Assembly (NCBI GenBank): GCA_945868805.1
Contig: CAMBMO010000002.1
Location: forward strand, 159,978-223,977
From: Singulisphaera sp. GP187
Lineage (GTDB): Bacteria > Planctomycetota > Phycisphaerae > Phycisphaerales > SM1A02
DNA length: 64,000 bases
Direction: 5' to 3'
Below the pieces are notes generated by a model that saw only the letters and a list, made by a program, of their open reading frames with translations, was not told where the DNA came from and searched no databases. The first letter of the stretch is position 1, and every line of letters starts with the position of its first letter. The position numbers and the translations under genes are program-made. Shown in pieces: positions 1-64,000 of this stretch.

Positions 1-368
1 TCGGAACGATGGATGAACTCTTCGAATCGCTGACACTCATCCAGACGTTGAAGATCGTTCCGTTTCCGGTCGTGTTGATCGGCAAGAAATTTTGGCAACC
101 CTTGCTCGACTGGATGCGCACGACTCTTTGCGAAGAGCACGCCACGATTTCAGCGGAAGATTTCGAGATTTTCCGAGTGACGGACGACGTGCGCGAGGCC
201 GTCGACATCGTCCATGAAGTGCATTCGGGAAAGCGACTCTGGGCACCGAAGCTTCCGAGGTTCGCCTCCGACCCGCCGCTCGCAGATGAAGAGGGAATTC
301 GCTCGGGAGTCCATCCGCGAAGACATCTTCAAGGAGACGCGTCTCTGGGAATCGACAATCTTGAATAG
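1..368 (+). CDS. LOG family protein (TIGR00730-type), C-terminal part
   Basis: The 5' end lies outside the window; the frame is already open at base 3 and reads GTMDELFESLTLIQT, which is the end of the PGGxGTxxE signature of LOG / lysine-decarboxylase-like proteins. PFPVVLIGKKFWQPLLDWM, the usual core strand and helix, follows. Family members are cytokinin-riboside 5'-monophosphate phosphoribohydrolase-like nucleotide hydrolases with a Rossmann fold; the bacterial substrate is often unknown. About 120 residues are visible of a protein normally 190-350 long, so the ORF-track start at base 9 is internal and not a real start. The last 35 residues are basic and not conserved-looking. It is convergent with hrpB. 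Confidence 0.8.
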   Translation, partial: GTMDELFESLTLIQTLKIVPFPVVLIGKKFWQPLLDWMRTTLCEEHATISAEDFEIFRVTDDVREAVDIVHEVHSGKRLWAPKLPRFASDPPLADEEGIRSGVHPRRHLQGDASLGIDNLE

Positions 369-414
369 TCGAGTCCCCGAGATCGATCCATTCCCATCCG
401 CCAATCAGCGGCGC

Positions 415-3021
415 TCAGCGCCACTCGTGTCGCGGATATCGACGACGAAGTTCGTTCCGAATCTCGGGATAGAGCACTCGCCAGAATCCTGCGAGATCAG
501 CTGTGACTTGCAGTGGCCGGCGATTTGGACCGAGAATTTCCAGCCGAATCGAGACTTGCCCGCCCGCCACTCGCGGAGTCTCATCAAGCCCGTAAAAATC
601 CTGAATCTTCGCGCTTCCAACCGGTGGTTGCCCAGACTCGTACGCGAGCTTCATCCGGAATCCACTCGGCAATCGGAAGTCGGCGGGCGCCATCCGCTCA
701 ACAAATGTTCGGTCGTCGTATGACATTGCGGCGACGAGCGATTCGAGGGATGGGCGAACGCGAACCTGACTCCAACGTGTCGCGCCGGCGGCGAATTCTG
801 CGAACAGAATTCGGAGGTCATCGTCCGTGTAGGTCAAGAGCCCACGCTGTGGAAAATTCTCGGCGACCCACCGCGATCGAGTGATCCACTGCTCGCCTTG
901 CTCGGTCCAATCATCTGGACGAAGTCCGTCTTCGATCATGTGTGAAGCGATGATCTCGCAAGCCGTCCCCAGATTTCGAGCTGGGCGCACAGTCTTCTCA
1001 ATGACCGTGTCGTCGAAGAGTCGCTCTTCAATCTCCTCGACCGCCTCGGTTGCCGATTCCCAGCGCTCCTCCACGCGTGTCGCGAATCGTCGCGGGAGTG
1101 TCGACTCGAGCGTTGCTTGCTCGATCGCTACCGTCATGGAGAGTGAAGTCTCGGCGGTGTCTCCCCCTCCAGAGTGACGAACTTCAAACGCAAGAAACGG
1201 GCCAGATCCGTCGAAGAGACTTCGCTTGTCGATCGAAACTCTCCGTCTCCCAGCCATGGCCGCGTGCGGTCGATTTCGATCAAGTTTCCATGCGATTCGG
1301 TCGGGGAAACCGATTATGAACGACTCGCAGAGCGCCTCGGTCGAATCGACCATGTCCTGCGAGAGAGCAAGTGAATCGCCCGCAGCTCGGCGTGCGGCGG
1401 TCGCGAGTTGATCGGCCGCCCGCGAGACCTCTCGCGCAGCGTCGGCATCAATCGAATTTCGATTCGAGTGACTTGCACGCCACGCGACGAGTGCTCGCTC
1501 TCGCGCGATGAGATCGCAGGGCCGATCACCCGATTCCAAGTGACGGCGGAGCGACTCCAAACTTTCACGGTCGAACGGATCGCGCTCGGACAACATCGCC
1601 GCCCAGATCGCGGCGCGGTCGGCGCATCCTCGACGTGCGCCTTCCAAGAGTGCCCGCGCCAATCGAGGGTCCGCAGGAATCTTCGCCATCGCACGTCCCG
1701 TGTCGTTCAAGCGGCCATCTGCGTCGAACGCTCCACATGCCTGCAGGACCCGTCGTGCGCGATCGAGTGAGGATGACTCGGGCGCGTCGATCCACGGAAA
1801 CTTCGCGGGATCGCTCTCGCCGATAACCGACAAACTCAAGAGTGCTTCGGAGAGATCGATGCGATGAACTTCGGGAGCATCGAATTCGACTCGGCGCGAA
1901 TGCGACGACTCGCTCCAGAGTCGCACGCAAACTCCGGGAGCGGTGCGGCCCGCACGACCGGCACGCTGCCGTGCACTGGCTTGGCTAATCGGTTCCAGCT
2001 TGAGAGCGTTGAGATCACGCAGAGGGTCGAATCGATGAACCCGCGCGAGCCCGCTATCCACAACGAATCGAATCCCTGGAATTGTCAAGCTGGTTTCAGC
2101 CACATTCGTCGCCACCACGATCTTGCGTCGATCCGAAGGCTCCAACGCTCGATCTTGCTCCTCGGGAAGTTGCCCTCCATGAAGCGCGAGCAAATCAAAT
2201 CCACCACCAGGAAGACGCGCACTCAACCCTTCGATCGTTTGCTGAATCTCGCGGCGGCCTGGCATGAACACAAGTCCGTCACCGAGGTCGTCGCGAGGGT
2301 CTCCCGCGAGTTGGACAACTGTCGAGACAGCGCGATCGACCACATTCTCATCAACCCGACCATCGCCTGCGAATCGCACGTCGACCGGGAAGAGTCGACC
2401 CGGAATGTGAAGTGGCTCGACCGAGAAGACCGATCCTAAACGCGTCGCATCGAGCGTCGCGCTCATGATCGCCACTCTCAGATCTGGACGTCCCTTCGCT
2501 TGCAAGCGACGCACCATCCCCGCCGCGAGGTCGGTCGATATCCCGCGCTCGTGAAACTCGTCGAGAACGACAATGCTGATTCCGTCGAGTCCCGACGGTG
2601 ACTGCGCCAAGCGCACGAAGAGTCCATCGGTCATGAACAAGACTTTCGTCTGTGCGCTTTCGACCCGCTCATAGCGCGTGCGATAGCCGACCGTTCCTCC
2701 CTCGCGCTCTCCCAGTTCGAATGCAACCCTTCGTGCCACCGCACGTGCCGCAAGTCGTCTCGGTTGGAGCACGACGATCTTCCCGCTGCCGGCGATTCCT
2801 GACTTCAGCAGAATTTGTGGGACCTGCGTGGTCTTGCCCGATCCAGTCTCCGCAACGAGCACAAGCACTTGATCGGACACAATTCTGCGAACGATTTCCC
2901 GCGCGAACGCGACGACTGGAAGCGGCGTTCGCTCCGAGCGTGGCGACGACGGGGTCCTTCGCCCCCCTCGTTCAGAATGCATTGGAGTAACGCTTGCGGA
3001 CGTTGTCGAGAAACTTCGCAA
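415..3021 (-). CDS. hrpB: ATP-dependent helicase HrpB
   Basis: DExH-box superfamily 2 helicase of the HrpA/HrpB type. Visible motifs: Walker A AETGSGKTTQVP near residue 58, QPRRLAARA (motif Ia), DEFHERG (motif II), SATLD (motif III), and QRAGRAGRTAPG (motif VI) near residue 360. The C-terminus ends PLQVTADLAGFW and RRRYPRHEW, the ending typical of HrpB rather than HrpA. The length of 868 residues fits HrpB (about 820). Its cellular role is poorly defined in bacteria. The start shown is a TTG preceded by an AGGGGC-like ribosome site. An ATG at 2982 overlaps the stop of the upstream gene and would remove 13 residues. It is the last gene of the ribH-nusB-ftsY minus-strand run. Confidence 0.9.
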   Translation of the reverse strand: MRSFSTTSASVTPMHSERGGRRTPSSPRSERTPLPVVAFAREIVRRIVSDQVLVLVAETGSGKTTQVPQILLKSGIAGSGKIVVLQPRRLAARAVARRVAFELGEREGGTVGYRTRYERVESAQTKVLFMTDGLFVRLAQSPSGLDGISIVVLDEFHERGISTDLAAGMVRRLQAKGRPDLRVAIMSATLDATRLGSVFSVEPLHIPGRLFPVDVRFAGDGRVDENVVDRAVSTVVQLAGDPRDDLGDGLVFMPGRREIQQTIEGLSARLPGGGFDLLALHGGQLPEEQDRALEPSDRRKIVVATNVAETSLTIPGIRFVVDSGLARVHRFDPLRDLNALKLEPISQASARQRAGRAGRTAPGVCVRLWSESSHSRRVEFDAPEVHRIDLSEALLSLSVIGESDPAKFPWIDAPESSSLDRARRVLQACGAFDADGRLNDTGRAMAKIPADPRLARALLEGARRGCADRAAIWAAMLSERDPFDRESLESLRRHLESGDRPCDLIARERALVAWRASHSNRNSIDADAAREVSRAADQLATAARRAAGDSLALSQDMVDSTEALCESFIIGFPDRIAWKLDRNRPHAAMAGRRRVSIDKRSLFDGSGPFLAFEVRHSGGGDTAETSLSMTVAIEQATLESTLPRRFATRVEERWESATEAVEEIEERLFDDTVIEKTVRPARNLGTACEIIASHMIEDGLRPDDWTEQGEQWITRSRWVAENFPQRGLLTYTDDDLRILFAEFAAGATRWSQVRVRPSLESLVAAMSYDDRTFVERMAPADFRLPSGFRMKLAYESGQPPVGSAKIQDFYGLDETPRVAGGQVSIRLEILGPNRRPLQVTADLAGFWRVLYPEIRNELRRRYPRHEWR

Positions 3022-3685
3022 TCTGCCCCTGCTGCTTTGGGCTCGCGGTCACCTCGACCTCCCTCTGCCACAAGCTCATGAACCCGAGAGCCCCATCCTC
3101 GCCGAGACCTGGAAGGTCGCGATCCTTGAGTCGCTCCTCGCCACGATCGGATTGCGATTGAATTCGCTCGAGTCGCTCCTTGTCGGTCTGATCGCTCTCT
3201 TCGCCACGCGTCAATTTCTCACCCATCTTCGTCCAATTCACAACCCAGTCATCGATGTACTTGCCTTGTTCGCTCGGCGCAGCATCGAAATATCCAGCCG
3301 CGCCTTGCACGAGGATGTCTCTGGCCAGAACGCGAACATTCTGCGTCATCTGCTTGCGAACTGGACCCGTGAGCCCAGCGAAAAATCCTGCCATCGCCGC
3401 GCTGTCAGAGTTCTCCATTCCGCGGAATCGCTCGCTGAGTTCAAGAAGGAACCTCATCCGCTCCTCGAGCGACAGCTCGTTGAAATCATCCATCGCGAGA
3501 TATCCCAGCACATCGTCGACTGGCGTGTCGAAGATCGACGGTGGTGGCCGCCAGCGCACCGTCATCCACCACCAAAGCCCAACCGTCACGAGGAGTAGCA
3601 TCGCCACAACCGCGCCGATGCGAATCAGCTTCGATTTGCGCTCTCGTATCGCGTACTTCAGTTCATGAAAGTTGATGAATGCCAT
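2972..3685 (-). CDS. Hypothetical single-pass membrane protein
   Basis: 237 residues from the ATG at 3685 (MAFINFHELKYAIRERKSK). The longer ORF start at 3841 would run into the preceding pseudopilin gene and is not preferred. One transmembrane segment (IGAVVAMLLLVTVGLWWWM, about residues 22-40) follows a basic N-terminus. The remainder is a soluble, helical, charged domain with a highly acidic/basic stretch (RGEESDQTDKERLERIQSQ). I do not recognise a family. It sits between a pseudopilin and hrpB, overlaps hrpB by up to 50 bases and is probably co-transcribed with it. A role alongside the pseudopilin is possible but only a guess from position. Confidence 0.65.
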   Translation of the reverse strand: MAFINFHELKYAIRERKSKLIRIGAVVAMLLLVTVGLWWWMTVRWRPPPSIFDTPVDDVLGYLAMDDFNELSLEERMRFLLELSERFRGMENSDSAAMAGFFAGLTGPVRKQMTQNVRVLARDILVQGAAGYFDAAPSEQGKYIDDWVVNWTKMGEKLTRGEESDQTDKERLERIQSQSDRGEERLKDRDLPGLGEDGALGFMSLWQREVEVTASPKQQGQIAKFLDNVRKRYSNAF

Positions 3686-3740
3686 GATATTGCCATGCTC
3701 GGTTGATAAAAAATAAAGGACTGCGTCGTGATGCTCGAAT

Positions 3741-4373
3741 TCAGTCGGCCGTTGTCGTCTCCTCGACTTTGGTCGCTCGGGTTGCCCCGTCAAGATAGAC
3801 GCCATTTCGCGGCACACGAGTCCCTGGGTGTCGGTCCGCACTATCCATCAGGATAGGAAAGAGGCCGTTCGTATCGTTCTCAAACAGTCTCGCCACGAGT
3901 TTGGATTCGGCTCGCAATCTCGCCGTCTCACGCTGTCGTTCGCCCGTGTCGGCGGGAAGATTCATGAGGACTTGAACGACCTCCATCTGCACCTGTGGCG
4001 CGTAGCGCAAGAGTCCAGGCAAGTATGTGTAGCTGGTGCCGGTTGCTGTGGATTCGAGATCATCGTCGGCGGGACAGAGCCACGACCGACCGTCCGAAGC
4101 TATGTACTTCGACAGAAGATTCGGAAGTCCGCCTTCGATTCCTTGCGGAGTCACGACCGGCAGAAATTCGCACATCGGAAGCAATCCTTTGTTTGCCGAT
4201 TGATACGACTGCCACGCCACATAGTTTTGGCGGAGGTTGCTGAGGCAGTTCGTGTTTTGCGACTCGGCCCTGAACATCTTGAACGCTGGCATGATGAGAC
4301 CGGTCAACACCCCGATGATCCCGACGACCACAAGAGTCTCGACCAGCGTAAAGGCTCGTGCGTGCCCGATCAT
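3741..4373 (-). CDS. Type II/IV pseudopilin-like protein with prepilin N-terminus
   Basis: 210 residues. The N-terminus HARAFTLVETLVVVGIIGVL is a class III prepilin signal: short basic leader, a cleavage site before F, glutamate at +5 and a hydrophobic helix. A globular domain follows, containing WLCPADDD and a C-terminal HPGTRVPRNGVYLDG that resembles the H-Xn-DG ending of planctomycete DUF1559-type pseudopilins. Such proteins are made in large numbers in planctomycetes and are processed by a prepilin peptidase; which secretion or pilus machine this one serves cannot be told. The start overlaps the end of ftsY by 4 bases (ATGA), so it is translationally coupled to a signal-recognition-particle receptor. 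Confidence 0.8.
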   Translation of the reverse strand: MIGHARAFTLVETLVVVGIIGVLTGLIMPAFKMFRAESQNTNCLSNLRQNYVAWQSYQSANKGLLPMCEFLPVVTPQGIEGGLPNLLSKYIASDGRSWLCPADDDLESTATGTSYTYLPGLLRYAPQVQMEVVQVLMNLPADTGERQRETARLRAESKLVARLFENDTNGLFPILMDSADRHPGTRVPRNGVYLDGATRATKVEETTTAD

Positions 4374-5320
4374 GCCGAGATGGTAGCTCCGTCGACGGAA
4401 AAAACGGCATCGATGAATCGATCCGCGTCGAAGGGCTGAACATCTTCGGGAGATTCGCCCACGCCGATCAATTTCACGGGAAGTCCAAGCGCATCGTGGA
4501 TTGCGATGGCGACCCCGCCCCGTGCGGTTCCATCCATTTTGGCGAGAAAAATCCCAGTAATATCGACTGCCTTGCGAAATGCGGCGGCTTGGACAACCGC
4601 GTTCTGGCCACTCGTTGCATCGAGCACGAGGAGGGTCTCGTGAGGAGCGCCTGGTATTCGCTTGCGGATCACATCGCGGATCTTGACCAATTGTCGCATG
4701 AGATTTTCTTCGTTGTGCAATCGTCCGGCTGTGTCGACGAGCAGAACATCAACCCCGCGGGTCATCGCCGCTTCTGCCGCATCAAACGCCACGGCTGCTG
4801 GATCCCCTCCTGGTGCGCCGCGAATGATGTCGACACCAAGTCGCTGCGCCCAGATTTCCAATTGCGCGACCGCGCCCGCACGATAGGTATCCGCGGCCGC
4901 GAGGAGCACCGTCCTTCCGGAGGCGCGAATCGAATGAGCAATCTTTGCGACACTCGTCGTCTTCCCGACACCATTCACACCGACGACGAGTACAACTGCT
5001 GGCTTTGTCGATGAACCCGCGATTTCCAATGTCTCCCCTGGCCCTGGAGCTAATCGTTGCTTCATTGTTCGCTTGAGATGCTCGAGAGCGTCCTCTCCAC
5101 GTTCGCATCGGCCGGCAAGAAATTCAGCTCGGAGCGATGCAACAAGCTCGCGTGCGGCTCGCACACCAACATCGGCGGAAATCAACTGCGCTTCGACTTG
5201 GTCGATCAGCGCATCATCGAGTCTCCTGCCATGCAGCATGCTCCGTAATCCAGCACCGAAAGCCGACGCCGTACGCAGGAGCCCGCGACGAACTGCGTCA
5301 ATGGCTGACTTAAAAAACAT
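4370..5320 (-). CDS. ftsY: Signal recognition particle receptor FtsY
   Basis: SRP-type GTPase of co-translational membrane targeting. Start chosen at ATG 5320 (MFFKSAIDAVRRGL), which gives 316 residues; the 461-residue ORF runs back into nusB in another frame. Motifs: G1 GVNGVGKTTSVAKIA, the DTYRAGAVAQLEIWA insertion-box signature, G3 DTAGRLHNEENLM, and TKxD replaced by LAKMDGTARGG, which is normal for FtsY (motif about residues 245-255). An N-domain four-helix region precedes. There is no long acidic A domain, so membrane contact probably uses the short amphipathic N-terminal helix. It lies 13 bases downstream of nusB and overlaps the pseudopilin by 4 bases. Confidence 0.95.
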   Translation of the reverse strand: MFFKSAIDAVRRGLLRTASAFGAGLRSMLHGRRLDDALIDQVEAQLISADVGVRAARELVASLRAEFLAGRCERGEDALEHLKRTMKQRLAPGPGETLEIAGSSTKPAVVLVVGVNGVGKTTSVAKIAHSIRASGRTVLLAAADTYRAGAVAQLEIWAQRLGVDIIRGAPGGDPAAVAFDAAEAAMTRGVDVLLVDTAGRLHNEENLMRQLVKIRDVIRKRIPGAPHETLLVLDATSGQNAVVQAAAFRKAVDITGIFLAKMDGTARGGVAIAIHDALGLPVKLIGVGESPEDVQPFDADRFIDAVFSVDGATISA

Positions 5321-5333
5321 GCTGTGATTCGTC

Positions 5334-5843
5334 CTAGTCGTCAATGACCGCGGCAGCAGGCTCTGGCGCGACCGACCCGACAGTCGCCTCGACCACGGGG
5401 TGCGCGATTCGATCGAGCACACCGTTAACGAACGCCGCGCTCTTCTCGGTGCTGTACGCCTTCGCCAACTCAACCGCTTCGTTGATCGCAACAGCCGGTG
5501 GAACCGATCCATGACGGATTTCCCAAAACCCCAGTCGCAGAATGTTGCGATCGACGTTTGGTTGTCGATGGGGTGGCCACTCTGGGGCGAGCTCTTCGAT
5601 CGATCGGTCCGCTTCTTCGCGCGTCGACCACGCCTTCTCAGCCAATGCGATTCCCCCTGCAACGGCAGGAAGCGTGAAGTCGCATTCACTTTCGATCGGA
5701 TCGACCGAGCGGGCTTCGCGGGCGCGACCCTCAAAGGATTCTCGCACATGCGCAAGATCAGTCGCGAGATCGACGGTTCCCCCGAGGTCGAATTGAAACA
5801 TTGCCTGAAGGGCGCAACAACGCTGCTCGTGCGGGACGCTCAT
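5334..5843 (-). CDS. nusB: Transcription antitermination factor NusB
   Basis: 169 residues. All-helical RNA-binding protein that with NusE/S10 forms part of the rRNA antitermination complex. The family signatures visible are RCCALQAMFQFDLGG at the N-terminus, NVDRNILRLGFWEI in the middle, and VAINEAVELAKAYSTEKSAAFVNGVLD, the most conserved NusB stretch. The start ATG overlaps the stop of ribH by 4 bases, the classical ribH-nusB pairing. There is an alanine-rich C-terminal extension of about 20 residues (VEATVGSVAPEPAAAVIDD). Confidence 0.95.
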   Translation of the reverse strand: MSVPHEQRCCALQAMFQFDLGGTVDLATDLAHVRESFEGRAREARSVDPIESECDFTLPAVAGGIALAEKAWSTREEADRSIEELAPEWPPHRQPNVDRNILRLGFWEIRHGSVPPAVAINEAVELAKAYSTEKSAAFVNGVLDRIAHPVVEATVGSVAPEPAAAVIDD

Positions 5844-6367
5844 CGCCTCGCTCCGACGTGGGTGCGACTTCCCGACTTGATCTCTTGAATGACCCGAACT
5901 GCGGCGATTGCAGCGTTCATCGCTTCAACTCCCTTGTTGCCCTTGCTTCCTCCAGCACGTGCTTGCGCTTGCCCGATCGTCAAGCAAGTCAAGACTCCAA
6001 ATGCGATTGGCTTTCCTGTTCGCACCGTAATGTCGACCAGCCCTTTCGCGACCGCATCACAGATGTATCGGTCGTGACTCGTCTCGCCTGTCAGGACGCA
6101 CCCGAGAGCGACCACTGCGTCGATATCGCTTCGCTCCGCAAGCGCCACCGAGATCGCGACCAATTCGTACGCGCCCGGCGCGAGAACTTGGATCAGTTCG
6201 TCGGTATCTCCGCCCGCCGAAGCGAACGCGTCCACCGCTCCCAGCGCGAGAGCAGAGCAGACATCGTTGTGATATGTGCTTTGAACGATCGCGATACGCA
6301 TCCCTCGCGAATCCATCTCGTTGCGCCCACTCTGCGCACCGGCCGAATCGTTTCCTGTCGTTTTCAT
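5840..6367 (-). CDS. ribH: 6,7-dimethyl-8-ribityllumazine synthase
   Basis: Penultimate enzyme of riboflavin synthesis; condenses 5-amino-6-ribitylaminouracil with 3,4-dihydroxy-2-butanone 4-phosphate. Signatures are IAIVQSTYHNDVCSALALGA, the PGAYELV loop (APGAYELVAISVALAE), ALGCVLTGETSHDRYI carrying the catalytic-loop histidine, and FGVLTCLTIGQAQARAGG near the phosphate site. Start chosen at ATG 6367 (MKTTGNDSAG), 175 residues; internal ATGs just before MRIAIVQ are alternatives, since the first 30 residues are not conserved. It heads the minus-strand run ribH-nusB-ftsY and is divergent from the UbiA-like gene 26 bases away. Confidence 0.93.
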   Translation of the reverse strand: MKTTGNDSAGAQSGRNEMDSRGMRIAIVQSTYHNDVCSALALGAVDAFASAGGDTDELIQVLAPGAYELVAISVALAERSDIDAVVALGCVLTGETSHDRYICDAVAKGLVDITVRTGKPIAFGVLTCLTIGQAQARAGGSKGNKGVEAMNAAIAAVRVIQEIKSGSRTHVGARR

Positions 6368-6393
6368 GCGGATCGCAATGGTAGCCTCGAAGC

Positions 6394-7368
6394 GTGCTCG
6401 GCGTATCAAAGAAAGTCGTTTCCGCGGTCGAATTGACCCGACTTTCGATGGCATTTGGTGCCATCACCGATCTGTGGCTCATCGTGATTCTCTCGCGCAG
6501 TGTCGATGAGTATCACTACATGCCAGTCGCATCGATGTCGTTGCCACAAGCACTGTTTTGTTCGGCGGTCACTGCGATCGGACTCTTTTCGTTCGCGGCT
6601 TCGCTGAATGACCTCCTCGACGCAAAGCACGATCGTGTTTTCAGTCCAACTCGTCCAATCGCATCCGGTGAGATCGGCGCGGCCCAGGCCTTCACGGTTG
6701 CACTCGCGTCTTTGCTCCTCGCGCTCGTCGGAGTGCTTTTCTTCGGCCGGGACGCTCTCTTTATAGCAATCTTGATCGCGGGCGGAACGCTTTTTTACAA
6801 CGGCATCGCGAAGTACATCCCAGGCGTTGGCTTGTTGACAATCGGAGTACTTCATGCCGGGCACATGCTCATTCCCAATCATGATTTCACATTCACACTG
6901 CCCGCTTGGGTGGCGATGACACATGCGACAGCAGTGGCGACGATCATGCATTTCATTCAGGCGAAGAGACCCGCGCTTTCTCGACGCGCCATGTGGTCGC
7001 TCGGTCTGGGTTGGATGGCGTGTAGTGTGGCGTTGATCGGATTTGGAATCTCGAAATCCACAGGATCGTTCTGGCCAGCATCGACGCCCTCTTATGGCCC
7101 AATCTTTCCGGTTCTCGCGATGATCGCTTTCGTTTTCGTCGTCATCCGAAAGGTGCGCCGAGCGACATCTCCCGTGATCGCGGCTGAGAAGGTTGCGAGG
7201 TACGGCGCTCTCTGGCAGTCTCTCTACGCGGCCGCATGGCTCCTTGCGTGGGGGGAATTCTGGTGGGCTCTGGTCGCTCTCGCGGTCGCGGGTACGGGAT
7301 TCGGCGCGATGACATTGCTGAAGGAGTTCGGGGGATCCACCAGGTCTCCAATCGCGTACCGAGGTTGA
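6394..7368 (+). CDS. UbiA-family prenyltransferase-like membrane protein
   Basis: 324 residues, starting with GTG. About nine hydrophobic segments span the protein. The loop after the second segment carries NDLLDAKHDRVFSPTRPIASG, a good match to the NDxxDxxxD prenyl-diphosphate/Mg2+ motif and the adjacent RPI(A/V)SG of UbiA proteins. The second aspartate motif expected in the middle of the protein is not evident (only PNHDF is seen there), so substrate and activity are uncertain. Family members transfer polyprenyl groups to aromatic or lipid acceptors in quinone, haem or lipid synthesis. The gene is 24 bases upstream of lptD on the same strand. Confidence 0.7.
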   Translation: MLGVSKKVVSAVELTRLSMAFGAITDLWLIVILSRSVDEYHYMPVASMSLPQALFCSAVTAIGLFSFAASLNDLLDAKHDRVFSPTRPIASGEIGAAQAFTVALASLLLALVGVLFFGRDALFIAILIAGGTLFYNGIAKYIPGVGLLTIGVLHAGHMLIPNHDFTFTLPAWVAMTHATAVATIMHFIQAKRPALSRRAMWSLGLGWMACSVALIGFGISKSTGSFWPASTPSYGPIFPVLAMIAFVFVVIRKVRRATSPVIAAEKVARYGALWQSLYAAAWLLAWGEFWWALVALAVAGTGFGAMTLLKEFGGSTRSPIAYRG

Positions 7369-7392
7369 AGACTCTTCGTACCATTGCGACCA

Positions 7393-10300
7393 ATGATGCG
7401 ACATGTGGTCTGGGAGACGGCGAGAGACACGGCAAGGACGATTCTCTGCATCGCGTCTATCGCCTGCATCTCGGTCGAAAGTAGCGCGCAGGAACTTCGA
7501 GATGTTCCGATTTCGGGGCAGTCGCTCGGCGGATTCGTCATCCCGATCGAGCCAGTGGCGACAGACATCATCATCGATGGAACGCGTGCATGGGCATGGA
7601 CGGTCGACGATACGAAGCGACTGCAGATCGAGGGCGATGTCCGAGTGAAATTTGGCGGGTACTACTTCTCGAGCACGAACGCGGTCATCTGGATCAACCG
7701 CATCCCAAGCGCAGGTGGACTGATCAATCAGATAGCCGTGTACTTCCCCGAAGCGGAGGAGCCCACCCGGCGAGCGGGGCTCGGAGCGAGCGGAAGTGAT
7801 CTGCTTGTCACTGGAAGCACGCGCGGCGAAATTGTGCTCTCCATCACGATGCTCGACGAGCACGCTCCCGCCGACAATCCCATTCTGCGCAGGGCCACCG
7901 AGCGCGTCCAAGGGTATTTGGATTCCGTCGCTCGCGGCGCGTTGCTTCGTTCGAGGCCTCAACTCGATGCGCCGGTTGCCGTCGTCGAACTTCCCCTGAC
8001 TGTCGGGGCGCCGGTTCGGCCCCCGTTGATCGAGCAACCCCCTTCCCTGGCGACGACTTCGCAACTGACTGACGAAAGTGCGATTTTCTCTCCGACGGGA
8101 ACGATTACGTTTTCTGCGCGTGATACGACCATTGAAACCAAGAGCGACTGCGTCATGCTCTCGAATTCTGTGCGTGTCGACTACTCGAGCCCGCCGGGGG
8201 TTGGCCCGGTGAAGGAACTCCAACTCTCGGCCGATCGCGCGGTCATATTTCTCGCTCCGAAAAGGGGAGCATCGACATCGAGCGACTCGGGAATCCTTGA
8301 TGCGAAAGATGTCGTAGGCATTTATCTCGAGGGAGATGTCGTGGCAACTGACTACCAGTACACACTTCGAGGTCGGCGGGTTTATTACGACCTCGCCCTG
8401 AATCAGGCGATTGTGATGGACGCCGTGATGCGAACATCGACGCGATCCGGAGTTCTTGCGTACGCGCGTGCCGACGAAATGCGACAACTCGCCGCTGGCG
8501 AATTCACGGCGGTGAATGCGCGTGTCTCCACGAGCGAATTCTTCACGCCCCATCTCTCGGTCGGTGTTCAGCGACTCACCATCACGCAGCAACCCGAAGA
8601 AGCCGGTGGCGGTTCGTACATGCTGGGAACCGGCGCGACCTTGCGAGCCAACGGAACTCCGTTTTTCTACTGGCCCCACATTGCGGGATCGCCCAATCAG
8701 ATCCCACTCAAGAACCTGAATATTGGATTTCAGGACTATCAAGGAACGATCATCAAGTCGGAGTGGGATCTCTTCGATCTGATGGGCGTTGATAAGCCAG
8801 AGCCGCTTTCGGAAGTCACACTCATTCAGGAGGCATACACGAAGAACGCCGTCGGGCTGGGAGTGAAGGCGAGAGCAAATATCTTTGGCGCAACAGGCGA
8901 CATCAAGATGACGGGGTACTACGACTTTCAAAACGAGGAACAGACCGCAGCGGGCGGAATCGTCACGAGCCCCGACCAGTACCGCGGTGAATTGCAGGCG
9001 CATTGGAACGGAAAACTCGCGAGCGATGTGACGCTGGACATGCAGATGTCGATTTTCAGCGATCAGAACTTCGTCTCGGTCTTTCACTGGAATGACTACC
9101 TCGAGCGACGGGAATATGAGTCGAGCGGGTTCTTGAACTGGCAGAGCGGCAACAACTCGCTCTCCCTCCTGCTGAAATACAACCCGAACGATTTTCTCAG
9201 CAACGCCTACATGATCGCGTCGCGACCCTATTCGGTCGACAAGTTTCCCGAGTTGGCATACCAGCGATATGGCGAGTCACTCTTCGGAGACCGCGCGACC
9301 TGGACTCAGAATTACTCGGCGAACTTGATGCGGCTACAAGTTCAGTCGGGAACGCCCCAGGACCTGGGCATCAGCTCGCTCGCATTCTCCGAAAACCCGA
9401 CATTCGCCGCTGACCAAAACATCCGCGATGCGTACAACGCGGCTGGCTACGACGACTTGATGCGATCACGTTTGTACTCGCGCCAAGAAATCGCGCTCCC
9501 TCTCTCAACGGGACCGATCAAAATCGTTCCGTTCGCGCATGGACAGGTTGCTGCGTACATCCTGAACAATTTCCAGGACTACTCGACTGATAGTTCGGAC
9601 TACCGAACCCTCGTGGGAACCGGAAGTCGATTCTCAACAGAGCTCACCTCGAATTACAACTCTGTCCGCAGTTCATTCCTCGATCTCAATCGCCTGCATC
9701 ATGTGATCCAACCCACCGCAATGCTCTGGTACGGCTGGGAATCGAACAGTGTGCTCGACATGCCCGTGTACGACCAGGATGTCGAAGGTGTCTCCGGCGC
9801 AGCGGTCGCTCAAGCTGGAGTCACCAACACGCTTCAGACCATGCGTGGTGGTCCTGGGAACTGGAGATCGGTCGATTGGGTCGTCTTCAATGTCGGAGCG
9901 GTGCTCGACAATCAAGGCGATTCGATGCAACGGCAGATGACGGATCCCGGCACTCCAAATCAGTACGGCTTGCGATACGCGCAGTCGCCGATGCCAAGCT
10001 TCTATTCATGGCGACCCGAATATTCGCAGTGGGGCGACCATATCTATGCGAGTGGAACGATGCAGGTCAGCGATGCGCTCGCGCTCTATGGACAAGGCAC
10101 ATACTTGCTTCAGGATCGGGGCAATTCCGAGAACAGCTTTGGTCTCGACGATCTTGGCCGTGGCACGATTGGCGGCAGCATCCAGCAAAGTCCAGATGTT
10201 CGGTTCTATCTCGAGTATCGATATGTCAACACCTTTGACGAATCTGGGCTTTACCCCGCAGACGAGTTCGTTCAAGGTGGCGTCGAGTATCAGGTCTCGA

Positions 10301-10542
10301 AGAAGTACTCGCTGACGATCAGTCCCCAGTACGACCTCGTCGAATCGAACTTCCGTTCCGCATCGGTGGGACTGACACGCACATTTCCAGACTTCTATCT
10401 CTCAATCGGCGCGTCGTTCAATCAGATCGTCGACAACACGACATTTTTCGCTTCGATCCGTATCCCCGGAATCGGAGGAGCGCCAGCCAATTCAATGGCG
10501 AGTTCGGACGGCGACGGTCAGTCCGGATTCGGGCGGCAGTGA
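7393..10542 (+). CDS. lptD: LptD/OstA-like outer-membrane LPS assembly protein
   Basis: About 1050 residues. A signal peptide (ILCIASIACISVESSAQ, cleavage probably after SSA-Q) is followed by OstA/LptA-like periplasmic segments: RLQIEGDVRVKFGGYYFSS near residue 75 and VGIYLEGDVVATDYQYTLRG near 320, then FYWPHIAGSPNQIPLKNL, the LptD hinge-like motif (FYxPY in proteobacteria). The remaining 600 residues are rich in alternating aromatic strands (GLGVKARANIF, GELQAHWNG, FYLEYRYVNTF) and end in a strand typical of an outer-membrane barrel. LptD inserts lipopolysaccharide in the outer leaflet. Starts ATG 7393 or 7396; the TTG at 7384 is less likely. The reverse strand carries an 893-residue shadow ORF. 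Confidence 0.78.
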   Translation: MMRHVVWETARDTARTILCIASIACISVESSAQELRDVPISGQSLGGFVIPIEPVATDIIIDGTRAWAWTVDDTKRLQIEGDVRVKFGGYYFSSTNAVIWINRIPSAGGLINQIAVYFPEAEEPTRRAGLGASGSDLLVTGSTRGEIVLSITMLDEHAPADNPILRRATERVQGYLDSVARGALLRSRPQLDAPVAVVELPLTVGAPVRPPLIEQPPSLATTSQLTDESAIFSPTGTITFSARDTTIETKSDCVMLSNSVRVDYSSPPGVGPVKELQLSADRAVIFLAPKRGASTSSDSGILDAKDVVGIYLEGDVVATDYQYTLRGRRVYYDLALNQAIVMDAVMRTSTRSGVLAYARADEMRQLAAGEFTAVNARVSTSEFFTPHLSVGVQRLTITQQPEEAGGGSYMLGTGATLRANGTPFFYWPHIAGSPNQIPLKNLNIGFQDYQGTIIKSEWDLFDLMGVDKPEPLSEVTLIQEAYTKNAVGLGVKARANIFGATGDIKMTGYYDFQNEEQTAAGGIVTSPDQYRGELQAHWNGKLASDVTLDMQMSIFSDQNFVSVFHWNDYLERREYESSGFLNWQSGNNSLSLLLKYNPNDFLSNAYMIASRPYSVDKFPELAYQRYGESLFGDRATWTQNYSANLMRLQVQSGTPQDLGISSLAFSENPTFAADQNIRDAYNAAGYDDLMRSRLYSRQEIALPLSTGPIKIVPFAHGQVAAYILNNFQDYSTDSSDYRTLVGTGSRFSTELTSNYNSVRSSFLDLNRLHHVIQPTAMLWYGWESNSVLDMPVYDQDVEGVSGAAVAQAGVTNTLQTMRGGPGNWRSVDWVVFNVGAVLDNQGDSMQRQMTDPGTPNQYGLRYAQSPMPSFYSWRPEYSQWGDHIYASGTMQVSDALALYGQGTYLLQDRGNSENSFGLDDLGRGTIGGSIQQSPDVRFYLEYRYVNTFDESGLYPADEFVQGGVEYQVSKKYSLTISPQYDLVESNFRSASVGLTRTFPDFYLSIGASFNQIVDNTTFFASIRIPGIGGAPANSMASSDGDGQSGFGRQ

Positions 10543-10566
10543 GTCGGTCCTGCTCGTTCCGACGAC

Positions 10567-11622
10567 TCATCCACCGAAGAGCGGCGGGATTCCATCGTCA
10601 TCTGTTTGGGATCCTTCGTCGCGGAATGGGACGCCGATGTGCTGCGCCCCCATTCGGGTGATGCGCCTTCCCTGCCGTGTTCGCGCAACGAACCCCGACT
10701 GAAGCAGAAACGGTTCGACGACATCTTCAAGCGTTCCGCCATCCTCGCCGATCGTTGCCGCAAGCGCGTCCACTCCGACTGGACCGCCTTCGTAGACCGT
10801 CGCGAGCGTGCGCAGGTAGCTCCGATCGAGTGCGTCGAGGCCGAGCGCATCGACAGATTCTAATTGCAATGCGGCATCGACGGTCGCCTCGGTCACTCTG
10901 CCGTCTCCACGCACAATCGCGAAGTCGTGCACGCGCCTAAGCAGTCGAAGCGCAACACGTGGCGTGCCACGACTGCGCGATGCGATCATCTCAAGCGCCG
11001 GAACTCCGACACGCCCGACATCCATGATGGTGCACGCGCGCGTCAAGATCGCCAGGAGATCATGCTGCGGATAGAAGCCCAAGTGATGGGTGATTCCGAA
11101 ACGGGTTCGCAACGCCTGCGTCAGCAATCCAGGGCGCGTCGTCGCGCCGATGAGCGTGAATGCCTTCAAGTTGATCGTGACGACTTTTGCGTGCATTCCC
11201 GAATCGACGGTGAAATCGATTCGATAGTCCTCCATCGCGGGATAGATGTACTCCTCAACCGCGGCGGGAAGGCGGTGGATCTCGTCGATGAAGAGCACAT
11301 CGCGATCTTGCATCCTTGTCAATGTCCCGACGAGATCTCCGGCCTTCGTCAGCGCGGGCCCACTCGTCACCGATGCGTGCGAACCCATCTCCGTTGCAAT
11401 CACATGCGCGAGCGTCGTCTTGCCGAGCCCTGGCGGTCCATGCAGGAGGACATGTTCCATCGGCTTGGTTCGCTGACGTGCGGCACGCAACGCGATATCA
11501 AGTCGTTCCTTCAATGCGCTTTGTCCGACGTACTCGGCGAGCGTGCGCGGACGAATCGATGGCGCGACGACTTCCTCGTCAGAAGGTTGCTCTGTCGCAG
11601 ATACGACTCGTTCTTTGGCCAT
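10567..11622 (-). CDS. ruvB: Holliday junction branch migration ATPase RuvB
   Basis: 351 residues, AAA+ motor of the RuvABC complex. Visible: RPRTLAEYVGQ at the N-terminus, Walker A HGPPGLGKTTLAHVIA near residue 65, Walker B LFIDEIHRLP, sensor 1 IGATTRPGLLT, the arginine-finger region LRTRFGI, and the C-terminal winged helix with GGPVGVDALAATIGED and RTRQGRRITRMGAQHIG. The ATG at 11622 has an AAGGG ribosome site. ruvA and ruvC are not adjacent. The gene converges with lptD, leaving a 24-base gap, and is separated from lemA by a TGAG microsatellite. Confidence 0.96.
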   Translation of the reverse strand: MAKERVVSATEQPSDEEVVAPSIRPRTLAEYVGQSALKERLDIALRAARQRTKPMEHVLLHGPPGLGKTTLAHVIATEMGSHASVTSGPALTKAGDLVGTLTRMQDRDVLFIDEIHRLPAAVEEYIYPAMEDYRIDFTVDSGMHAKVVTINLKAFTLIGATTRPGLLTQALRTRFGITHHLGFYPQHDLLAILTRACTIMDVGRVGVPALEMIASRSRGTPRVALRLLRRVHDFAIVRGDGRVTEATVDAALQLESVDALGLDALDRSYLRTLATVYEGGPVGVDALAATIGEDGGTLEDVVEPFLLQSGFVARTRQGRRITRMGAQHIGVPFRDEGSQTDDDGIPPLFGG

Positions 11623-11633
11623 CCGTGCCCTTG

Positions 11634-11655
11634 GAGTGAGTGAGTGAGTGAGTGA
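11634..11655. repeat. (GAGT)n microsatellite between lemA and ruvB
   Basis: Five and a half perfect copies of the tetranucleotide GAGT lie 12 bases upstream of the ruvB start codon, just beyond its ribosome-binding site. Slippage would change the spacing between lemA and ruvB, but not the reading frame of either gene. Confidence 0.9.
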
Positions 11656-11676
11656 CTTCGAGCGAAAGCGTGATTG

Positions 11677-12246
11677 TCAGAACTTCACGACGGGAACAGA
11701 CCGATCGGCCTCGTCTGCCTTGAAAAAATCGAATGCCTTGAACGCAAACATGCCACCAATGATGTTTGCTGGAAACTGGGCAAGGGTCGTGTTGAATGTC
11801 TGCGCAGAACCGTTGTAGCCACCGCGCGAATGGGAGATCCCATTTTCGAGATTCGACAGCTCGCCCTGAAGCTGAAGAAAGTTTTGATTTGCTTTGAGAT
11901 CAGGGTATGCCTCAGCGATCGCCATCAATCGACCGAGCGCTCCAGTGAGCTGACCCTCGGCGGCTGATCTTTCTCCGATGGTTCCCGCATTCATCGCAGA
12001 GGCGCGCGCTTTGATGACAGCTTCGAGCGTCCCCTTCTCGTGCGATGCATATCCCTGCACGGTGCTGACGAGATTTGGAACAAGATCGTGTCGACGTTTC
12101 AATTGCACATCGATTCCGCTGAGCGCACTCTCGGTCGCGACGCGAAGTCGCTGAAGTCCGTTGTAGACCCCCAACACATAGAAGGCGAGGATGATCGCGA
12201 CAACGATCACTCCAACGAGGCCGCCCACAATGATCATTGCACTCAT
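11677..12246 (-). CDS. lemA: LemA family protein
   Basis: 189 residues. One N-terminal transmembrane helix (GGLVGVIVVAIILAFYVLGVYN) is followed by the LemA signature YNGLQRLRVATESALSGIDVQLKRRHDLVPNLV, a long coiled region with AYPDLKANQNFLQLQ, and a C-terminal FNTTLAQFPANIIGGMFAFK. These are the conserved blocks of LemA. The protein is predicted to be membrane-anchored with its helical bundle outside the cytoplasm. Its function is not settled in bacteria. The TPM-domain partner often found beside lemA is absent. Neighbours are ruvB downstream and a HAD phosphatase upstream. Confidence 0.92.
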   Translation of the reverse strand: MSAMIIVGGLVGVIVVAIILAFYVLGVYNGLQRLRVATESALSGIDVQLKRRHDLVPNLVSTVQGYASHEKGTLEAVIKARASAMNAGTIGERSAAEGQLTGALGRLMAIAEAYPDLKANQNFLQLQGELSNLENGISHSRGGYNGSAQTFNTTLAQFPANIIGGMFAFKAFDFFKADEADRSVPVVKF

Positions 12247-12285
12247 ATCGAATACTCCTTCGGCGCTTCGCGCCCAAACCTTCGA

Positions 12286-12996
12286 CTATTCCGGACACGC
12301 GCCGATCAGTGCTTGCTCGAATCGCGACCGATCTCGATAATCCTTCAAGACTTCGCTCGAACCCGCCACTGCAAGGCGCGCGGCGCGATCGCCGTGACCG
12401 ACTCCGACAAAACCGTATCCACCTGACCTTGCGGCTTCGAGATCCCAAACGCCATCACCCACATAGACGACTGGGATGTTAGAGGATTTGTGGTCCGTGC
12501 CATTCGCGCGCCGGACTGCCCAGCGAATGATGTCCACCCGCGCAAAGGCGTGGTCGGCGCATGCGAAGGGCATCCCCGCGAGAGGGATTCCAGCACGCTC
12601 AAGTTTGCACCTCGCGGATGGACCCCAACCTCCAGTGGCGATCGCGACCTGCCATCCCATCGATGGAAGTTGCTGCACGACTTCGCGCGCGCCGCCGACT
12701 TCGGACCAACCATTCGGATCCGTTCGACTTCGTTCGCCGATCAGTTCAATGAACCGCGCGCGAACGGCACGGAAGTCACGACCCGTTGGCGCGCGTCCGC
12801 AATGCGTCTGGATGATTTGACTCAGGATTCCGTTATCAGTGGAGTGTTCGTATGCGCCCCAGTCCGTCGAAATTCCCGTCACTCCAAGCACTTCTCCCAC
12901 CGCTTGTTCGTAACACGACTCGTCGACGGCATTCGTATGTGTCAGCGTTCCATCGATGTCGAATATGACTAATCCATGCCGATCTTGTGCGGACAT
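12286..12996 (-). CDS. HAD superfamily hydrolase (phosphoglycolate-phosphatase-like)
   Basis: 236 residues from ATG 12996 (MSAQDRHGLVIF); a TTG at 13032 would add 12. HAD motif I is VIFDIDGTLTHTN with both catalytic aspartates, motif II is IATGG, a conserved lysine sits in CKLERAG, and motif IV is VYVGDGVWDLEAAR (GDxxxD). The cap region of about 80 helical residues after motif I indicates a C1-cap HAD phosphatase. The substrate is a small phosphorylated metabolite that I cannot specify. It lies between lemA and a secreted hypothetical protein. Confidence 0.8.
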   Translation of the reverse strand: MSAQDRHGLVIFDIDGTLTHTNAVDESCYEQAVGEVLGVTGISTDWGAYEHSTDNGILSQIIQTHCGRAPTGRDFRAVRARFIELIGERSRTDPNGWSEVGGAREVVQQLPSMGWQVAIATGGWGPSARCKLERAGIPLAGMPFACADHAFARVDIIRWAVRRANGTDHKSSNIPVVYVGDGVWDLEAARSGGYGFVGVGHGDRAARLAVAGSSEVLKDYRDRSRFEQALIGACPE

Positions 12997-13049
12997 GACT
13001 TGCAAGGATAGGGAATGGATGCCCATCCGCAAGAGCGAGCGCGAACCGA

Positions 13050-13802
13050 CTATTTGAGTGGCTGTGCAGGAGTTGGGGGCGTCGCCGGCGCAGTTGGCAC
13101 CGCAATGCCCGTGACTTCATCGGGCGACCATCGAGCAATCATCGTCCGCGCCATTTCGACCAGCGCATCGCGATTGTCAATTCGCACGACTCGCGAGGAC
13201 GATGCGATCGCTGCCTGAACTTGCTCGACCGGTATCGCTTCAATTCCGATCCTGTTCGCGAGAACTGCTTCGGACTTCAACACCGCGCCATCAACCGATT
13301 CGGGTAGTTGCGGCGTACCGAACCAGACGCGCAATCCATTGAGAGTGCGCGCGGGGGAACCTTGCTCTTGAACTGGAGATGGAATGAAGCAGACCCGGTG
13401 TCCGCTCGCCGAGCCATGATTGAACCACTCGACAGACTCAACCCAATCTTCGCCACTTGCGATCAGCAACGGCTCCGCGACTGCACGCGGGGCAAGCACC
13501 GCCACATCCGCGCGAATCACCAAGAGCCACCCCGACGCGATCTGTGGGTGCTCCTTTCGAAAATCGGTGGCGTAAGTCTCGCTGAGCGATACGGGCTGGA
13601 GCGAAACGACTCGTGGAACCGTCGCAATCGATGGAGTCGGCGCAAGTGCAGGCAGGGTCGCCGCGGAATTGCCCTGCGCCGATCCAGCATTCTGCTTAGA
13701 CGTATGCCCAGACGCGTGCCCAGACGAAGCATCGGCGATGACAATCGCCATCAAGCTCAAGCTCGCCATGCGCACCATCCGAGTTGTGATTCCTGCACTC
13801 AT
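13050..13802 (-). CDS. Hypothetical secreted protein
   Basis: 250 residues. A signal peptide is likely (MVRMASLSLMAIVIADASSGHA, cleavage near SGHA-SGH). A 40-residue Ala/Ser/Pro/Thr-rich linker follows, then a compact domain of about 150 residues (SGWLLVIRADVAVLAPRAVA, SVEWFNHGSASGHRVCFIPS, LRVWFGTPQLPESVDGAVL), and a Pro/Ala-rich tail. I do not recognise the family. The gene is 6 bases downstream of the truncated hydrolase remnant and may have been its operon partner. Confidence 0.6.
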   Translation of the reverse strand: MSAGITTRMVRMASLSLMAIVIADASSGHASGHTSKQNAGSAQGNSAATLPALAPTPSIATVPRVVSLQPVSLSETYATDFRKEHPQIASGWLLVIRADVAVLAPRAVAEPLLIASGEDWVESVEWFNHGSASGHRVCFIPSPVQEQGSPARTLNGLRVWFGTPQLPESVDGAVLKSEAVLANRIGIEAIPVEQVQAAIASSSRVVRIDNRDALVEMARTMIARWSPDEVTGIAVPTAPATPPTPAQPLK

Positions 13803-13808
13803 CGTTCG

Positions 13809-14733
13809 CTACTCCTTTGTGAATTGAAGGTCATCCATTATAAACCGACCGAGTGACGATCCAAAGGACCCTCCAACCTCGATTCGCACACTGGAAATCA
13901 TCGACAACTTGAGACCAGTTCCGCCACCTTGAAAATCTCGCAATCGAAGCCGAATCGTTCTAAAATCGTTTTGCCAACCTAACCCCGAACCATCGCCGAT
14001 GCGTTGATATGGTTGATTGACGGCTTCCCCTTGTGCTGACGAGGACACACGCGCCTCGATCCCGAGGGCATCCCGCAAGATGATCGAAAAATTGGCTCCT
14101 CCGTTGAGCGCAACCGTATTGGGATGTCGTGTGCCTTGGGCAACCCGGAGTTCGACGAAGTCCATCGCCGACATGTCGGTCATCGATGCGGGCACCGTCC
14201 ATTCCATGCGCTGATTCGAATTCCAATCCCACGCGACCATCTTTTGGCTATCGGTCGAGAGTGCGCGAACTGATCCATTGTGGGGATTCGTCGCGAGCCA
14301 CGTGTATGTCGCGTCAGTATCTTTCGCGGCCGCCTCTGAAATGTTGGTCACAGTCGATACCACCGTGCCACCAGAACTCGAGAGAGAGGTCGAACTCTGG
14401 GTCTGAAAACTGTCGATCACTTTAACACTTGCCGAGGCGGGTACGACCATTTCCTTCACCAGAATCGTGGAGTCCGCGACGACCGGCGGTCGCAAAGTCG
14501 AACCTGGACGCCACATGAATTCTTTCATCGGAGTTTCCGTCTCGATGTGAAACTTGAGCCCCGCGAGGATGAATGCCTTCGCCACCGCCTGCGCTCCTTC
14601 GTTCCCAATGGCGGACTCCGCTGGACCCGTGAAGTCAGACCAACCACAGCAAGTGAAGTCATTGTGGTCCGCGCCATGAATGTAGACCGTGTTGCGAAAT
14701 CCGACGGATCGTTCCGCGATGGCACTAGATGCG
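13809..14733 (-). pseudogene. 5'-truncated alpha/beta-hydrolase-like gene (C-terminal half only)
   Basis: The ORF track begins at GTG 14585, but the same frame stays open upstream, and translating it back to the stop of the Lon-domain gene gives NTVYIHGADHNDF, then GWSDFTGPAESAIGNEGAQA running directly into the ORF. The GADHNDF block resembles the late catalytic-histidine region (GANHNxF) of secreted chlorophyllase-like hydrolases. No ATG, GTG or TTG start exists in this frame upstream, and the nucleophile part is missing: a 24-base-scale junction with the Lon gene has replaced the first half. The remaining 258 residues form a beta-rich domain (LRLRDFQGGGTGLKLSMISS, SLGRFIMDDLQFTKE). A shortened product from GTG 14585 is conceivable, but it would lack an active site and a signal peptide. 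Confidence 0.65.
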
Positions 14734-14734
14734 C

Positions 14735-15445
14735 TCAGTTCCAGCTCACGCCTCTTGGCGTTTCTCGTCCGAGTTGCTCTTCCGCTTTCGCAATGAAACG
14801 GTCGGTCCGATGCAAATCGGTCCAGATGAGCTTGGCACGTTCGAGCGCATCGCTCTCGGAGAGAATTTGATATCGCAGTTCATCGTCCTTGACGAGCGCG
14901 AATGCGACAAGCTCCATCGCGCCGTGATGGGAAAGTTCCTTGCGCTCGATCCACTCGAGAACAGCTCTGGCACTTTGCATTCGCTGAAAACGCAATCCGG
15001 AGAGCAGTGATTTCACTTCGTCGCGAACGCGCTTCAATCCTGGAACGACCAGCGTCGGATCTTCGATCGGTCGAACAATCGCCTCGCGGTATAAGCGTGG
15101 TCCTGACGGTTCGTCGAGTCGCTCAATCGCCGCACGGCAGAGTCCCTGGAGCACGATGTCATACCGACCATCACCGTGGGCACGGTGCTGAACGATGTGA
15201 GCCACACAGACAACCTTGCGAAGCGGAGGGTTGCGTTGCGAGCCCTTCGCGATGGGACTGATCGATGCAAGCGCGAGCGGCTTCGTTCCCGTCGAAGCGG
15301 ACCCACGAAGCGCATGCTGGATCATCTGCCGATAACGCGGTTCGAAAATCTGGAGCGGAAGTGCTGTGTGCGGCAAGAGCACGACTCCCGGCAATGGAAA
15401 AATCGCGACTGGTTCTGCGAAATTGATTGAGATCATTTCCGGCAT
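14735..15445 (-). CDS. LON peptidase substrate-binding domain protein
   Basis: 236 residues from ATG 15445 (MPEMISINF); ATG 15436 is as good, and the ORF-track start at 15547 adds unlikely sequence. The N-terminal Lon domain is recognisable by IFPLPGVVLLPHTALPLQIFEPRYRQM and later VCVAHIVQHRAHGDGRYDIVLQG. There is no AAA+ or protease domain, so this is the stand-alone LonSB type (YcaC/PUB-like), whose role is unknown. The stop codon is immediately followed by the remnant of the truncated hydrolase gene. It is divergent from the zinc-ribbon membrane protein. Confidence 0.85.
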   Translation of the reverse strand: MPEMISINFAEPVAIFPLPGVVLLPHTALPLQIFEPRYRQMIQHALRGSASTGTKPLALASISPIAKGSQRNPPLRKVVCVAHIVQHRAHGDGRYDIVLQGLCRAAIERLDEPSGPRLYREAIVRPIEDPTLVVPGLKRVRDEVKSLLSGLRFQRMQSARAVLEWIERKELSHHGAMELVAFALVKDDELRYQILSESDALERAKLIWTDLHRTDRFIAKAEEQLGRETPRGVSWN

Positions 15446-15578
15446 CGCACCCAATGGTATTCCACAGTACTTTAGAAAGTCAGAAGATTCAGACGAGTTC
15501 GGGCAATTCATCGCCCCAAACCCGACTCTCCCGCCCGCAGCTTCCAACGCACCTCCCGCTCGCGGATAACCTCAAAGC

Positions 15579-16496
15579 ATGCCTGAGCAGATGACTGCCG
15601 TGACACATGATCTGCGCTGCGTGAAGTGCGGATTTGTCCTGCGCGGACTCCCAGTGACTGGGTACTGCCCAGACTGCAACACAATCGTGATGCATACGCT
15701 CGTCGAGACGATCGATATTCCATCGCAAGCCCTCGCACGCCCGATTCACGCCCGTCGCGTGGCACGGGCGATGCTCGCTGTCGCCGTCGGCATCCTCCTC
15801 TGGACCGTCGGGACGACCGCTCCGATGATCTCCCGCGGAATTCTCGTCGCCTTCGGATCGTCAGTTCCGGGCGAAGGTGCATTCGCCGATCGGCTGGGAG
15901 TGATCGTTGGATTCTTGGGGGTCCTGATGATGACGATCGGTTCGTTGCAATTGACTCGCCGCGACGACAAGATCCTGCGATCAGAAACCGGAAGAGCGGA
16001 TCGCTGGCTTTTGACCGGGGTCGGCATCTGGATCGTCGCAGCTGGCGCATCGGTCGCCGACATCGCCTTCGGCTTTCGCGCGATCACGCGACTCTCCGCT
16101 GACGGACCCTGGTTTGCATGTCTGGCGGTCGAACTCATCGGAGCGACGATCGCATCAGTGGGACTGCGAAAGTTCACGACCGTCCTCGGCAGAAGGTGCA
16201 GACGGTTTCGGCACGCGGGGAACGCGCGGCAATCGATCGAGACGATGGTGGTCGCGGGGGCGATCGCATTGGTCGCCGCGTTGGGGGGCGAGATCCTGCC
16301 TCGGTTGGACTATCCAGATGCCGCATTCGTGGCGCGGATCGTGTCCTTCATTACGGGTGGCCTCCTCCTCATGGGAGCGATTTATCTGGTGATCAACTTT
16401 GGATGGATCCACCGGATTCTTTCCAATCCTCCACCTCAACTCGAAGATGTCGTGCGGGTCGTCCTCCCGCTCGGCGAGCGCGATTGCGCAAACTGA
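15579..16496 (+). CDS. Zinc-ribbon multi-pass membrane protein, hypothetical
   Basis: 305 residues. The N-terminus holds a zinc ribbon, LRCVKCGFVLRGLPVTGYCPDCN, with two CxxC pairs. It is followed by about seven hydrophobic segments (MLAVAVGILLWTVGTTAPMI, VIVGFLGVLMMTIGSLQL, WLLTGVGIWIVAAGASVAD, MVVAGAIALVAALGGEIL, IVSFITGGLLLMGAIYLVIN). Proteins of this layout are common in planctomycetes, but I know no function for them. The gene sits upstream of groEL1 on the same strand with a 190-base gap that contains its own promoter-like signal, so it is probably not in the chaperone operon. Confidence 0.65.
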   Translation: MPEQMTAVTHDLRCVKCGFVLRGLPVTGYCPDCNTIVMHTLVETIDIPSQALARPIHARRVARAMLAVAVGILLWTVGTTAPMISRGILVAFGSSVPGEGAFADRLGVIVGFLGVLMMTIGSLQLTRRDDKILRSETGRADRWLLTGVGIWIVAAGASVADIAFGFRAITRLSADGPWFACLAVELIGATIASVGLRKFTTVLGRRCRRFRHAGNARQSIETMVVAGAIALVAALGGEILPRLDYPDAAFVARIVSFITGGLLLMGAIYLVINFGWIHRILSNPPPQLEDVVRVVLPLGERDCAN

Positions 16497-16608
16497 GTCA
16501 TTGAAGTTCGTCCCCTGCCTCTTTGGCATACCCCGGATTGGGATGGCGATTCTCGAGCCCCACGCGCTATTCGAGCCACTCTGAGAACATTCGAGAGACG
16601 TCTTCGAC

Positions 16609-16624
16609 TGGCATGCAATTTGCT
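16609..16624 (+). promoter_or_regulatory. Sigma-54 (RpoN)-type promoter candidate for groEL1
   Basis: TGGCATGCAATTTGCT matches the -24/-12 consensus TGGCAC(G)-N4-TTGC(A/T), with both invariant dinucleotides GG and GC at the required spacing. It ends 62 bases before the groEL1 start codon. No CIRCE inverted repeat is visible in the 190-base gap. RpoN use has not been shown here, and chance occurrence cannot be excluded. Confidence 0.4.
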
Positions 16625-16686
16625 CTGCTGTCCACTTCGTTTCGTCTACAAGGCATAGATCCCGAACCACTCAGCTGGAGAACACC

Positions 16687-18399
16687 ATGGCAGTCAAGGA
16701 CCTCACATTTGATACTCAAGCCCGCAAGCAACTCCTCGCAGGCGTCGAGAAACTCGCATCGGCAGTCAAGAGCACACTTGGCCCGCGGGGTCGCAACGCA
16801 GTGCTCGACAAGAGTTGGGGCGGACCATCGGTGACCAAGGACGGCGTGACCGTCGCGGAAGAGATCGAACTCCGAAACAAAATCGAAAATATGGGCGCGA
16901 AGCTCGTGAAGGAAGCCGCATCCAAGACTTCTGACGATGCTGGCGACGGAACGACAACAGCGACTGTGCTCGCCGAGGCGCTCTTCCGCAGCGGATTGAA
17001 GTTCATCGCGGCCGGAGCGGACGCGAATGCGCTCGTGCGCGGAATGCGCAAGGCAGTGATGCATGTCACCGAGACAATCTCCGCGATGGCAAAGCCCGTC
17101 GCCAATGTGAACGGCGGAATTGAAAATGTAGCGACGATCAGCGCGAACAACGACACCGAAGTCGGAGCGATCATGGCCGACGCGTTTGAAAAAGTTGGCA
17201 AGGACGGCGTCATCACCGTTGAAGAAGGAAAGGGACGCGACACGATCGTCGACGTTGTCGAAGGCATGCGATTCGACCGCGGATACCTCAGCGCCAACTT
17301 TGTGACGGATACCGAAAAGATGGAAGTCGTCTTCGAGAAGGCACTCATCCTGATCCACGAAGACAAGATCGACTCGGTCACGAAGCTTGTGCCATTCCTC
17401 GAGAAAGTCATGGAGTCAAAGCGGCCACTTCTTATCGTCGCAGAAGACATCACTGGAGAAGCGCTCACAACGCTCGTCATCAACAAGATGCGAGGCGTTC
17501 TCAATGTCTGCGCAGTGAAGGCTCCCGGGTACGGAGATCGTCGCAAGGCGATGCTCGAAGACCTTGCGATTCTCACGGGGGCGACCGCGATTATGAAGGA
17601 TCTCGGCATCGAGCTCGACAAGGTCGAACTCAAGCAACTTGGACAGGTGAAGAAGATCACCGTTGACAGCGACAACACGACAATTGCAGAAGGCGCTGGA
17701 AGCACCAAGAGCATTCAGGGTCGTTGCGCACAGATTCGCAGCGAGATCGAGCGAACTGATTCCGATTACGACCGCGAGAAGCTTCAAGAACGCTTGGCAA
17801 AGCTTGCTGGCGGAATCGCGCAGATCAAGGTCGGCGCAAGCAGCGAAACTGAACTCAAGGAGAAGAAGAGTCGCGTCGAAGACGCGCTCCACGCGACACG
17901 AGCAGCAGTTGCAGAGGGTGTCGTCGCTGGCGGAGGCTTGTCCTACATCCGCGCGATCCCCGGACTGAAAAAGGTCCGAGCCGAATGCATCGGAGACGAG
18001 TGCTTTGGAGTCGACACCGTTGCCGAAGCACTGGTTGTTCCACTGCGAACCATCGCTGACAATGCCGGCGAGCGCGGGACAGTCGTCGTATCAAAGGTCT
18101 CCGAGATGAAGGGCTCCGAGGGCTTCAACGCGCTCACTCGCACCTACGGCGATCTTTTCAAGCAAGGCGTCATCACTCCAGCCAAGGTCGATCGAAGTGC
18201 GCTGCAGAACGCAGCAAGCGTCGCTGGACTTTTGCTCGTGACCGATTCGACCATCACCGAAGCTCCGAAGGCAAAGGATGACGCCAAGGGTGGCCATGGA
18301 CATGGTCATGACCATGGTGGCGGCATGGGTGGCATGGGTGGCATGGGTGGCATGGGCGGCATGGGTGGCATGGGTGGCATGGGTGGCATGGATTTCTGA
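16687..18399 (+). CDS. groEL: Chaperonin GroEL, copy 1 (GGM/His-tailed)
   Basis: 570 residues; 60-kDa chaperonin subunit that folds proteins in an ATP-driven double ring with GroES. Signatures: [46 protein letters not shown] (nucleotide site), [21 protein letters not shown] and [18 protein letters not shown]. The C-terminus is elaborate: [16 protein letters not shown] followed by further GGM repeats and a final DF. The GGM tail is the form expected in the cavity of housekeeping GroEL; the GHGHGHDH stretch is a potential metal-binding addition. A sigma-54-like site lies upstream. It is followed by groES 39 bases later. Confidence 0.97.
18322..18393 (+). repeat. 9-bp coding repeat for the GroEL1 GGM tail
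   Basis: Eight tandem copies of GGCATGGGT (one with a C for T, the last one degenerate) encode the GMG periods of the GroEL1 tail. It is in frame, so slippage changes only tail length. Confidence 0.9.
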
Positions 18400-18438
18400 T
18401 CGATCAACAACAACACTTTTCACACTGGAGATTTACAA

Positions 18439-18741
18439 ATGAGTCAAATGAACACAGTTCGACCTCTCGAAGACCGCATCGTTGTCAAACCACTCGACGC
18501 AGAGACGAAAACCGCGTCGGGCATCTTTCTTCCCGAATCTGCGAAAGAGAAACCAATGCAGGGGAAGGTTATTTCCGTCGGTCCAGGCAAGCTGATGGAA
18601 AACGGCACTCGCCTCGCACCAACAGTCCGCAAGGGCGACACCGTCGTTTACGGCAAGTACTCCGGCACTGAAATCGAGATCAAGAGCGTGACTCACCTCA
18701 TCATTCGCGAGAGCGAATTGCTCGGCATCATCGACGGCTGA
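18439..18741 (+). CDS. groES: Co-chaperonin GroES
   Basis: 100 residues; seven-subunit lid of GroEL. Conserved: VRPLEDRIVVKPLDAETKTA, the mobile loop TASGIFLPESAKEKPMQG (GroEL contact IFLP), VISVGPGKL, VRKGDTVVYGKYSGTEI and LLGIIDG at the end. A GGAG ribosome site lies 12 bases before the start. It is placed between two groEL genes, the reverse of the usual groES-groEL order for copy 1, so a single groES may serve both chaperonins. Confidence 0.97.
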   Translation: MSQMNTVRPLEDRIVVKPLDAETKTASGIFLPESAKEKPMQGKVISVGPGKLMENGTRLAPTVRKGDTVVYGKYSGTEIEIKSVTHLIIRESELLGIIDG

Positions 18742-18773
18742 TCGCACCCTCTCACAGAGACAGGAAAACACAT

Positions 18774-20387
18774 ATGTCCAGTAAGCAAATGAAATTCTCG
18801 ACCGCAGCTCACGCAGAACTCAAGCGTGGCGTCGATCAAATCGCCAGAGCGGTTGCCGTCACGATGGGCCCTGCGGGGCGCAACGTCATCGTTTCCAAGT
18901 CATTTGGAAACCCGTCCGTCACCAAGGACGGCGTGAGCGTCGCCAAGGAAGTCGAACTCTCGGAACCCTTCCAGAACATGGGCGCGAAACTCGTGCACCA
19001 AGTCGCGAAGAAGACCGCTGATGTTGCCGGCGACGGCACGACTGCCGCCACCGTCCTCGCGGCCGCCATCTTCAATGGCGGACTGAAGTTTGTCGCCACC
19101 GGAGCGAACGCGGTCGCGATTCAACGCGGCATCAACGCCGCCGCGAAAGCTGCCGGCGATCACATCGGTTCGTCGGCAACGAAGTGCAAGGGCAAGGACG
19201 ATCTGACGAAGGTCGCCACAGTGAGCGCGAATCACGACAGCGAGATCGGCGAGCTGATCGCAGAGGCCATCCACAAGGTGGGCGCGAATGGAGTCGTCGA
19301 AATCGAAGAAGGCAAGACCGCCGACACGACCCTCGACTATGTCGAAGGAATGTGCTTCGACAAGGGCTACCTCTCGCCGTATTTCATGACGGACCCAAAG
19401 AAGGCCGAATGCATTCTTGAGAATGCCCTCGTCCTGATCTACGAGAAGAAGATCTCGAATCTCGTTGACTTCCTTCCGTTGCTCAACAAGGTCGCGACCG
19501 CATCGAAGCCACTCCTCGTCATCGCAGAAGAAGTCGAGAACGAGGCTCTGGCGGCGCTTGTCGTCAATCGCCTGCGTGGCGTACTGCAGATCTGTGCGGT
19601 GAAGGCTCCAGGTTTCGGCGATCGTCGCAAAGCGATGCTTGGCGATATCGCAACTCTCACTGGTGGCGTCTTCTTCGCAGAAGACATCGGTCGCAATCTC
19701 GCCGATGTCGAACTTTCTGAACTCGGGAGCGCTCGTCGCGTCGTGATCACCAAAGACGAGTGCACGATCATCGAGGGATCTGGCAAGAAGGCTGCGATCG
19801 CAGACCGTGTCGCACAGATTCGAGCCCAGCATGACAAGTCGACTTCCGACTACGACCGCGAGAAGTTCAACGAACGACTCGCCAAGTTGACTGGTGGCGT
19901 GGCGATCGTCCATGTCGGTGCTGCGACCGAAATCGCTATGAAAGAGAAGAAGGATCGCGTCGACGATGCTCTGCACGCGACACGCGCCGCGGCGAAGGAG
20001 GGATATGTCGCTGGAGGCGGCGTCGCATACTTGCGCGCCATCCCCGCAATCATGACCGCTCGCAAGTCAGCCGAAGGAGACGAAGTCTTCGGATACGACA
20101 TCGTGGCCGAAGCACTCCGCCGTCCAACCTGGCAGATTGCCACCAACTTTGGCATCGATGGCGATGTCGTGGTCGAGAAGGTTCTCGAAGGCAAGGGCGC
20201 GTTCGGATTTAATGCCTCGACCGGCGTGTACGAAGATCTGACGAAGGCTGGGATCATCGATCCAGCGCTCGTCGCCAAGACCGCCATTGAGAACGCTGCG
20301 AGCATCGCGGGTCTTATGTTGACCACTGATGTCCTCGTCACCGAACTCAAGGACGACACGGCTCCAACCGAAGGGGCGATTTCCTGA
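18774..20387 (+). CDS. groEL: Chaperonin GroEL, copy 2 (no GGM tail)
   Basis: 537 residues, clearly paralogous to copy 1 but divergent. Conserved: [71 protein letters not shown] and [18 protein letters not shown]. The protein ends ELKDDTAPTEGAIS with no GGM tail, the usual sign of a specialised second GroEL. A GACAGGAAAA ribosome site precedes the ATG. It is followed by a strong intrinsic terminator, which closes the groEL-groES-groEL unit. Confidence 0.96.
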   Translation: MSSKQMKFSTAAHAELKRGVDQIARAVAVTMGPAGRNVIVSKSFGNPSVTKDGVSVAKEVELSEPFQNMGAKLVHQVAKKTADVAGDGTTAATVLAAAIFNGGLKFVATGANAVAIQRGINAAAKAAGDHIGSSATKCKGKDDLTKVATVSANHDSEIGELIAEAIHKVGANGVVEIEEGKTADTTLDYVEGMCFDKGYLSPYFMTDPKKAECILENALVLIYEKKISNLVDFLPLLNKVATASKPLLVIAEEVENEALAALVVNRLRGVLQICAVKAPGFGDRRKAMLGDIATLTGGVFFAEDIGRNLADVELSELGSARRVVITKDECTIIEGSGKKAAIADRVAQIRAQHDKSTSDYDREKFNERLAKLTGGVAIVHVGAATEIAMKEKKDRVDDALHATRAAAKEGYVAGGGVAYLRAIPAIMTARKSAEGDEVFGYDIVAEALRRPTWQIATNFGIDGDVVVEKVLEGKGAFGFNASTGVYEDLTKAGIIDPALVAKTAIENAASIAGLMLTTDVLVTELKDDTAPTEGAIS

Positions 20388-20405
20388 TTCATTCGCACGG
20401 ACAAT

Positions 20406-20449
20406 GGAGGATCGAAGCGCCTTCGAAGCTCTTCGGTCCTCCGTTTTTT
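20406..20449 (+). terminator. Rho-independent terminator after groEL2
   Basis: A 12-bp stem (GGAGGATCGAAG pairing with CTTCGGTCCTCC, one wobble pair) with a 13-base loop is followed by six T residues. It lies 19 bases after the groEL2 stop and 48 bases before dnaJ, so the chaperonin and dnaJ-grpE units are probably separate transcripts or attenuated. Confidence 0.85.
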
Positions 20450-20496
20450 CTGGCTGCCGTGGCACGCGAGTTTCATCCGAGATTTCACTAGGATTC

Positions 20497-21654
20497 ATGA
20501 TGGCAGTCGAACGCGACTATTACGAAGTCCTTTCCATCGAACGTGCGGCCAACGGCGACGAGGTCAAGCGCGCCTATCGCCGGATGGCGATGAAGTGGCA
20601 TCCAGATCGGAATCCGGGAGACCCCAAGGCCGAAGTCGAATTCAAAGCTTGCGCGGAAGCGTACGAAGTGCTCTCGGATCCCGAGCGCAAACAGCTCTAC
20701 GACACGCACGGCCACGCGGGACTCCGGCAAAGACCTGGCCATGACTTCTCGCGGATGCGCCCCGATGACATCTTCTCGATTTTCAACGACATCTTTGGTG
20801 GAAGTGGCGGTGGATCGAGTCATGGCCGACGCGGACCAGTGCGTGGATACGATCTTGAAACCAGCGTCGAGATCGAACTGCTCGATGTGCTCAATGGCAA
20901 GGATGTCGAAGTTGCGTTCACCCGTCGTGATGTCTGTGGGTCCTGCGAAGGATCGGGTGCAAAGTCCGGCACGAAGCCGATCAAATGCCCAACATGCGGT
21001 GGCGGTGGACAAGTTGCGCAACAAGGGCTCGGCGGAATGTTTCGGATGGTCACCACATGCCCCAACTGTCGTGGTCGCGGACAGGTCATCACCGAATTCT
21101 GCCCCGAGTGCAGAGGTCATGGTCGCGTACCAAAGAAGCGTAAGCTTAATGTGAAAATTCCGGCCGGTATTTCGGACGGACAAGTCATTCGTGTTTCAGG
21201 CGAAGGCGAACCACCTCCTCCTGAAGCCGATCCAGCTGGCAAGGGACCGCGTGGCGACCTGCATGTCGTGATCAGCGTGACCGAACATGAAGCGTTCGAG
21301 CGCGTCGAAGACGACCTCGTGACCGCGCACGATGTTAGCTTTCCGCTCGCAACACTTGGAGGAATGACGACGATCGAAACCCTCGACGGATTGAGGAAGA
21401 TCGAAATTCCCAAAGGAACTCAGCACGGCGCAGTCATCACGATCGAAGGATCTGGTTTGCCGCACCTGCGATCGCCGAAAGTCCGTGGAAATTTGCGGGT
21501 CGGGATGTGCATTCGTGTTCCGAATAAGATCACCCCGGAACAAAGGGAATTGCTGGAGCAGTTCGCGAAGACCCAGACGAATCCGGACGAAGAGATTCGA
21601 CCCGCGGGCAAGGGTGTCTGGAAGAAGATCAAGGACTCGATTGCAGGAAGCTGA
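20497..21654 (+). CDS. dnaJ: Chaperone DnaJ
   Basis: 385 residues from the ATG at 20497 (MMAVERDYYEVL; the next ATG, at 20500, is also possible); the longer ORF runs through the terminator. J domain: DYYEVLSIERAANGDEVKRA with HPD in MKWHPDRNPGD. A short Gly-rich region (GGSGGGSSHGRRG) follows, then the zinc-binding domain with four CxxCxGxG-type motifs (CGSCEGSG, CPTCGGGG, CPNCRGRG, CPECRGHG), then two beta-sandwich client domains. It delivers substrates to DnaK and stimulates its ATPase. dnaK itself is not in the window. It is followed 8 bases later by grpE. Confidence 0.96.
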   Translation: MMAVERDYYEVLSIERAANGDEVKRAYRRMAMKWHPDRNPGDPKAEVEFKACAEAYEVLSDPERKQLYDTHGHAGLRQRPGHDFSRMRPDDIFSIFNDIFGGSGGGSSHGRRGPVRGYDLETSVEIELLDVLNGKDVEVAFTRRDVCGSCEGSGAKSGTKPIKCPTCGGGGQVAQQGLGGMFRMVTTCPNCRGRGQVITEFCPECRGHGRVPKKRKLNVKIPAGISDGQVIRVSGEGEPPPPEADPAGKGPRGDLHVVISVTEHEAFERVEDDLVTAHDVSFPLATLGGMTTIETLDGLRKIEIPKGTQHGAVITIEGSGLPHLRSPKVRGNLRVGMCIRVPNKITPEQRELLEQFAKTQTNPDEEIRPAGKGVWKKIKDSIAGS

Positions 21655-21662
21655 AAGATGAG

Positions 21663-22199
21663 ATGACGATGAGCGAAACGACGAAGCAACCAGACGAGAG
21701 GATCGATCCAGAGGCGGATCCCATCGCGGACCAGACCACGGTCCTCGCTCAGATGCAATTGCAGGTCGAAGAGAAACAGCAGGCGTACCTTCGTGTTCTT
21801 GCCGACTTTCAGAACTTCAAGCGACGTGCCATCGAGAACGAAGCGCGTGCTCGGGATCATGGAGTCAGTCAGGTGGCACGAGCGATCGTCCCGGTGCTTG
21901 AAAACATGGATCTGGCTCTCGGACACGATCTCCGTTCGCTCGAAGCGAGCAAGCTCGCCGACGCGGTCGAACTGATGCGCGGCGAACTCCTGAAGGCACT
22001 CGCGCAGTGCGGCATCGAACGGATCGCTCCCCTGCCAGGTGCAGAATTTGACCCGCACTATCACGAAGCTGTCATGCAGCAACCCGCCGACAAGATCGCG
22101 CCGGGTCGAATCGCGCACTGCCTGCAGGCGGGCTATCGCTATGGAGAAGTGCCTTTGCGAAGTGCGAAGGTCGCAGTCACTCCCCAGCCGGATTCCTGA
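21663..22199 (+). CDS. grpE: Nucleotide exchange factor GrpE
   Basis: 178 residues. The coiled-coil dimerisation helix (QMQLQVEEKQQAYLRVLADF followed by QNFKRRAIENEARARDHGV) leads into the beta domain with the GrpE signature: IERIAPLPGAEFDPHYHEAV followed by a glycine-containing GYRYGEVPLRSAKVAV. It releases ADP from DnaK. The start used is ATG 21663 (MTMSETTKQ); ATG 21669 is an alternative. The stop is directly adjacent to the next start (TGAATG), implying coupling to the FmdB-type protein. Confidence 0.95.
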   Translation: MTMSETTKQPDERIDPEADPIADQTTVLAQMQLQVEEKQQAYLRVLADFQNFKRRAIENEARARDHGVSQVARAIVPVLENMDLALGHDLRSLEASKLADAVELMRGELLKALAQCGIERIAPLPGAEFDPHYHEAVMQQPADKIAPGRIAHCLQAGYRYGEVPLRSAKVAVTPQPDS

Positions 22200-22715
22200 A
22201 TGCCCACATACGAATATGTCTGCCGCGCATGTGGCCACGAGTTTGAGCAGTTTCAACCAATCACTTCATCGCCAGTGAAGACTTGCCCGAAGTGCAAGCG
22301 AAAGCGCGTCGAACGCAAGATCGGCATTGGCGCTGGGGTGCTCTTCAAGGGCGGCGGGTTCTACGAAACGGACTATCGAAGCGATTCTTATCGCAAGTCA
22401 GAAGAGGCAGAAAAGAAGGAGTCCGAGAAGAAGCCGGAACCGGAAAAGGCAGAAGCAACGAAGACACCAGAGAAAACAGCGGAGAAGACAGCAGAGAAAC
22501 CAACAGAGAGGCCCGAAGACAAGCCGGCGGCGAAAGAAACAACATCGGACACACCCAAGGAGACGCCCAAGAAATCAGCGGCGACTCCACAAGACAAACA
22601 ACCCAAGAGATCCGCCCGCCAAGGTCGCGGCTTCGGAAACCTCAAGCAATCAACACAAATGAAAGCAATACAAGTGAAATCAAAGACAATGAAAGCAAAG
22701 AAGAAAACAAAGTGA
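22200..22715 (+). CDS. FmdB-family zinc ribbon protein with long basic/acidic tail
   Basis: 171 residues. The first 60 are an FmdB zinc ribbon: MPTYEYVCRACGHEFEQFQ and TCPKCKRKRVERKIGIGAGV, then LFKGGGFYETDYRSDSY, a common ending of the domain in putative regulatory FmdB proteins. The remaining 110 residues are low complexity: Glu/Lys/Thr/Pro repeats (EKTAEKTAEKPTERPED) and a strongly basic end (KAIQVKSKTMKAKKKTK), predicted disordered and nucleic-acid friendly. Function unknown. It abuts grpE and overlaps the rnr start, so it is co-expressed with both. Confidence 0.85.
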   Translation: MPTYEYVCRACGHEFEQFQPITSSPVKTCPKCKRKRVERKIGIGAGVLFKGGGFYETDYRSDSYRKSEEAEKKESEKKPEPEKAEATKTPEKTAEKTAEKPTERPEDKPAAKETTSDTPKETPKKSAATPQDKQPKRSARQGRGFGNLKQSTQMKAIQVKSKTMKAKKKTK

Positions 22716-25099
22716 GTGAAACATTCAGACATCAGATATTGAACCACCTCGGACACAACGGGTATCAACCCGTGCGACAGCGCGAACTTGAAAAACAGAT
22801 GCGCGTTCTGGAGGATCAGGCGCAAGAATTCCGCGCGACTCTCGACGCGCTCGCGACCGAGGACTACATCGACATCAGCAACGACGACATCGTTCGCTTG
22901 ACCCGATTCAAGGACGAGACGATCGGGCGAATTCGGATCAGTCCGCGTGGCAATGGCAGCGGATTTGTGATTCCAGACATTCCAAGTCGCGAGGGCGACC
23001 TCTATGTGGCCGATTGCGATACCGGTGGCGCCATTAGTGGCGACCGTGTTCGTGTGGCAATCATTCGCAAGGGAAAGGACTGGGACCGCGCACCCGACAC
23101 TCGCCCAACAGGTCGCGTGGTCGAAATCATCGAGCGCAAGCAAACACGCTTCGCTGGGCGATTGGAAATGGAAGGACGCGGATGGATCGTCGTCCCGGAT
23201 GGGCGCAGTCTGACCGAACCAATCGTTGTTCGTGACCCCGGCGCGAAGGACGCGAAGGTTGGCGACAAGGTCATCTGCGAGATCACGCGGTTTCCAGATG
23301 CCCGCGCGCGCGCTGAAGGAGTGATCACCCAGCGTCTTGGCGCCGCGGGCGAGCCCGACGCCGAAACGAAATCCGTGATGGTGACATACGACTTGCATGA
23401 GGAGTTTCCACCGGAAGCACTCGAGGAAGCGGCGGACGCGGCGAGAAGCTTCGAGTCTCATCGAGAAGGTCCCTGGGATGGTCGCGAAGATTTGACCGGC
23501 ACGTCGATCTTTACGATCGATCCACCAGATGCACGAGATTTTGACGATGCGATTTCGATCGCCTTCGACGCAGTCAAGGAAGAGTGGACGCTGGGAGTGC
23601 ACATCGCCGACGTCGCATCGTTCGTAGCACGCGGAAGTGCGCTCGATGTCGAGGCACGATTGCGTGGAAACAGCGCGTATCTGCCCCGCAAGGTCATTCC
23701 GATGCTCCCCGAGACACTCTCCAACGGAGTCTGCTCTTTGCAAGAAGGCGTCGCGCGATTTACCAAGAGCGCGTTCATGACCTTCGACAAGAACGGGCGT
23801 GTGCTTTACGAGCGATACGCATCGACGGTCATCAAGTCGCGCAAGCGCATGACATACCTCGAGGCGCAGGCGATCATCGACGGCGACTTGAACGAGGCGC
23901 GCAAGCAGGCGAAGACCGAAACCCATGTCGATGAGCTACTCATTGAAGAACTGCGGCTCTGCGATAGGCTTGCCAAGATCCTCCAGGTGCGGAGGCTCAA
24001 GGATGGAATGCTGGTGCTCGCACTTCCCGAGAGCGAGCTGGTTTACGGCGATGACGGCCGAGTGACGGATGTCGAACCGGAAGACAGTGCATTCACGCAC
24101 AAGTTGATCGAAATGTTCATGGTCGAGGCGAACGAAGCGGTTGCACGGCTCTTCGCATCGCTCTCGATTCCCGCGCTTCGGCGCATTCATCCCGAGCCAT
24201 CGTTCCACGATGTCGAAGAGCTTCGGATGTACGCGCGTTCCGCGAAAATTCGGCTTCCCGAAATTCCAACACGCAAGGATCTTCAGGCATTGCTCGACGC
24301 TGTGCGCGGCACCGAGAGCGAGCGTGCGATCAACTTCGCAGTCTTGCGATCGATGTCGAAGGCGACATATGCCCCTGCGCTCGTCGGGCATTTCGCGCTC
24401 GCGAGCGAGCACTATCTGCATTTCACGAGCCCGATTCGCAGATATCCCGATCTCGTCACCCACCGCATGCTCGAAGCATGGACGGAAATGACCGACAACG
24501 GTCGAACACCCCCTGGCGGCAAGCGCCGCCGAGAACTGCTGGACAAATTGCGCACGGACCCACGGGTCGAGAATGCGGACGCACTCGTTGAATGCGGGTC
24601 TCACTGCAGCGAGACCGAAGTGAACGCAGAAAGCGCTGAGCGCGAGCTGCGAAGTTTCTTGGTTCTGCAATTCCTCAATGACAATTTCCTCGGGCAGACG
24701 CTCAAGGGCGTCATCACCGGAGTCTCACCAGGTGGCGGCGGGGTCTTTGTGCTCCTTGACCGCTTCCTTGCAGATGGAATGATCAGACTGCGCGAGATCG
24801 GTTCGGGCGAGCGTTGGCAGAAGCAAGAATCGACCGGCAGGATGACTTCGCCGCGAAGTGGCGCGAGTCTCGGCGTAGGCGATGCTGTCGAAGTGAAAAT
24901 TGCAAACATTAATCTCTCGATGCGTCAGATGGAATTGAGTCTCGTGAAGGTCGTGAAGAAGTCGAGTGTCGGCGGCGGCGACGACACCATTCGTGGCAAG
25001 CGCGATAAAGGTTTCGTCGGTGGTCGCGGCGCGCCACGCAGCGAACGAGGCCACAAGAAAGGCTTCAAACAAGGACGACGAGGCAAGAGGGGGAAGTAG
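22712..25099 (+). CDS. rnr: Ribonuclease R (RNase II/R family exoribonuclease)
   Basis: 795 residues from the GTG at 22712 (GTGA overlap with the FmdB stop); the ORF-track start 22283 lies inside the FmdB gene in another frame. Domains: N-terminal winged-helix-like RNB_N part (HQILNHLGHNGYQPVRQREL), cold-shock OB folds (GRIRISPRGNGSGFVIPD), the RNB catalytic domain from about residue 255 with IDPPDARDFDDAISI (catalytic aspartates), HFTSPIRRYPDLVTHRML, then S1 (LKGVITGVSPGGGGVFVLL) and a Lys/Arg/Gly-rich tail. It degrades structured RNA 3' to 5'. The initial context carries only a weak ribosome site, consistent with translational coupling. Confidence 0.93.
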   Translation: MSETFRHQILNHLGHNGYQPVRQRELEKQMRVLEDQAQEFRATLDALATEDYIDISNDDIVRLTRFKDETIGRIRISPRGNGSGFVIPDIPSREGDLYVADCDTGGAISGDRVRVAIIRKGKDWDRAPDTRPTGRVVEIIERKQTRFAGRLEMEGRGWIVVPDGRSLTEPIVVRDPGAKDAKVGDKVICEITRFPDARARAEGVITQRLGAAGEPDAETKSVMVTYDLHEEFPPEALEEAADAARSFESHREGPWDGREDLTGTSIFTIDPPDARDFDDAISIAFDAVKEEWTLGVHIADVASFVARGSALDVEARLRGNSAYLPRKVIPMLPETLSNGVCSLQEGVARFTKSAFMTFDKNGRVLYERYASTVIKSRKRMTYLEAQAIIDGDLNEARKQAKTETHVDELLIEELRLCDRLAKILQVRRLKDGMLVLALPESELVYGDDGRVTDVEPEDSAFTHKLIEMFMVEANEAVARLFASLSIPALRRIHPEPSFHDVEELRMYARSAKIRLPEIPTRKDLQALLDAVRGTESERAINFAVLRSMSKATYAPALVGHFALASEHYLHFTSPIRRYPDLVTHRMLEAWTEMTDNGRTPPGGKRRRELLDKLRTDPRVENADALVECGSHCSETEVNAESAERELRSFLVLQFLNDNFLGQTLKGVITGVSPGGGGVFVLLDRFLADGMIRLREIGSGERWQKQESTGRMTSPRSGASLGVGDAVEVKIANINLSMRQMELSLVKVVKKSSVGGGDDTIRGKRDKGFVGGRGAPRSERGHKKGFKQGRRGKRGK

Positions 25100-25195
25100 A
25101 AGCGCGGGGAGATTGCCCATCTTTAGCTGTTTCGTCTATTTCGTTTGTTGCGTTTGTTTCGTTTGAGCGTAGAGTCTCACAGACGAAGTACCGCC

Positions 25196-25684
25196 ATGCG
25201 AACGCAACGATCTGATCTTTCCGCCGGCATCGCCGCTCCTCTGTCCCCCACCGATTTAGATATGCGCCTCGCACGGGAATCCAGCCGACGCCTCGCGCAT
25301 CTCGCGAATCGCACACGTGCTCTTCGACTCTCCCCTGCCCAACTCTCGCCGAAGGAACTTGGCAGCGAACCGATCGAGCTTCCCGCGCCTGCGGTCCGAC
25401 TGCTCGTGCAGGCACTCTCAGCAATGGCGAGTGGTCGAACCGTGATTCTCACGCCCCTTGACGCCGAACTCACCACGCAACAGGCCGCGGACCTGCTTGG
25501 GGTCTCTCGGCCGTTCATCGTGAAGCAGGTAACGACCAACAAAATTCCTTCCAGGCGCGTTGGTTCGCACCGACGCATTCTGTACGTCGATCTGATGAAG
25601 TACAAGGACCGAATCGATGCCACGCGCCAGAAAGTGCTCGACAAATTGACCGCCGAGGCTCAGAAGTTGAAGCTCGGGTATTGA
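25196..25684 (+). CDS. Excisionase-type helix-turn-helix antitoxin, partner of a PIN toxin
   Basis: 162 residues from ATG 25196 (MRTQRSDLSAG). A helix-turn-helix of the MerR/excisionase kind is clear: ELTTQQAADLLGVSRPFIVK, then IPSRRVGSHRRILYVDLMKY. This is the usual sequence of the DNA-binding antitoxins that precede PIN-domain toxins (LTTQQAADLLxVSRPxxVKLL with VGxHRRI). The N-terminal 90 residues would contact the toxin and promoter. The toxin gene, 33 bases downstream, is broken, so this is an orphan antitoxin today and could repress its own promoter or neutralise another locus. Confidence 0.85.
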   Translation: MRTQRSDLSAGIAAPLSPTDLDMRLARESSRRLAHLANRTRALRLSPAQLSPKELGSEPIELPAPAVRLLVQALSAMASGRTVILTPLDAELTTQQAADLLGVSRPFIVKQVTTNKIPSRRVGSHRRILYVDLMKYKDRIDATRQKVLDKLTAEAQKLKLGY

Positions 25685-25717
25685 TCGAGGTGCTGCCGGG
25701 CATCTGCGAACACCACG

Positions 25718-25875
25718 ATGCATCACTCGCCGGCCGTCGTGCTTGATTCCTGCGTGCTCTATCGAGCACCTCTGTGCGACCAGCTCATTCGACTCTCGCT
25801 CGCGAGGTTTTTTCGAGGACCGTGGACAGCGCAGATTCACGAGGAATGGATCGGAGCACTCTTGCGCAACCGCCG
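25718..25875 (+). pseudogene. PIN-domain toxin, N-terminal fragment
   Basis: The first about 52 codons of the 204-codon ORF 25718..26332 read MHHSPAVVLDSCVLYRAPLC and RGPWTAQIHEEWIGALLRNR, the first half of a PIN ribonuclease with its first catalytic Asp and the glutamate of EEW. Homologues continue to about 180 residues. Here the similarity stops near 25875 and the reading frame continues into unrelated, AbiEi-derived sequence. The second half with the C-terminal acidic residues is deleted, so a toxic nuclease is very unlikely. Confidence 0.65.
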
Positions 25876-26170
25876 AGGTGATTCGTCGACTCGTCGATAC
25901 TCGCACACTCGTCAAGGTTGGTTGCGGCATCTACTCGCATGCAGAATGCGCGGCACGATCTGCCTGCTCTCGGCGCTCCAGTACCACGGCATCGGGACTC
26001 AACTTCCTCACAAAGTCTGGATGATGATCGACCGTCGCGCACATTGCCAACACATCGATGCGCCACCCATGCGATGCGTCCTCGCATCTGCCCGCGCGCG
26101 CACGACGGGTGTCGAGCGGGTCGAAATCGACGGCGATTCGGATCCATCCTGCGCCCCTACCTCGAAGCAC
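25876..26170 (+). pseudogene. AbiEi-type antitoxin / regulator, frameshifted remnant
   Basis: Two frames must be read together. Frame 25743+ gives AEVIRRLVDTRTLVKVGCGIYSHA, the winged-helix end of AbiEi N-terminal domains. Frame 25718+ from about 25948 gives GTICLLSALQYHGIGTQLPH with KVWMMIDRRA and then RTTGVERVEIDG, the standard AbiEi core (ICLLSALxxHGLTTQxP..W). The middle 30-40 residues between the parts and the C-terminus are missing. It is fused to the PIN fragment. AbiEi proteins are the antitoxin/regulator of type IV AbiE systems; no AbiEii nucleotidyltransferase is present. Confidence 0.6.
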
Positions 26171-26237
26171 TCGCGTGACAAACCAAAAGAGCGCGGGTGG
26201 CGATGCCACCGAAGCCCGGTCAGTTATGCTTGCGTTC

Positions 26238-26774
26238 ATGAGCACCATCAACACCCCGAACGCCATGTACTCCATGCAAACTGCTCGCGACGCGCACACT
26301 TGGCTGCGCTGGCTCACCGGACGAACTCTTGACGCTGCGGCGGCACTACCCGATGCTGACTATCGCCGCGAGTTTCCCATTGGCATGGGAAGTGTCCACG
26401 CGACACTCGTACACCTCGTCGGGGCTGAAAATGTTTGGATCAGCGCGCTCGGAGGCGATTCCGCTGTGGCGATCATGCGCAGCGAGGAACTTCCCGACAT
26501 CGCTTCGATCCGTGTGGCATTTACGAAAGTGCGCGCACGATGGGATTCGTATCTCGCACGGATTACTCCAGCCGAGTGCGAACGCGTGGTCTTGCGCATT
26601 CGCGATGGTCGCGAGGTTCGCCAAAGCGCCGCAGACGTGATCATGCAATTGCCAACTCATGCGCTTTATCACAACGCGCAGATCTCGTTCATGTTCCGCA
26701 GTATGGGACATGCGCTTCCAGATTCAAGTTGGATTATCTGGGGGAGAGAACGGCTCGCCAGCGCCATGCAATAG
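26238..26774 (+). CDS. DinB / YfiT-like four-helix protein
   Basis: 178 residues from ATG 26238 (MSTINTPNAMYSM). DinB-like features: ARDAHTWLRWLTGRTLDAA, GSVHATLVHLVGAENVWI with the first ligand histidine, and LPTHALYHNAQISFMFRSMG with the HxxxH ligand pair. DinB proteins are metal-binding helical bundles, often thiol-dependent transferases; the substrate is unknown. The stop codon lies within the first copy of a 19-bp tandem array that follows. A longer upstream start (26058) overlaps the AbiEi remnant and is not used. Confidence 0.85.
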   Translation: MSTINTPNAMYSMQTARDAHTWLRWLTGRTLDAAAALPDADYRREFPIGMGSVHATLVHLVGAENVWISALGGDSAVAIMRSEELPDIASIRVAFTKVRARWDSYLARITPAECERVVLRIRDGREVRQSAADVIMQLPTHALYHNAQISFMFRSMGHALPDSSWIIWGRERLASAMQ

Positions 26775-26890
26775 GACCAGCGCCATGCAATAGGGCCAGC
26801 GCCATGCAATAGGACCAGCGCCATGCAATAGGACCAGCGCCATGCAATAGGGCCAGCGCCATGCAATAGGACTAGCGCTGCGCAATAAGT
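26758..26890. repeat. 19-bp tandem repeat, seven copies
   Basis: Head-to-tail copies of CCAGCGCCATGCAATAGGA: six near-perfect copies (26758-26871, differing at A/G) and a seventh degenerate copy. The DinB stop codon TAG is in copy 1 and the array reaches the stop of the dienelactone hydrolase gene at 26890. There are no spacers, so it is not a CRISPR. Each unit contains ATGCAATAG, a start and a stop codon in frame. Confidence 0.95.
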
Positions 26891-27609
26891 CACCCCGCGA
26901 AACACTCCTTCAAGAATCCTTCAAGACGCGTGAACGCGCGCGCGCAGGTGGTCGCGTCGAAGTTCATGCCGCTTGCCTTGTCCTGAGCCGCTGGATTTGT
27001 GAACGCGTGAACGGTGTTTCCGTACACATCGATCTCCCACCGTGCCCCTGCTGAGGTCATCTCCTTCGTCAGCGCAAGCATCGCATCGGGCGGTGCGAGC
27101 GGATCATCGAAGCCGTGCATCGCGAGGACACGTGCTGTGATTGGTTGTTGCGGTCCAAGATTTGGCGCAGTGAAGAGCCCGTGGAATGCGGCAACGCCGA
27201 TGACGCCGGGGATCCCTGCTCGCGCGCAGTCGAGCGCGCAGAGCCCGCCGAAGCAGAATCCCATCACGACGATTTTCTTTCCGTCCGCTCCAGGAATCCG
27301 TTGAGCGGCGGCGACTGTCGCGCGGAGTCGCTCGCGAAGCATCGCGCGATCGGCGATAAACGGATTCATCAGCGCAGCGCAGGATTCGCTCTCGGTACCA
27401 ATCTGGTGCCGTCCATACAGATCCGCGGCGAACGCGATGTAGCCCATCGCAGCGACCTCCTTCGTACGTTGGTCCATGAGCGCATCGCGACCGCTCCAGT
27501 GATGGCAGATCACGACAACCGGCGCTGGAAGATCGAGTGCCGCTTTGCGCGCAACGAATCCTTCGCAAGGCAGATCGCCACACGCATACTTGTAAATCTC
27601 ATGTTGCAT
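26890..27609 (-). CDS. Dienelactone hydrolase family protein
   Basis: 239 residues, alpha/beta hydrolase. The nucleophile elbow is GFCFGG (Cys nucleophile, as in dienelactone hydrolase), followed by an Asp in HGFDDPLAP and the catalytic His in YGNTVHAFTNP. The N-terminus has LPAPVVVICHHWSG for the oxyanion region. The family opens lactone or ester bonds; the natural substrate here is unknown. Its 3' end touches the 19-bp array. The ATG has no convincing upstream ribosome site, but the start is well supported by the domain. Confidence 0.88.
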   Translation of the reverse strand: MQHEIYKYACGDLPCEGFVARKAALDLPAPVVVICHHWSGRDALMDQRTKEVAAMGYIAFAADLYGRHQIGTESESCAALMNPFIADRAMLRERLRATVAAAQRIPGADGKKIVVMGFCFGGLCALDCARAGIPGVIGVAAFHGLFTAPNLGPQQPITARVLAMHGFDDPLAPPDAMLALTKEMTSAGARWEIDVYGNTVHAFTNPAAQDKASGMNFDATTCARAFTRLEGFLKECFAG

Positions 27610-27668
27610 GGAGGGAGGTTTTACCTGTTCGTGCGCGAAGGCGTGTGTCGCGGGCAGATCGCGCCCTT

Positions 27669-27690
27669 TGAACGGCGTGACCTGCCCGCA
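27669..27690 (+). repeat. Dispersed 22-nt motif, copy 1
   Basis: TGAACGGCGTGACCTGCCCGCA, in the gap between the dienelactone hydrolase and the FG-GAP gene. A near copy occurs at 39270. Here it forms a hairpin, because GCGGGCAGATCGCG lies 10-20 bases upstream (GCGGGCA pairs with TGCCCGC). Confidence 0.5.
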
Positions 27691-27773
27691 GGGCGGGGTT
27701 TACGAAAAATGGGGGCGGTTACGAGAACCCATTGGCGAAGCTCTAGAGTCCGGTCCTTGAAGGGAGACGGAAG

Positions 27774-29126
27774 ATGATGATCGAATTAATAGTGGCGGGA
27801 TCACTCATGGCGGATGCGCAGTGGAAGCACCGAGCGCGACTCGACGCACCGAAAGAAATGTTGCCGTTGGGTCTTGGTGCGGCAGTCGCTGCGAGCGAAA
27901 CGGGCTGGATCGCAGTGGGTTGCGGGCGTGACTCGGATATCGGCACGGACGCAGGAGCAGTCGCGATCTGGCGTAGTGAAAGTGAAGGGATTCGCTTCGA
28001 GGAAGTTGTCGCACACCCAAGCAACCGGCGCGACTGCGCATTCGGCGCAGCGCTCGCGCTCGATCAACTCGCAAGTGTGCTCGTGATCGGTGCACCTAAC
28101 GAAGATGGGCGGGGCGAGTGGCCCGACGATTTTCAAATGGGACGGGTGTATCTCTGCGAGTGGCGAGAGCGATGGAAGGTCCGCGCCACAATCGAGTCTC
28201 CGCATCCCGGCATCGGCGCACACTTCGGAGCAGTCGTCGCCACAGATGGCACCCGAATCGTCGTTGGTTCACCTGATCACAGCGGTGCCGGATTCGCGAG
28301 CGGGCGTGCAGATGTCTTTATCCGCCACGGAGATTCGTGGGTCTGCGAGGGAGCGTTACTTGCGCCCGACGACGGCAGTGGTTCCATTTCAGGACGAAGA
28401 TTTGGAACGAGCCTCGCAATCAGCAAGGACACGATCATCGTCGGCTCGCCACAGTCCAGCGGCGTTGGCTATTCAAGCGGTCGCGCCGACATCTTCAGAC
28501 TCTGCAAGGATGGATGGCAACACTCTGCGCGAGTCGACGCGCCTTCGCCACAATCCAGCGCGATGTTTGGAATGAGCGTGGCGATCTGGAGTGATCGACG
28601 CACGCTCCGAGAGGCAATCGCCATCGGAGCACCAGGAGAGACGCCCACGCAGTCGCAGTCATTCCCGAAGCATGCTGGCGTCGTTCACTTGTACGACAGT
28701 CACGGCGCTGGAACAGAATTGGAACGATGGACTCTCTCCACCACACTCACCTCGCCACAACCCTGGTGCGGGAGCGCGCAGTTTCGTCCCGAGGCATTTG
28801 GAATGTCGATGGCGCTTCGACTGGGAGTGATCGCAATCGGCGCATCGGAGTCGTGCAATCCGGCAGTGGCCGGCGAGGGACACGAAGAGGGCGAAGGTAG
28901 CGGAGCGGTGTATGTGTTTCGCTCGACGGATTTATCGGCTGACACAGGCAATTCGCCGTGGACCTTCGATGCACGCATCACCGCTCCAGATGCCGCACTT
29001 GAAGTGCACGACGGCTATCGAATCGCGCTCGGTTTCGGTCATCGCCCCCTGCTCATCGTTGGTCGGCTGGGAAACCCGGACCTGTCGCCAGGACCGGGGA
29101 GAGCGAATGTCTATGAAAGACCGTAA
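27774..29126 (+). CDS. FG-GAP repeat protein
   Basis: 450 residues, starting with ATG after GGGAGACGGA. The sequence is a series of about 60-residue blade-like units of the type FGTSLAISKDTIIVGSPQS followed by GYSSGRADIFRLCKDGW; others are GIGAHFGAVVATDGTRIVVG, SPHPGIGAHFG and MALRLGVIAIGAS. This is the pattern of FG-GAP beta-propellers that decorate secreted or surface proteins. The N-terminus (MMIELIVAGSLMADA) is only weakly signal-like, so location is uncertain. It overlaps the convergent dus gene by 16 bases. It is a paralogue of the propeller at 62121. Confidence 0.75.
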   Translation: MMIELIVAGSLMADAQWKHRARLDAPKEMLPLGLGAAVAASETGWIAVGCGRDSDIGTDAGAVAIWRSESEGIRFEEVVAHPSNRRDCAFGAALALDQLASVLVIGAPNEDGRGEWPDDFQMGRVYLCEWRERWKVRATIESPHPGIGAHFGAVVATDGTRIVVGSPDHSGAGFASGRADVFIRHGDSWVCEGALLAPDDGSGSISGRRFGTSLAISKDTIIVGSPQSSGVGYSSGRADIFRLCKDGWQHSARVDAPSPQSSAMFGMSVAIWSDRRTLREAIAIGAPGETPTQSQSFPKHAGVVHLYDSHGAGTELERWTLSTTLTSPQPWCGSAQFRPEAFGMSMALRLGVIAIGASESCNPAVAGEGHEEGEGSGAVYVFRSTDLSADTGNSPWTFDARITAPDAALEVHDGYRIALGFGHRPLLIVGRLGNPDLSPGPGRANVYERP

Positions 29127-30232
29127 TACTTCTCAACAACCGCGCTCCACTGCGCAGAATTCGAGCAGCGGATGAACTCGGCCTTGACCACATCCGCCTG
29201 CGGGTGATGGGCCGCAAACTTGATTCCGAACTTTCGCATCCGCCGACTCGTGACATTCTCCCCGTAGAGCACCTTCGCGAGTTCGAAGTGCTCCAAGAGC
29301 GCCGATCGCTGCTCACCGATCGTCGGAGGTGTTGGATTCCTTCCCGCCATCATCTCGCGCGCCTGTCGGAAGATCCACGGGTTGCCGATGCATCCGCGTG
29401 CGACGCTGACACCACTCACTCCGCACTGATCGATCATCGCAAAGATGTCGTTGACGGTCCAGACATCGCCCGAACCGAAGATGACACGATCGGTGTGGCG
29501 TGCAGTCAGTTCGCTCAAGAACTCCCAGCGACCTGGACCTGTGTACTTCTGTTCGACCGTACGGCAGTGCACAGTCGTCCACGCGTACCCACACTCATAG
29601 GCCGCATTGAAGATCCGTTCGAAACTCGCCGCCATCTCTGCGGTGTCGTCGTATCCGCGACGCAACTTCACCGTGCATGGCACACGCCCACCGACCGCAT
29701 TAATCACCGCACGCAGGATGTCGATTGCCTTATCGGGGTGCGCCAAGAAATGCCCGCCCCGATTATTCGCGCTGATCTTCTTCACGGGACACGCAAGATT
29801 CACGTCCACGACATCGTGGCCCATCGTGACAATCAGATCCGCGGCGCGTGCCATCTCGTCGGGATTCGATCCCATGATCTGACCCGCAAGCGGATGATCG
29901 TCGACCGTCGCAGCGATGTTGTCTTCGACCTCTCCCATGCCGCACTCGGTCGCGATCAGATCGGGATCTTCGCGGATCTTTCCCTTTCCGCCATTGAGAA
30001 GCGTGCGGTCAAGGAGCGCTTCGGTCACGCAAAATGGACACCCATGACGACGCGCAATCAGGCGCATCGCGCCGTCGGAGTAGCCCGCGAGCCCCGCTTG
30101 GAAGAACGGCGCGTCGAATCGAGGCAGAAGTGCCTGCACCCGTGGATCGACCCGCGCAAGCTTCGCCGTCTCCGCAGGCGACCGCGAAAGGGTCCGCGCG
30201 GGCAATTCGCTCGGTGTGAGTTCGACGCTCAT
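29111..30232 (-). CDS. dus: tRNA-dihydrouridine synthase (DusB-like)
   Basis: 373 residues, FMN-dependent reductase that makes dihydrouridine in tRNA. Signature: FQAGLAGYSDGAMRLIARR, ADLIVTMGHDVVDVNLACPV (NxxCPV with the catalytic Cys), KKISANNRGGHFLAHP, TVKLRRGYDD, TTVHCRTVEQKYTGPGRW, IFGSGDVWT and GVSVARGCIGNPWIF. The first 50 residues are an N-terminal extension of unclear role. It is convergent with the FG-GAP gene. Confidence 0.9.
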   Translation of the reverse strand: MSVELTPSELPARTLSRSPAETAKLARVDPRVQALLPRFDAPFFQAGLAGYSDGAMRLIARRHGCPFCVTEALLDRTLLNGGKGKIREDPDLIATECGMGEVEDNIAATVDDHPLAGQIMGSNPDEMARAADLIVTMGHDVVDVNLACPVKKISANNRGGHFLAHPDKAIDILRAVINAVGGRVPCTVKLRRGYDDTAEMAASFERIFNAAYECGYAWTTVHCRTVEQKYTGPGRWEFLSELTARHTDRVIFGSGDVWTVNDIFAMIDQCGVSGVSVARGCIGNPWIFRQAREMMAGRNPTPPTIGEQRSALLEHFELAKVLYGENVTSRRMRKFGIKFAAHHPQADVVKAEFIRCSNSAQWSAVVEKYYGLS

Positions 30233-30272
30233 GGCTGAAGTCTACGGAGCGATCTCCTACACTTGCACCTGA

Positions 30273-30713
30273 ATGATCTGCGGTCGAATTCAGTTGCATA
30301 TCACCTCTCTCCTCATCGCGAGTGCGCTCTGCGGGTGCGGTGCCAACCTCTATGACCCGAAATTGGCGACGCGCGCCTACCCCGAGGCACTTGTGCAATC
30401 AGAAGTCGTGCAGATACAGGCCGTGCCCAAAGAAACGACTCTTCAGATCATCAACGCGACCGCAACCCAATACAACAACATCGACGTCTGGGTCAATCGC
30501 AGATTCGTTCAGCATGTCGACGTGCTCCTTCCTGGACAGACCATCGAGCTGCAGATCGACAAGTTTCGCGATGTCTGGGGACAGTGCCCTCAACCTGGTG
30601 GATTCTGGAGAACGCGCGCGCCGACACCGCTGGTGCTTGTGCAGATTCAGCGTAGCGAATCAACCACGCTCGTCGGACTTGTCACCGTCGTCCCTGAAGA
30701 CGCGCGGTACTAG
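30273..30713 (+). CDS. Predicted lipoprotein, hypothetical
   Basis: 146 residues. The signal segment [20 protein letters not shown] ends in a lipobox-like LCGC, with the second cysteine as the expected lipidated residue. The mature part has beta-type sequence ([40 protein letters not shown]) and a [12 protein letters not shown] motif. It resembles small planctomycete lipoproteins with no assigned role. Its stop codon TAG and the stop of thyX on the other strand share the palindrome CTAG. Confidence 0.6.
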
Positions 30714-31696
30714 CTCTTCAACTCGCTCTTCAACTCGCTCTTCAACTCGCTCTTCGTGAGCGGCGTCGCCGGAACCGCGATCCCTAACTGTGCGCACTTC
30801 ATCTCGAACTCCGCAGTCTCGCGCTTGTTCGACGTCGCGAGCGGCTTGCTGGACTTAATCGCTTCGATTTCCAGTTTGGTCAGGTGCATCGCGCCCAGTC
30901 GATAGTCCTCGAATGCCTCGCATGAAATCGGGACGATCGGCTTCATCAATTCGTACATCGCATCGGCAAAGACTCGAATCTCGTACTGCGCGTGTGGGTC
31001 CATTCGCAGCGAAAGGAAATGGAACAAGTTGTGCAGATCGCACTTCCAATACCACTCGGTGTAGACCGAAACGGGGAGTGCCGCCCGCGCCAATTCACGC
31101 GCGACACCCTTGTCGGTCAGGTTGAGGTAGTCCTTGTACAGATCCTCGGCACGGTCGAGGAGCCCGAGAAATTCCTCGGCTGTTCCCGCATCGACGAGCC
31201 CATCGCCGCCCTGCCTGTTCGATGCGCTCTGCGAACGAATGGAATCGGGTGTTGGCCGATAGAAACGATCCGGCACGATTGAATAACGCGCGCTGTACTC
31301 GTTGACATTCGCGGTGCGATGTCGAATCCACTGCCGTGCGACAAAGATCGGCATCGCGATGTGAAACTTGAACTCGACCATCTCAAATGGAGTCGTGTGA
31401 TGATGGCGCAAGAGGTACCGCACCAATCCCCGGTCTTCGTTGACTTGCTTGGTGCCTTCGCCATACGAAACTCGCGCGGCTTGCACGATGGAAAAGTCTG
31501 CTGTCTTCCCGACGGGTGCCATCCGCGGCATGCAGTCGATGAGCGCGACGAATCCATGATCGAGCACTCGCTTTTCAATGCGCGCCGCGCCACCCATCAC
31601 GTCGATCATCGGCGAGTCCGGCATCATGCGGACAGTTGCATTGTTGGGATGGATGGTCGGCTCGGTTGCGTTGTGCGTCGATGCGTCAGAACTCAT
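30710..31696 (-). CDS. thyX: Flavin-dependent thymidylate synthase ThyX
   Basis: 328 residues from ATG 31696 (MSSDAS). ThyX uses FAD and methylene-tetrahydrofolate to make dTMP. The RHR-X7-S signature is [54 protein letters not shown] and [16 protein letters not shown] are the other conserved blocks. The end is odd: [14 protein letters not shown], coded by a 12-bp tandem repeat. The N-terminal 40 residues are not conserved, so a start nearer MIDVMGG is possible. Confidence 0.92.
30714..30755. repeat. 12-bp tandem repeat in the thyX 3' end
   Basis: Three and a half copies of CTCTTCAACTCG encode the KSEL tail of ThyX on the minus strand. The unit is a multiple of three, so slippage changes only tail length. 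Confidence 0.9.
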
Positions 31697-31701
31697 GTTG
31701 C

Positions 31702-32184
31702 TCACTTCTGTATTGAGAGATTTCCGTACGCAGTCAACCAACCGTTGACGACTTCTAGAGTATCGATTCCGCTCGGATTCCCACGCGCGATTACATGCGG
31801 CGCATCAATGGGATTTTTGGAAAACTCGAGACCTGCAATCTTGAGGGCCTCAGCCGCCGATGGGGGAATCAACATCCCAGCCATCGCAACCTCGCGCGTG
31901 TCGGGCCAGCCAGGGCTCTGCACTTCGATTCTCTCGCAGGGCCACGCCCCCCCTGCGACGGCGAGAATCGACGCCTCCGAGTCCGGCCACGTGCGATCCC
32001 CCTGCTGGACATAGCACAGACACGCCCAAGCGACTGATCGAAGTGCGCCGTCGGTTTCCTTCGCACGCGCACGAACCTTGTTTGCGACCATGAATCCCCA
32101 GATGAAGGTTCCAACGGTGATGATGATGAAGGACGCGAAGAGCACTCGCGCGGTCGTGCGCGAGCCAGGGAGTGGCTGATTCAC
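31702..32184 (-). CDS. Hypothetical membrane-anchored protein
   Basis: 160 residues. One N-terminal transmembrane helix ([22 protein letters not shown]) and a soluble domain with [20 protein letters not shown], reminiscent of short pilin-associated or minor pseudopilin-like proteins, but lacking the FTLVE motif. No family is recognised. The start overlaps the stop of the ABC ATPase gene by 4 bases (ATGA), and thyX starts 6 bases after its stop, so it probably belongs to the htrA-oppF-thyX transcription run. Confidence 0.55.
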
Positions 32185-33029
32185 ATCCGCATCCCTTCGA
32201 GCTTCACTCGTTCTTTGCGACGCATCGGGTCAGCCTCGGGAACGGCCGACAGAAGCGCTTGGGTGTACGGATGCTTCGGCGAGTTGATGATCTCGTCACG
32301 CGTCCCCTGCTCGACGATCTTCCCGTTCCACATCACGATGATCCGCGCGCACGCGTGGTGAATGACTGCCATGTCGTGGCTGATGAACAGATATGACAAT
32401 TTAAATTCGCTCTGAAGGTCGGAAAGGAGATTCAGAATCTGGCTCTGGATTGAAACGTCGAGCGCGCTCGTCGGTTCGTCGCAGACGATCAGTCGCGGTT
32501 CGAGCGCGAGCGCCCGCGCGATGCCGATGCGCTGTTTCTGACCTCCCGAGAATTCGTGCGGATATCGATCTGCAGCGCCACGCCACAATCCGCACCGTTC
32601 GAGCAGGCTTCCCACGCGATCGCGGACTGCTTCTTTCGGCACGATGTTGTGGACTTCGAGTGGCTCGCCGATGATGCGCCCGACGCGCATGCGCGGGTTG
32701 AGCGAACCACCGGGATCTTGGAAGATGATCTGCATCTGTCGACGCAGTTTGCGCAAACTCGTCGCCCCCTGTGCAAAGACATCGACGCCGTCGAAGTGAA
32801 CTCGGCCACCCGTCGCCGGGATCAATCGCAGAATGGCGCGACCAACTGTGGTCTTGCCACATCCCGACTCACCGACGAGTCCAAGCGTCTCGCCGGGTTG
32901 GATGGAAAAACTCACTCCGTCCACGGCGCGCCGGTAATCGACGATGCGCTGGAGAATCCCACGACGCACGGGGAAGTGCACTTCGAGATCCTGAACTTCG
33001 AGCAGTGGTTTGGGATTCTGGGGTGTCAT
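32181..33029 (-). CDS. Oligopeptide/dipeptide ABC transporter ATP-binding protein (OppF/DppF type)
   Basis: 282 residues. Walker [17 protein letters not shown]-loop [15 protein letters not shown], signature [17 protein letters not shown], Walker [14 protein letters not shown]-loop [21 protein letters not shown] and the C-terminal [18 protein letters not shown] are typical of OppF/DppF peptide-importer ATPases. The usual partner genes (permeases, second ATPase, binding protein) are not next to it, so its transporter must be encoded elsewhere. Located 3 bases from the end of the protease gene. Confidence 0.9.
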
Positions 33030-33032
33030 CGC

Positions 33033-34514
33033 TTACCGAAGTGGTATGTCAAAATCACCGAGCGTGCCCGATGGAAGTGCGATCGTCAAAATCGCGCTTG
33101 TTCGACCGATCCCCCGCCGTGTCACTGCCCCGCGACCGAGTCGGACATAGAACTCTTCGATGTTGCCGATCGATTGGCCGCCGATAGCGACGATGATCGA
33201 TCCAGCCGGAACGATTCCATCGAGCTTTGACTCGGGAGTGACTTCCTGCACGATCACGCCTCGCCGATGGGGCACACCCAGCGAGCCACAAGATTCCTGA
33301 GTACTCGTCGCAAGCTTGGCGAATCCGTAATTGCGAAGAATGTCGGCGATGTCGACCGCTTCCATTTGAGGATCGCGCTTGATGAGTTCGACCGCAAACT
33401 TCATCTCTTCGCCTCGACCCTGTTCAAGTTGGGGGCGCCAAACCTGAAACTCGATCGTCTGCCCTGGTTTGCGCGTACCGATGACCGATGGAACATTGTC
33501 TGCCTCGATGATTCGAACTCCGTCGATCACCGTGATGACATCCCCGACTTTCAGTCCCGCACGCTCTGCGGGGCTCCCGGGTGTGATTCGCGTCACCACT
33601 GCGCCATCCGCATTGAAGTGTTCGGCGACGAATCGGAAGACTGGGTCACGCATCTGTGGAGCAAGAATGGAATTGACTGGTTGCACCGCGACGCCTGAAA
33701 AACCCTTTGCGACTTCGCCTGTCGCGATCAGCTGCTCCACGACAAACTCGATGATGTCCATCGGAATCGCGAGGCCGATCCCGCCGAACTGCCCTTGCCC
33801 GAGTGTGCTTCCTCGTCCCGTCGCAATCGCCGTATTCATGCCGATCACTCGTCCATAGATATCCGTGAGCGGTCCGCCCGAATTGCCCGGATTGATCGCC
33901 GCGTCAACTTGAATGAAGTTCTCATAGTCAACATCCGAAAGTCCCGCGCTTCGCCCGACACCAGAGACAATCCCCGCGCTCATCGAGAATCGGAAGTCAA
34001 ATGGTGAACCGAATGCGAAAACCATATCCCCTTGCGTTGGAATGTCGATCGAACGCTGTGCCGGAATCAACTCATCCGCATCGATGCGAAGCACCGCGAT
34101 GTCGGTCTTGAGATCCAGCCCAATCAACTGTGCCTGAACGATCTGCCCGCTGTGCAATTGCACATCGATGCGATCCGCGCCATCGACGACATGGCCATTG
34201 GTAACGATGTGTCCGTAGACGTCGTAGACCCACGCAGAGCCCGTATTGAGAAACGGACGGCCGCCGCCTCGCCCCGCCTGCGATCCCTCGGCACTCAATG
34301 ACAAGACTGACGGCTCGACAACGCTTGCAATATCTCGTGTCGCCTGATTCAATTCTTCGAGTGCGTTGCTTCGACTGAGTCGCCCCTTTGCAGCGACGAG
34401 TTCCGCCTCGACGCGCGCCTGCGTCAGACTGCGGACCGCACGCGGAGTCGCGATGATCACCAGCACGGCAGCAATTCCGACGACTGCCGCAGGAAGGAGA
34501 GTTTGGACCTTCAT
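33033..34514 (-). CDS. HtrA/DegP-like serine protease with two PDZ-like regions
   Basis: 493 residues. N-terminal membrane anchor or signal (PAAVVGIAAVLVIIATPRAV), then a trypsin-fold protease: His in IVTNGHVVDGADRI, Asp in KTDIAVLRID, Ser in AAINPGNSGGPLTD. The usual GSGF before the His loop reads NTGSAWVYDVYGH. A PDZ domain follows (GAVVTRITPGSPAERAGLKV), then a second, more diverged one (VIVQEVTPESKLDGIVPAGS). A periplasmic quality-control protease is expected. Its 5' end overlaps panB by 4 bases. Confidence 0.88.
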   Translation of the reverse strand: MKVQTLLPAAVVGIAAVLVIIATPRAVRSLTQARVEAELVAAKGRLSRSNALEELNQATRDIASVVEPSVLSLSAEGSQAGRGGGRPFLNTGSAWVYDVYGHIVTNGHVVDGADRIDVQLHSGQIVQAQLIGLDLKTDIAVLRIDADELIPAQRSIDIPTQGDMVFAFGSPFDFRFSMSAGIVSGVGRSAGLSDVDYENFIQVDAAINPGNSGGPLTDIYGRVIGMNTAIATGRGSTLGQGQFGGIGLAIPMDIIEFVVEQLIATGEVAKGFSGVAVQPVNSILAPQMRDPVFRFVAEHFNADGAVVTRITPGSPAERAGLKVGDVITVIDGVRIIEADNVPSVIGTRKPGQTIEFQVWRPQLEQGRGEEMKFAVELIKRDPQMEAVDIADILRNYGFAKLATSTQESCGSLGVPHRRGVIVQEVTPESKLDGIVPAGSIIVAIGGQSIGNIEEFYVRLGRGAVTRRGIGRTSAILTIALPSGTLGDFDIPLR

Positions 34515-35479
34515 CGCTTCGGCTCGGCACCGGATCGGGTCTCGTTCGATCCGCCCGTGCGCAACTTCACCGCCTCGAGAAATTCAGCCCGCTGCGCGTC
34601 CCCCATGACATAAGGATGCTCACCGAGATTTCCAGTCGACACTCGCCGCATCCAATCTCGTGCCGCTTCGGAAATCTGTAGACCGATCTGCGCCGTCGGA
34701 AGTGCAAACGCGGGTTGCCACGCGGTCATGCCAAGCAAGTCTTGTAAGACGACGACTTGTCCGTGGCACGAAGGACCGGCACCACAACCGATGACTGGAA
34801 CAGTCGATTCACGCACGATCTGCTCTGCAACCTCAGCGGGCGCCGCTTCGACAAGCAACATCGTCGCTCCAGCCTCAATCATCGCCTTCGCATCGTCGAG
34901 CAACGCAACCGCCGAGTGCGCGCTCTTCCCCGCTGCGTAGTAACCGCCGTGCAACTTCGCATGCTGGGGTCGCGATCCGATGTGCGCAACAACAGGAACT
35001 CCGGCGCGACTCATTTTCGAAACCAGATCTGCGAACGATCGATCGACCTCGATCTTCACGAGATCGGCGAGGCCCTCCGTCATAAATCGACCGGCATTAC
35101 GAATGGCTTCGGAATCGCACGCCTGGTAACTCATGAATGGCATGTCAGCCATGACGAGGGTCTTCGGCGCACCGCGCTTCACCCCAGCCGTCAGTGCAAT
35201 GAGAAACTCGAGTGGCGTGTGGACCGTGCTTGGAAATCCAAGGATGACCTCACCCGCGGTGTCGCCCACGAGCAGCACGTGCAAACCAGCATTCTGCAAC
35301 CAACGCGCGGTCGTCGCGTCGTAGCAGGTGAGGCATGCGAACTTTTCGCCGCCACGAAACATCTTCAAAATCGTGCGCAGTGTGAACGGGGCGCGATTTC
35401 GCGCCACCTCCGAGGGGTCATTCGCCCCGACTGCGAGCTGTCCGAGTGTCTTGTCCGATTCGTGTGGTCCAGCGGTCAT
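34511..35479 (-). CDS. panB: 3-methyl-2-oxobutanoate hydroxymethyltransferase
   Basis: 322 residues from ATG 35479 (MTAGPHESDK), which has a GAAGGAC ribosome site. First committed step of pantothenate synthesis: makes ketopantoate from alpha-ketoisovalerate and methylene-tetrahydrofolate. Signatures: LTCYDATTARWLQNAGL, LLVGDTAGEVILGF, MADMPFMSYQ, VKIEVD, HIGSRPQHAKLHGGY, LLVEAAPAEVAEQIV and IGCGAGPSCHGQVVVLQDLL. The start of htrA overlaps the stop of panB. With coaD nearby it puts two coenzyme A pathway genes in one neighbourhood. Confidence 0.93.
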   Translation of the reverse strand: MTAGPHESDKTLGQLAVGANDPSEVARNRAPFTLRTILKMFRGGEKFACLTCYDATTARWLQNAGLHVLLVGDTAGEVILGFPSTVHTPLEFLIALTAGVKRGAPKTLVMADMPFMSYQACDSEAIRNAGRFMTEGLADLVKIEVDRSFADLVSKMSRAGVPVVAHIGSRPQHAKLHGGYYAAGKSAHSAVALLDDAKAMIEAGATMLLVEAAPAEVAEQIVRESTVPVIGCGAGPSCHGQVVVLQDLLGMTAWQPAFALPTAQIGLQISEAARDWMRRVSTGNLGEHPYVMGDAQRAEFLEAVKLRTGGSNETRSGAEPKR

Positions 35480-35519
35480 AGTGTCCTTCGAGAGAATAGT
35501 GGTTCTCTTGCGCGCAAAC

Positions 35520-36254
35520 TTACTCGCTCGTGCCAGCATTCATGAATCTGCCGAACGTTCCGCGCATCGGATTGAAAACGACATTGTCGCGCCCGAGCAC
35601 AAATACATCGGCGATTTCGATCGCCTCTCGAAACGACTCCTGCGCGTGTTTCATATCTTCACACGGAGTTGTGATTCGACCCGCGCCCAGATGCTCTTCC
35701 GTCACGATGGCATCGCCTGTGACCAGGATGGTCGACGAAGGAATCGAGAGAAGGAGTCCAGCGGTCCCGGGGGTCACGCCTGGCAATGGAAAGAGGTCGA
35801 CTCCATCGGCGAGTCGGTCGGGAGCGTCCTTCACTCTGCGACCAACTTCGATCGAGGTCTTCACAAAATCGATGACACCCCGAGCCTGCGCGTCACCCGC
35901 CTGCGACTCATCCACATCAGAGAGTCGTTCCACTTCTTCACTCACAGCTGCGAGACGCTCGCGATCTGCGGCAGCCATCCACCATGATGCCTTGGGAAAG
36001 AGCGTGATGCCACGGAACTGCGCAGGACTCTTGCTGGTCAAGAAGACATCGGTGATTTGGTCGGGAGTGACACTGGTGCGCGACTGCATGCGTGGCAGAA
36101 GAATGTTCGGCGGGAGCGATGGATCGACAATGATCTTGCGATCGCCTGACTCGATCAGCGTGGTTGTGGAGTGCCCTTCCCTCGTCGCAACCTTTTCCCC
36201 CCAGAGCGGGTGAGCGCCGAGCGCGCCGATGGAGATGATGCGAAAGTGGAGCAT
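35520..36254 (-). CDS. Metallo-beta-lactamase-fold protein lacking the metal site
   Basis: 244 residues from ATG 36254 (MLHFRIISIGAL), preceded by GAGGA. The fold is recognisable from TTLIESGDRKIIVDPSLPP, LFPLPGVTPGTAGLLLSIPS and ILVTGDAIVTEEHL. The HxHxDH position reads LTSKSPAQFRG, so all metal-binding histidines of motif 2 are gone; the third-motif His is also absent (VTPGTAG for HTPGHT). Hydrolysis is not expected, so a binding role is more likely. Position between coaD and panB. Confidence 0.75.
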   Translation of the reverse strand: MLHFRIISIGALGAHPLWGEKVATREGHSTTTLIESGDRKIIVDPSLPPNILLPRMQSRTSVTPDQITDVFLTSKSPAQFRGITLFPKASWWMAAADRERLAAVSEEVERLSDVDESQAGDAQARGVIDFVKTSIEVGRRVKDAPDRLADGVDLFPLPGVTPGTAGLLLSIPSSTILVTGDAIVTEEHLGAGRITTPCEDMKHAQESFREAIEIADVFVLGRDNVVFNPMRGTFGRFMNAGTSE

Positions 36255-36288
36255 GGAAAATTCCTCTGGGACCCTTCGACGAATCAGC

Positions 36289-36873
36289 TCAGTCTGCCTG
36301 CGTTTCAAGTGCCAATCGCGCGAGCGAATGATTCGGATCATTCAACTTCTCGCCGATGGCCTGCGCGACATTCGGCGGCACGAACGGCTTGAGTTTCTCC
36401 ATCGATCCGCCAAATGCGGCAATCTGCCGAATGAGACTCGAAGAAAGAAAGGCATACGCCTCGCCCGTCACGACGAAGACCGTCTCGACGCCTGCGACCT
36501 GTCGATTGGTGATCGCAAGCTGGCACTCCGATGCGAGGTCGGTGACATTGCGAATGCCACGGATGATCCCGGATGCGCCGCAGGTGCGTGCGAAGTCGAC
36601 AGTCAGTCCCGAGTAGGTCGAAACCGAGACTCGCGCACCATCCGGCTCGCGCATGACGATTTCGGCGACGAGTGGCTCGAGCAATGCGATGCGCTCTTCG
36701 ATGGGGAAAAAGTCGGGCTTGTCGGGATTGCGTCCGACGGCGACCACCACTTCATCGAAGAGTCGCCGAGCGCGACAGAGCACATCCAGATGTCCTAACG
36801 TTGGGGGATCGAACGACCCGGGATAGATCGCGAGGTGGTGCTTCGGGTTGTGTCGGGTTGAACTGCCAGCCAT
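36289..36873 (-). CDS. coaD: Phosphopantetheine adenylyltransferase
   Basis: 194 residues from ATG 36873 (MAGSSTRHN). Penultimate step of coenzyme A synthesis. The nucleotidyltransferase fold is clear: AIYPGSFDPPTLGHLDVLCR with the TxGH motif, VVVAVGRNPDKP, LTVDFARTCGASGIIRGIRN and EAYAFLSSSLIRQIAAFGG. The lengths and motifs fit CoaD (about 160-170) with 20 extra N-terminal residues. It starts the minus-strand run coaD-MBL-panB-htrA-oppF. Confidence 0.93.
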   Translation of the reverse strand: MAGSSTRHNPKHHLAIYPGSFDPPTLGHLDVLCRARRLFDEVVVAVGRNPDKPDFFPIEERIALLEPLVAEIVMREPDGARVSVSTYSGLTVDFARTCGASGIIRGIRNVTDLASECQLAITNRQVAGVETVFVVTGEAYAFLSSSLIRQIAAFGGSMEKLKPFVPPNVAQAIGEKLNDPNHSLARLALETQAD

Positions 36874-36962
36874 GAACGCAAGTGTAGGGTGTCGATAATG
36901 AAAATTCAGAAATCTCCAGAACTGGACTTGCACTGCCTCTTGGGAATCCGATCATTGGGTTG

Positions 36963-37084
36963 CAGTCGCAGTTGTGTTCGACTGAGGAGGCATGAAACGG
37001 GAAGCGAGAGGTTCGCAATCCCGACTGACAACCCTGGATCGGCCCCGCATCGGATCTGCCTCCCCGAGCGGGGCCTCCATTTTT
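36963..37084 (+). ncRNA. Candidate structured small RNA
   Basis: Between the starts of coaD and the end of the aldehyde dehydrogenase gene lies 250 bases without a gene. The plus strand folds into three successive hairpins: CAGTCG/CGACTG (36963-36984); GGGA-A-GCGA(GAGGT)TCGC-AA-TCCC (36999-37022); and GGCCCCGC/GCGGGGCC (37041-37075) with a run of T. The regular hairpin spacing with a terminator at the end suggests a transcribed RNA. No known family (SRP, 6S, tmRNA, RNase P, tRNA) was recognised. Confidence 0.35.
37041..37084 (+). terminator. GC-rich hairpin with T tract
   Basis: Eight-bp GC stem (GGCCCCGC with GCGGGGCC), 19-base loop, five T residues a few bases after the stem. It reads as a terminator on the plus strand only, where no protein gene precedes it; it therefore fits the end of a non-coding transcript. 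Confidence 0.5.
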
Positions 37085-37123
37085 GCCTATTCGTTCTCGG
37101 CGCCCGGTTTCACCGAGCCCGAC

Positions 37124-38530
37124 TCACCGAGCCCGACTCACTGACCGCATTTGGGCGAACTGACGATGTCCATATTTCCCGCTGTGAAATCCATGACCAG
37201 ACTGTCGTGCACCGACCCATGGACTCCCTGTAGCACCACCACATCCGCGGTTGATTCCCACCATCCCAGCAGTGAGTTGCTCTGCAACGCGCGCGGCGCG
37301 ATCCTGTGATCCAAAGACGGCAGCGCCAAGTCCGTAAGGCGTGTCGTTGGCAAGCGCGACGGCTTCATCATCGCTCTTCACACGCATGATCGATGCGACG
37401 GGTCCAAATGTTTCGTCGCGCATGATCGACATCGCATGAGTGACACCGACGAGCACTGTGGGGCGAATGAAGTTGCCTGCGCTTGCGGCATTTCCATCGC
37501 ACTCTCCGAAGAGACACTTCGCACCGTCAGCGATAGCACCACGCAGTTGATCCATGACGATCTTCTTCTGACGTGCGCTTGCCATCGGACCGATCTCCGT
37601 CGTCGCGAGCGCGCCATCCCCCTGCTTGAGTGCCCGAGCGCCATCAACGACTGCAGCTGTGAATGCATCGGCGACTTTGTCAGCGACATAGATTCGCTCA
37701 GTACTCACACAGACTTGCCCAGAGTTTCGAAACGAATTTCGCACTGCAAACGCTGCCGCTGCGGTGATGTCGGCATCCTCAAGCACGATCAGCGGGTCCT
37801 TTCCGCCGAGTTCCAGAATGAGCCGCTTCAACCCAGCGGCCGCGTCGCGCATGATGAGCGCGCCCGTCGCACGACTGCCAGTAAAAATGATCAGATCGAC
37901 GGCACTACGCACAAGCGCACTGCCCTGCGTGCCATCGCCGTGCACAATCTGCAACACTCCAGCGGGCAGAACATTGATCAGACACTGCGCCCACATGTCA
38001 GCACAGAGTGGCGAGACTTCGCTTGGCTTCAACACGACGGTATTGCCCGCAATCAATGCTGGGACAGCCGACTGGGCTGGCATGAGAATCGGGAAATTCC
38101 ACGGCGTGATGACTGCGGCGACTCCCAGCGCATCGAAGTGCAGGCGCGTCGAGGTCTTCTCGTCTTCGAGCACCTCGGGACGGAGCGCCTCGACGATTTC
38201 ATCGATTTCCCGCGCGAGCCCATCCGCGGAGTAGTTCGCCTCACCAATCGCCTCGCTGAGTGGCTTTCCCATTTCAGCGCATGCAAGCGCGCCCATTTCC
38301 GCTGCGCGAGACTTGAGCGCATCGATTGCGCTCTTGACGACCGTAGCACGCGCATCGACTCCAAGTGCGACCCAAGCGGGCTGTGCGGCGCGCGCACGTG
38401 CGACGGCGCATTCGATTTCACCGAGCGATGTTGGGGCGATCGTCCCAGCGACTTCGCCGGTTGCTGGATTTCGAATTATGATCGAAGGAAGGACCGCAAC
38501 GGAGCTTGAGGGTGCAGTATGAGTTGACAT
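37124..38530 (-). CDS. Aldehyde dehydrogenase family protein
   Basis: 468 residues. NAD(P)-dependent oxidation of an aldehyde to the acid. Motifs: VAAVITPWNFPILMPAQSAV, GNTVVLKPSEVSP, FTGSRATGALI, the active-site Glu in LELGGKDPLIV, and the active-site Cys in SGQVCVSTERIY, then DETFGPVASIMRV. The sequence belongs to the general ALDH group with succinate-semialdehyde dehydrogenase-like spacing, but the substrate cannot be assigned. Start ATG 38530. It is transcribed on the same strand as coaD but separated by the candidate RNA. Confidence 0.9.
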   Translation of the reverse strand: MSTHTAPSSSVAVLPSIIIRNPATGEVAGTIAPTSLGEIECAVARARAAQPAWVALGVDARATVVKSAIDALKSRAAEMGALACAEMGKPLSEAIGEANYSADGLAREIDEIVEALRPEVLEDEKTSTRLHFDALGVAAVITPWNFPILMPAQSAVPALIAGNTVVLKPSEVSPLCADMWAQCLINVLPAGVLQIVHGDGTQGSALVRSAVDLIIFTGSRATGALIMRDAAAGLKRLILELGGKDPLIVLEDADITAAAAFAVRNSFRNSGQVCVSTERIYVADKVADAFTAAVVDGARALKQGDGALATTEIGPMASARQKKIVMDQLRGAIADGAKCLFGECDGNAASAGNFIRPTVLVGVTHAMSIMRDETFGPVASIMRVKSDDEAVALANDTPYGLGAAVFGSQDRAARVAEQLTAGMVGINRGCGGATGSPWVGARQSGHGFHSGKYGHRQFAQMRSVSRAR

Positions 38531-38610
38531 GAGTCGCCGATGTTAGTGCCGTCGACGCGAGCTCAAGGGTTGTTGGCGTTGAGCGATTCGGTCGGTGGCA
38601 AACCCAGCAC

Positions 38611-38720
38611 TCACGGCGTACGCGCGACACGGAAGCCCTCGAACTCGTCGATCAAGCCGCTGTAGACCAGCAGGCGCGCCGACGCACGGCAGTGGGCGGA
38701 GCTAGATCCCAACCCCCCCG
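38611..38720 (-). pseudogene. C-terminal remnant of a formylglycine-generating-enzyme (SUMF1)-type gene
   Basis: On the minus strand one frame reads SSSAHCRASARLLVYSGLID then EFEGFRVARTP and a stop at 38611. The CRAxxR block and the EGFRVAR ending are the final part of SUMF1/FGE-like proteins, in which GFRVAR is the classic C-terminus. No upstream part is found within the preceding frame, which is disturbed by a poly-G/C run (GGGGGGGTTGGG). The fragment is about 35 codons and out of frame with the PIN gene that overlaps it. Confidence 0.5.
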
Positions 38721-39155
38721 CCGCCCCCGCCCCTCGTGCAGCTTCTCACGCTCGCCGACGCGTGGTGCGAGGCGTGAGCGAGGCCGTATTGGGTCGATTT
38801 TTGTGGTTTTCTGCCATGATGGAGACTGCTGTTTGCCCATCGTGTCTGGAGCGTACGGAAGTGTCTCATCAATATTGGCACGGAGGGTTCGACCCTCGCT
38901 TCGCGCTTGACGACTGAGACGGCTCCAAAGCCACGCCGTGTCCGAATCGACTTGAAGCAACTCGAAGTGATGCAGAAACCGCATCGCAGAGCTACGACTC
39001 GCATCGTCGTACCGTTCGATCAATTCCGCTGATGACACAGCACTCATCCCGATCGCCGAATCGCCACGCTTCGAAAGAAAAGTAGCAGCGCGCCCTGGCA
39101 CACGGCGCTTGACCTCGCGTTCAAGATCGATGAGAAACGTCGTGTCTGCGATCAC
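38652..39155 (-). pseudogene. PIN-domain (VapC-like) protein, C-terminally degraded
   Basis: A GTG at 39155 with GGAG in front starts VIADTTFLIDLEREVKRRVP, the first PIN strand with its catalytic Asp, then SAVSSAELIERYDD with the second acidic residue. Homology seems to end around RTLRANIDE, roughly residue 95. The rest of the ORF to 38652 is low-complexity (GEREKLHEGRGRRGGWDLAP) and covers SUMF1-remnant DNA in another frame, so the third acidic position and C-terminal helices are lost. No antitoxin gene is seen upstream. Confidence 0.6.
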
Positions 39156-39269
39156 AAATCGCTCCGGCGATCGCGGCGTGGTCAGGTGGGATCTTCTGCG
39201 CAAGTGCCGCGGCCAACTTGGCTCGTGGCGGTCGAGTGGGCCGTGTTGTATTGACAGGTTACCCCCCCT

Positions 39270-39291
39270 CGAACGGCGTGACTTGCCCGCA
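39270..39291 (+). repeat. Dispersed 22-nt motif, copy 2
   Basis: CGAACGGCGTGACTTGCCCGCA differs from the copy at 27669 at two positions, and the flanks share shorter blocks (CGGTTT and GGCGGTTA follow within 40 bases of each). It lies between the PIN remnant and the FabZ-like gene. Confidence 0.5.
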
Positions 39292-39308
39292 ACATCGCGG
39301 TTTGGCGG

Positions 39309-39818
39309 TTATCCCGACTTCGGCAGCAATCCGCCCAGAATCGCCCTGAAATTTTCACCGAAGACAAAGTTGTGCTCTGGCAAATCCAATCCTGCGCGAT
39401 TCTGATCGACATGACTGAAAATGATCTCGGTGCGACCAATGTTGATCCACCCTCCGCCACGATGATCAAATCTGCTGATCGTTCCCTTGGTCGATGCACC
39501 CATATCGTCCATACGTTCGATCGTCGCGTCGTAGCGAATTGACTGGCCAGGAAAAACATCGCTCTCGAAGATTGCCTCTGTGACCTTCGCCAAGATCACC
39601 TTCTCTTTGAACTGACGAACGCTTCCCACCAAGATCCCCGCCGTCTGTGCCATTCCTTCAAGCATCAGGCTTGCGGGCATCATCGGCTGAGCTGGACCAT
39701 CCGCCCCTTCGGCGAAATGTTGGTGCAGGTGATCCTCGGCAAGCGAGACATTCTTGATTGCCACAAGCCGAGCATTCGGTTCATGCAGCAGAATCGCGTC
39801 AATCCAAAGCCAGCGCAT
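39309..39818 (-). CDS. FabZ-like 3-hydroxyacyl-ACP dehydratase, copy A
   Basis: 169 residues, hot-dog fold. The catalytic His is in EDHLHQHFAEGADG and the Glu region in PASLMLEGMAQTAGIL, the FabZ/FabA catalytic pattern (HFPG...xxExxAQ). The segment PAQPMMPASLM replaces the usual PVMPGVL, and the loop between is longer than in FabZ. It would dehydrate a beta-hydroxyacyl chain carried on ACP; chain length unknown. It lies 15 bases after the ACP gene in a dehydratase-ACP-dehydratase set. Confidence 0.82.
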   Translation of the reverse strand: MRWLWIDAILLHEPNARLVAIKNVSLAEDHLHQHFAEGADGPAQPMMPASLMLEGMAQTAGILVGSVRQFKEKVILAKVTEAIFESDVFPGQSIRYDATIERMDDMGASTKGTISRFDHRGGGWINIGRTEIIFSHVDQNRAGLDLPEHNFVFGENFRAILGGLLPKSG

Positions 39819-39833
39819 GCATTACGCCACGCG

Positions 39834-40226
39834 TCAGGCGGGCGCTCCTGCTTTCAACTTGTTTGCGACGAAACTCACGAGGCTGTTCACCGTGAAGACT
39901 TCCGAAACCTTCTCCAACTTCGGATCCGCGGCGAACGCGCTGAAATCAACATGTGGCATCTTCTCTTTCAAGAGTGCAAGCCCAGCAGCATTCACGACGC
40001 CATCGTTGACATACTTCGGATCGTTGATGTTGTCCGGGAAGAGCTCACCTTGACCAATCTTGAAGCCAAACGCCTTCTCAATTCTGAAGACGATGTCGAG
40101 AAAGTCGATCGACTCTGCGTGCAAGTCGGTCGTCAACCGCGCGGTTGGGGTGACTTCCTCGTCGTCGACACCCAGCGCGTCGACCAGCACACCCTGAACC
40201 TTGTTGAAAATCTCGTCGTGACTCAT
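39834..40226 (-). CDS. Acyl carrier protein with C-terminal extension
   Basis: 130 residues from ATG 40226 (MSHDEIFNKVQG), preceded by a perfect AGGAGGT. The first 80 are an ACP fold: VLVDALGVDDEEVTPTARLT and LHAESIDFLDIVFRIEKAFG. The phosphopantetheine serine is in ESIDFLD (normally DSLD). A 50-residue C-terminal extension (MPHVDFSAFAADPKLEKVSE) is unlike housekeeping ACP, so it is a dedicated carrier for this cluster rather than the fatty-acid one. Confidence 0.88.
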   Translation of the reverse strand: MSHDEIFNKVQGVLVDALGVDDEEVTPTARLTTDLHAESIDFLDIVFRIEKAFGFKIGQGELFPDNINDPKYVNDGVVNAAGLALLKEKMPHVDFSAFAADPKLEKVSEVFTVNSLVSFVANKLKAGAPA

Positions 40227-40245
40227 GGACAAATTGAACCTCCTG

Positions 40246-40719
40246 TCAAAGTTGAAGCATCCGTACTGGTCGCATTGTAAAGCGTCCGCTGACAGCCGTA
40301 TCGGCGTTCGAGGCACTGCTTCCTGCAGAAGAATTCGCCGCGCATCGAATCACCGTCGCGCTCCCTTTGAAAACCACGCATCCGTCATCCGTCTCTTTGT
40401 CGATGGTCACTTCGCTTCGAAGCCCCTCTCCAGGCCGAACAAAGTTTCCGTATCGCAAGGCACGCACGCCGCCGAGCACCATTCGCTTCGGAACGCCACC
40501 CGCCACCGCTCGGTCTCTCGCCGCCAGAACCAACCGCGCAGATTGCACTAATGCCTCCAGCATGAAGACCCCCGGCAGGACATGGAACCCAGGAAAGTGA
40601 TCCTGCAAGTACTCCTCGCTGAGCGTCACGTTTTTGACGGTCACAGCTCGATTTGGCCCACATTCCAAGACTTGATCGACGAGGCAAAAGTGCATGAATC
40701 CGAAGGGTAATTGATTCAC
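40246..40719 (-). CDS. FabZ-like 3-hydroxyacyl-ACP dehydratase, copy B
   Basis: 157 residues, hot-dog fold. SEEYLQDHFPGFHVLPGVFM followed by LEALVQSARLVL holds the catalytic His and the Glu region with the canonical HFPG and LPGVFMLEALVQ spacing, closer to true FabZ than copy A. The C-terminus (SSASNADTAVSGRFTM) is variable. The divergent ftsK gene begins 45 bases away. First gene of the dehydratase B-ACP-dehydratase A unit. Confidence 0.85.
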   Translation of the reverse strand: MNQLPFGFMHFCLVDQVLECGPNRAVTVKNVTLSEEYLQDHFPGFHVLPGVFMLEALVQSARLVLAARDRAVAGGVPKRMVLGGVRALRYGNFVRPGEGLRSEVTIDKETDDGCVVFKGSATVIRCAANSSAGSSASNADTAVSGRFTMRPVRMLQL

Positions 40720-40764
40720 GGCGGTCTGTCCTGCCGATATTTGGCTATGGCAAGGAAGTCGCCT

Positions 40765-43371
40765 ATGGCTATCGCACGCCCGAGCAGCAGCTCGGGGGTT
40801 CTCCCTCCCGCATCGATGACAAGCAAGGTCATTTGGTTGGCCTGTTCGGCAATGTGGCTCTACGCCGTCGCGAGCATGCTGAGTTTCTCAAGTAGCGACT
40901 GGCCAAGCCACACGGTCGCGGTTCAACAGTATCCCCCCGAAAACTGGGGAGGGCGAGTCGGGTCAGTTCTTGCGTACGCCGTCTACGAAGGACTCGGATT
41001 CGGATCGTGGGTCGTCCTGCTTTGCGGCGGGTACGCACTGGCCGTGATCGCGACTGGTCGTGCGATTCCCCATCCAATTGTCCGAACAATAGGTGCGGTT
41101 CTTGCGATGCTCTCCGTATCGGCGCTCCATGCACTTTGGTTTCCACATATGGGACCGCTCGCGGGTGCGGACGCGGGATTGGTTCCGGGTTGGATGGCAG
41201 ACCAAATTTGGGGGCGATTCGGCCCGATTGGGGCAAATATTGTCGTCCTTTCGGGATGCCTCATCGGATTCATTGTCGCGGTCGACGAAGTTGTGATGGC
41301 TCTCCCGGGTGCGCTTGTGAAAGCGGTTCAGGCACTCGATCCAGTTTGGGGCTTTGATTATCGTTCTTGCTTCAAGGGATGCTTCGGTCGGGTCTTCGGA
41401 CATAGGGAAGCTCGTCTCCAACCAGCCGTCGTGGTTGGCGAGCTGCATGATGGGGCGGATGTTGAGGAAAAGGAAACATCGGAGAGTGCGCTAGATCGTC
41501 GCCGTCGTCTGGTGCGAGAGTCGCGCCAGGCTGCGGCGGCGGCTCGCCGTGGAGTCGTCGCCGAAGCGGATGAGGACGAGGAAGTCGGCGACGCATACTC
41601 GACCACCGAGGATTCCGCGAAGTCGCAATCCGAAGAAACAACCGAGAATGCAGACGAAACTGATGAAGAAATAGTGTTCGCTCGACCTGCACTCAGCCCG
41701 CAAGAATTGCGCGAGCGGATCGCGCGCATGCCCGTCAGGATGGCGGGCATCAACAAGATTCTCGCGCGCGACGAAGACATTCCTCGTGAAGTGGATTACA
41801 CGGGATACAAGTTTCCCACGCTTGACTTGCTCGAAGACCCCGAGGAGAACTTCTCTCAGCGCATGGAGAGTTTCGTACGCGAGCAAGCTGGAGTCCTGAC
41901 CGAAACGCTTCGCACCTATCAGTTGGACGGCGAAGTCGTCGGCATCGAGAGCGGACCGGTCGTCACCCTTTACTCAGTCGAACTCGCGCCAGGAACGCGC
42001 GTCGCTCGACTCGAGACGATTTCCAAGGACATCGCACGTGCCCTCAGCGCGCCAAACATCCGCATCATCCCGAACATGACCGGGAGGACTGCTGTCGGGA
42101 TTGAAGTGCCAAACCGCACCAAGGAAAAGGTTCGACTGCGCGAATTGATGTCGAGCGGCCATGCGGAGGGCATGCGCCTTCCCATGTTCCTCGGCAAAGA
42201 CAGTTCGGGCGAGCCACTCGTACTCGATCTGACCAAGATGCCTCACGTGCTGATCGCTGGAACTACCGGATCCGGAAAGTCCGTCTGCATGAACAGCATC
42301 ATCATGTCATGGATCTACACCAAGCGTCCCGACGAGCTGAAGTTGGTGCTCGTCGATCCAAAGATGGTCGAGATGAGTCAGTTCGCATGCATCCCACACT
42401 TGATGGCTCCGGTTGTCACCGATATGAATCAGGCGGCGGGGATCCTTGAGTGGACGGTCGGCAAGATGGAAGAGCGATACGAAATGTTCCGCGCGACCGA
42501 AGTGCGGGATATTGCTGCCTACAACGCTCTCGGCGAGGAGGAACTCTTCGCCCGACTCAAGCCAGAGGACGACGCCGCCAGGGCCAGAATCCCGAAGAAA
42601 CTGCCATATATGGTCTTCGTTATCGACGAATTGGCCGACCTCATGCTGACCAACAAAGAGGTCGAAACTCACATCGTCCGGATAGCCCAGAAGGCGCGGG
42701 CGGTCGGAATTCACTTGGTCCTCGCGACCCAAAGACCACAAGCCAATGTCGTCACAGGACTTATCAAGGCGAACATGCCATGCCGTATCGGCTTCAAAGT
42801 CGCAAGTGGGATGGACAGCCGAATCGTGCTCGACCAAAAGGGAGCAGAATTGCTCCTTGGTCAGGGCGACATGATGGTCCTGACCCCATCCGGTAGCGGT
42901 GAACTTCGGCGGTGCCAAGGCACTCTTGTGACCGACAACGAGACTCGAAAGGTCGTCACATTCCTCAAAGATGTCGCAGCTCCAAGCTTCGAGCGAAGTC
43001 TGCTCGCAGTAAAGAGTTCCGCGCAGTTGAACTCTGCTGCGAACGCGGGCGACGGAGGCGATATCGACCCAAACGAACGAGATCCGATGTTTGACAAAGC
43101 AGTCGACATTCTCATCGAGACTGGGCGCGGTTCGGTCAGCTTGCTTCAGCGACGGCTCGCAATCGGATACGGGCGTGCATCGAGACTTGTCGACCAGATG
43201 TCGATGGCAGGAATCCTCTCGGACCATAAGGGGTCGGTTGCACGCGAGGTTCTGATCACCGGCGAGGACTGGTCTCGCATGAAGGCGATGGAAGCGGGCG
43301 AGGATGATCCAGACGAACGTGGGGATGAACGGCGGGGCGACCTGACCGTCGAGCCAGTCACCGACGATTGA
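40765..43371 (+). CDS. ftsK: DNA translocase FtsK/SpoIIIE
   Basis: 868 residues from ATG 40765 (MAIARPSSSSG), chosen because AAGGAAG sits 7-13 bases upstream; ATG 40747 is the alternative. Four N-terminal transmembrane segments (VIWLACSAMWLYAVASMLSF, GSWVVLLCGGYALAVIATG, IGANIVVLSGCLIGFIVAVD) anchor the septal part. A Glu/Lys/Ser-rich linker follows, then the motor: Walker A LIAGTTGSGKSVCMNSII, Walker B YMVFVIDELADLMLTN, LVLATQRPQANVVTGLIKAN, FKVASGMDSRIVLDQKGAEL. The C-terminal gamma winged helix (GRGSVSLLQRRLAIGYGRAS) reads KOPS-type sites. It pumps DNA out of the division site. Confidence 0.93.
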   Translation: MAIARPSSSSGVLPPASMTSKVIWLACSAMWLYAVASMLSFSSSDWPSHTVAVQQYPPENWGGRVGSVLAYAVYEGLGFGSWVVLLCGGYALAVIATGRAIPHPIVRTIGAVLAMLSVSALHALWFPHMGPLAGADAGLVPGWMADQIWGRFGPIGANIVVLSGCLIGFIVAVDEVVMALPGALVKAVQALDPVWGFDYRSCFKGCFGRVFGHREARLQPAVVVGELHDGADVEEKETSESALDRRRRLVRESRQAAAAARRGVVAEADEDEEVGDAYSTTEDSAKSQSEETTENADETDEEIVFARPALSPQELRERIARMPVRMAGINKILARDEDIPREVDYTGYKFPTLDLLEDPEENFSQRMESFVREQAGVLTETLRTYQLDGEVVGIESGPVVTLYSVELAPGTRVARLETISKDIARALSAPNIRIIPNMTGRTAVGIEVPNRTKEKVRLRELMSSGHAEGMRLPMFLGKDSSGEPLVLDLTKMPHVLIAGTTGSGKSVCMNSIIMSWIYTKRPDELKLVLVDPKMVEMSQFACIPHLMAPVVTDMNQAAGILEWTVGKMEERYEMFRATEVRDIAAYNALGEEELFARLKPEDDAARARIPKKLPYMVFVIDELADLMLTNKEVETHIVRIAQKARAVGIHLVLATQRPQANVVTGLIKANMPCRIGFKVASGMDSRIVLDQKGAELLLGQGDMMVLTPSGSGELRRCQGTLVTDNETRKVVTFLKDVAAPSFERSLLAVKSSAQLNSAANAGDGGDIDPNERDPMFDKAVDILIETGRGSVSLLQRRLAIGYGRASRLVDQMSMAGILSDHKGSVAREVLITGEDWSRMKAMEAGEDDPDERGDERRGDLTVEPVTDD

Positions 43372-43422
43372 GATCGACGACCGAAAGCCAACTCTGCAAA
43401 TCGGGTTTTTGGTGATTGGAAC

Positions 43423-43450
43423 TTGTTATTTTTTGCCAATCGGGTGTAAT
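43423..43450 (+). promoter_or_regulatory. Sigma-70-like promoter candidate for the coiled-coil membrane protein
   Basis: TTGTTA, a 16-base spacer, then TGTAAT (4/6 and 5/6 matches to the -35 and -10 consensus), 120 bases upstream of the ATG at 43570, in an otherwise AT-enriched 198-base gap (run of T at 43429-43434). The region after ftsK shows no terminator. Confidence 0.3.
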
Positions 43451-43569
43451 GCCAGAGTCACAATTTGGTGTCAGCGCAGCTCGGTGCGATTGGCTTGAAA
43501 CGGATTTCTCGCAACCGCGGTTTGATTTCAGTGATGCTGGGCGCGCGACGACCAAGGAAGGCTGGCCAG

Positions 43570-46500
43570 ATGATCGCAAAACCCGAAGATATTCAGTCCT
43601 CTGCTTATGACCTTCGACGAGCCAATGGGTCGATCCTGCACGGGATCACTCCGAGTCAGGTTCGAGAGATGGCGCTCTCAAACGACCTGTATGACGATGA
43701 CATGATTTCTCGATCTGGTCAGGATCGATGGCGATCCGTTACAAAGCTCAGCGGTCTGTCGATTCGCGCGCGTCCGGTGATGAGCGAACCGACTATCGAA
43801 CCGATTCCGGAGGTCTTCCCAATCTCCCATCCGAATCTCGAACATGAGACTCGCCGTGCCGAGCAACTACAGACGGCTTGTGATCGACTCTTGATTGAAC
43901 GAGACGAATTGCTCGGTGCCATGGACGCCCTTCGTCGCGAATGCGAAGGAGCCACGCGATCAATCGACGGACTTCAAGCTCGTTGCGAACAACTCGAAAC
44001 GGAAGCACAGCAGATCCCGCAACTGCGATTGAACATTGGAGACCTTCAGAAACAAAGCGATGCGCTCGGACAGGATCTATTGCAGGCCGAAACCGCGCTC
44101 GAAACCCAGACCAATGCGCGAACACGGGCGCAGAATCTTGCGGAAGATCTTCGCGAGCAACTGGAAGCGGTCGGTTTGCGCGCTCGGCAAGCGGATACGG
44201 CCCATGAGTGTGAGGTCAATCTGGTGCGAGAGCAGGCTGCGACGATTGAGTCCGAACTCCGCAAGCGACCAGAACAGTCCGAAGTGGATGCGCTCGAGAA
44301 CGCGATGCGCGAGCGCGACATCGCGCAACTTCAATCTGCCGAGGCGCTCGCCCACACCCGCCAGCAGTATCGGCAAGAGCTTGAATCGGCTGAGCAGATT
44401 GCCCGAAATGCACGAGTCACCCACGATGTCGAAGCGTCACTTTTACGTAGCCAGGTCAAGAACCTGACCGAAGAAATCCGCGAGCGCCCCGACCCTTCCA
44501 TCGTTCAAGATCTCGAGGCTGCCACACTTGAACGCGACCGTGCGCAAGAGTCCGCGCAGATCGCAGGCGCCGAACGCGACGAGTTGGTAACAACTCTTGG
44601 ACAATCCCAAGATGCGCTTCGTGCAGGAGACGACCTTCGCAGAGCGCTTGAGAAGTCGCTGAACTCGATGAAGATAAATGTCGCCGAACTGTCCGACGAG
44701 CTTGCACGAGTTCGAACGGCTGAGAGCGAACTGCAATCCGCGTACTCGCTCGTGCTTGCCCGCGCGGATTCCGCGGAAGCATCTGCCACTCAAGAGCGAC
44801 TGGCTCAGGAAGAATTGAAGTCATTGAGTGCGCGATCACAAGCAGAGCGCGACTCGATTGCGAAGTTACGTGAAGTTGCGGTCTCGCAACGCGATGCCGC
44901 ACTCTCTGAGCGCGATTCGACCCGCCTCGCCGTTGGTGCGACTCAAACTGAATTGCTCAAAGTTCGACGGGAGTTTGACGCCCTGAAGAGCGACTTCGAC
45001 TCGTCATGCATCGCACTTTCGGAACAGACCGCGCGCGCTTCCGCACTCGAAGGATCGGTTGCTGCGATGCGCTCGCAAAGCGAAGCACTCGCGACTGATC
45101 TTGATTCGAGGATCGACGAGATCGCGCAACTCAATTCGCGTGCCGAAAGCACTGCAAAGCAGACGCGAGAGGATGCACGACGCCACGACGAGTTCTTGCA
45201 AAGGATCGGAGTCCTTGAATCGACCGCAATGGACGTGGAACACGAACGCGACTCAGCACGAGCCGATGCAACCACTTTGCAGGTCGAGCTTGCCTCCACG
45301 CGCGAATCCGCAACCGTCGAGTCGCAAAAACATGCCGCGACACTGCGGGAACTCGCCGAGGAACGATCTCGTGTCGTCGCCCGCGACGAGCTCATTTTCC
45401 GAGAGTCTCTGCGATGCGAGGAGCGCGAGACCGAGAGCCGACGACGCAGTGCCGATCTCGCCGCACTCCGCGCTGACTGCGAGACTGAGCGTCGCCGCGC
45501 GGATGACGCGACGATGCAGATCGCAACATCGCAACGAGACCTCTTTGAATCACGCAATGTCGCGACAGCGCAGGCGGTGCAGTTACAGGACTCCCAGCTC
45601 CAACTTGAAGCACTGGCCGCGCTCGAGCAATCCGCTCGGTCGTCTCTCGTCGCTGCGAGTCGTGAACGTGACGAGTTGTCCTCTGCACTCGCAACTGCGC
45701 ACGCTGCAATCGCTTCGCGCGAGCAACAGGTCTCGGCCGAGCGTGGGCTCCGCGATCAGGCGGAGGGAAGCTCTCGCCAATTGCTCGCGAGCTACGAAAA
45801 GCTTGCCGACGACACTGGGAGAAGGATCACCGACCTCGAAATCAAACTGTCCGATTCGAACCACACGATTCAAGCTGCCCGCGCGCGCGAGGAAGAGCTC
45901 GTCGGTTCGCTCTCCGAGGCGCACTCGCAGATGAAGTCAATCTCGCACAAGCTTGCGAGCGTTGAGGAACAACGTTCAGCGATGACCCGTGACCGCGACT
46001 CGCACGCGAAGCGTGCTTCGAACGAGGCAGCAGCACGGGCAGTCGCAGAAGAGAAGATCAGCGCAACAAACGAACGTGCACTCAAGGCTGAGCGCGACGC
46101 GCGATCGACCTATGAGCGCGCCGTTCAAGTCGCATCGGTGGCGCTGTGCGGAGCCAAACAGCGGCTCGAAGAAGACTATTCCAAGTCGCAGACCGAACTT
46201 CACGCGCTCGAGCACATCGTCGCCGAGGCGAGCAAGCAGGTCATCGCCACCGGCGGGACGCTTCCTGGAGTGCCGTTACTTCCGCGCGAAGCTGCGGCCC
46301 AAGCTGAAGAAATCGCGAGGTCGATCGCCGAAGCCAAGAGGTTTGCCGACGCGAAGGCACTCGCCGATGAGAAGGCTGCGGTGGATGCCGCGGCCGCGGC
46401 TACTTCCGCCGCTCTCGCGGCTCGCGTCGAGTCGCAGAGGAACGCGACACCACCAACGAGCTATCGCATGATCGATGGCGGGCTTGACGACACGACGATC

Positions 46501-48885
46501 TCACGACCACAGTCGCCCCGCGCCGGAGTGACGAACTCGCAGTCTCGTTCAGGTGGACAGCGCGAGCGCGTCTCGCAGCCTCGGGCGCAAAGTTCGAGCT
46601 CGGCTTCAGACGACGATTCCAGTTCTACGAACGACAATTCCTGCGCGCTTCTTGAGACGAAAAAGGCGGCGCCACAAGTCGATCCAACGCGACCTCCAGT
46701 TTCGGCGCGTCGAGCCGGTGCAGGACCAGTTCTTGACGATGCGTGGATCGATGATCACTGCGCATCTGATGCTCGCGAAGTGCCATCGAGCGCATTCAGG
46801 CTCGTGACTCTCACGGCTCTCGCGGTCACTTTCACGGCGACGATCTCAGCGCTCCCTGACTTCGCGCTTCTCGATTTTCGCGCGGCGTTCACTCGGATTG
46901 CGAGTTGGGTCGTGGCGATCCCCGCCCTCATCGCTCTGGTGCACCTCATCGCGCGACGATGTGAGCCAGTGCTCTCACGACGCATTCCAATTCTTGCGGC
47001 TGGAATGATCTCGATCGCTCCACTTTCCACGATGGCATTTGGATCATCGCCTTGGATTGGCGTAATGATTGTCGTGGCCGGCGCGTCTTTACCGTGGCTC
47101 ATGTGCTATGCCGCTTGGCCCGATCCATCCCAAGTGGGACTCGTCCGCCGCGAAGATCTCGTGGTCGGCACATTCGATCGTCGCGCGACCGTCGCTTCGA
47201 TCGTCTGTGCAGCTCTGGCAATCGTCGGAGTCGCCACGACATTCTTGCCCTGGGACGCGACAATGAAGGTCGCCATCGCAACACCGACGGGAGGATGCTT
47301 CGCAGTTCTGTTGGTGTCGCTCGTCAGCGTACTCCTGACACCTTCCATTCGATCGCATGCGTCCATCGCAGCTTGGGGTGCGCTTGCGGTCATCGTTGCA
47401 TTCCTCGCCGACACTTTTCGATCGCAGGGCATCAGCCAAGCGCTCTCGACGATTGAACCGTCGGTGTGGATCGCGCTCTTGGTCGCATGGTCGTCGGTCG
47501 CGGCGAGTTCGCTCGCTTCGGCGTGCGATGCGCGTCGCATCTCCGAGGCGCTTCAAGCGATCGCCGACGATGACGCTCCCGCACTCGTCGCGCACGAACG
47601 CATCCACGCGGCGTGCATCATGGGATTGACCGCGGTCCTTCCACTACTTCCGGCACTGGTGGCATTCCATCTCGTGCGGGAAAGGTCACGGCGCGCCGAG
47701 AGCCAATTGCGATCGCTCGCCAATCTCGAAATCTGGTTCGTGCTCGCACTCATTGCCGGAGGCGGCGCTGGAATCGTCTTTCCGTCAGTCATCGGAGCAT
47801 CGATCGTGATCGGACTTCTTGCGGGGCACGCCGCGATCTGCATCGCCGCAGCAATCACAGTCGGCGCGGACAGATTCGTCCGATTCCCGTCGCCAGCGGC
47901 GCTGCTTGCTCGCCCCGGAGGCGGGCTCGACCTCCCCGTGCCCCTTGTCACCATCCAGCGAACTGCGAAGCACTCGCCTCATCGACCAATTGTTCATCCG
48001 TGCGGAACGACGATTTGGGGTCTTGCCACGATCGTGCTTGGATGCCTTGCGGTCGCGAGCGCGACGAAGAGCCCCGCACTCTCGCTCGCTCTTGGACCGA
48101 TTCTCGGGCTAGCGATCTGGACTCCCTCCTTGATCGCATCGCGTTGTCGACATCAGGACACGATCGTGCTCTGTGCCCTTGCGACACTCTTGCCCGTGAT
48201 CTTCGCGATCGCTGGTTACGCGCTTGATGTCACAGCGAAGCCCGAAGGAATCCCGATGCTGGTCGCCATCGGTGGCGCCGCGTCGGGAATATGGGCGCTC
48301 CTTGTCGGTTGGGCATTCAAGGGGATGAACCAACTCTCATCGCTGACTCAATCAGCCTCGTTTGAGGTTGACGAATTCGGCGAGACGATCGCTCCCACTG
48401 AACGACCCATCGCATGTCGACGACGAGAAAACCTGATGCGGCGAGTCGCAATCGGTTCTTCCGGATTCACCGCAGCATCTGCGCTCGTGCTTGCGCTGCC
48501 GAGTGCGGGTTCGATCGCACCCTCACCATCGCTCGTCTGTGGCACGGTTGCGTTGACGCTCGCGACGTCGGTCTGGATGATGGCGATCCTTGGCGATCGG
48601 ACTCGAGTCGTCCGCAGCGCAGGATTGTTCACGGCGATGCTTCTGGCGAGCTCGTTCTTTGCCGTACTTCCGATGTTTTTCCGCGCCACTGAGATTGGTG
48701 CGCTCGGCGCGGTTGGAGCGCTTCCATTCTGCGCGGTTGCATCCATCGCCGCATTGCTGACGGCGGGGATTCTCAACACGATGAGGTCACCGAGTCGCAG
48801 CGGTCGGTCGCGAACGCCAGTGAAGCTCGCAGCATCGGTCAAGCGCTCCGATTCCGCACCCAAACGAAAGCATGTCGCAATATGA
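43570..48885 (+). CDS. Giant GYF2-like / coiled-coil / polytopic membrane protein
   Basis: 1771 residues from ATG 43570 (MIAKPEDIQSS; AAGGAAGG precedes), not the 43465 ORF-track start. Residues 10-65 (YDLRRANGSILHGITPSQVR and DRWRSVTKLSGL) match the GYF_2/DUF4339 pattern. From about 100 to 950 the chain is one long Glu/Arg/Ala-rich helix with heptad-like spacing (LQTACDRLLIERDELLGAMD, AEERSRVVARDELIFRESLR). A Ser/Asp-rich linker (about 970-1070) follows, then 17-19 hydrophobic segments from 1076 (FRLVTLTALAVTFTATISAL) to the end (GALGAVGALPFCAVASIAAL). I do not recognise the family. It follows ftsK and overlaps the deaminase by 4 bases. Confidence 0.75.
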   Translation: MIAKPEDIQSSAYDLRRANGSILHGITPSQVREMALSNDLYDDDMISRSGQDRWRSVTKLSGLSIRARPVMSEPTIEPIPEVFPISHPNLEHETRRAEQLQTACDRLLIERDELLGAMDALRRECEGATRSIDGLQARCEQLETEAQQIPQLRLNIGDLQKQSDALGQDLLQAETALETQTNARTRAQNLAEDLREQLEAVGLRARQADTAHECEVNLVREQAATIESELRKRPEQSEVDALENAMRERDIAQLQSAEALAHTRQQYRQELESAEQIARNARVTHDVEASLLRSQVKNLTEEIRERPDPSIVQDLEAATLERDRAQESAQIAGAERDELVTTLGQSQDALRAGDDLRRALEKSLNSMKINVAELSDELARVRTAESELQSAYSLVLARADSAEASATQERLAQEELKSLSARSQAERDSIAKLREVAVSQRDAALSERDSTRLAVGATQTELLKVRREFDALKSDFDSSCIALSEQTARASALEGSVAAMRSQSEALATDLDSRIDEIAQLNSRAESTAKQTREDARRHDEFLQRIGVLESTAMDVEHERDSARADATTLQVELASTRESATVESQKHAATLRELAEERSRVVARDELIFRESLRCEERETESRRRSADLAALRADCETERRRADDATMQIATSQRDLFESRNVATAQAVQLQDSQLQLEALAALEQSARSSLVAASRERDELSSALATAHAAIASREQQVSAERGLRDQAEGSSRQLLASYEKLADDTGRRITDLEIKLSDSNHTIQAARAREEELVGSLSEAHSQMKSISHKLASVEEQRSAMTRDRDSHAKRASNEAAARAVAEEKISATNERALKAERDARSTYERAVQVASVALCGAKQRLEEDYSKSQTELHALEHIVAEASKQVIATGGTLPGVPLLPREAAAQAEEIARSIAEAKRFADAKALADEKAAVDAAAAATSAALAARVESQRNATPPTSYRMIDGGLDDTTISRPQSPRAGVTNSQSRSGGQRERVSQPRAQSSSSASDDDSSSTNDNSCALLETKKAAPQVDPTRPPVSARRAGAGPVLDDAWIDDHCASDAREVPSSAFRLVTLTALAVTFTATISALPDFALLDFRAAFTRIASWVVAIPALIALVHLIARRCEPVLSRRIPILAAGMISIAPLSTMAFGSSPWIGVMIVVAGASLPWLMCYAAWPDPSQVGLVRREDLVVGTFDRRATVASIVCAALAIVGVATTFLPWDATMKVAIATPTGGCFAVLLVSLVSVLLTPSIRSHASIAAWGALAVIVAFLADTFRSQGISQALSTIEPSVWIALLVAWSSVAASSLASACDARRISEALQAIADDDAPALVAHERIHAACIMGLTAVLPLLPALVAFHLVRERSRRAESQLRSLANLEIWFVLALIAGGGAGIVFPSVIGASIVIGLLAGHAAICIAAAITVGADRFVRFPSPAALLARPGGGLDLPVPLVTIQRTAKHSPHRPIVHPCGTTIWGLATIVLGCLAVASATKSPALSLALGPILGLAIWTPSLIASRCRHQDTIVLCALATLLPVIFAIAGYALDVTAKPEGIPMLVAIGGAASGIWALLVGWAFKGMNQLSSLTQSASFEVDEFGETIAPTERPIACRRRENLMRRVAIGSSGFTAASALVLALPSAGSIAPSPSLVCGTVALTLATSVWMMAILGDRTRVVRSAGLFTAMLLASSFFAVLPMFFRATEIGALGAVGALPFCAVASIAALLTAGILNTMRSPSRSGRSRTPVKLAASVKRSDSAPKRKHVAI

Positions 48886-49343
48886 CCCACCAACTCAGCG
48901 GCGAAGTGATTGAGCGAGGTCTCGTCGCAGCGATCGAGCAAGCCGAGAAAGGATGGCGCGAGGGAGGCATCCCGATCGGATCGTCCTTGCTCGATTCCGA
49001 TGGCAACATCGTCGCGCGAGGTCACAATCAGCGCGTGCAGTCTGGAGATCCCACTGCGCACGCCGAGGTCGACTGTGTTCGCAAAGCTGGGCGACGACGC
49101 GACTGGAATCGACTCACGCTCGTCTCGACACTCTCCCCCTGCCCGATGTGTTCCGGAACCGCCATCCTCTTCAAGATTCCACGAGTCATCATTGGCGAGA
49201 ACAAAACATTTCTCGGTGCTGAAGATTGGATGCGCGCGTCTGGGATATTGCTGACAGTTCTCGATGATCCGCGTTGCATCGCGCTCATGGAGCGCATGAA
49301 GCGCGAGAAGCCCGATCTCTGGGCGGAAGACATCGGGGAGTAG
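48882..49343 (+). CDS. Nucleoside/cytosine deaminase, yeast Fcy1-like
   Basis: 153 residues. Zinc deaminase motifs: catalytic His-Ala-Glu in DPTAHAEVDCVRKAG and SPCPMCSGTAIL (PCxxC). Additional hallmarks resemble fungal cytosine deaminase Fcy1: GGIPIGSSLLDSDGN, GHNQRVQSGD and the ending DDPRCIALMERMKREKP with EDIGE. The likely reaction is cytosine to uracil (pyrimidine salvage), though guanine deaminase or other bases cannot be excluded. The start overlaps the giant protein by 4 bases (ATGA), so the two are co-translated. It converges with the epimerase gene. Confidence 0.85.
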   Translation: MTHQLSGEVIERGLVAAIEQAEKGWREGGIPIGSSLLDSDGNIVARGHNQRVQSGDPTAHAEVDCVRKAGRRRDWNRLTLVSTLSPCPMCSGTAILFKIPRVIIGENKTFLGAEDWMRASGILLTVLDDPRCIALMERMKREKPDLWAEDIGE

Positions 49344-49364
49344 CGAGGACTTTCAGTCGGAGGT

Positions 49365-50333
49365 TCACCCGCTCGCGAGTGTCGACCGTAATCCCTCTGC
49401 GAAGGGCACGATCGGCTCGTATCCAATGAGAACCTTCGCGGCGTCAATCGCAGCCATGCTGTCGCGAACATCGCCTTGTCGTACTGGCTCGAAGATGGGC
49501 TTCGACTTGACACCCAATACTTCGCTCATCTGCTCGAGCAATTCGAGAAGTGAATACTTCGACCCGCATCCGATATTCACCATCTCGCCCTGGAGTTTGC
49601 GCGTCGCCAATCCAGCAAGAAGATTCGCATGGACCGCATTGTCAACATGAGTGAAGTCGCGCGTCTGTCCGCCATCACCGAAGATCGTCGGTGAGGTTCC
49701 TTCGCGCAGTGCGGTTGCAAATTTGGGAATCACCGCCGCGTACTGCGAGTCGGGTCGCTGCCTTGGGCCAAAGATGTTGAAGTACCGCAAGCTGATTGTC
49801 GAAAGTCCGTAGCAAATTGCCCACGCTCGACAGAGATGCTCGCCTTCGAGTTTCGTGACCGCATAGGGTGAACGGGGATCGGGCACCATCGTCTCGATCT
49901 TTGGCAGTGTCGGCGTGTCGCCGTATGCACTGCTCGACGCGGAATAGACGACTCGAGCGCATCCCGCCGCTCGCGCTGCATTCAACACCATCATCGTTCC
50001 CGTTGCATTCGCCGCCTGATATCGCTCAGGAGTCACGAGTGATGCAGGGACCGAGCCCAACGCAGCAAGATGGAAGACCACGCTCGATCCTCGAACTGCG
50101 CTCTCGAGTGCGACCTCGTCCAGAATGCTCCCCTCGATCAACTCGACATTCTTCGAACACCCCGCGAGATTCTCCCGTCGCCCATTCGAGAGGTCATCGA
50201 TCACCCGCACCCGCGATCCCATTGCGTCGAGAGCGCTCACGATGTGCGAACCGATAAACCCGGCGCCACCTGTGACGCACACTTCTCTCTTCACATATGA
50301 ATCGCGATGCTGGTCATGCCAGCGACTGGTCAT
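49365..50333 (-). CDS. NAD-dependent epimerase/dehydratase (UDP-sugar 4-epimerase-like)
   Basis: 322 residues from ATG 50333, which overlaps the atpA stop by 4 bases (ATGA). Extended SDR: glycine-rich [55 protein letters not shown], catalytic [10 protein letters not shown] (YxxxK), [11 protein letters not shown] and [14 protein letters not shown]. These indicate a GalE/WbpP-type UDP-hexose 4-epimerase or related enzyme of envelope sugar supply. Its coupling to atpA is unexpected. Confidence 0.88.
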
Positions 50334-51886
50334 GCGGGCTTCCACGCAGACTTGAATGTCTTCAGCGCGGAGAGGAACTTCTCGTCAAGACCCTTGAAGG
50401 ATTTCCCAGCCGCCAATTCGGCGCGGAGCGCCCTCTGAGGTCCCGCAAAGTACGCCAGCATGTCGCGCTCGAACGCGTTCACCTTGTCCAAAGCGACATC
50501 GTCGAGGATGCCCTTCGATCCAGCGAACATCGAAATGCACTGATCGATCGTGTCAAACGGCGTGTATTGCCCCTGCTTGAGAATCTCGACCATGCGCGCT
50601 CCTCGCGCGAGTTGCCGAGTGCTCGCCTGATCAAGTTCCGTCCCGAGCTGCGCGAACGCTTCAAGCTCTCGGTACGCAGCGAGATCGAGTCGCAGTGATC
50701 CCGCGACTTCCTTCATCGCCTTGATCTGCGCCGCTCCACCCACGCGACTGACGGAGATACCGACATTGATCGCGGGTCGCACGCCTGCCGAGAAGAGTTC
50801 GGGTTGCAGATAAATCTGGCCGTCGGTGATCGAGATCACATTGGTCGGGATATACGCCGAAACGTCGCCTTCTTGGGTCTCGATGATCGGTAGCGCTGTC
50901 AGCGATCCGCCTCCATTCTCCTTCGAGAGTTTGGTCGATCGCTCAAGCAATCGCGAATGCAGATAGAAGACATCGCCTGGATATGCCTCCCGACCTGGTG
51001 GTCGGCGCAGAAGGAGCGAAAGTTCGCGGTACGCGACAGCTTGTTTCGACAAATCGTCGTAGACGCAGAGAACATGTTTCGGGCCGGTGTACTTCGGATC
51101 CTTACCCTTCCACATGAAGTACTCGCCCATTGCGCAACCGGAGTATGGAGCGATGTACTGCATCGGCGCCGACGAAGCTGCGCCGGCGTTCACCACGATC
51201 GTGTACTCCATTGCGCCGTGACTCTTCAGCGTGTCGACAACGCCAGCGACAGTCGAATCCTTCTGACCGACCGCGACATAGATGCAGACCACGGCGTCGG
51301 GCGTTCCCCAGTACTGCTTCTGGTTGATGATGCAATCCAAGCAGATCGCCGTCTTGCCCGTCTTGCGATCGCCGATCACGAGTTCGCGCTGACCGCGACC
51401 CACGGGGACCATGGCGTCGATGGCCTTGATTCCGAACTGCATCGGTTCCTTGACCGGCTGACGCGCCGCAATTCCAGGGGCGACGATATCGACCTTGCCC
51501 GTCTCGGTCGCGCCGAGCGGTGCGCCACCATCGAGTGGCTTGCCGAGCGGATCAACCACGCGACCGAGCAACTCTGGACCGACGGGAACTTCGAGCAATC
51601 GGCTCGTCGATCGAACCGTGTCGCCTTCGCGAACGCCGATGGCATCACCGAAGATCGCGACACCGACAGTGTCCGACTCCAAGTTCATCACTTGGCCCAT
51701 GACCGTGCCGGCTTGGGTTTCAAACTCGACCAGTTCGCCGGACATCGCCTTGCCGAGGCCGTAGATGCGCGCGATTCCATCGCCAACTTCGACGACCTGG
51801 CCGACATCGCTGATTTCCAGCTTGTTGCCGAATTGTTCGATTTCGTGGCGGATGACTGATGCGATTTCGTCGGTCTTGATTTTCAT
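50330..51886 (-). CDS. atpA: ATP synthase F1 subunit alpha
   Basis: 518 residues from ATG 51886 ([10 protein letters not shown]), with GAGGAA upstream. Walker [16 protein letters not shown], the [13 protein letters not shown] region, [20 protein letters not shown] with [20 protein letters not shown], and the [17 protein letters not shown] segment are all standard. The alpha subunit carries the non-catalytic nucleotide sites. The gene follows atpH by 60 bases. Unusually, the next downstream gene is the epimerase, not atpG. Confidence 0.97.
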
Positions 51887-51946
51887 GTGTGTTTCCTCGT
51901 AAGAACTCTCGATACTCAACAAAATGGTCCTGTGTCAGGCACTGGG

Positions 51947-52546
51947 TCAGGCAATAAACCTCTTGGAGTCAGCGCGAACGGCCGCTCCACCCGATTCCAC
52001 GATCGTTTCCTGTAGTCGTCGCAGGCGCGTCGCGACCGATCCATCGACGAGTTGATCGCCGATTCGCAATTTGATCCCGCCAATCATCTTTTTGTCTGCG
52101 TAATAGTGGAAGATCGCCTCTTTGCCAATCGCCGCACGCAATTTCTCGCGCATCATGGTCTCGGATGCATCTCCCATTGGCTTGCCGTCGATCGTGAAGA
52201 CATCGACTTCGGTTTTTCCGAAGAGCTTCTGGAGCAATCCATCGTAAGACTGCCCCATCTCGAGCAGGTGCCCAAGTCTTCCTTTGTGATTCACGACACT
52301 CACGAATCGGTAAAGCGTCTCGCTCACTCGGCCCTTGAGAATGCGGTCGATCGTCGCGGTTCGTGCCGTCGAGTCGATCGCGGGCGATCCGAGAAAGCTC
52401 ACAAATGCCTTATTGCCGACGATGACTTCGCAAAGCTCACTCAGCTCGTCGCCAATCTCCTGCGCACGCGAGTTGCCACCCTCTTTGACCGCCAGCTCGA
52501 GGAGAGCGTTGGCGTACACGGTTGCGATTTCCTTCGTGGCGGTCAT
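51947..52546 (-). CDS. atpH: ATP synthase F1 subunit delta
   Basis: 199 residues. OSCP/delta family: ATVYANALLELAVKEGG at the N-terminus, LGSPAIDSTARTATIDRILK, RFVSVVNHKGRLGHLLEM, and the C-terminal IGGIKLRIGDQLVDGSVATR with LRRLQETI. It forms the top of the peripheral stalk, binding alpha and the b subunits. Spaced 45 bases from atpF and 60 from atpA. Confidence 0.93.
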   Translation of the reverse strand: MTATKEIATVYANALLELAVKEGGNSRAQEIGDELSELCEVIVGNKAFVSFLGSPAIDSTARTATIDRILKGRVSETLYRFVSVVNHKGRLGHLLEMGQSYDGLLQKLFGKTEVDVFTIDGKPMGDASETMMREKLRAAIGKEAIFHYYADKKMIGGIKLRIGDQLVDGSVATRLRRLQETIVESGGAAVRADSKRFIA

Positions 52547-52591
52547 GGGTTGCTTGCGTTCATGGACTCGAACTTCTTCTGCTGCGATCGA

Positions 52592-53104
52592 TCAGTTTCG
52601 CTTGCTGGACATTCCTGCGAGCGACTCTTCGACCATTCGCTTCTGATCCGAGGGATTGATCTCGCGCTGAAGAATGCGACCCGCGATCGAGATCGCGAGC
52701 GTCGCCGCATGCGACTCGAGTTCCGCCACGGCAGTACGCCGGGCGTTCTCGATTTCTTCTCCAGCTCGCCGTGCGCGCGCCGTCAATTCGGCCTCGTTCT
52801 TTGCACGAATTTCTTCGCCAAGTCGGACAGCTTCGGCCTTTGCCTCTCGAATCATCACCGCCGACTGCTCGAGTGCTTCCGAGAGCTTCTGCTCGAACTC
52901 CTTCTGTTTCGCAGAAGCCGCAACGCGAGCTGCCTCGGCAGAAGCAATCTCGTGCAAGATCTTTTCATTGCGTTCGTCGAGCCCCTTCTGGATCTTTGGC
53001 CAGACGTAGATGCTCAACGCACCCATGACAATCGTGAAAACCACGATCGTCGTGATGAATGGAAGCAGATTGAATGCGAGCGGATCAGCGGATGCGATCA
53101 ACAT
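52592..53104 (-). CDS. atpF: ATP synthase F0 subunit b
   Basis: 170 residues. One N-terminal membrane helix (ITTIVVFTIVMGALSIYVWP) is followed by a long charged helix (EIASAEAARVAASAKQKEFE, KAEAVRLGEEIRAKNEAELT) that makes the peripheral stalk. Only one b gene is seen, so a homodimer is likely. GAGGAG stands 7-12 bases before the ATG. 57 bases from atpE. Confidence 0.92.
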   Translation of the reverse strand: MLIASADPLAFNLLPFITTIVVFTIVMGALSIYVWPKIQKGLDERNEKILHEIASAEAARVAASAKQKEFEQKLSEALEQSAVMIREAKAEAVRLGEEIRAKNEAELTARARRAGEEIENARRTAVAELESHAATLAISIAGRILQREINPSDQKRMVEESLAGMSSKRN

Positions 53105-53161
53105 AAGACGTACTCCTCGTCATGACCATGCACAAGCACGGTCGCGGAACCATCGATCGAA

Positions 53162-53488
<327 letters not shown>

Positions 53489-53604
53489 TCAGTCTTGAAA
53501 CATTGTCCTGAACATGGTTCTCAAATGAAACTTGAGGGCGAACATCGCCCGCAAGGGGTCAACAATATACAGAGTTCTGCCCATTCTGCTTTCGAGCGTG
53601 CTCT

Positions 53605-54570
53605 CTAGTGTGTGGCATGCGTGGCTTGGGGTTGCGAACCATGAGGATCTTCCTGTCCTGCTTCTTCTTCGTGTGACATCAGGCTGATGAAAACTGCCGT
53701 CAGAAACATGAAAATGAACGCCTGAAGGAGCGCCACGAAGACTTCGAGGAAGGTGATCAAAATCGCGCCGATTCCACTGACGAGCGTGATTGCGCCAACT
53801 GCCAAGGTTCCCAGACCGGCCTTCATCGCCATCGCGCCGAACATCGTGACAGTGATGAGCAAGGTATGACCCGCCACCATGTTGGCGAAGAGTCGGATCG
53901 CCAACGCCGCGGGCTTGACGAAGAGACCGAAGAACTCGACGACAAAGATGATCGGAATCACGAGCCATAGAAAGATCGATCCGTGGACGAGCTCGTGACC
54001 GCCGCAAAGATGCTCGAGCCATCCCTTGATGCCGAGTTCGCGAAAACCCTGCGCCTGGATCACGATAAACGCAACCAACGCCAACCCGCCCGTCACGGAG
54101 ATACTCGCCGTCGCGGCACCACCAAAGACCGCAGCTGTCTGGTGTTCTTTCAGGTCAAACTTCTTTCCCATCAATCCGTAGATCGCGTCCTGAATGTCGA
54201 CGAATGGCACCAAACCCACAATATTCAGCGCCAATATGAAGAAAAACATCGACAAGAGAAACGAGAGATATCGCTTGGTTAACCGCTTACCCATGACGGG
54301 TACGAGCATCTCGTCACGGAGATAGACAATGATCACTTCGACGACCGATGCGAACGACCCTGTCGGGATGTAGCGCTTGTTCCCCATCGACTCGGGTCCA
54401 GTCGAGATTGATCTCGCGGCTCTTAGGAGGAGGTAGAAAACCACACCGGCACAGACCATGAGCGTCACCATACTCAGCATGACCGGACTATCGAAAATCG
54501 CCTTGTCGACGATGTGTGCAACTGGGTCGTCACCACTCGCCAAGATCATTGAACTCGAAAGTACGGACAT
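53605..54570 (-). CDS. atpB: ATP synthase F0 subunit a
   Basis: 321 residues, multi-pass subunit forming the proton half-channels. The essential Arg is in VKPAALAIRLFANMVAGHTL. Other features: RYLSFLLSMFFFILALNIVG, a loop VPFVDIQDAIYGLMGKKFDL, SIFLWLVIPIIFVVEFFGLF, and a C-terminal EVFVALLQAFIFMFLTAVFI helix. The C-terminal tail (MSHEEEAGQEDPHGSQPQAT) is hydrophilic. The start is the ATG at 54570; M8 (MILASG) is an alternative. 12 bases after the atpI-like gene. Confidence 0.95.
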   Translation of the reverse strand: MSVLSSSMILASGDDPVAHIVDKAIFDSPVMLSMVTLMVCAGVVFYLLLRAARSISTGPESMGNKRYIPTGSFASVVEVIIVYLRDEMLVPVMGKRLTKRYLSFLLSMFFFILALNIVGLVPFVDIQDAIYGLMGKKFDLKEHQTAAVFGGAATASISVTGGLALVAFIVIQAQGFRELGIKGWLEHLCGGHELVHGSIFLWLVIPIIFVVEFFGLFVKPAALAIRLFANMVAGHTLLITVTMFGAMAMKAGLGTLAVGAITLVSGIGAILITFLEVFVALLQAFIFMFLTAVFISLMSHEEEAGQEDPHGSQPQATHATH

Positions 54571-54582
54571 TCGACGCGTGCC

Positions 54583-55053
54583 TCAGAGTCGGGGTTTTTC
54601 TTGCCTTGCGTCGCCGACTACGCCGCGCGGCAAATTCGCTGCAATCGCGCCGACTTCAGTCATCAAGACCACGAAGTAGACCGCCCCAACTGCCGCTACG
54701 AATTCGCGGGAATCACATGGGGTTCGGGAGTATATCGCGAGGCACAAAACTGGGGTCGCGAGGAGTCGAACCACCGTTCCGGCGAGCCAAATCGTGATCC
54801 AATCGACTGCGGGACGCGGCCGCCAAGGGAGCGTGATGACCCAGCCGAAAATTGCGATCGGCACGACCGCCAGGAATGCGCGAACCGCCATTGACCAGGA
54901 TTCCCAACCCCAGAGTGGCGCGAGGAATCCCCATGCGACCGCGGTCAGCACTCCTGCTGCGGTGAAAGCCGAAAGAACCATCATCCAGGGAATTCGTAGT
55001 GGCGGACCAAACTTGGCGTCGAGGCTCTGATTGGGTTCACTTGGACTTGTCAT
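54583..55053 (-). CDS. AtpI-like membrane protein of the ATP synthase operon
   Basis: 156 residues with about four hydrophobic segments (WMMVLSAFTAAGVLTAVAWG, AVRAFLAVVPIAIFGWVITL, IWLAGTVVRLLATPVLCLAI, FVAAVGAVYFVVLMTEVGAI). AtpI-type proteins are helpers of c-ring assembly and ion import; sequence identity is low, so the assignment rests largely on position before atpB. It overlaps the AtpZ-like gene by 17 bases. Confidence 0.6.
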   Translation of the reverse strand: MTSPSEPNQSLDAKFGPPLRIPWMMVLSAFTAAGVLTAVAWGFLAPLWGWESWSMAVRAFLAVVPIAIFGWVITLPWRPRPAVDWITIWLAGTVVRLLATPVLCLAIYSRTPCDSREFVAAVGAVYFVVLMTEVGAIAANLPRGVVGDARQEKPRL

Positions 55054-55351
55054 TGTGCCCGCCCTTCACTCCCGACCGAGTTGCTTGATCGATACGATCG
55101 AGTGATGCGTTCAGCTTGAGCGCACCTCGAATGAGCGTGTAGGTCGCGACGATCAGCCCGAGCCCGGTTCCGATGAGGGCGCCAACCGTCTCGTCGCCAA
55201 ACCAGATTCCGATTCCCCATCCTAGGAATGCACCCGCCAACATCTCAGTGACGAACTGCCAGCCCAAGCCCATCATTTTCCATCCAATTCGCATCTCCTC
55301 GCTTCCCTGGTCGGAGCGCGAAGGCCTTGGCGATGTCGGGGCGGAATTCAC
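55037..55351 (-). CDS. AtpZ-like ATP synthase operon protein
   Basis: 104 residues with two hydrophobic helices: FVTEMLAGAFLGWGIGIWFG, then ALIGTGLGLIVATYTLIRGA. The spacing (helix, short DETVGA-type loop, helix) is that of AtpZ/AtpQ, a small protein at the head of atp operons. GTG 55351 is the track start; ATG 55294 (MRIGWKMMGLG) is an alternative, since the first 19 residues are Ser/Pro-rich. Divergent from nuoI, 55 bases away. Confidence 0.65.
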   Translation of the reverse strand: MNSAPTSPRPSRSDQGSEEMRIGWKMMGLGWQFVTEMLAGAFLGWGIGIWFGDETVGALIGTGLGLIVATYTLIRGALKLNASLDRIDQATRSGVKGGHNDKSK

Positions 55352-55406
55352 GCCCGCATACTAATTGAGTCCCATCTCTCTGCCGGCGACACTATCCTTT
55401 GGTGCG

Positions 55407-55964
55407 ATGCCCATGCGAGACGATGAAGTAGTCGATGTCACGCCCAAGAAATTGACGTTGGGCGAAAACCTTTTCGTTCCGAGCATCATCAAGGGTCTCG
55501 GCACGACGATGCGCCACCTTGTCGAGAATTTCGGTCGCAACGGCACCAACAAGAAGAACCTGTGGGTCGTGCAGTACCCCGAACAAAAGCGCGACGACCG
55601 ACCTGTCGAAGAGGGCGGTCAGTTTCGACCGACATTCCGCGGTGTTCACAGATTGAACAAGGACGAAGACGGTCGCGTGCGGTGCGTCGCGTGCTTCATG
55701 TGTGCGACGGCGTGCCCTGCTGCGTGCATTCACATCGTCGCAGAAGAGAGCCCCTGGGAAGATCGCGAGAAGTATCCCAAGCAGTTCGACATCGACGAAT
55801 TGCGATGCATCTATTGCGGGATGTGCGAGGAAGCGTGCCCGGTTGATGCGATCGAACTGACTCCGCACTACGAAATCACTGGGATGACGCGCGCCGAGAT
55901 GATTTTCGACAAGTCGAAGTTGCTCGAAGTTTTCGACCAGACCGTCGCTGAAAAGCCCATGTAG
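55407..55964 (+). CDS. nuoI: NADH-quinone oxidoreductase subunit I (NuoI)
   Basis: 185 residues from ATG 55407 (MPMRDDEVVDV); ATG 55413 is also possible. Two 4Fe-4S motifs: CVACFMCATACP and CIYCGMCEEACP, spaced as in NuoI, plus FRGVHRLNKDEDGRVRCVAC and the VDAIELTPHYEI end. NuoI carries clusters N6a/N6b of complex I. No other nuo gene is adjacent, so the gene is a lone copy in this window, divergent from the ATP synthase operon. Confidence 0.88.
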   Translation: MPMRDDEVVDVTPKKLTLGENLFVPSIIKGLGTTMRHLVENFGRNGTNKKNLWVVQYPEQKRDDRPVEEGGQFRPTFRGVHRLNKDEDGRVRCVACFMCATACPAACIHIVAEESPWEDREKYPKQFDIDELRCIYCGMCEEACPVDAIELTPHYEITGMTRAEMIFDKSKLLEVFDQTVAEKPM

Positions 55965-55996
55965 GTGTCTGGATCGGCGGGGCGACGGACGAAGGC

Positions 55997-56044
55997 GGAC
56001 TCGGACAAGGACTCGGACAAGGACTCGGACAAGGACTCGGACAA
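55997..56044. repeat. 12-bp tandem repeat, four copies
   Basis: Four perfect tandem copies of GGACTCGGACAA, 32 bases after the nuoI stop. In the shadow plus-strand frame they would encode SDKD units, but no gene is supported there. Confidence 0.95.
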
Positions 56045-56054
56045 TCAGATCGAG

Positions 56055-56233
56055 ATGGCCGCGAAAAGACCTCCCGGCGCTCAAACATGCTCGATGGGCG
56101 CGCGGACGCCTGCCAGCTCCGCAACTCGCGCAGGAGGATTTTCGACGGCCTACACGGTCAGTGTGGTTCCCTCGCGCAATACGCACACCGTATTGGTCCG
56201 CCGTCTCTGTTTGGGTTCCGTGAGACGAGCCCG
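56055..56233. other. Gene-free stretch between the 12-bp array and the AsmA-like gene
   Basis: About 180 bases in which I found no convincing gene, terminator or promoter. The minus strand has short frames ending VCVLREGTTLTV, which could be the tail of a decayed gene, but no start or longer frame supports that. Confidence 0.4.
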
Positions 56234-59200
56234 CTACTTGCCGAAAAGTTTGCCGATGTCTTTGAGCGTTCCGCCGATGTTCTTGATCCCGTCCTGAATC
56301 TTCTTGCCATCGAGGCTTGACGCGTCGAAGACCAATTTTACCTTGCTCGCAAGTGGCACGGACTTCCCCTGAACTTCGCCAAGCGGTCCAGAGAGCGTGA
56401 TATCGACTTGCATAAGGTCCCCTGGATCGACCGGCAATTTCGAGATCGCATCGCTGAGTTGCTGCATTGTCGATGAGAGCCCAGATGACGCCCCGCCAAT
56501 TGTGCGACCGAGTGACGAAAGCGGATATCGACAGGTAATGGCAATGGCGTAGGGCGGAGTCTTGCAAAGGTCGATGTCGCCCGAGAGTTTCAACTTCTGC
56601 TGCCATTGATCGCCGAACTTCCCTGCCTCCACGCGGAAGTCCGAATACCGCAAAATCCCCTTTCGAACGGTGATGATAAGCGGTTCGATACGCGCTGGAA
56701 TTGTGTCGGACTTCGCGCTTTGCGCGAGCGCGAGAACCCCCAGCACTTGATTGCTCCGTACGACTTCAACATCTCCGACATCGACGCGTGCGTCGAGATC
56801 AAGTGTGCAGAGATTTCCGTCAAGTGGGTACGACGCGCGCGACACATGCAACTGGATCGGTGGCGCGCTACGGATGTCCGCCAAAATCGGATTGAGCGGT
56901 TCCAACAGTCGACGCTGCAAGACCTTGTTGATGGTGAATGTGACTGAGAGCGGATTGGTACTCGAGATGAGGACCACCCCATTTCCGATCTGCACATTCG
57001 CAGCGGCAATCGACAGGTACTGCGACTTGACGGTCGCATCAACGATGGTCGTTGGCAATCCGCTTGCGTCGGTCGCGACTTTCGCATCAACGGTTGCGTC
57101 GAGTTCTGGGCCAAGTGCCTCGACCAATTGCCCGCCTTGACCGCATGCGGCATCAATGATCGCAGTTGCAATCTTGCTCGCTCGCAACTGCGCCGTCCAA
57201 GCGCCAGCGGATGGATCGAAAGCTCCCGACGGATCGGCAAGTCCGCTCCCGCTGGCTTGCGCCGTGAACGAACCCGACTTGACGCCACTGCCTGACATCG
57301 AAATGGTGAGCGAATCAGCCAATCGTGGTGAGCGCGCGGTGAAGTTCGTCGCCGCGAGCCCGACAATCGGTTTGCCCTTCGGCTCGACCTCGATCGGTGC
57401 GAGATCGACCGAAACATCGAACGAGGCGTTCGTCAATCCATTCGCAGGGAGATTGAGCGACTTGAGATGAATGCCTGCATCGATCGAACCGAGCCGTGTC
57501 ACTGCTGAGCTCGCGTCCTTGTTCCCACTCGCCCAATCCGCAAGTGCGAGTGCGAGTGCGCCAGGAAGCTTGACTTGCAATTCGCTTGCTTGCAGTGTGA
57601 GTGGAACTTTGGTCGCGCCGAAGAACGAGCGCAAGTCGCCACTCGCAGCCACAGCGAGAGAGACCGGCCCAGGCGCAGAATCACCTGCTTGAAATGTGCC
57701 ATCGATTCCGACAATGAGTTCTCGATCGAAGGCCACCGATTTGACAGTAAATGCTGTCTTTCCGAGAGCTAATTTCGGTTTGCCCGTTGGTTCGACCGCG
57801 ATCGCGGCAAGATCGAGCCGAAGGTCTGCCGATCCCGTCGTCGTCGCACCGATCGGGAGCGCGAGCGAGTTGATCGTGAATGCCGCGTTGATATCGCCTA
57901 GATTGGTGATCGACTTCGAGAGCGAATCTGATCCTCTGCTCCAACTTGAAATCGCAATCGCGAGCGCGCCCGGAACCTTCACTGCGAGCGTGCTGGACTT
58001 GAGCGAAAGTGGATAGTCCCCCGCGCCAAGAAGCGACCGCAGGTCACCATTGGCATCGAGTACGACCGACAAGGTTCCAGAGCCAGCCGCGCCCACTGTG
58101 AATTCCCCGCTCAATGCAGCTTGCGCGCGTTCTGCCAAACGTGGGCTCTTGACGCTGAGCGCAACCTTGCCGAATGAAAGAGCGGCGCGATTCGGTGGCT
58201 CGATTGAACCTGGTTCCAAGTCGAGATTCATGACGACTGATGCATCGTCCGCCTTCCCCGTCCATTTGAGACTCTCGACAACAAGCGAACCGCCGATTGT
58301 TCGCCCACCGGTGCGCCCAATCAGCTCCTTCCAATCAACGCCCGAGCGAAGCCCAAGCGCCTGCTCGACGATTTCAGTCGGCACATTGAATGTGGCCGTC
58401 GACTTCGCAACGTCGATGTGACCCGTCGCTGGATCTAGGCTTCCCGAAGTTTTTAGCGTGAGCCGTGGCAACGCGACATCGGCGGTGAAGGAATTGGACG
58501 AGCCGCTTCGATTGAATGATCCCTTGATCGAACCCGGACCGACGAGTGTTGCGCTTCCTTCGCCGATATCGAGCATCGTCGCGAGCGTGTCGCCACTCGC
58601 GATTGCGAGGTCAATCGTCGACTGAAAGTTCGCACTCCCGAGATCTGGCAAGCGAATGGTCGTTACGATCGATGCTGCCTCGCGAGAGCCATTCAGCGCG
58701 ACCGTCAGAATCTTCGACTGCAACTGCGCGTCCAAGCCACCGATCGAGCCGTCCGAGTTCGTTGTGATCGTTGCGCTCGCGACAACTCCTCGCAGACTTC
58801 CTCCGCGAACCAATCCTGGAGCCATCGCGAGATCGATGCGATCCGCCGAGATCTTTGCATTGATCGTCGCGGGAAGGACTCGCCCAGCCGAGTTCGCAGT
58901 CCAGCTTCCTTCGATAGCTCCGACTTGCAGAGCGATTCGCGCTGGTGAATCGAGTGCGACCGCGGGACCGGCAAAGTGCGCGACCAGCGACGGTGCGACA
59001 GTCAGCGCGCAGTCAATCGGCTTCGTCGAAAAACCACTCTTCGTCCAAGCGATATCCGTCTTCACTTCCGTCGCGCTGAGTACGAGCTTGAGTGTTGCCG
59101 TACCGGCCTCCACCGTTCCATCGTTGCTCACGTTCGCGGCAATGGTTGTGACCGCGCACTCCGCCAGGAGATTGCGCGTTTGCGCATCAAGCCATGGAAG

Positions 59201-60760
59201 CGTCGCGAGCACGACAGGCGCGATCTGCACCGATCCCCTCGCGCGCGCTGAATCGATGGCGAGCCCGCCTGCATCGACAAGTCCGCTGATGACCTGATCG
59301 ACCACCAGAGCCGATCCATCAATAGAAGACTGCACCCGAATGTTGACGGCCGACATCGGATCACTCGTCTGAACCGCAATCGTGGTCGCGCCAATTGCGA
59401 GCGAGACCATCGACGAAACCGAAAGCGACATCGGTGCGACCGAAATGTTCGCGTTCACGCGCGCATCCTTCCAGGGCAGCACTGCGGCACCTCCAAACAA
59501 GACCGGAAGAGTGATTGCGTTTCCTTCGATCGTGACTGCGACTGGCGCGGAAATCTTGAGGGATGGTGGCACGAGCGCGGGATCGACTTGCGCACTGATC
59601 GAGAGTCGATCAATCGTCGCCAGATCGCCGCTCTCCGACAGCGCACCTGACGCATTGAACGCAAACTTCTGCGCGAAGATTTCCGCACCGCCCTTGCGAC
59701 CGTCGAGTGTGATCGTCGCGTTCAGATTCGGACCGAGATCACGCGCGGCATCGAGCGGCGCCGGCAAGTACGGCGCAAGCGCGGACGTTGGAAGGTTGAC
59801 GACAGAGATTGACCCCGCGACGGATCGCTTCGCGGCAGCAAGCGGATTCGCCGCGTTCAAATCAATCGTTGCCTGCGCAGATTCGCCAGTTGGAAGTTGG
59901 ATGACCGTATGCGCCATAACCCGCACTGCATCAGCGATCTTCGTCGAAGAGACCTTGAGAGAGATCGATTCCACTTCAAGGGGAATTCCCACCGCTGGAA
60001 TCGCGAGCGCACTCGCCCGAAAGTCGAGATCGACAGACGCCACTGCCACATCAACGGAACCATCGGCGGCGAATAACCCGTCGATGCGTCCATCGAGAGC
60101 GAGCGATCCAACTTTCTCCCCGACTTTCGTTCCAGATGCAAACGAAGCGCGAATAGCCAAATTCTCGACCGCGACCTTCCCCTTGAAGTCTGTAACTTCG
60201 ATGCGCGGGCCACTCTGCGAACTCGTCGCGACGAACTGAAGCGATGTGATCTCGACGACAAGGCCGCGCAATGTCTCTGCGAGCGACCCACTTGTCGACT
60301 GTGGCTTCGCGACAACCGGTGAAGTTGCGGACGCGTCGACAGGAACTTGAAAGAGTTCCGTCAGCGAGAAAGTGCCGTCGGGTCGATAGACCGTCGCGAT
60401 CGATCCCAAAATCGTGAGGTGTGGAGCTTCACTCCCACGTGCGAGCCCAATCAGGCCGTTGTTGGCGGTGACATCGACCCTGATCGACGCGCCGTCCTTC
60501 CCCTTGACTGCGAACCCGCGAATGACCTGTGGTCCAGACCAGGAGAGCGAGAGATCCGAAATCGAAACCTCGCCTTGCACCATAGGTTGGACGGCGCCCG
60601 TAATGAGACTCCGACCGATCGAACCGGAGAGGATCGTCGGCAAGAACCCAACGATGACGGCGATCGCGACAATTGAAACGGCGACGCCGATCAATCCACG
60701 ACGAAGCCACTTTCGACGAGACGGCGTAGCCGACGATTCCGGATTTCCATTCGGTTCCAT
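56234..60760 (-). CDS. AsmA/TamB-like giant periplasmic-spanning protein with internal repeats
   Basis: 1508 residues. Basic N-terminus, one membrane helix (RGLIGVAVSIVAIAVIVGFL, residues 22-41), then a beta-rich chain with AsmA-like opening VQGEVSISDLSLSWSGPQVI and an end domain of DUF3971-like look. Residues from about 860 hold repeats of about 155 residues: DANGDLRSLLGAGDYPLSLK recurs as ASGDLRSFFGATKVPLTLQA; VKVPGALAIAISSW recurs as VKLPGALALALADW; IAVEPTGKPKLALG recurs as IEVEPKGKPIVGLA. The family is that of inner-membrane-anchored proteins bridging to the outer membrane. Start ATG 60760. Confidence 0.72.
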   Translation of the reverse strand: MEPNGNPESSATPSRRKWLRRGLIGVAVSIVAIAVIVGFLPTILSGSIGRSLITGAVQPMVQGEVSISDLSLSWSGPQVIRGFAVKGKDGASIRVDVTANNGLIGLARGSEAPHLTILGSIATVYRPDGTFSLTELFQVPVDASATSPVVAKPQSTSGSLAETLRGLVVEITSLQFVATSSQSGPRIEVTDFKGKVAVENLAIRASFASGTKVGEKVGSLALDGRIDGLFAADGSVDVAVASVDLDFRASALAIPAVGIPLEVESISLKVSSTKIADAVRVMAHTVIQLPTGESAQATIDLNAANPLAAAKRSVAGSISVVNLPTSALAPYLPAPLDAARDLGPNLNATITLDGRKGGAEIFAQKFAFNASGALSESGDLATIDRLSISAQVDPALVPPSLKISAPVAVTIEGNAITLPVLFGGAAVLPWKDARVNANISVAPMSLSVSSMVSLAIGATTIAVQTSDPMSAVNIRVQSSIDGSALVVDQVISGLVDAGGLAIDSARARGSVQIAPVVLATLPWLDAQTRNLLAECAVTTIAANVSNDGTVEAGTATLKLVLSATEVKTDIAWTKSGFSTKPIDCALTVAPSLVAHFAGPAVALDSPARIALQVGAIEGSWTANSAGRVLPATINAKISADRIDLAMAPGLVRGGSLRGVVASATITTNSDGSIGGLDAQLQSKILTVALNGSREAASIVTTIRLPDLGSANFQSTIDLAIASGDTLATMLDIGEGSATLVGPGSIKGSFNRSGSSNSFTADVALPRLTLKTSGSLDPATGHIDVAKSTATFNVPTEIVEQALGLRSGVDWKELIGRTGGRTIGGSLVVESLKWTGKADDASVVMNLDLEPGSIEPPNRAALSFGKVALSVKSPRLAERAQAALSGEFTVGAAGSGTLSVVLDANGDLRSLLGAGDYPLSLKSSTLAVKVPGALAIAISSWSRGSDSLSKSITNLGDINAAFTINSLALPIGATTTGSADLRLDLAAIAVEPTGKPKLALGKTAFTVKSVAFDRELIVGIDGTFQAGDSAPGPVSLAVAASGDLRSFFGATKVPLTLQASELQVKLPGALALALADWASGNKDASSAVTRLGSIDAGIHLKSLNLPANGLTNASFDVSVDLAPIEVEPKGKPIVGLAATNFTARSPRLADSLTISMSGSGVKSGSFTAQASGSGLADPSGAFDPSAGAWTAQLRASKIATAIIDAACGQGGQLVEALGPELDATVDAKVATDASGLPTTIVDATVKSQYLSIAAANVQIGNGVVLISSTNPLSVTFTINKVLQRRLLEPLNPILADIRSAPPIQLHVSRASYPLDGNLCTLDLDARVDVGDVEVVRSNQVLGVLALAQSAKSDTIPARIEPLIITVRKGILRYSDFRVEAGKFGDQWQQKLKLSGDIDLCKTPPYAIAITCRYPLSSLGRTIGGASSGLSSTMQQLSDAISKLPVDPGDLMQVDITLSGPLGEVQGKSVPLASKVKLVFDASSLDGKKIQDGIKNIGGTLKDIGKLFGK

Positions 60761-60782
60761 AGTGAGCCGAACATTCTATAGA

Positions 60783-61994
60783 TCAATCCACCAGCACACC
60801 CTTCGGCGCGACCTGTCCAAGCATTCGCTCGAGTGCCACGCGTGCATACTTGCGCGCGTCGGGATGCACTCGGATTTCGTTCACGACTCTCCCCTGCGCC
60901 AGCTCATCCAGAACCCACGCGAGGTGCTGCTGGTCGATGCGGTACATCGTCGTGCACAAACACTGGCAACCGGAGAGCATTTCGACGCTGACACCACGTT
61001 CTGACGCCGCACGCGCGAGACGAGTCACGAGATGAACCTCTGTCGCCACAGCGAATCTCGCACCGACCTTCGCGCGCTCAATCGTCTGGATGATGTACTC
61101 GGTCGATCCCGACAAATCGGACTCGTCGACGACCTCCTGCGAACACTCGGGATGCACCAAGACCGTCGTCCCATCCTTGCGCGCGCGAATCGCGTCGACG
61201 TGCTCGGGCCGGAACAATTTGTGAACGCTGCAGTGCCCCGCCCACAGAATGACTTCCGCCGCACAGAGCGCTTGCGCGGTCGCGCCCCCGAGTCCGCCTT
61301 GTTTGCGCGGGTCCCACAACACAGTTTGCGCCGGCTTCTTCGTTTTCGCAGAGTCGACCTCGGTCACCAGTCCGCGCGCGTGTGCGGTGTTGCGACCAAG
61401 ATGCTGGTCAGGCAGAAAGAAAACCTTGACGCGCTCGCCACGTTCGCGACGCACATCCCCACCCGCGAGAGCCCATTCGAAGACTTGCTTGGCATTCGAA
61501 CTCGTACAGCACGCTCCGCCATTTTTCCCGACGAATGCTTTGATCGCCGCGCTCGAATTGACATACGTGACCGGGATCACTCGCCACTTCGTCGATCCCG
61601 CATGCTTCTTGATCGCGCCATGAATCGCATCCCACGCTTCGACGGCATCTTCGTATGCAGCCATGTCCGCCATCGAGCATCCTGCGCCAAGATCCGGCAG
61701 AACGACTCGGACCGAATCATCAGTCAGCACATCCGCAGTCTCTGCCATGAAGTGCACGCCACAAAAGACGATGAACTCGGTTGCGCGCAACTTCGCTTGC
61801 TCCGCCGCGGTCTGACTCAACTTCAGACTGTCTCCGATGAAATCCGCGTGCTGGATGACTTCGTCTTGCTGATAATGATGCCCCAGAATCATCAAGCGAT
61901 CGCCGAGTTCGCGTTTTCGACCGCGGATCATCTCCGCAAGAGCGTTCTCGCTCGCGTCGCGGTACCGCGCTGGAATTTCCGGTTGCCACTGCAT
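60783..61994 (-). CDS. nadA: Quinolinate synthase NadA
   Basis: 403 residues from ATG 61994 (MQWQPEIPARYRD); the track start 62078 adds 28 weakly supported residues. Second step of de novo NAD synthesis, joining iminoaspartate and dihydroxyacetone phosphate. Conserved: ILGHHYQQDEVIQHADFIGD, the cluster cysteines in FCGVHFMAETA, WAGHCSVHKLF and SGCQCLC, plus AGCSMADMAAYE, TYVNSSAAIKAF, CTSSNAKQVF and FLPDQHLGRNTA. nadB and nadC are not adjacent. Divergent from the propeller gene; 22 bases separate it from the AsmA-like gene. Confidence 0.95.
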   Translation of the reverse strand: MQWQPEIPARYRDASENALAEMIRGRKRELGDRLMILGHHYQQDEVIQHADFIGDSLKLSQTAAEQAKLRATEFIVFCGVHFMAETADVLTDDSVRVVLPDLGAGCSMADMAAYEDAVEAWDAIHGAIKKHAGSTKWRVIPVTYVNSSAAIKAFVGKNGGACCTSSNAKQVFEWALAGGDVRRERGERVKVFFLPDQHLGRNTAHARGLVTEVDSAKTKKPAQTVLWDPRKQGGLGGATAQALCAAEVILWAGHCSVHKLFRPEHVDAIRARKDGTTVLVHPECSQEVVDESDLSGSTEYIIQTIERAKVGARFAVATEVHLVTRLARAASERGVSVEMLSGCQCLCTTMYRIDQQHLAWVLDELAQGRVVNEIRVHPDARKYARVALERMLGQVAPKGVLVD

Positions 61995-62120
61995 CCAATC
62001 AATGTTATCTCCGCAAATTCGCCGACTTGCACGAATATGAAACTCATTCCGTCGGAAAGTATCGAATTCGCTTGGCATTTGTCCGTCGATATGCGATCAT
62101 CCGAAGCCCAAGTTGGTCGC

Positions 62121-64000
62121 ATGACATTCGCCACTGAGAGCATCGTCAGTTTTCGTCGCCAAATCATGAGCGCAGTTGCTGTGTGTGTCGCGACAATTCT
62201 CTGCTCGGCGGTCACAACGGCGAACGCAATCCCTCCAATTCAGACAATCAAACTGACTTCGACTGATGGTGCGGCAAGCGACCAATTCGGGAACGCGACG
62301 GCACTCTCGAATCTCACAGGTTTCGCCGGGGCGCAACCGAACATCGCAATCGTGGGATTGCGATACGACGACATTGGAGCGGCGGTCGATCGAGGTTCAG
62401 CAAACGTCTACAAGTTGAATGCCTCAGGCGTGTGGGTCTTCGAGGCGAAGCTCACTGCGTCCGACGGTCTCGCAGGCGACACTTTCGGATACTCCGTCGC
62501 GATCTTTGGAAACACTGCGATCGTGGGCGCCCCATTCGACGATAACACGCTCGTCGATCAAGGATCGGCCTACATCTTCACACGTAGCACAGCAGGTGTC
62601 TGGACCCAAACGGTGAAGGTGCTTCCAACCGACCCTGGCGCATCTGACTATTTCGGCTACTCGGTTGGAATCACGAATACGGTTGTGGCAACAGGGATAA
62701 TCGGAGATCTCGCCATCGTGGGATCAGTCCGCGACGACAACACCGTCTTCACCGACCAAGGATCCGCGTATGTCTTCAAGCGCGCGACAGCTGGAACGTG
62801 GGCTCAAGAGTCGAAATTTGTTGTGACTGGGACGGACCAAGCAGCGGGCGAAGATTTTGGATGGTCAGTGTCGATCTACGGCGACCGGGCGCTCGTCGGT
62901 GCTCCAGCCGACGACATCAGCAGTGTGGTCGATCGCGGGTCTGCGTACACCTACAAGCGAGCCACGACTGGTATCTGGACGCTCGAAGCGAAGCTCGTCG
63001 CAACCGATGGCGCGTTGCAGGACTACTTCGGCTACTGCGTCTCGCTCTTCAATAATCAAGCGATGGTCAGCGCTCCTTACGACGACTTCAGTGGCGCAAC
63101 CGATCGTGGATCGGCGTATCTCTTTCAACTTTCAGGAACATCCACTTGGACTCAGGAAGCGAAAATCGTCGCGAGCGACGGCGTCGGAGCGGATTACTTT
63201 GGCGCATCCGTTGGACTTCAAGGAAACCTCGCTGTCGCAACGGCACCGAATGACGATGGACCGGCCCAAGGTGGCGCAACGACATTCGCGAATATCGGGT
63301 CTGCGTACCTCTATGTTCAGACTGGGACATCGACTTGGACACAGCAACCACGATTCACGGCCGCCGATGGCCAGATCGACAAATTCTTCGGAGCCGCGGT
63401 CGGAATCTATGGCGAAGTCGCCCTCATCGGTGCCAATGGCGACGATGTCGGAACTCCGCTCAAAGTCGACCAGGGATCCGCGTACATTTTCAATCTGCGA
63501 CCAATCGATTGCAACAACAACGGCATCCCCGATCCCGAAGACATCGCGACGGGAATCGCGCAAGATTGCAACCTCAACGCGATTCCGGACAGTTGCGACA
63601 TCGCCAGTGGATTCAGCTCGGATGTCGACAGTAATGCGATCCCCGACGAGTGCCAGGTCGACTGCAACAATAACGACATACCAGATTCATGGGAGATCGC
63701 TCTGGGAACCGCTCCCGATTGCAATGCGAATCTCATTCCTGATGCCTGCGATCTCGCGAGTGGGTTGAGCCTCGACTGCAATGCGAACTTGATCCCCGAT
63801 TCCTGCGACATCGCCAGTGGATTCAGCAAGGACTGCAATGCGAACTTGATCCCCGACTCCTGCGATATCGCCAGCGGATTCAGTCTCGACTGCAATGCGA
63901 ATGGTCGCCCTGATAACTGCGACATCTCTGGCGGATTCACTCCCGACTGCAATCTGAACGGCAAACCAGACAGCTGCGACATCGCCAGCGGATTCAGTCT
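62121..64000 (+). CDS. Secreted FG-GAP beta-propeller protein with DCNxNxIPD repeats (3' end missing)
   Basis: At least 626 residues; open at the window end and absent from the ORF track. ATG 62121 opens a signal peptide (SAVAVCVATILCSAVTTANA); in-frame ATG 62091 is the alternative. Seven or so propeller units of about 55-60 residues follow, each with an FGYSVAIFGNTAIVGAPFDD core and DRGSAYLF/GSAYVFKR ending. From residue 463 repeats of 18-19 residues begin (DCNANLIPDSCDIASGFSL), each with a DxNxNxIPD Ca2+-type loop and a Cys pair. Likely exported or surface bound. Paralogous to 27774..29126. Confidence 0.85.
   Translation, partial: MTFATESIVSFRRQIMSAVAVCVATILCSAVTTANAIPPIQTIKLTSTDGAASDQFGNATALSNLTGFAGAQPNIAIVGLRYDDIGAAVDRGSANVYKLNASGVWVFEAKLTASDGLAGDTFGYSVAIFGNTAIVGAPFDDNTLVDQGSAYIFTRSTAGVWTQTVKVLPTDPGASDYFGYSVGITNTVVATGIIGDLAIVGSVRDDNTVFTDQGSAYVFKRATAGTWAQESKFVVTGTDQAAGEDFGWSVSIYGDRALVGAPADDISSVVDRGSAYTYKRATTGIWTLEAKLVATDGALQDYFGYCVSLFNNQAMVSAPYDDFSGATDRGSAYLFQLSGTSTWTQEAKIVASDGVGADYFGASVGLQGNLAVATAPNDDGPAQGGATTFANIGSAYLYVQTGTSTWTQQPRFTAADGQIDKFFGAAVGIYGEVALIGANGDDVGTPLKVDQGSAYIFNLRPIDCNNNGIPDPEDIATGIAQDCNLNAIPDSCDIASGFSSDVDSNAIPDECQVDCNNNDIPDSWEIALGTAPDCNANLIPDACDLASGLSLDCNANLIPDSCDIASGFSKDCNANLIPDSCDIASGFSLDCNANGRPDNCDISGGFTPDCNLNGKPDSCDIASGFS
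63507..64000 (+). repeat. 57-bp coding repeat (DCNxNxIPDSCDIASGFS)
   Basis: Nine copies to the window edge of a 57-bp unit (some shorter) coding one 19-residue repeat each. They are imperfect at first and nearly identical from about 63718 on, so recent duplication is likely. The array continues beyond the window. Confidence 0.9.

Follow-up and report, generated by a model that had tools for sequence, protein, structure and literature searches.

Long cytoplasmic coiled coils that are fixed to a membrane and carry a binding head are represented by the eukaryotic golgins and the bacterial polar scaffolds TipN and PodJ, which are held by one or two transmembrane (TM) helices. The giant protein described here is similar to golgins with a C-terminal anchor, TipN, and PodJ in its presumed working mode, but it differs from them in possessing eighteen TM helices, and the likeness is one of description only. 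To our knowledge, no bacterial cytoplasmic rod of such reach with an 18-helix anchor is among the established protein layouts. Closer counterparts of its individual parts are found among planctomycete GYF_2 (DUF4339) membrane proteins, especially the GYF_2-DUF4870 proteins, in which an N-terminal GYF-type domain is likewise followed by a membrane domain with DUF4870. In contrast to these, the giant protein separates the two by a coiled coil and linker of about 1,000 residues and surrounds the DUF4870 unit with many additional TM helices. Finally, in HOTT/Tic20 proteins a re-entrant helix leads through a charged loop to a pair of helices (PMC11628618). Part of the membrane domain shares these elements with the HOTT/DUF4870 and Tic20 (MamF-like) proteins, including a Q.R...NF pattern in the charged loop and a terminal R[YF]P, whereas it sits within a far larger membrane domain and scores below or near the curated cut-off.

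The gene lies in a 64,000-nucleotide stretch (hereafter, the window) from the 2.5 Mb, 96% complete genome of Singulisphaera sp. GP187, in which it is present as a single copy. It occupies positions 43570–48885 (+) as one open reading frame (ORF) of 1,771 amino acids, running from the ATG at 43570 to the TGA at 48885 with no internal stop. The frame is intact in 17 relatives of the same genus, with 39–62% identity in the membrane part, indicating purifying selection. From the N-terminus, the protein consists of a GYF-fold head, a heptad coiled coil, a disordered linker, and a polytopic membrane domain. A preliminary description of the locus had reported a 1,771-residue ORF with a GYF2-like head, a coiled coil of ~850 residues, and 17–19 membrane segments. 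This outline agrees with the uninterrupted frame kept in relatives, the GYF_2 matches in 13 of 13 heads together with a predicted GYF fold, a coiled coil of about 800 residues, and 18 hydropathy peaks, or 19 helices including one hairpin when model and hydropathy are combined. To it we add a constant rod length, an invariant motif in the linker, and a probable HOTT/DUF4870 unit within the membrane domain.

The head comprises residues 1–72 (43570–43785, +). The Pfam GYF_2 model matched all 13 complete heads (best 6.3e-6), although the window copy, matching over residues 27–63, reached 19.1 bits versus the cut-off of 25.8. A reverse search with the head profile recovered GYF_2-type ORFs in other genera, and a PDB sequence search with the same profile gave no match. 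The AF2 model of the head had a pLDDT of 79, and in a Foldseek search its best 13 PDB matches were all GYF domains or TIC chains (probability 0.82–1.00, TM about 0.58, best E 0.011). They comprised GIGYF1/2, Smy2, an Arabidopsis GYF, the GYF domain of Myxococcus GltJ, and three chloroplast TOC-TIC or TIC chains; TIC56 is listed as a GYF gene (PMC13132833). By this model, the head is predicted to be a GYF fold. The residues that bind GYF ligands are partly kept, with the GP[FY] turn reading G[LM]TP in the giant-protein heads. A separate 251-aa ORF in the same genome (L090, G000:C1:25165-25695) contains GYF_2 and DUF4870, both above their Pfam cut-offs, and resembles a miniature of the head and HOTT arrangement.

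The head is followed by an A/P/V-rich linker and a length-variable N-terminal coiled coil with proline hinges (residues 73–350; 43786–44619, +), and then by a proline-free, length-constant coiled coil between DLRRAL and LPRE anchors (residues 355–906; 44632–46287, +). The hydrophobic period of the rod was 3.50–3.51, with a power of 2.56 versus 0.92 for the 95% shuffle maximum. Coiled-coil propensity extended over residues 89–894, about 800 residues, by the COILS matrix, with approximate borders. Between residues 90 and 895, prolines occur solely at positions 150, 234, 307, and 309. By arithmetic at 0.1485 nm per residue, a fully helical rod would measure up to about 120 nm, and its proline-free portion, residues 310–894, 87 nm. 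No myosin-like charge periodicity emerged, since the strongest charge peak, at 3.15, barely exceeded the shuffle limit and a 28-residue period was absent. SMC proteins have a similar coiled-coil composition, which accounts for a weak NCBIfam match (33 bits, cut-off 567); we rejected membership in that family, from which the giant protein differs by its membrane domain and by the absence of Walker A and the ABC signature.

The length of the membrane-proximal rod is strikingly constant. The anchors DLRRAL (355) and LPRE (902) are separated by 547 residues in 12 of 14 species, nine of which have both anchors by pattern and three by gapless alignment. The remaining two, the sister species L032 and L033, each have a single insertion in between, 133 and 126 residues long and equal to 19 and 18 heptads. 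This in-register insertion follows rod residue ~405 and resembles a tandem copy of the TRLA..ATQTEL..RREFD segment. An apparently gap-rich rod in the first indel count was traced to this single insertion common to the two sisters. As the 547-residue spacing is changed among 14 species solely by insertions of whole heptads, both register and length are under selection; selection against indels has been reported for the coiled coils of the synaptonemal complex (PMC8598163). The alignment contains 58 distinct gap segments along the N-terminal rod and 37 along the linker, and length changes in the variable N-terminal rod showed no heptad-multiple rule. In the second genus described below, one sub-distance between anchors is 177 versus 153, a difference of 24 that is not a multiple of the heptad, so the constancy of rod length is a genus-level property. 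Conserved blocks within the rod reach 93% identity over 30 residues between distant species, and the stretches near residues 600–630 and 690–750 exceed most of the membrane domain in conservation, which suggests that they bind partners and do not serve simply as a spacer.

The disordered linker (residues 909–1058; 46294–46743, +) contains an invariant linear motif, RxGG(Q/A)RERVSQ followed by the serine-acidic run SDDDSS (residues 993–1018; 46546–46623, +), which is kept in all species while the flanking sequence drifts. The motif is a candidate docking or phosphorylation site, judged from its sequence. Together with the conserved rod blocks, it implies binding partners.

The membrane domain (residues 1074–1735; 46789–48774, +) showed 18 hydropathy peaks in one scan, and the combination of model and hydropathy gave 19 helices, one of them a hairpin. 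The AF2 model, built from 17 sequences, had a pTM of 0.73. Positive-inside counts placed loops 2, 4, 6, 8, 9, 11, 13, 15, and 17 and the C-terminal tail inside. The parity of the inside loops switches at helix 9, which the AF2 model breaks into a hairpin, indicating 18 TM helices and one re-entrant hairpin. On the charge bias, both termini are cytoplasmic, including the basic C-terminal tail, which with the stop codon occupies 48775–48885 (+). The loops on the cytoplasmic side are more conserved than the outer loops (0.71 vs 0.55, p 5e-7), and the latter are all at most 16 residues long. A long, strongly conserved loop, assigned to the cytoplasm by charge bias, spans residues 1429–1478 (47854–48003, +) and reads DRFVRFPSP..GGLDLP.PLVTVQRTAE.SPHRPIVHPCGTT. 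As the strongly conserved parts all face the cytoplasm, the protein appears to work there. A few charged residues are conserved within helices (E327 and H360 in membrane-domain numbering). RnfA-like NCBIfam matches fell far below the cut-off, and a profile self-comparison was negative for an internal duplication of the membrane domain.

The sole recurring Pfam match of the membrane part was DUF4870, at residues 1346–1441. Scores were 19.6–24.7 bits for the window copy and 26.9 for one homologue, with a curated cut-off of 25. A local profile of 26 DUF4870 proteins taken from related genomes matched the same place in 18 of 18 homologues, 11 of which scored at least 12.7 bits, and scored about zero over the rest of the domain; among 558 controls, 99% were below 8.1 and the maximum was 15.1. 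In an hhalign comparison of DUF4870 with the membrane profile, the charged loop and the final [YF]P motif were paired at a probability of 20%. The membrane profile did not align with the DUF4870 region of the 251-aa GYF_2-DUF4870 protein, whose first residues carried entry errors that should be of no consequence. In domain numbering, the AF2 model breaks a helix at 279–296/300–309, with positively charged loops on both sides, and continues with TM helices at 314–343 and 351–373. This independently derived topology of hairpin, charged loop, and two TM helices matches the HOTT/Tic20 architecture and supports the assignment. Residues 1338–1441 (47581–47892, +), which include an RFP motif, are therefore likely, although not proven, to form a divergent HOTT/DUF4870 unit of the Tic20 superfamily. 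A transglutaminase-type membrane protein from another family of the order (L146:395-3133, G379) resembles the loop and helix pair of HOTT over 88 residues; as the match is confined to these positions, we judged the protein to be unrelated and the resemblance probably convergent.

Of the 19 genomes in the genus, 18 carry the giant gene. With the membrane part as query, a search of 60 relatives matched 17 of the 18 other genus members (E 2e-83 to 4e-275) and no other genera, and a 14-member profile run over 181 genomes of the family returned the same set. The lone genus member without the gene, G002 (82% complete), has no ftsK either, which marks the absence as an assembly gap. The rod profile detected one further homologue in another genus of the family (G204:C262, E 5.7e-10), an N-terminal fragment of 666 residues ended by the contig edge inside the rod. 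Its head matches, it carries the motifs RDATRLAIGATQTEL and ARDELIFRESLR, and it directly follows ftsK. When profiles were run against 400 genomes from the order and 392 from the phylum, and a pattern against 84,980 species, no further convincing homologue emerged; these searches score just the best first-look candidates, and very distant relatives may be missed. Searches of plasmids and PHROGs gave no matches. The relatives to which the pattern scan gave names are planctomycetes that are uncultured or known from metagenome assemblies, and several come from lakes such as Baikal. The protein is thus genus-specific, strongly conserved, and of unusual design, and constitutes a variant of the GYF-plus-HOTT membrane proteins.

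Upstream of the giant gene lies ftsK (40711–43371, +), whose product has the 4TM, alpha, motor, and gamma domains, and the two genes are separated by 198 nt (43372–43569; 162–282 nt in relatives). A simple consensus scan of this gap found neither a terminator nor a sigma-70 promoter. Downstream, a cytosine deaminase-like gene (48882–49343, +) begins within the stop of the giant gene through a 4-nt ATGA overlap that is kept in 13 of 16 relatives. Its product contains the zinc region of cytidine/deoxycytidylate deaminases, and its C-terminal end resembles that of yeast Fcy1. The succession after ftsK and the coupling to the deaminase, both proposed in the preliminary description, were confirmed in this form. 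In the genus, fabZ-acp-fabZ, transcribed divergently from ftsK, is followed by ftsK, the giant gene, the deaminase gene, and then a convergent epimerase and atp genes. The window carries this acyl carrier protein, flanked by two FabZ-like dehydratases, at 39309–40719, and the three genes stay together, divergent from ftsK, across the family. The giant gene follows ftsK in all 14 genomes in which both ends are visible, the second genus included. Adjacency in relatives was thus upheld, but as a functional clue it is weakened, as other genera without the giant gene retain the same blocks together, with unrelated genes (e.g., one for a secreted protein of ~300–350 residues) or nothing in its place. 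Since the neighbourhood persists without the gene, its adjacency to ftsK is largely inherited and requires no functional reason. In the ancestor of the two genera, the gene either originated at this site between ftsK and the deaminase gene or was placed there by insertion. Position, if meaningful, points to the deaminase, given the 162–282 nt to ftsK versus the 4-nt overlap.

A putative peptide-binding head, a fixed-length rod, and an elaborate anchor are best read as a membrane-anchored cytoplasmic tether or scaffold, to which we assign a probability of roughly 0.42. Two or more chains would form a parallel rod of up to about 90–120 nm, with the GYF heads at its far tip recognising short peptides, probably rich in proline, on their partners. 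Additional binding sites may lie in the invariant linker motif and in the membrane-proximal rod segment of fixed length, and the membrane domain, HOTT unit included, would keep the rod at a defined site or partner of the inner membrane. Cytoplasmic cargo could in this way be held at a set distance from the membrane, as golgin-type tethers or polar coiled-coil scaffolds do. The incomplete retention of GYF ligand residues in the head and the non-heptad difference of 24 residues in the second genus count against this reading. A pure anchor, however, needs no 18 helices with conserved cytoplasmic loops, and the membrane domain probably does more than anchor. As its AF2 model rests on 17 close sequences, a transporter-like fold may also be hidden there. 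A transporter, channel, or sensor, for which the very long coiled coil and the GYF domain serve as regulatory input, would account for the 18–19 TM helices in a fairly confident bundle, the conserved cytoplasmic loops, and the few conserved charged helix residues. We nevertheless consider it unlikely, because the membrane domain matched no PDB fold (best E 1.1), no PDB sequence in a profile search, and no transporter model of Pfam or NCBIfam, and it lacks the internal repeat typical of transporters. A known transporter or channel family with the rod as an unrelated insertion, raised in the preliminary description as the contrary case, was accordingly not found; the small HOTT unit was the only assignable part. 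Nearly the same degree of doubt applies to a platform for membrane-protein handling, in which the HOTT/Tic20-like unit sorts or inserts membrane proteins and the GYF-tipped rod gathers substrates or ribosome-bound clients. The constant place of the HOTT unit, the 26.9-bit homologue, the agreement with HOTT/Tic20 topology, and the importance of MamF-like HOTT proteins in magnetosome membrane assembly (PMC11628618) favour such a platform, as do the matches of the head model to TIC chains, the GYF protein TIC56, and the small GYF_2-DUF4870 protein encoded in the same genome. The window copy, however, gives a weak HOTT signal (19.6 bits, below the cut-off), as does the profile–profile comparison; the small protein gave no alignment, and the other TM helices are unexplained by HOTT. 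A more specific version, in which the combination of GYF head, fixed-length rod, and Tic20-superfamily unit in one polypeptide makes a machine particular to this lineage, catching proteins at a distance of tens of nanometres and passing them to the membrane, seems very improbable. If true, it would be a prokaryotic parallel to the pairing of a GYF protein with Tic20 in the chloroplast TIC.

The preliminary description had placed a membrane-tethered long rod in a bacterium lacking FtsZ and connected it to division or chromosome tethering. The former stands, as none of 61 genomes had a member of the FtsZ/tubulin family, which was detected in 13 of 14 controls. A division or chromosome-tethering factor that works with FtsK would be compatible with this absence and with the unbroken adjacency to ftsK in both genera. 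Moreover, FtsK is probably important in such bacteria, as it seems to be indispensable in Planctopirus (PMC6952346), and in Chlamydia, which lacks FtsZ, it initiates assembly of the divisome (PMC11975371). We regard such a role as improbable, since the whole neighbourhood is conserved without the gene in other genera, the gene lies 162–282 nt from ftsK yet is coupled to the deaminase gene, and all other FtsZ-less genera searched lack it. Of the 61 genomes, 42 belong to other genera, which are also without the giant protein; it is therefore no general substitute for FtsZ. With the gene confined to one genus and a single genome of a second, while all relatives searched are FtsZ-less, the proposed link to division or chromosome tethering is unsupported. 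Beyond position, nothing joins the giant protein and FtsK, and planctomycete division without FtsZ is not answered by it. The overlap conserved in 13 of 16 relatives might instead suggest that the protein places or regulates the cytosine deaminase at the membrane, but other genera have the deaminase and no giant gene, and we consider this the least probable of the readings. Unrelated neighbouring genes often overlap by 4 nt, which further argues against it. The tether or scaffold remains our preferred reading. The gene is fixed across a genus of small-genome planctomycetes and most of its rod length is exact to the residue, which makes the protein a testable candidate for a bacterial molecular ruler, and the barely characterised HOTT family gains an embedded member.

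Two further observations concern other ORFs. Most relatives encode a second FtsK-family ORF of about 1,290–1,416 aa (G002:C10:20628-21356, G033:C6, G034:C84, G035:C2, and others), whose length and score suggest an EccC/EssC-like ATPase of type VII secretion. In the window, a 1,508-aa ORF with no Pfam match occupies 56237–60760 (−), and comparably long ORFs lie near ftsK in other genera (L041, L046).
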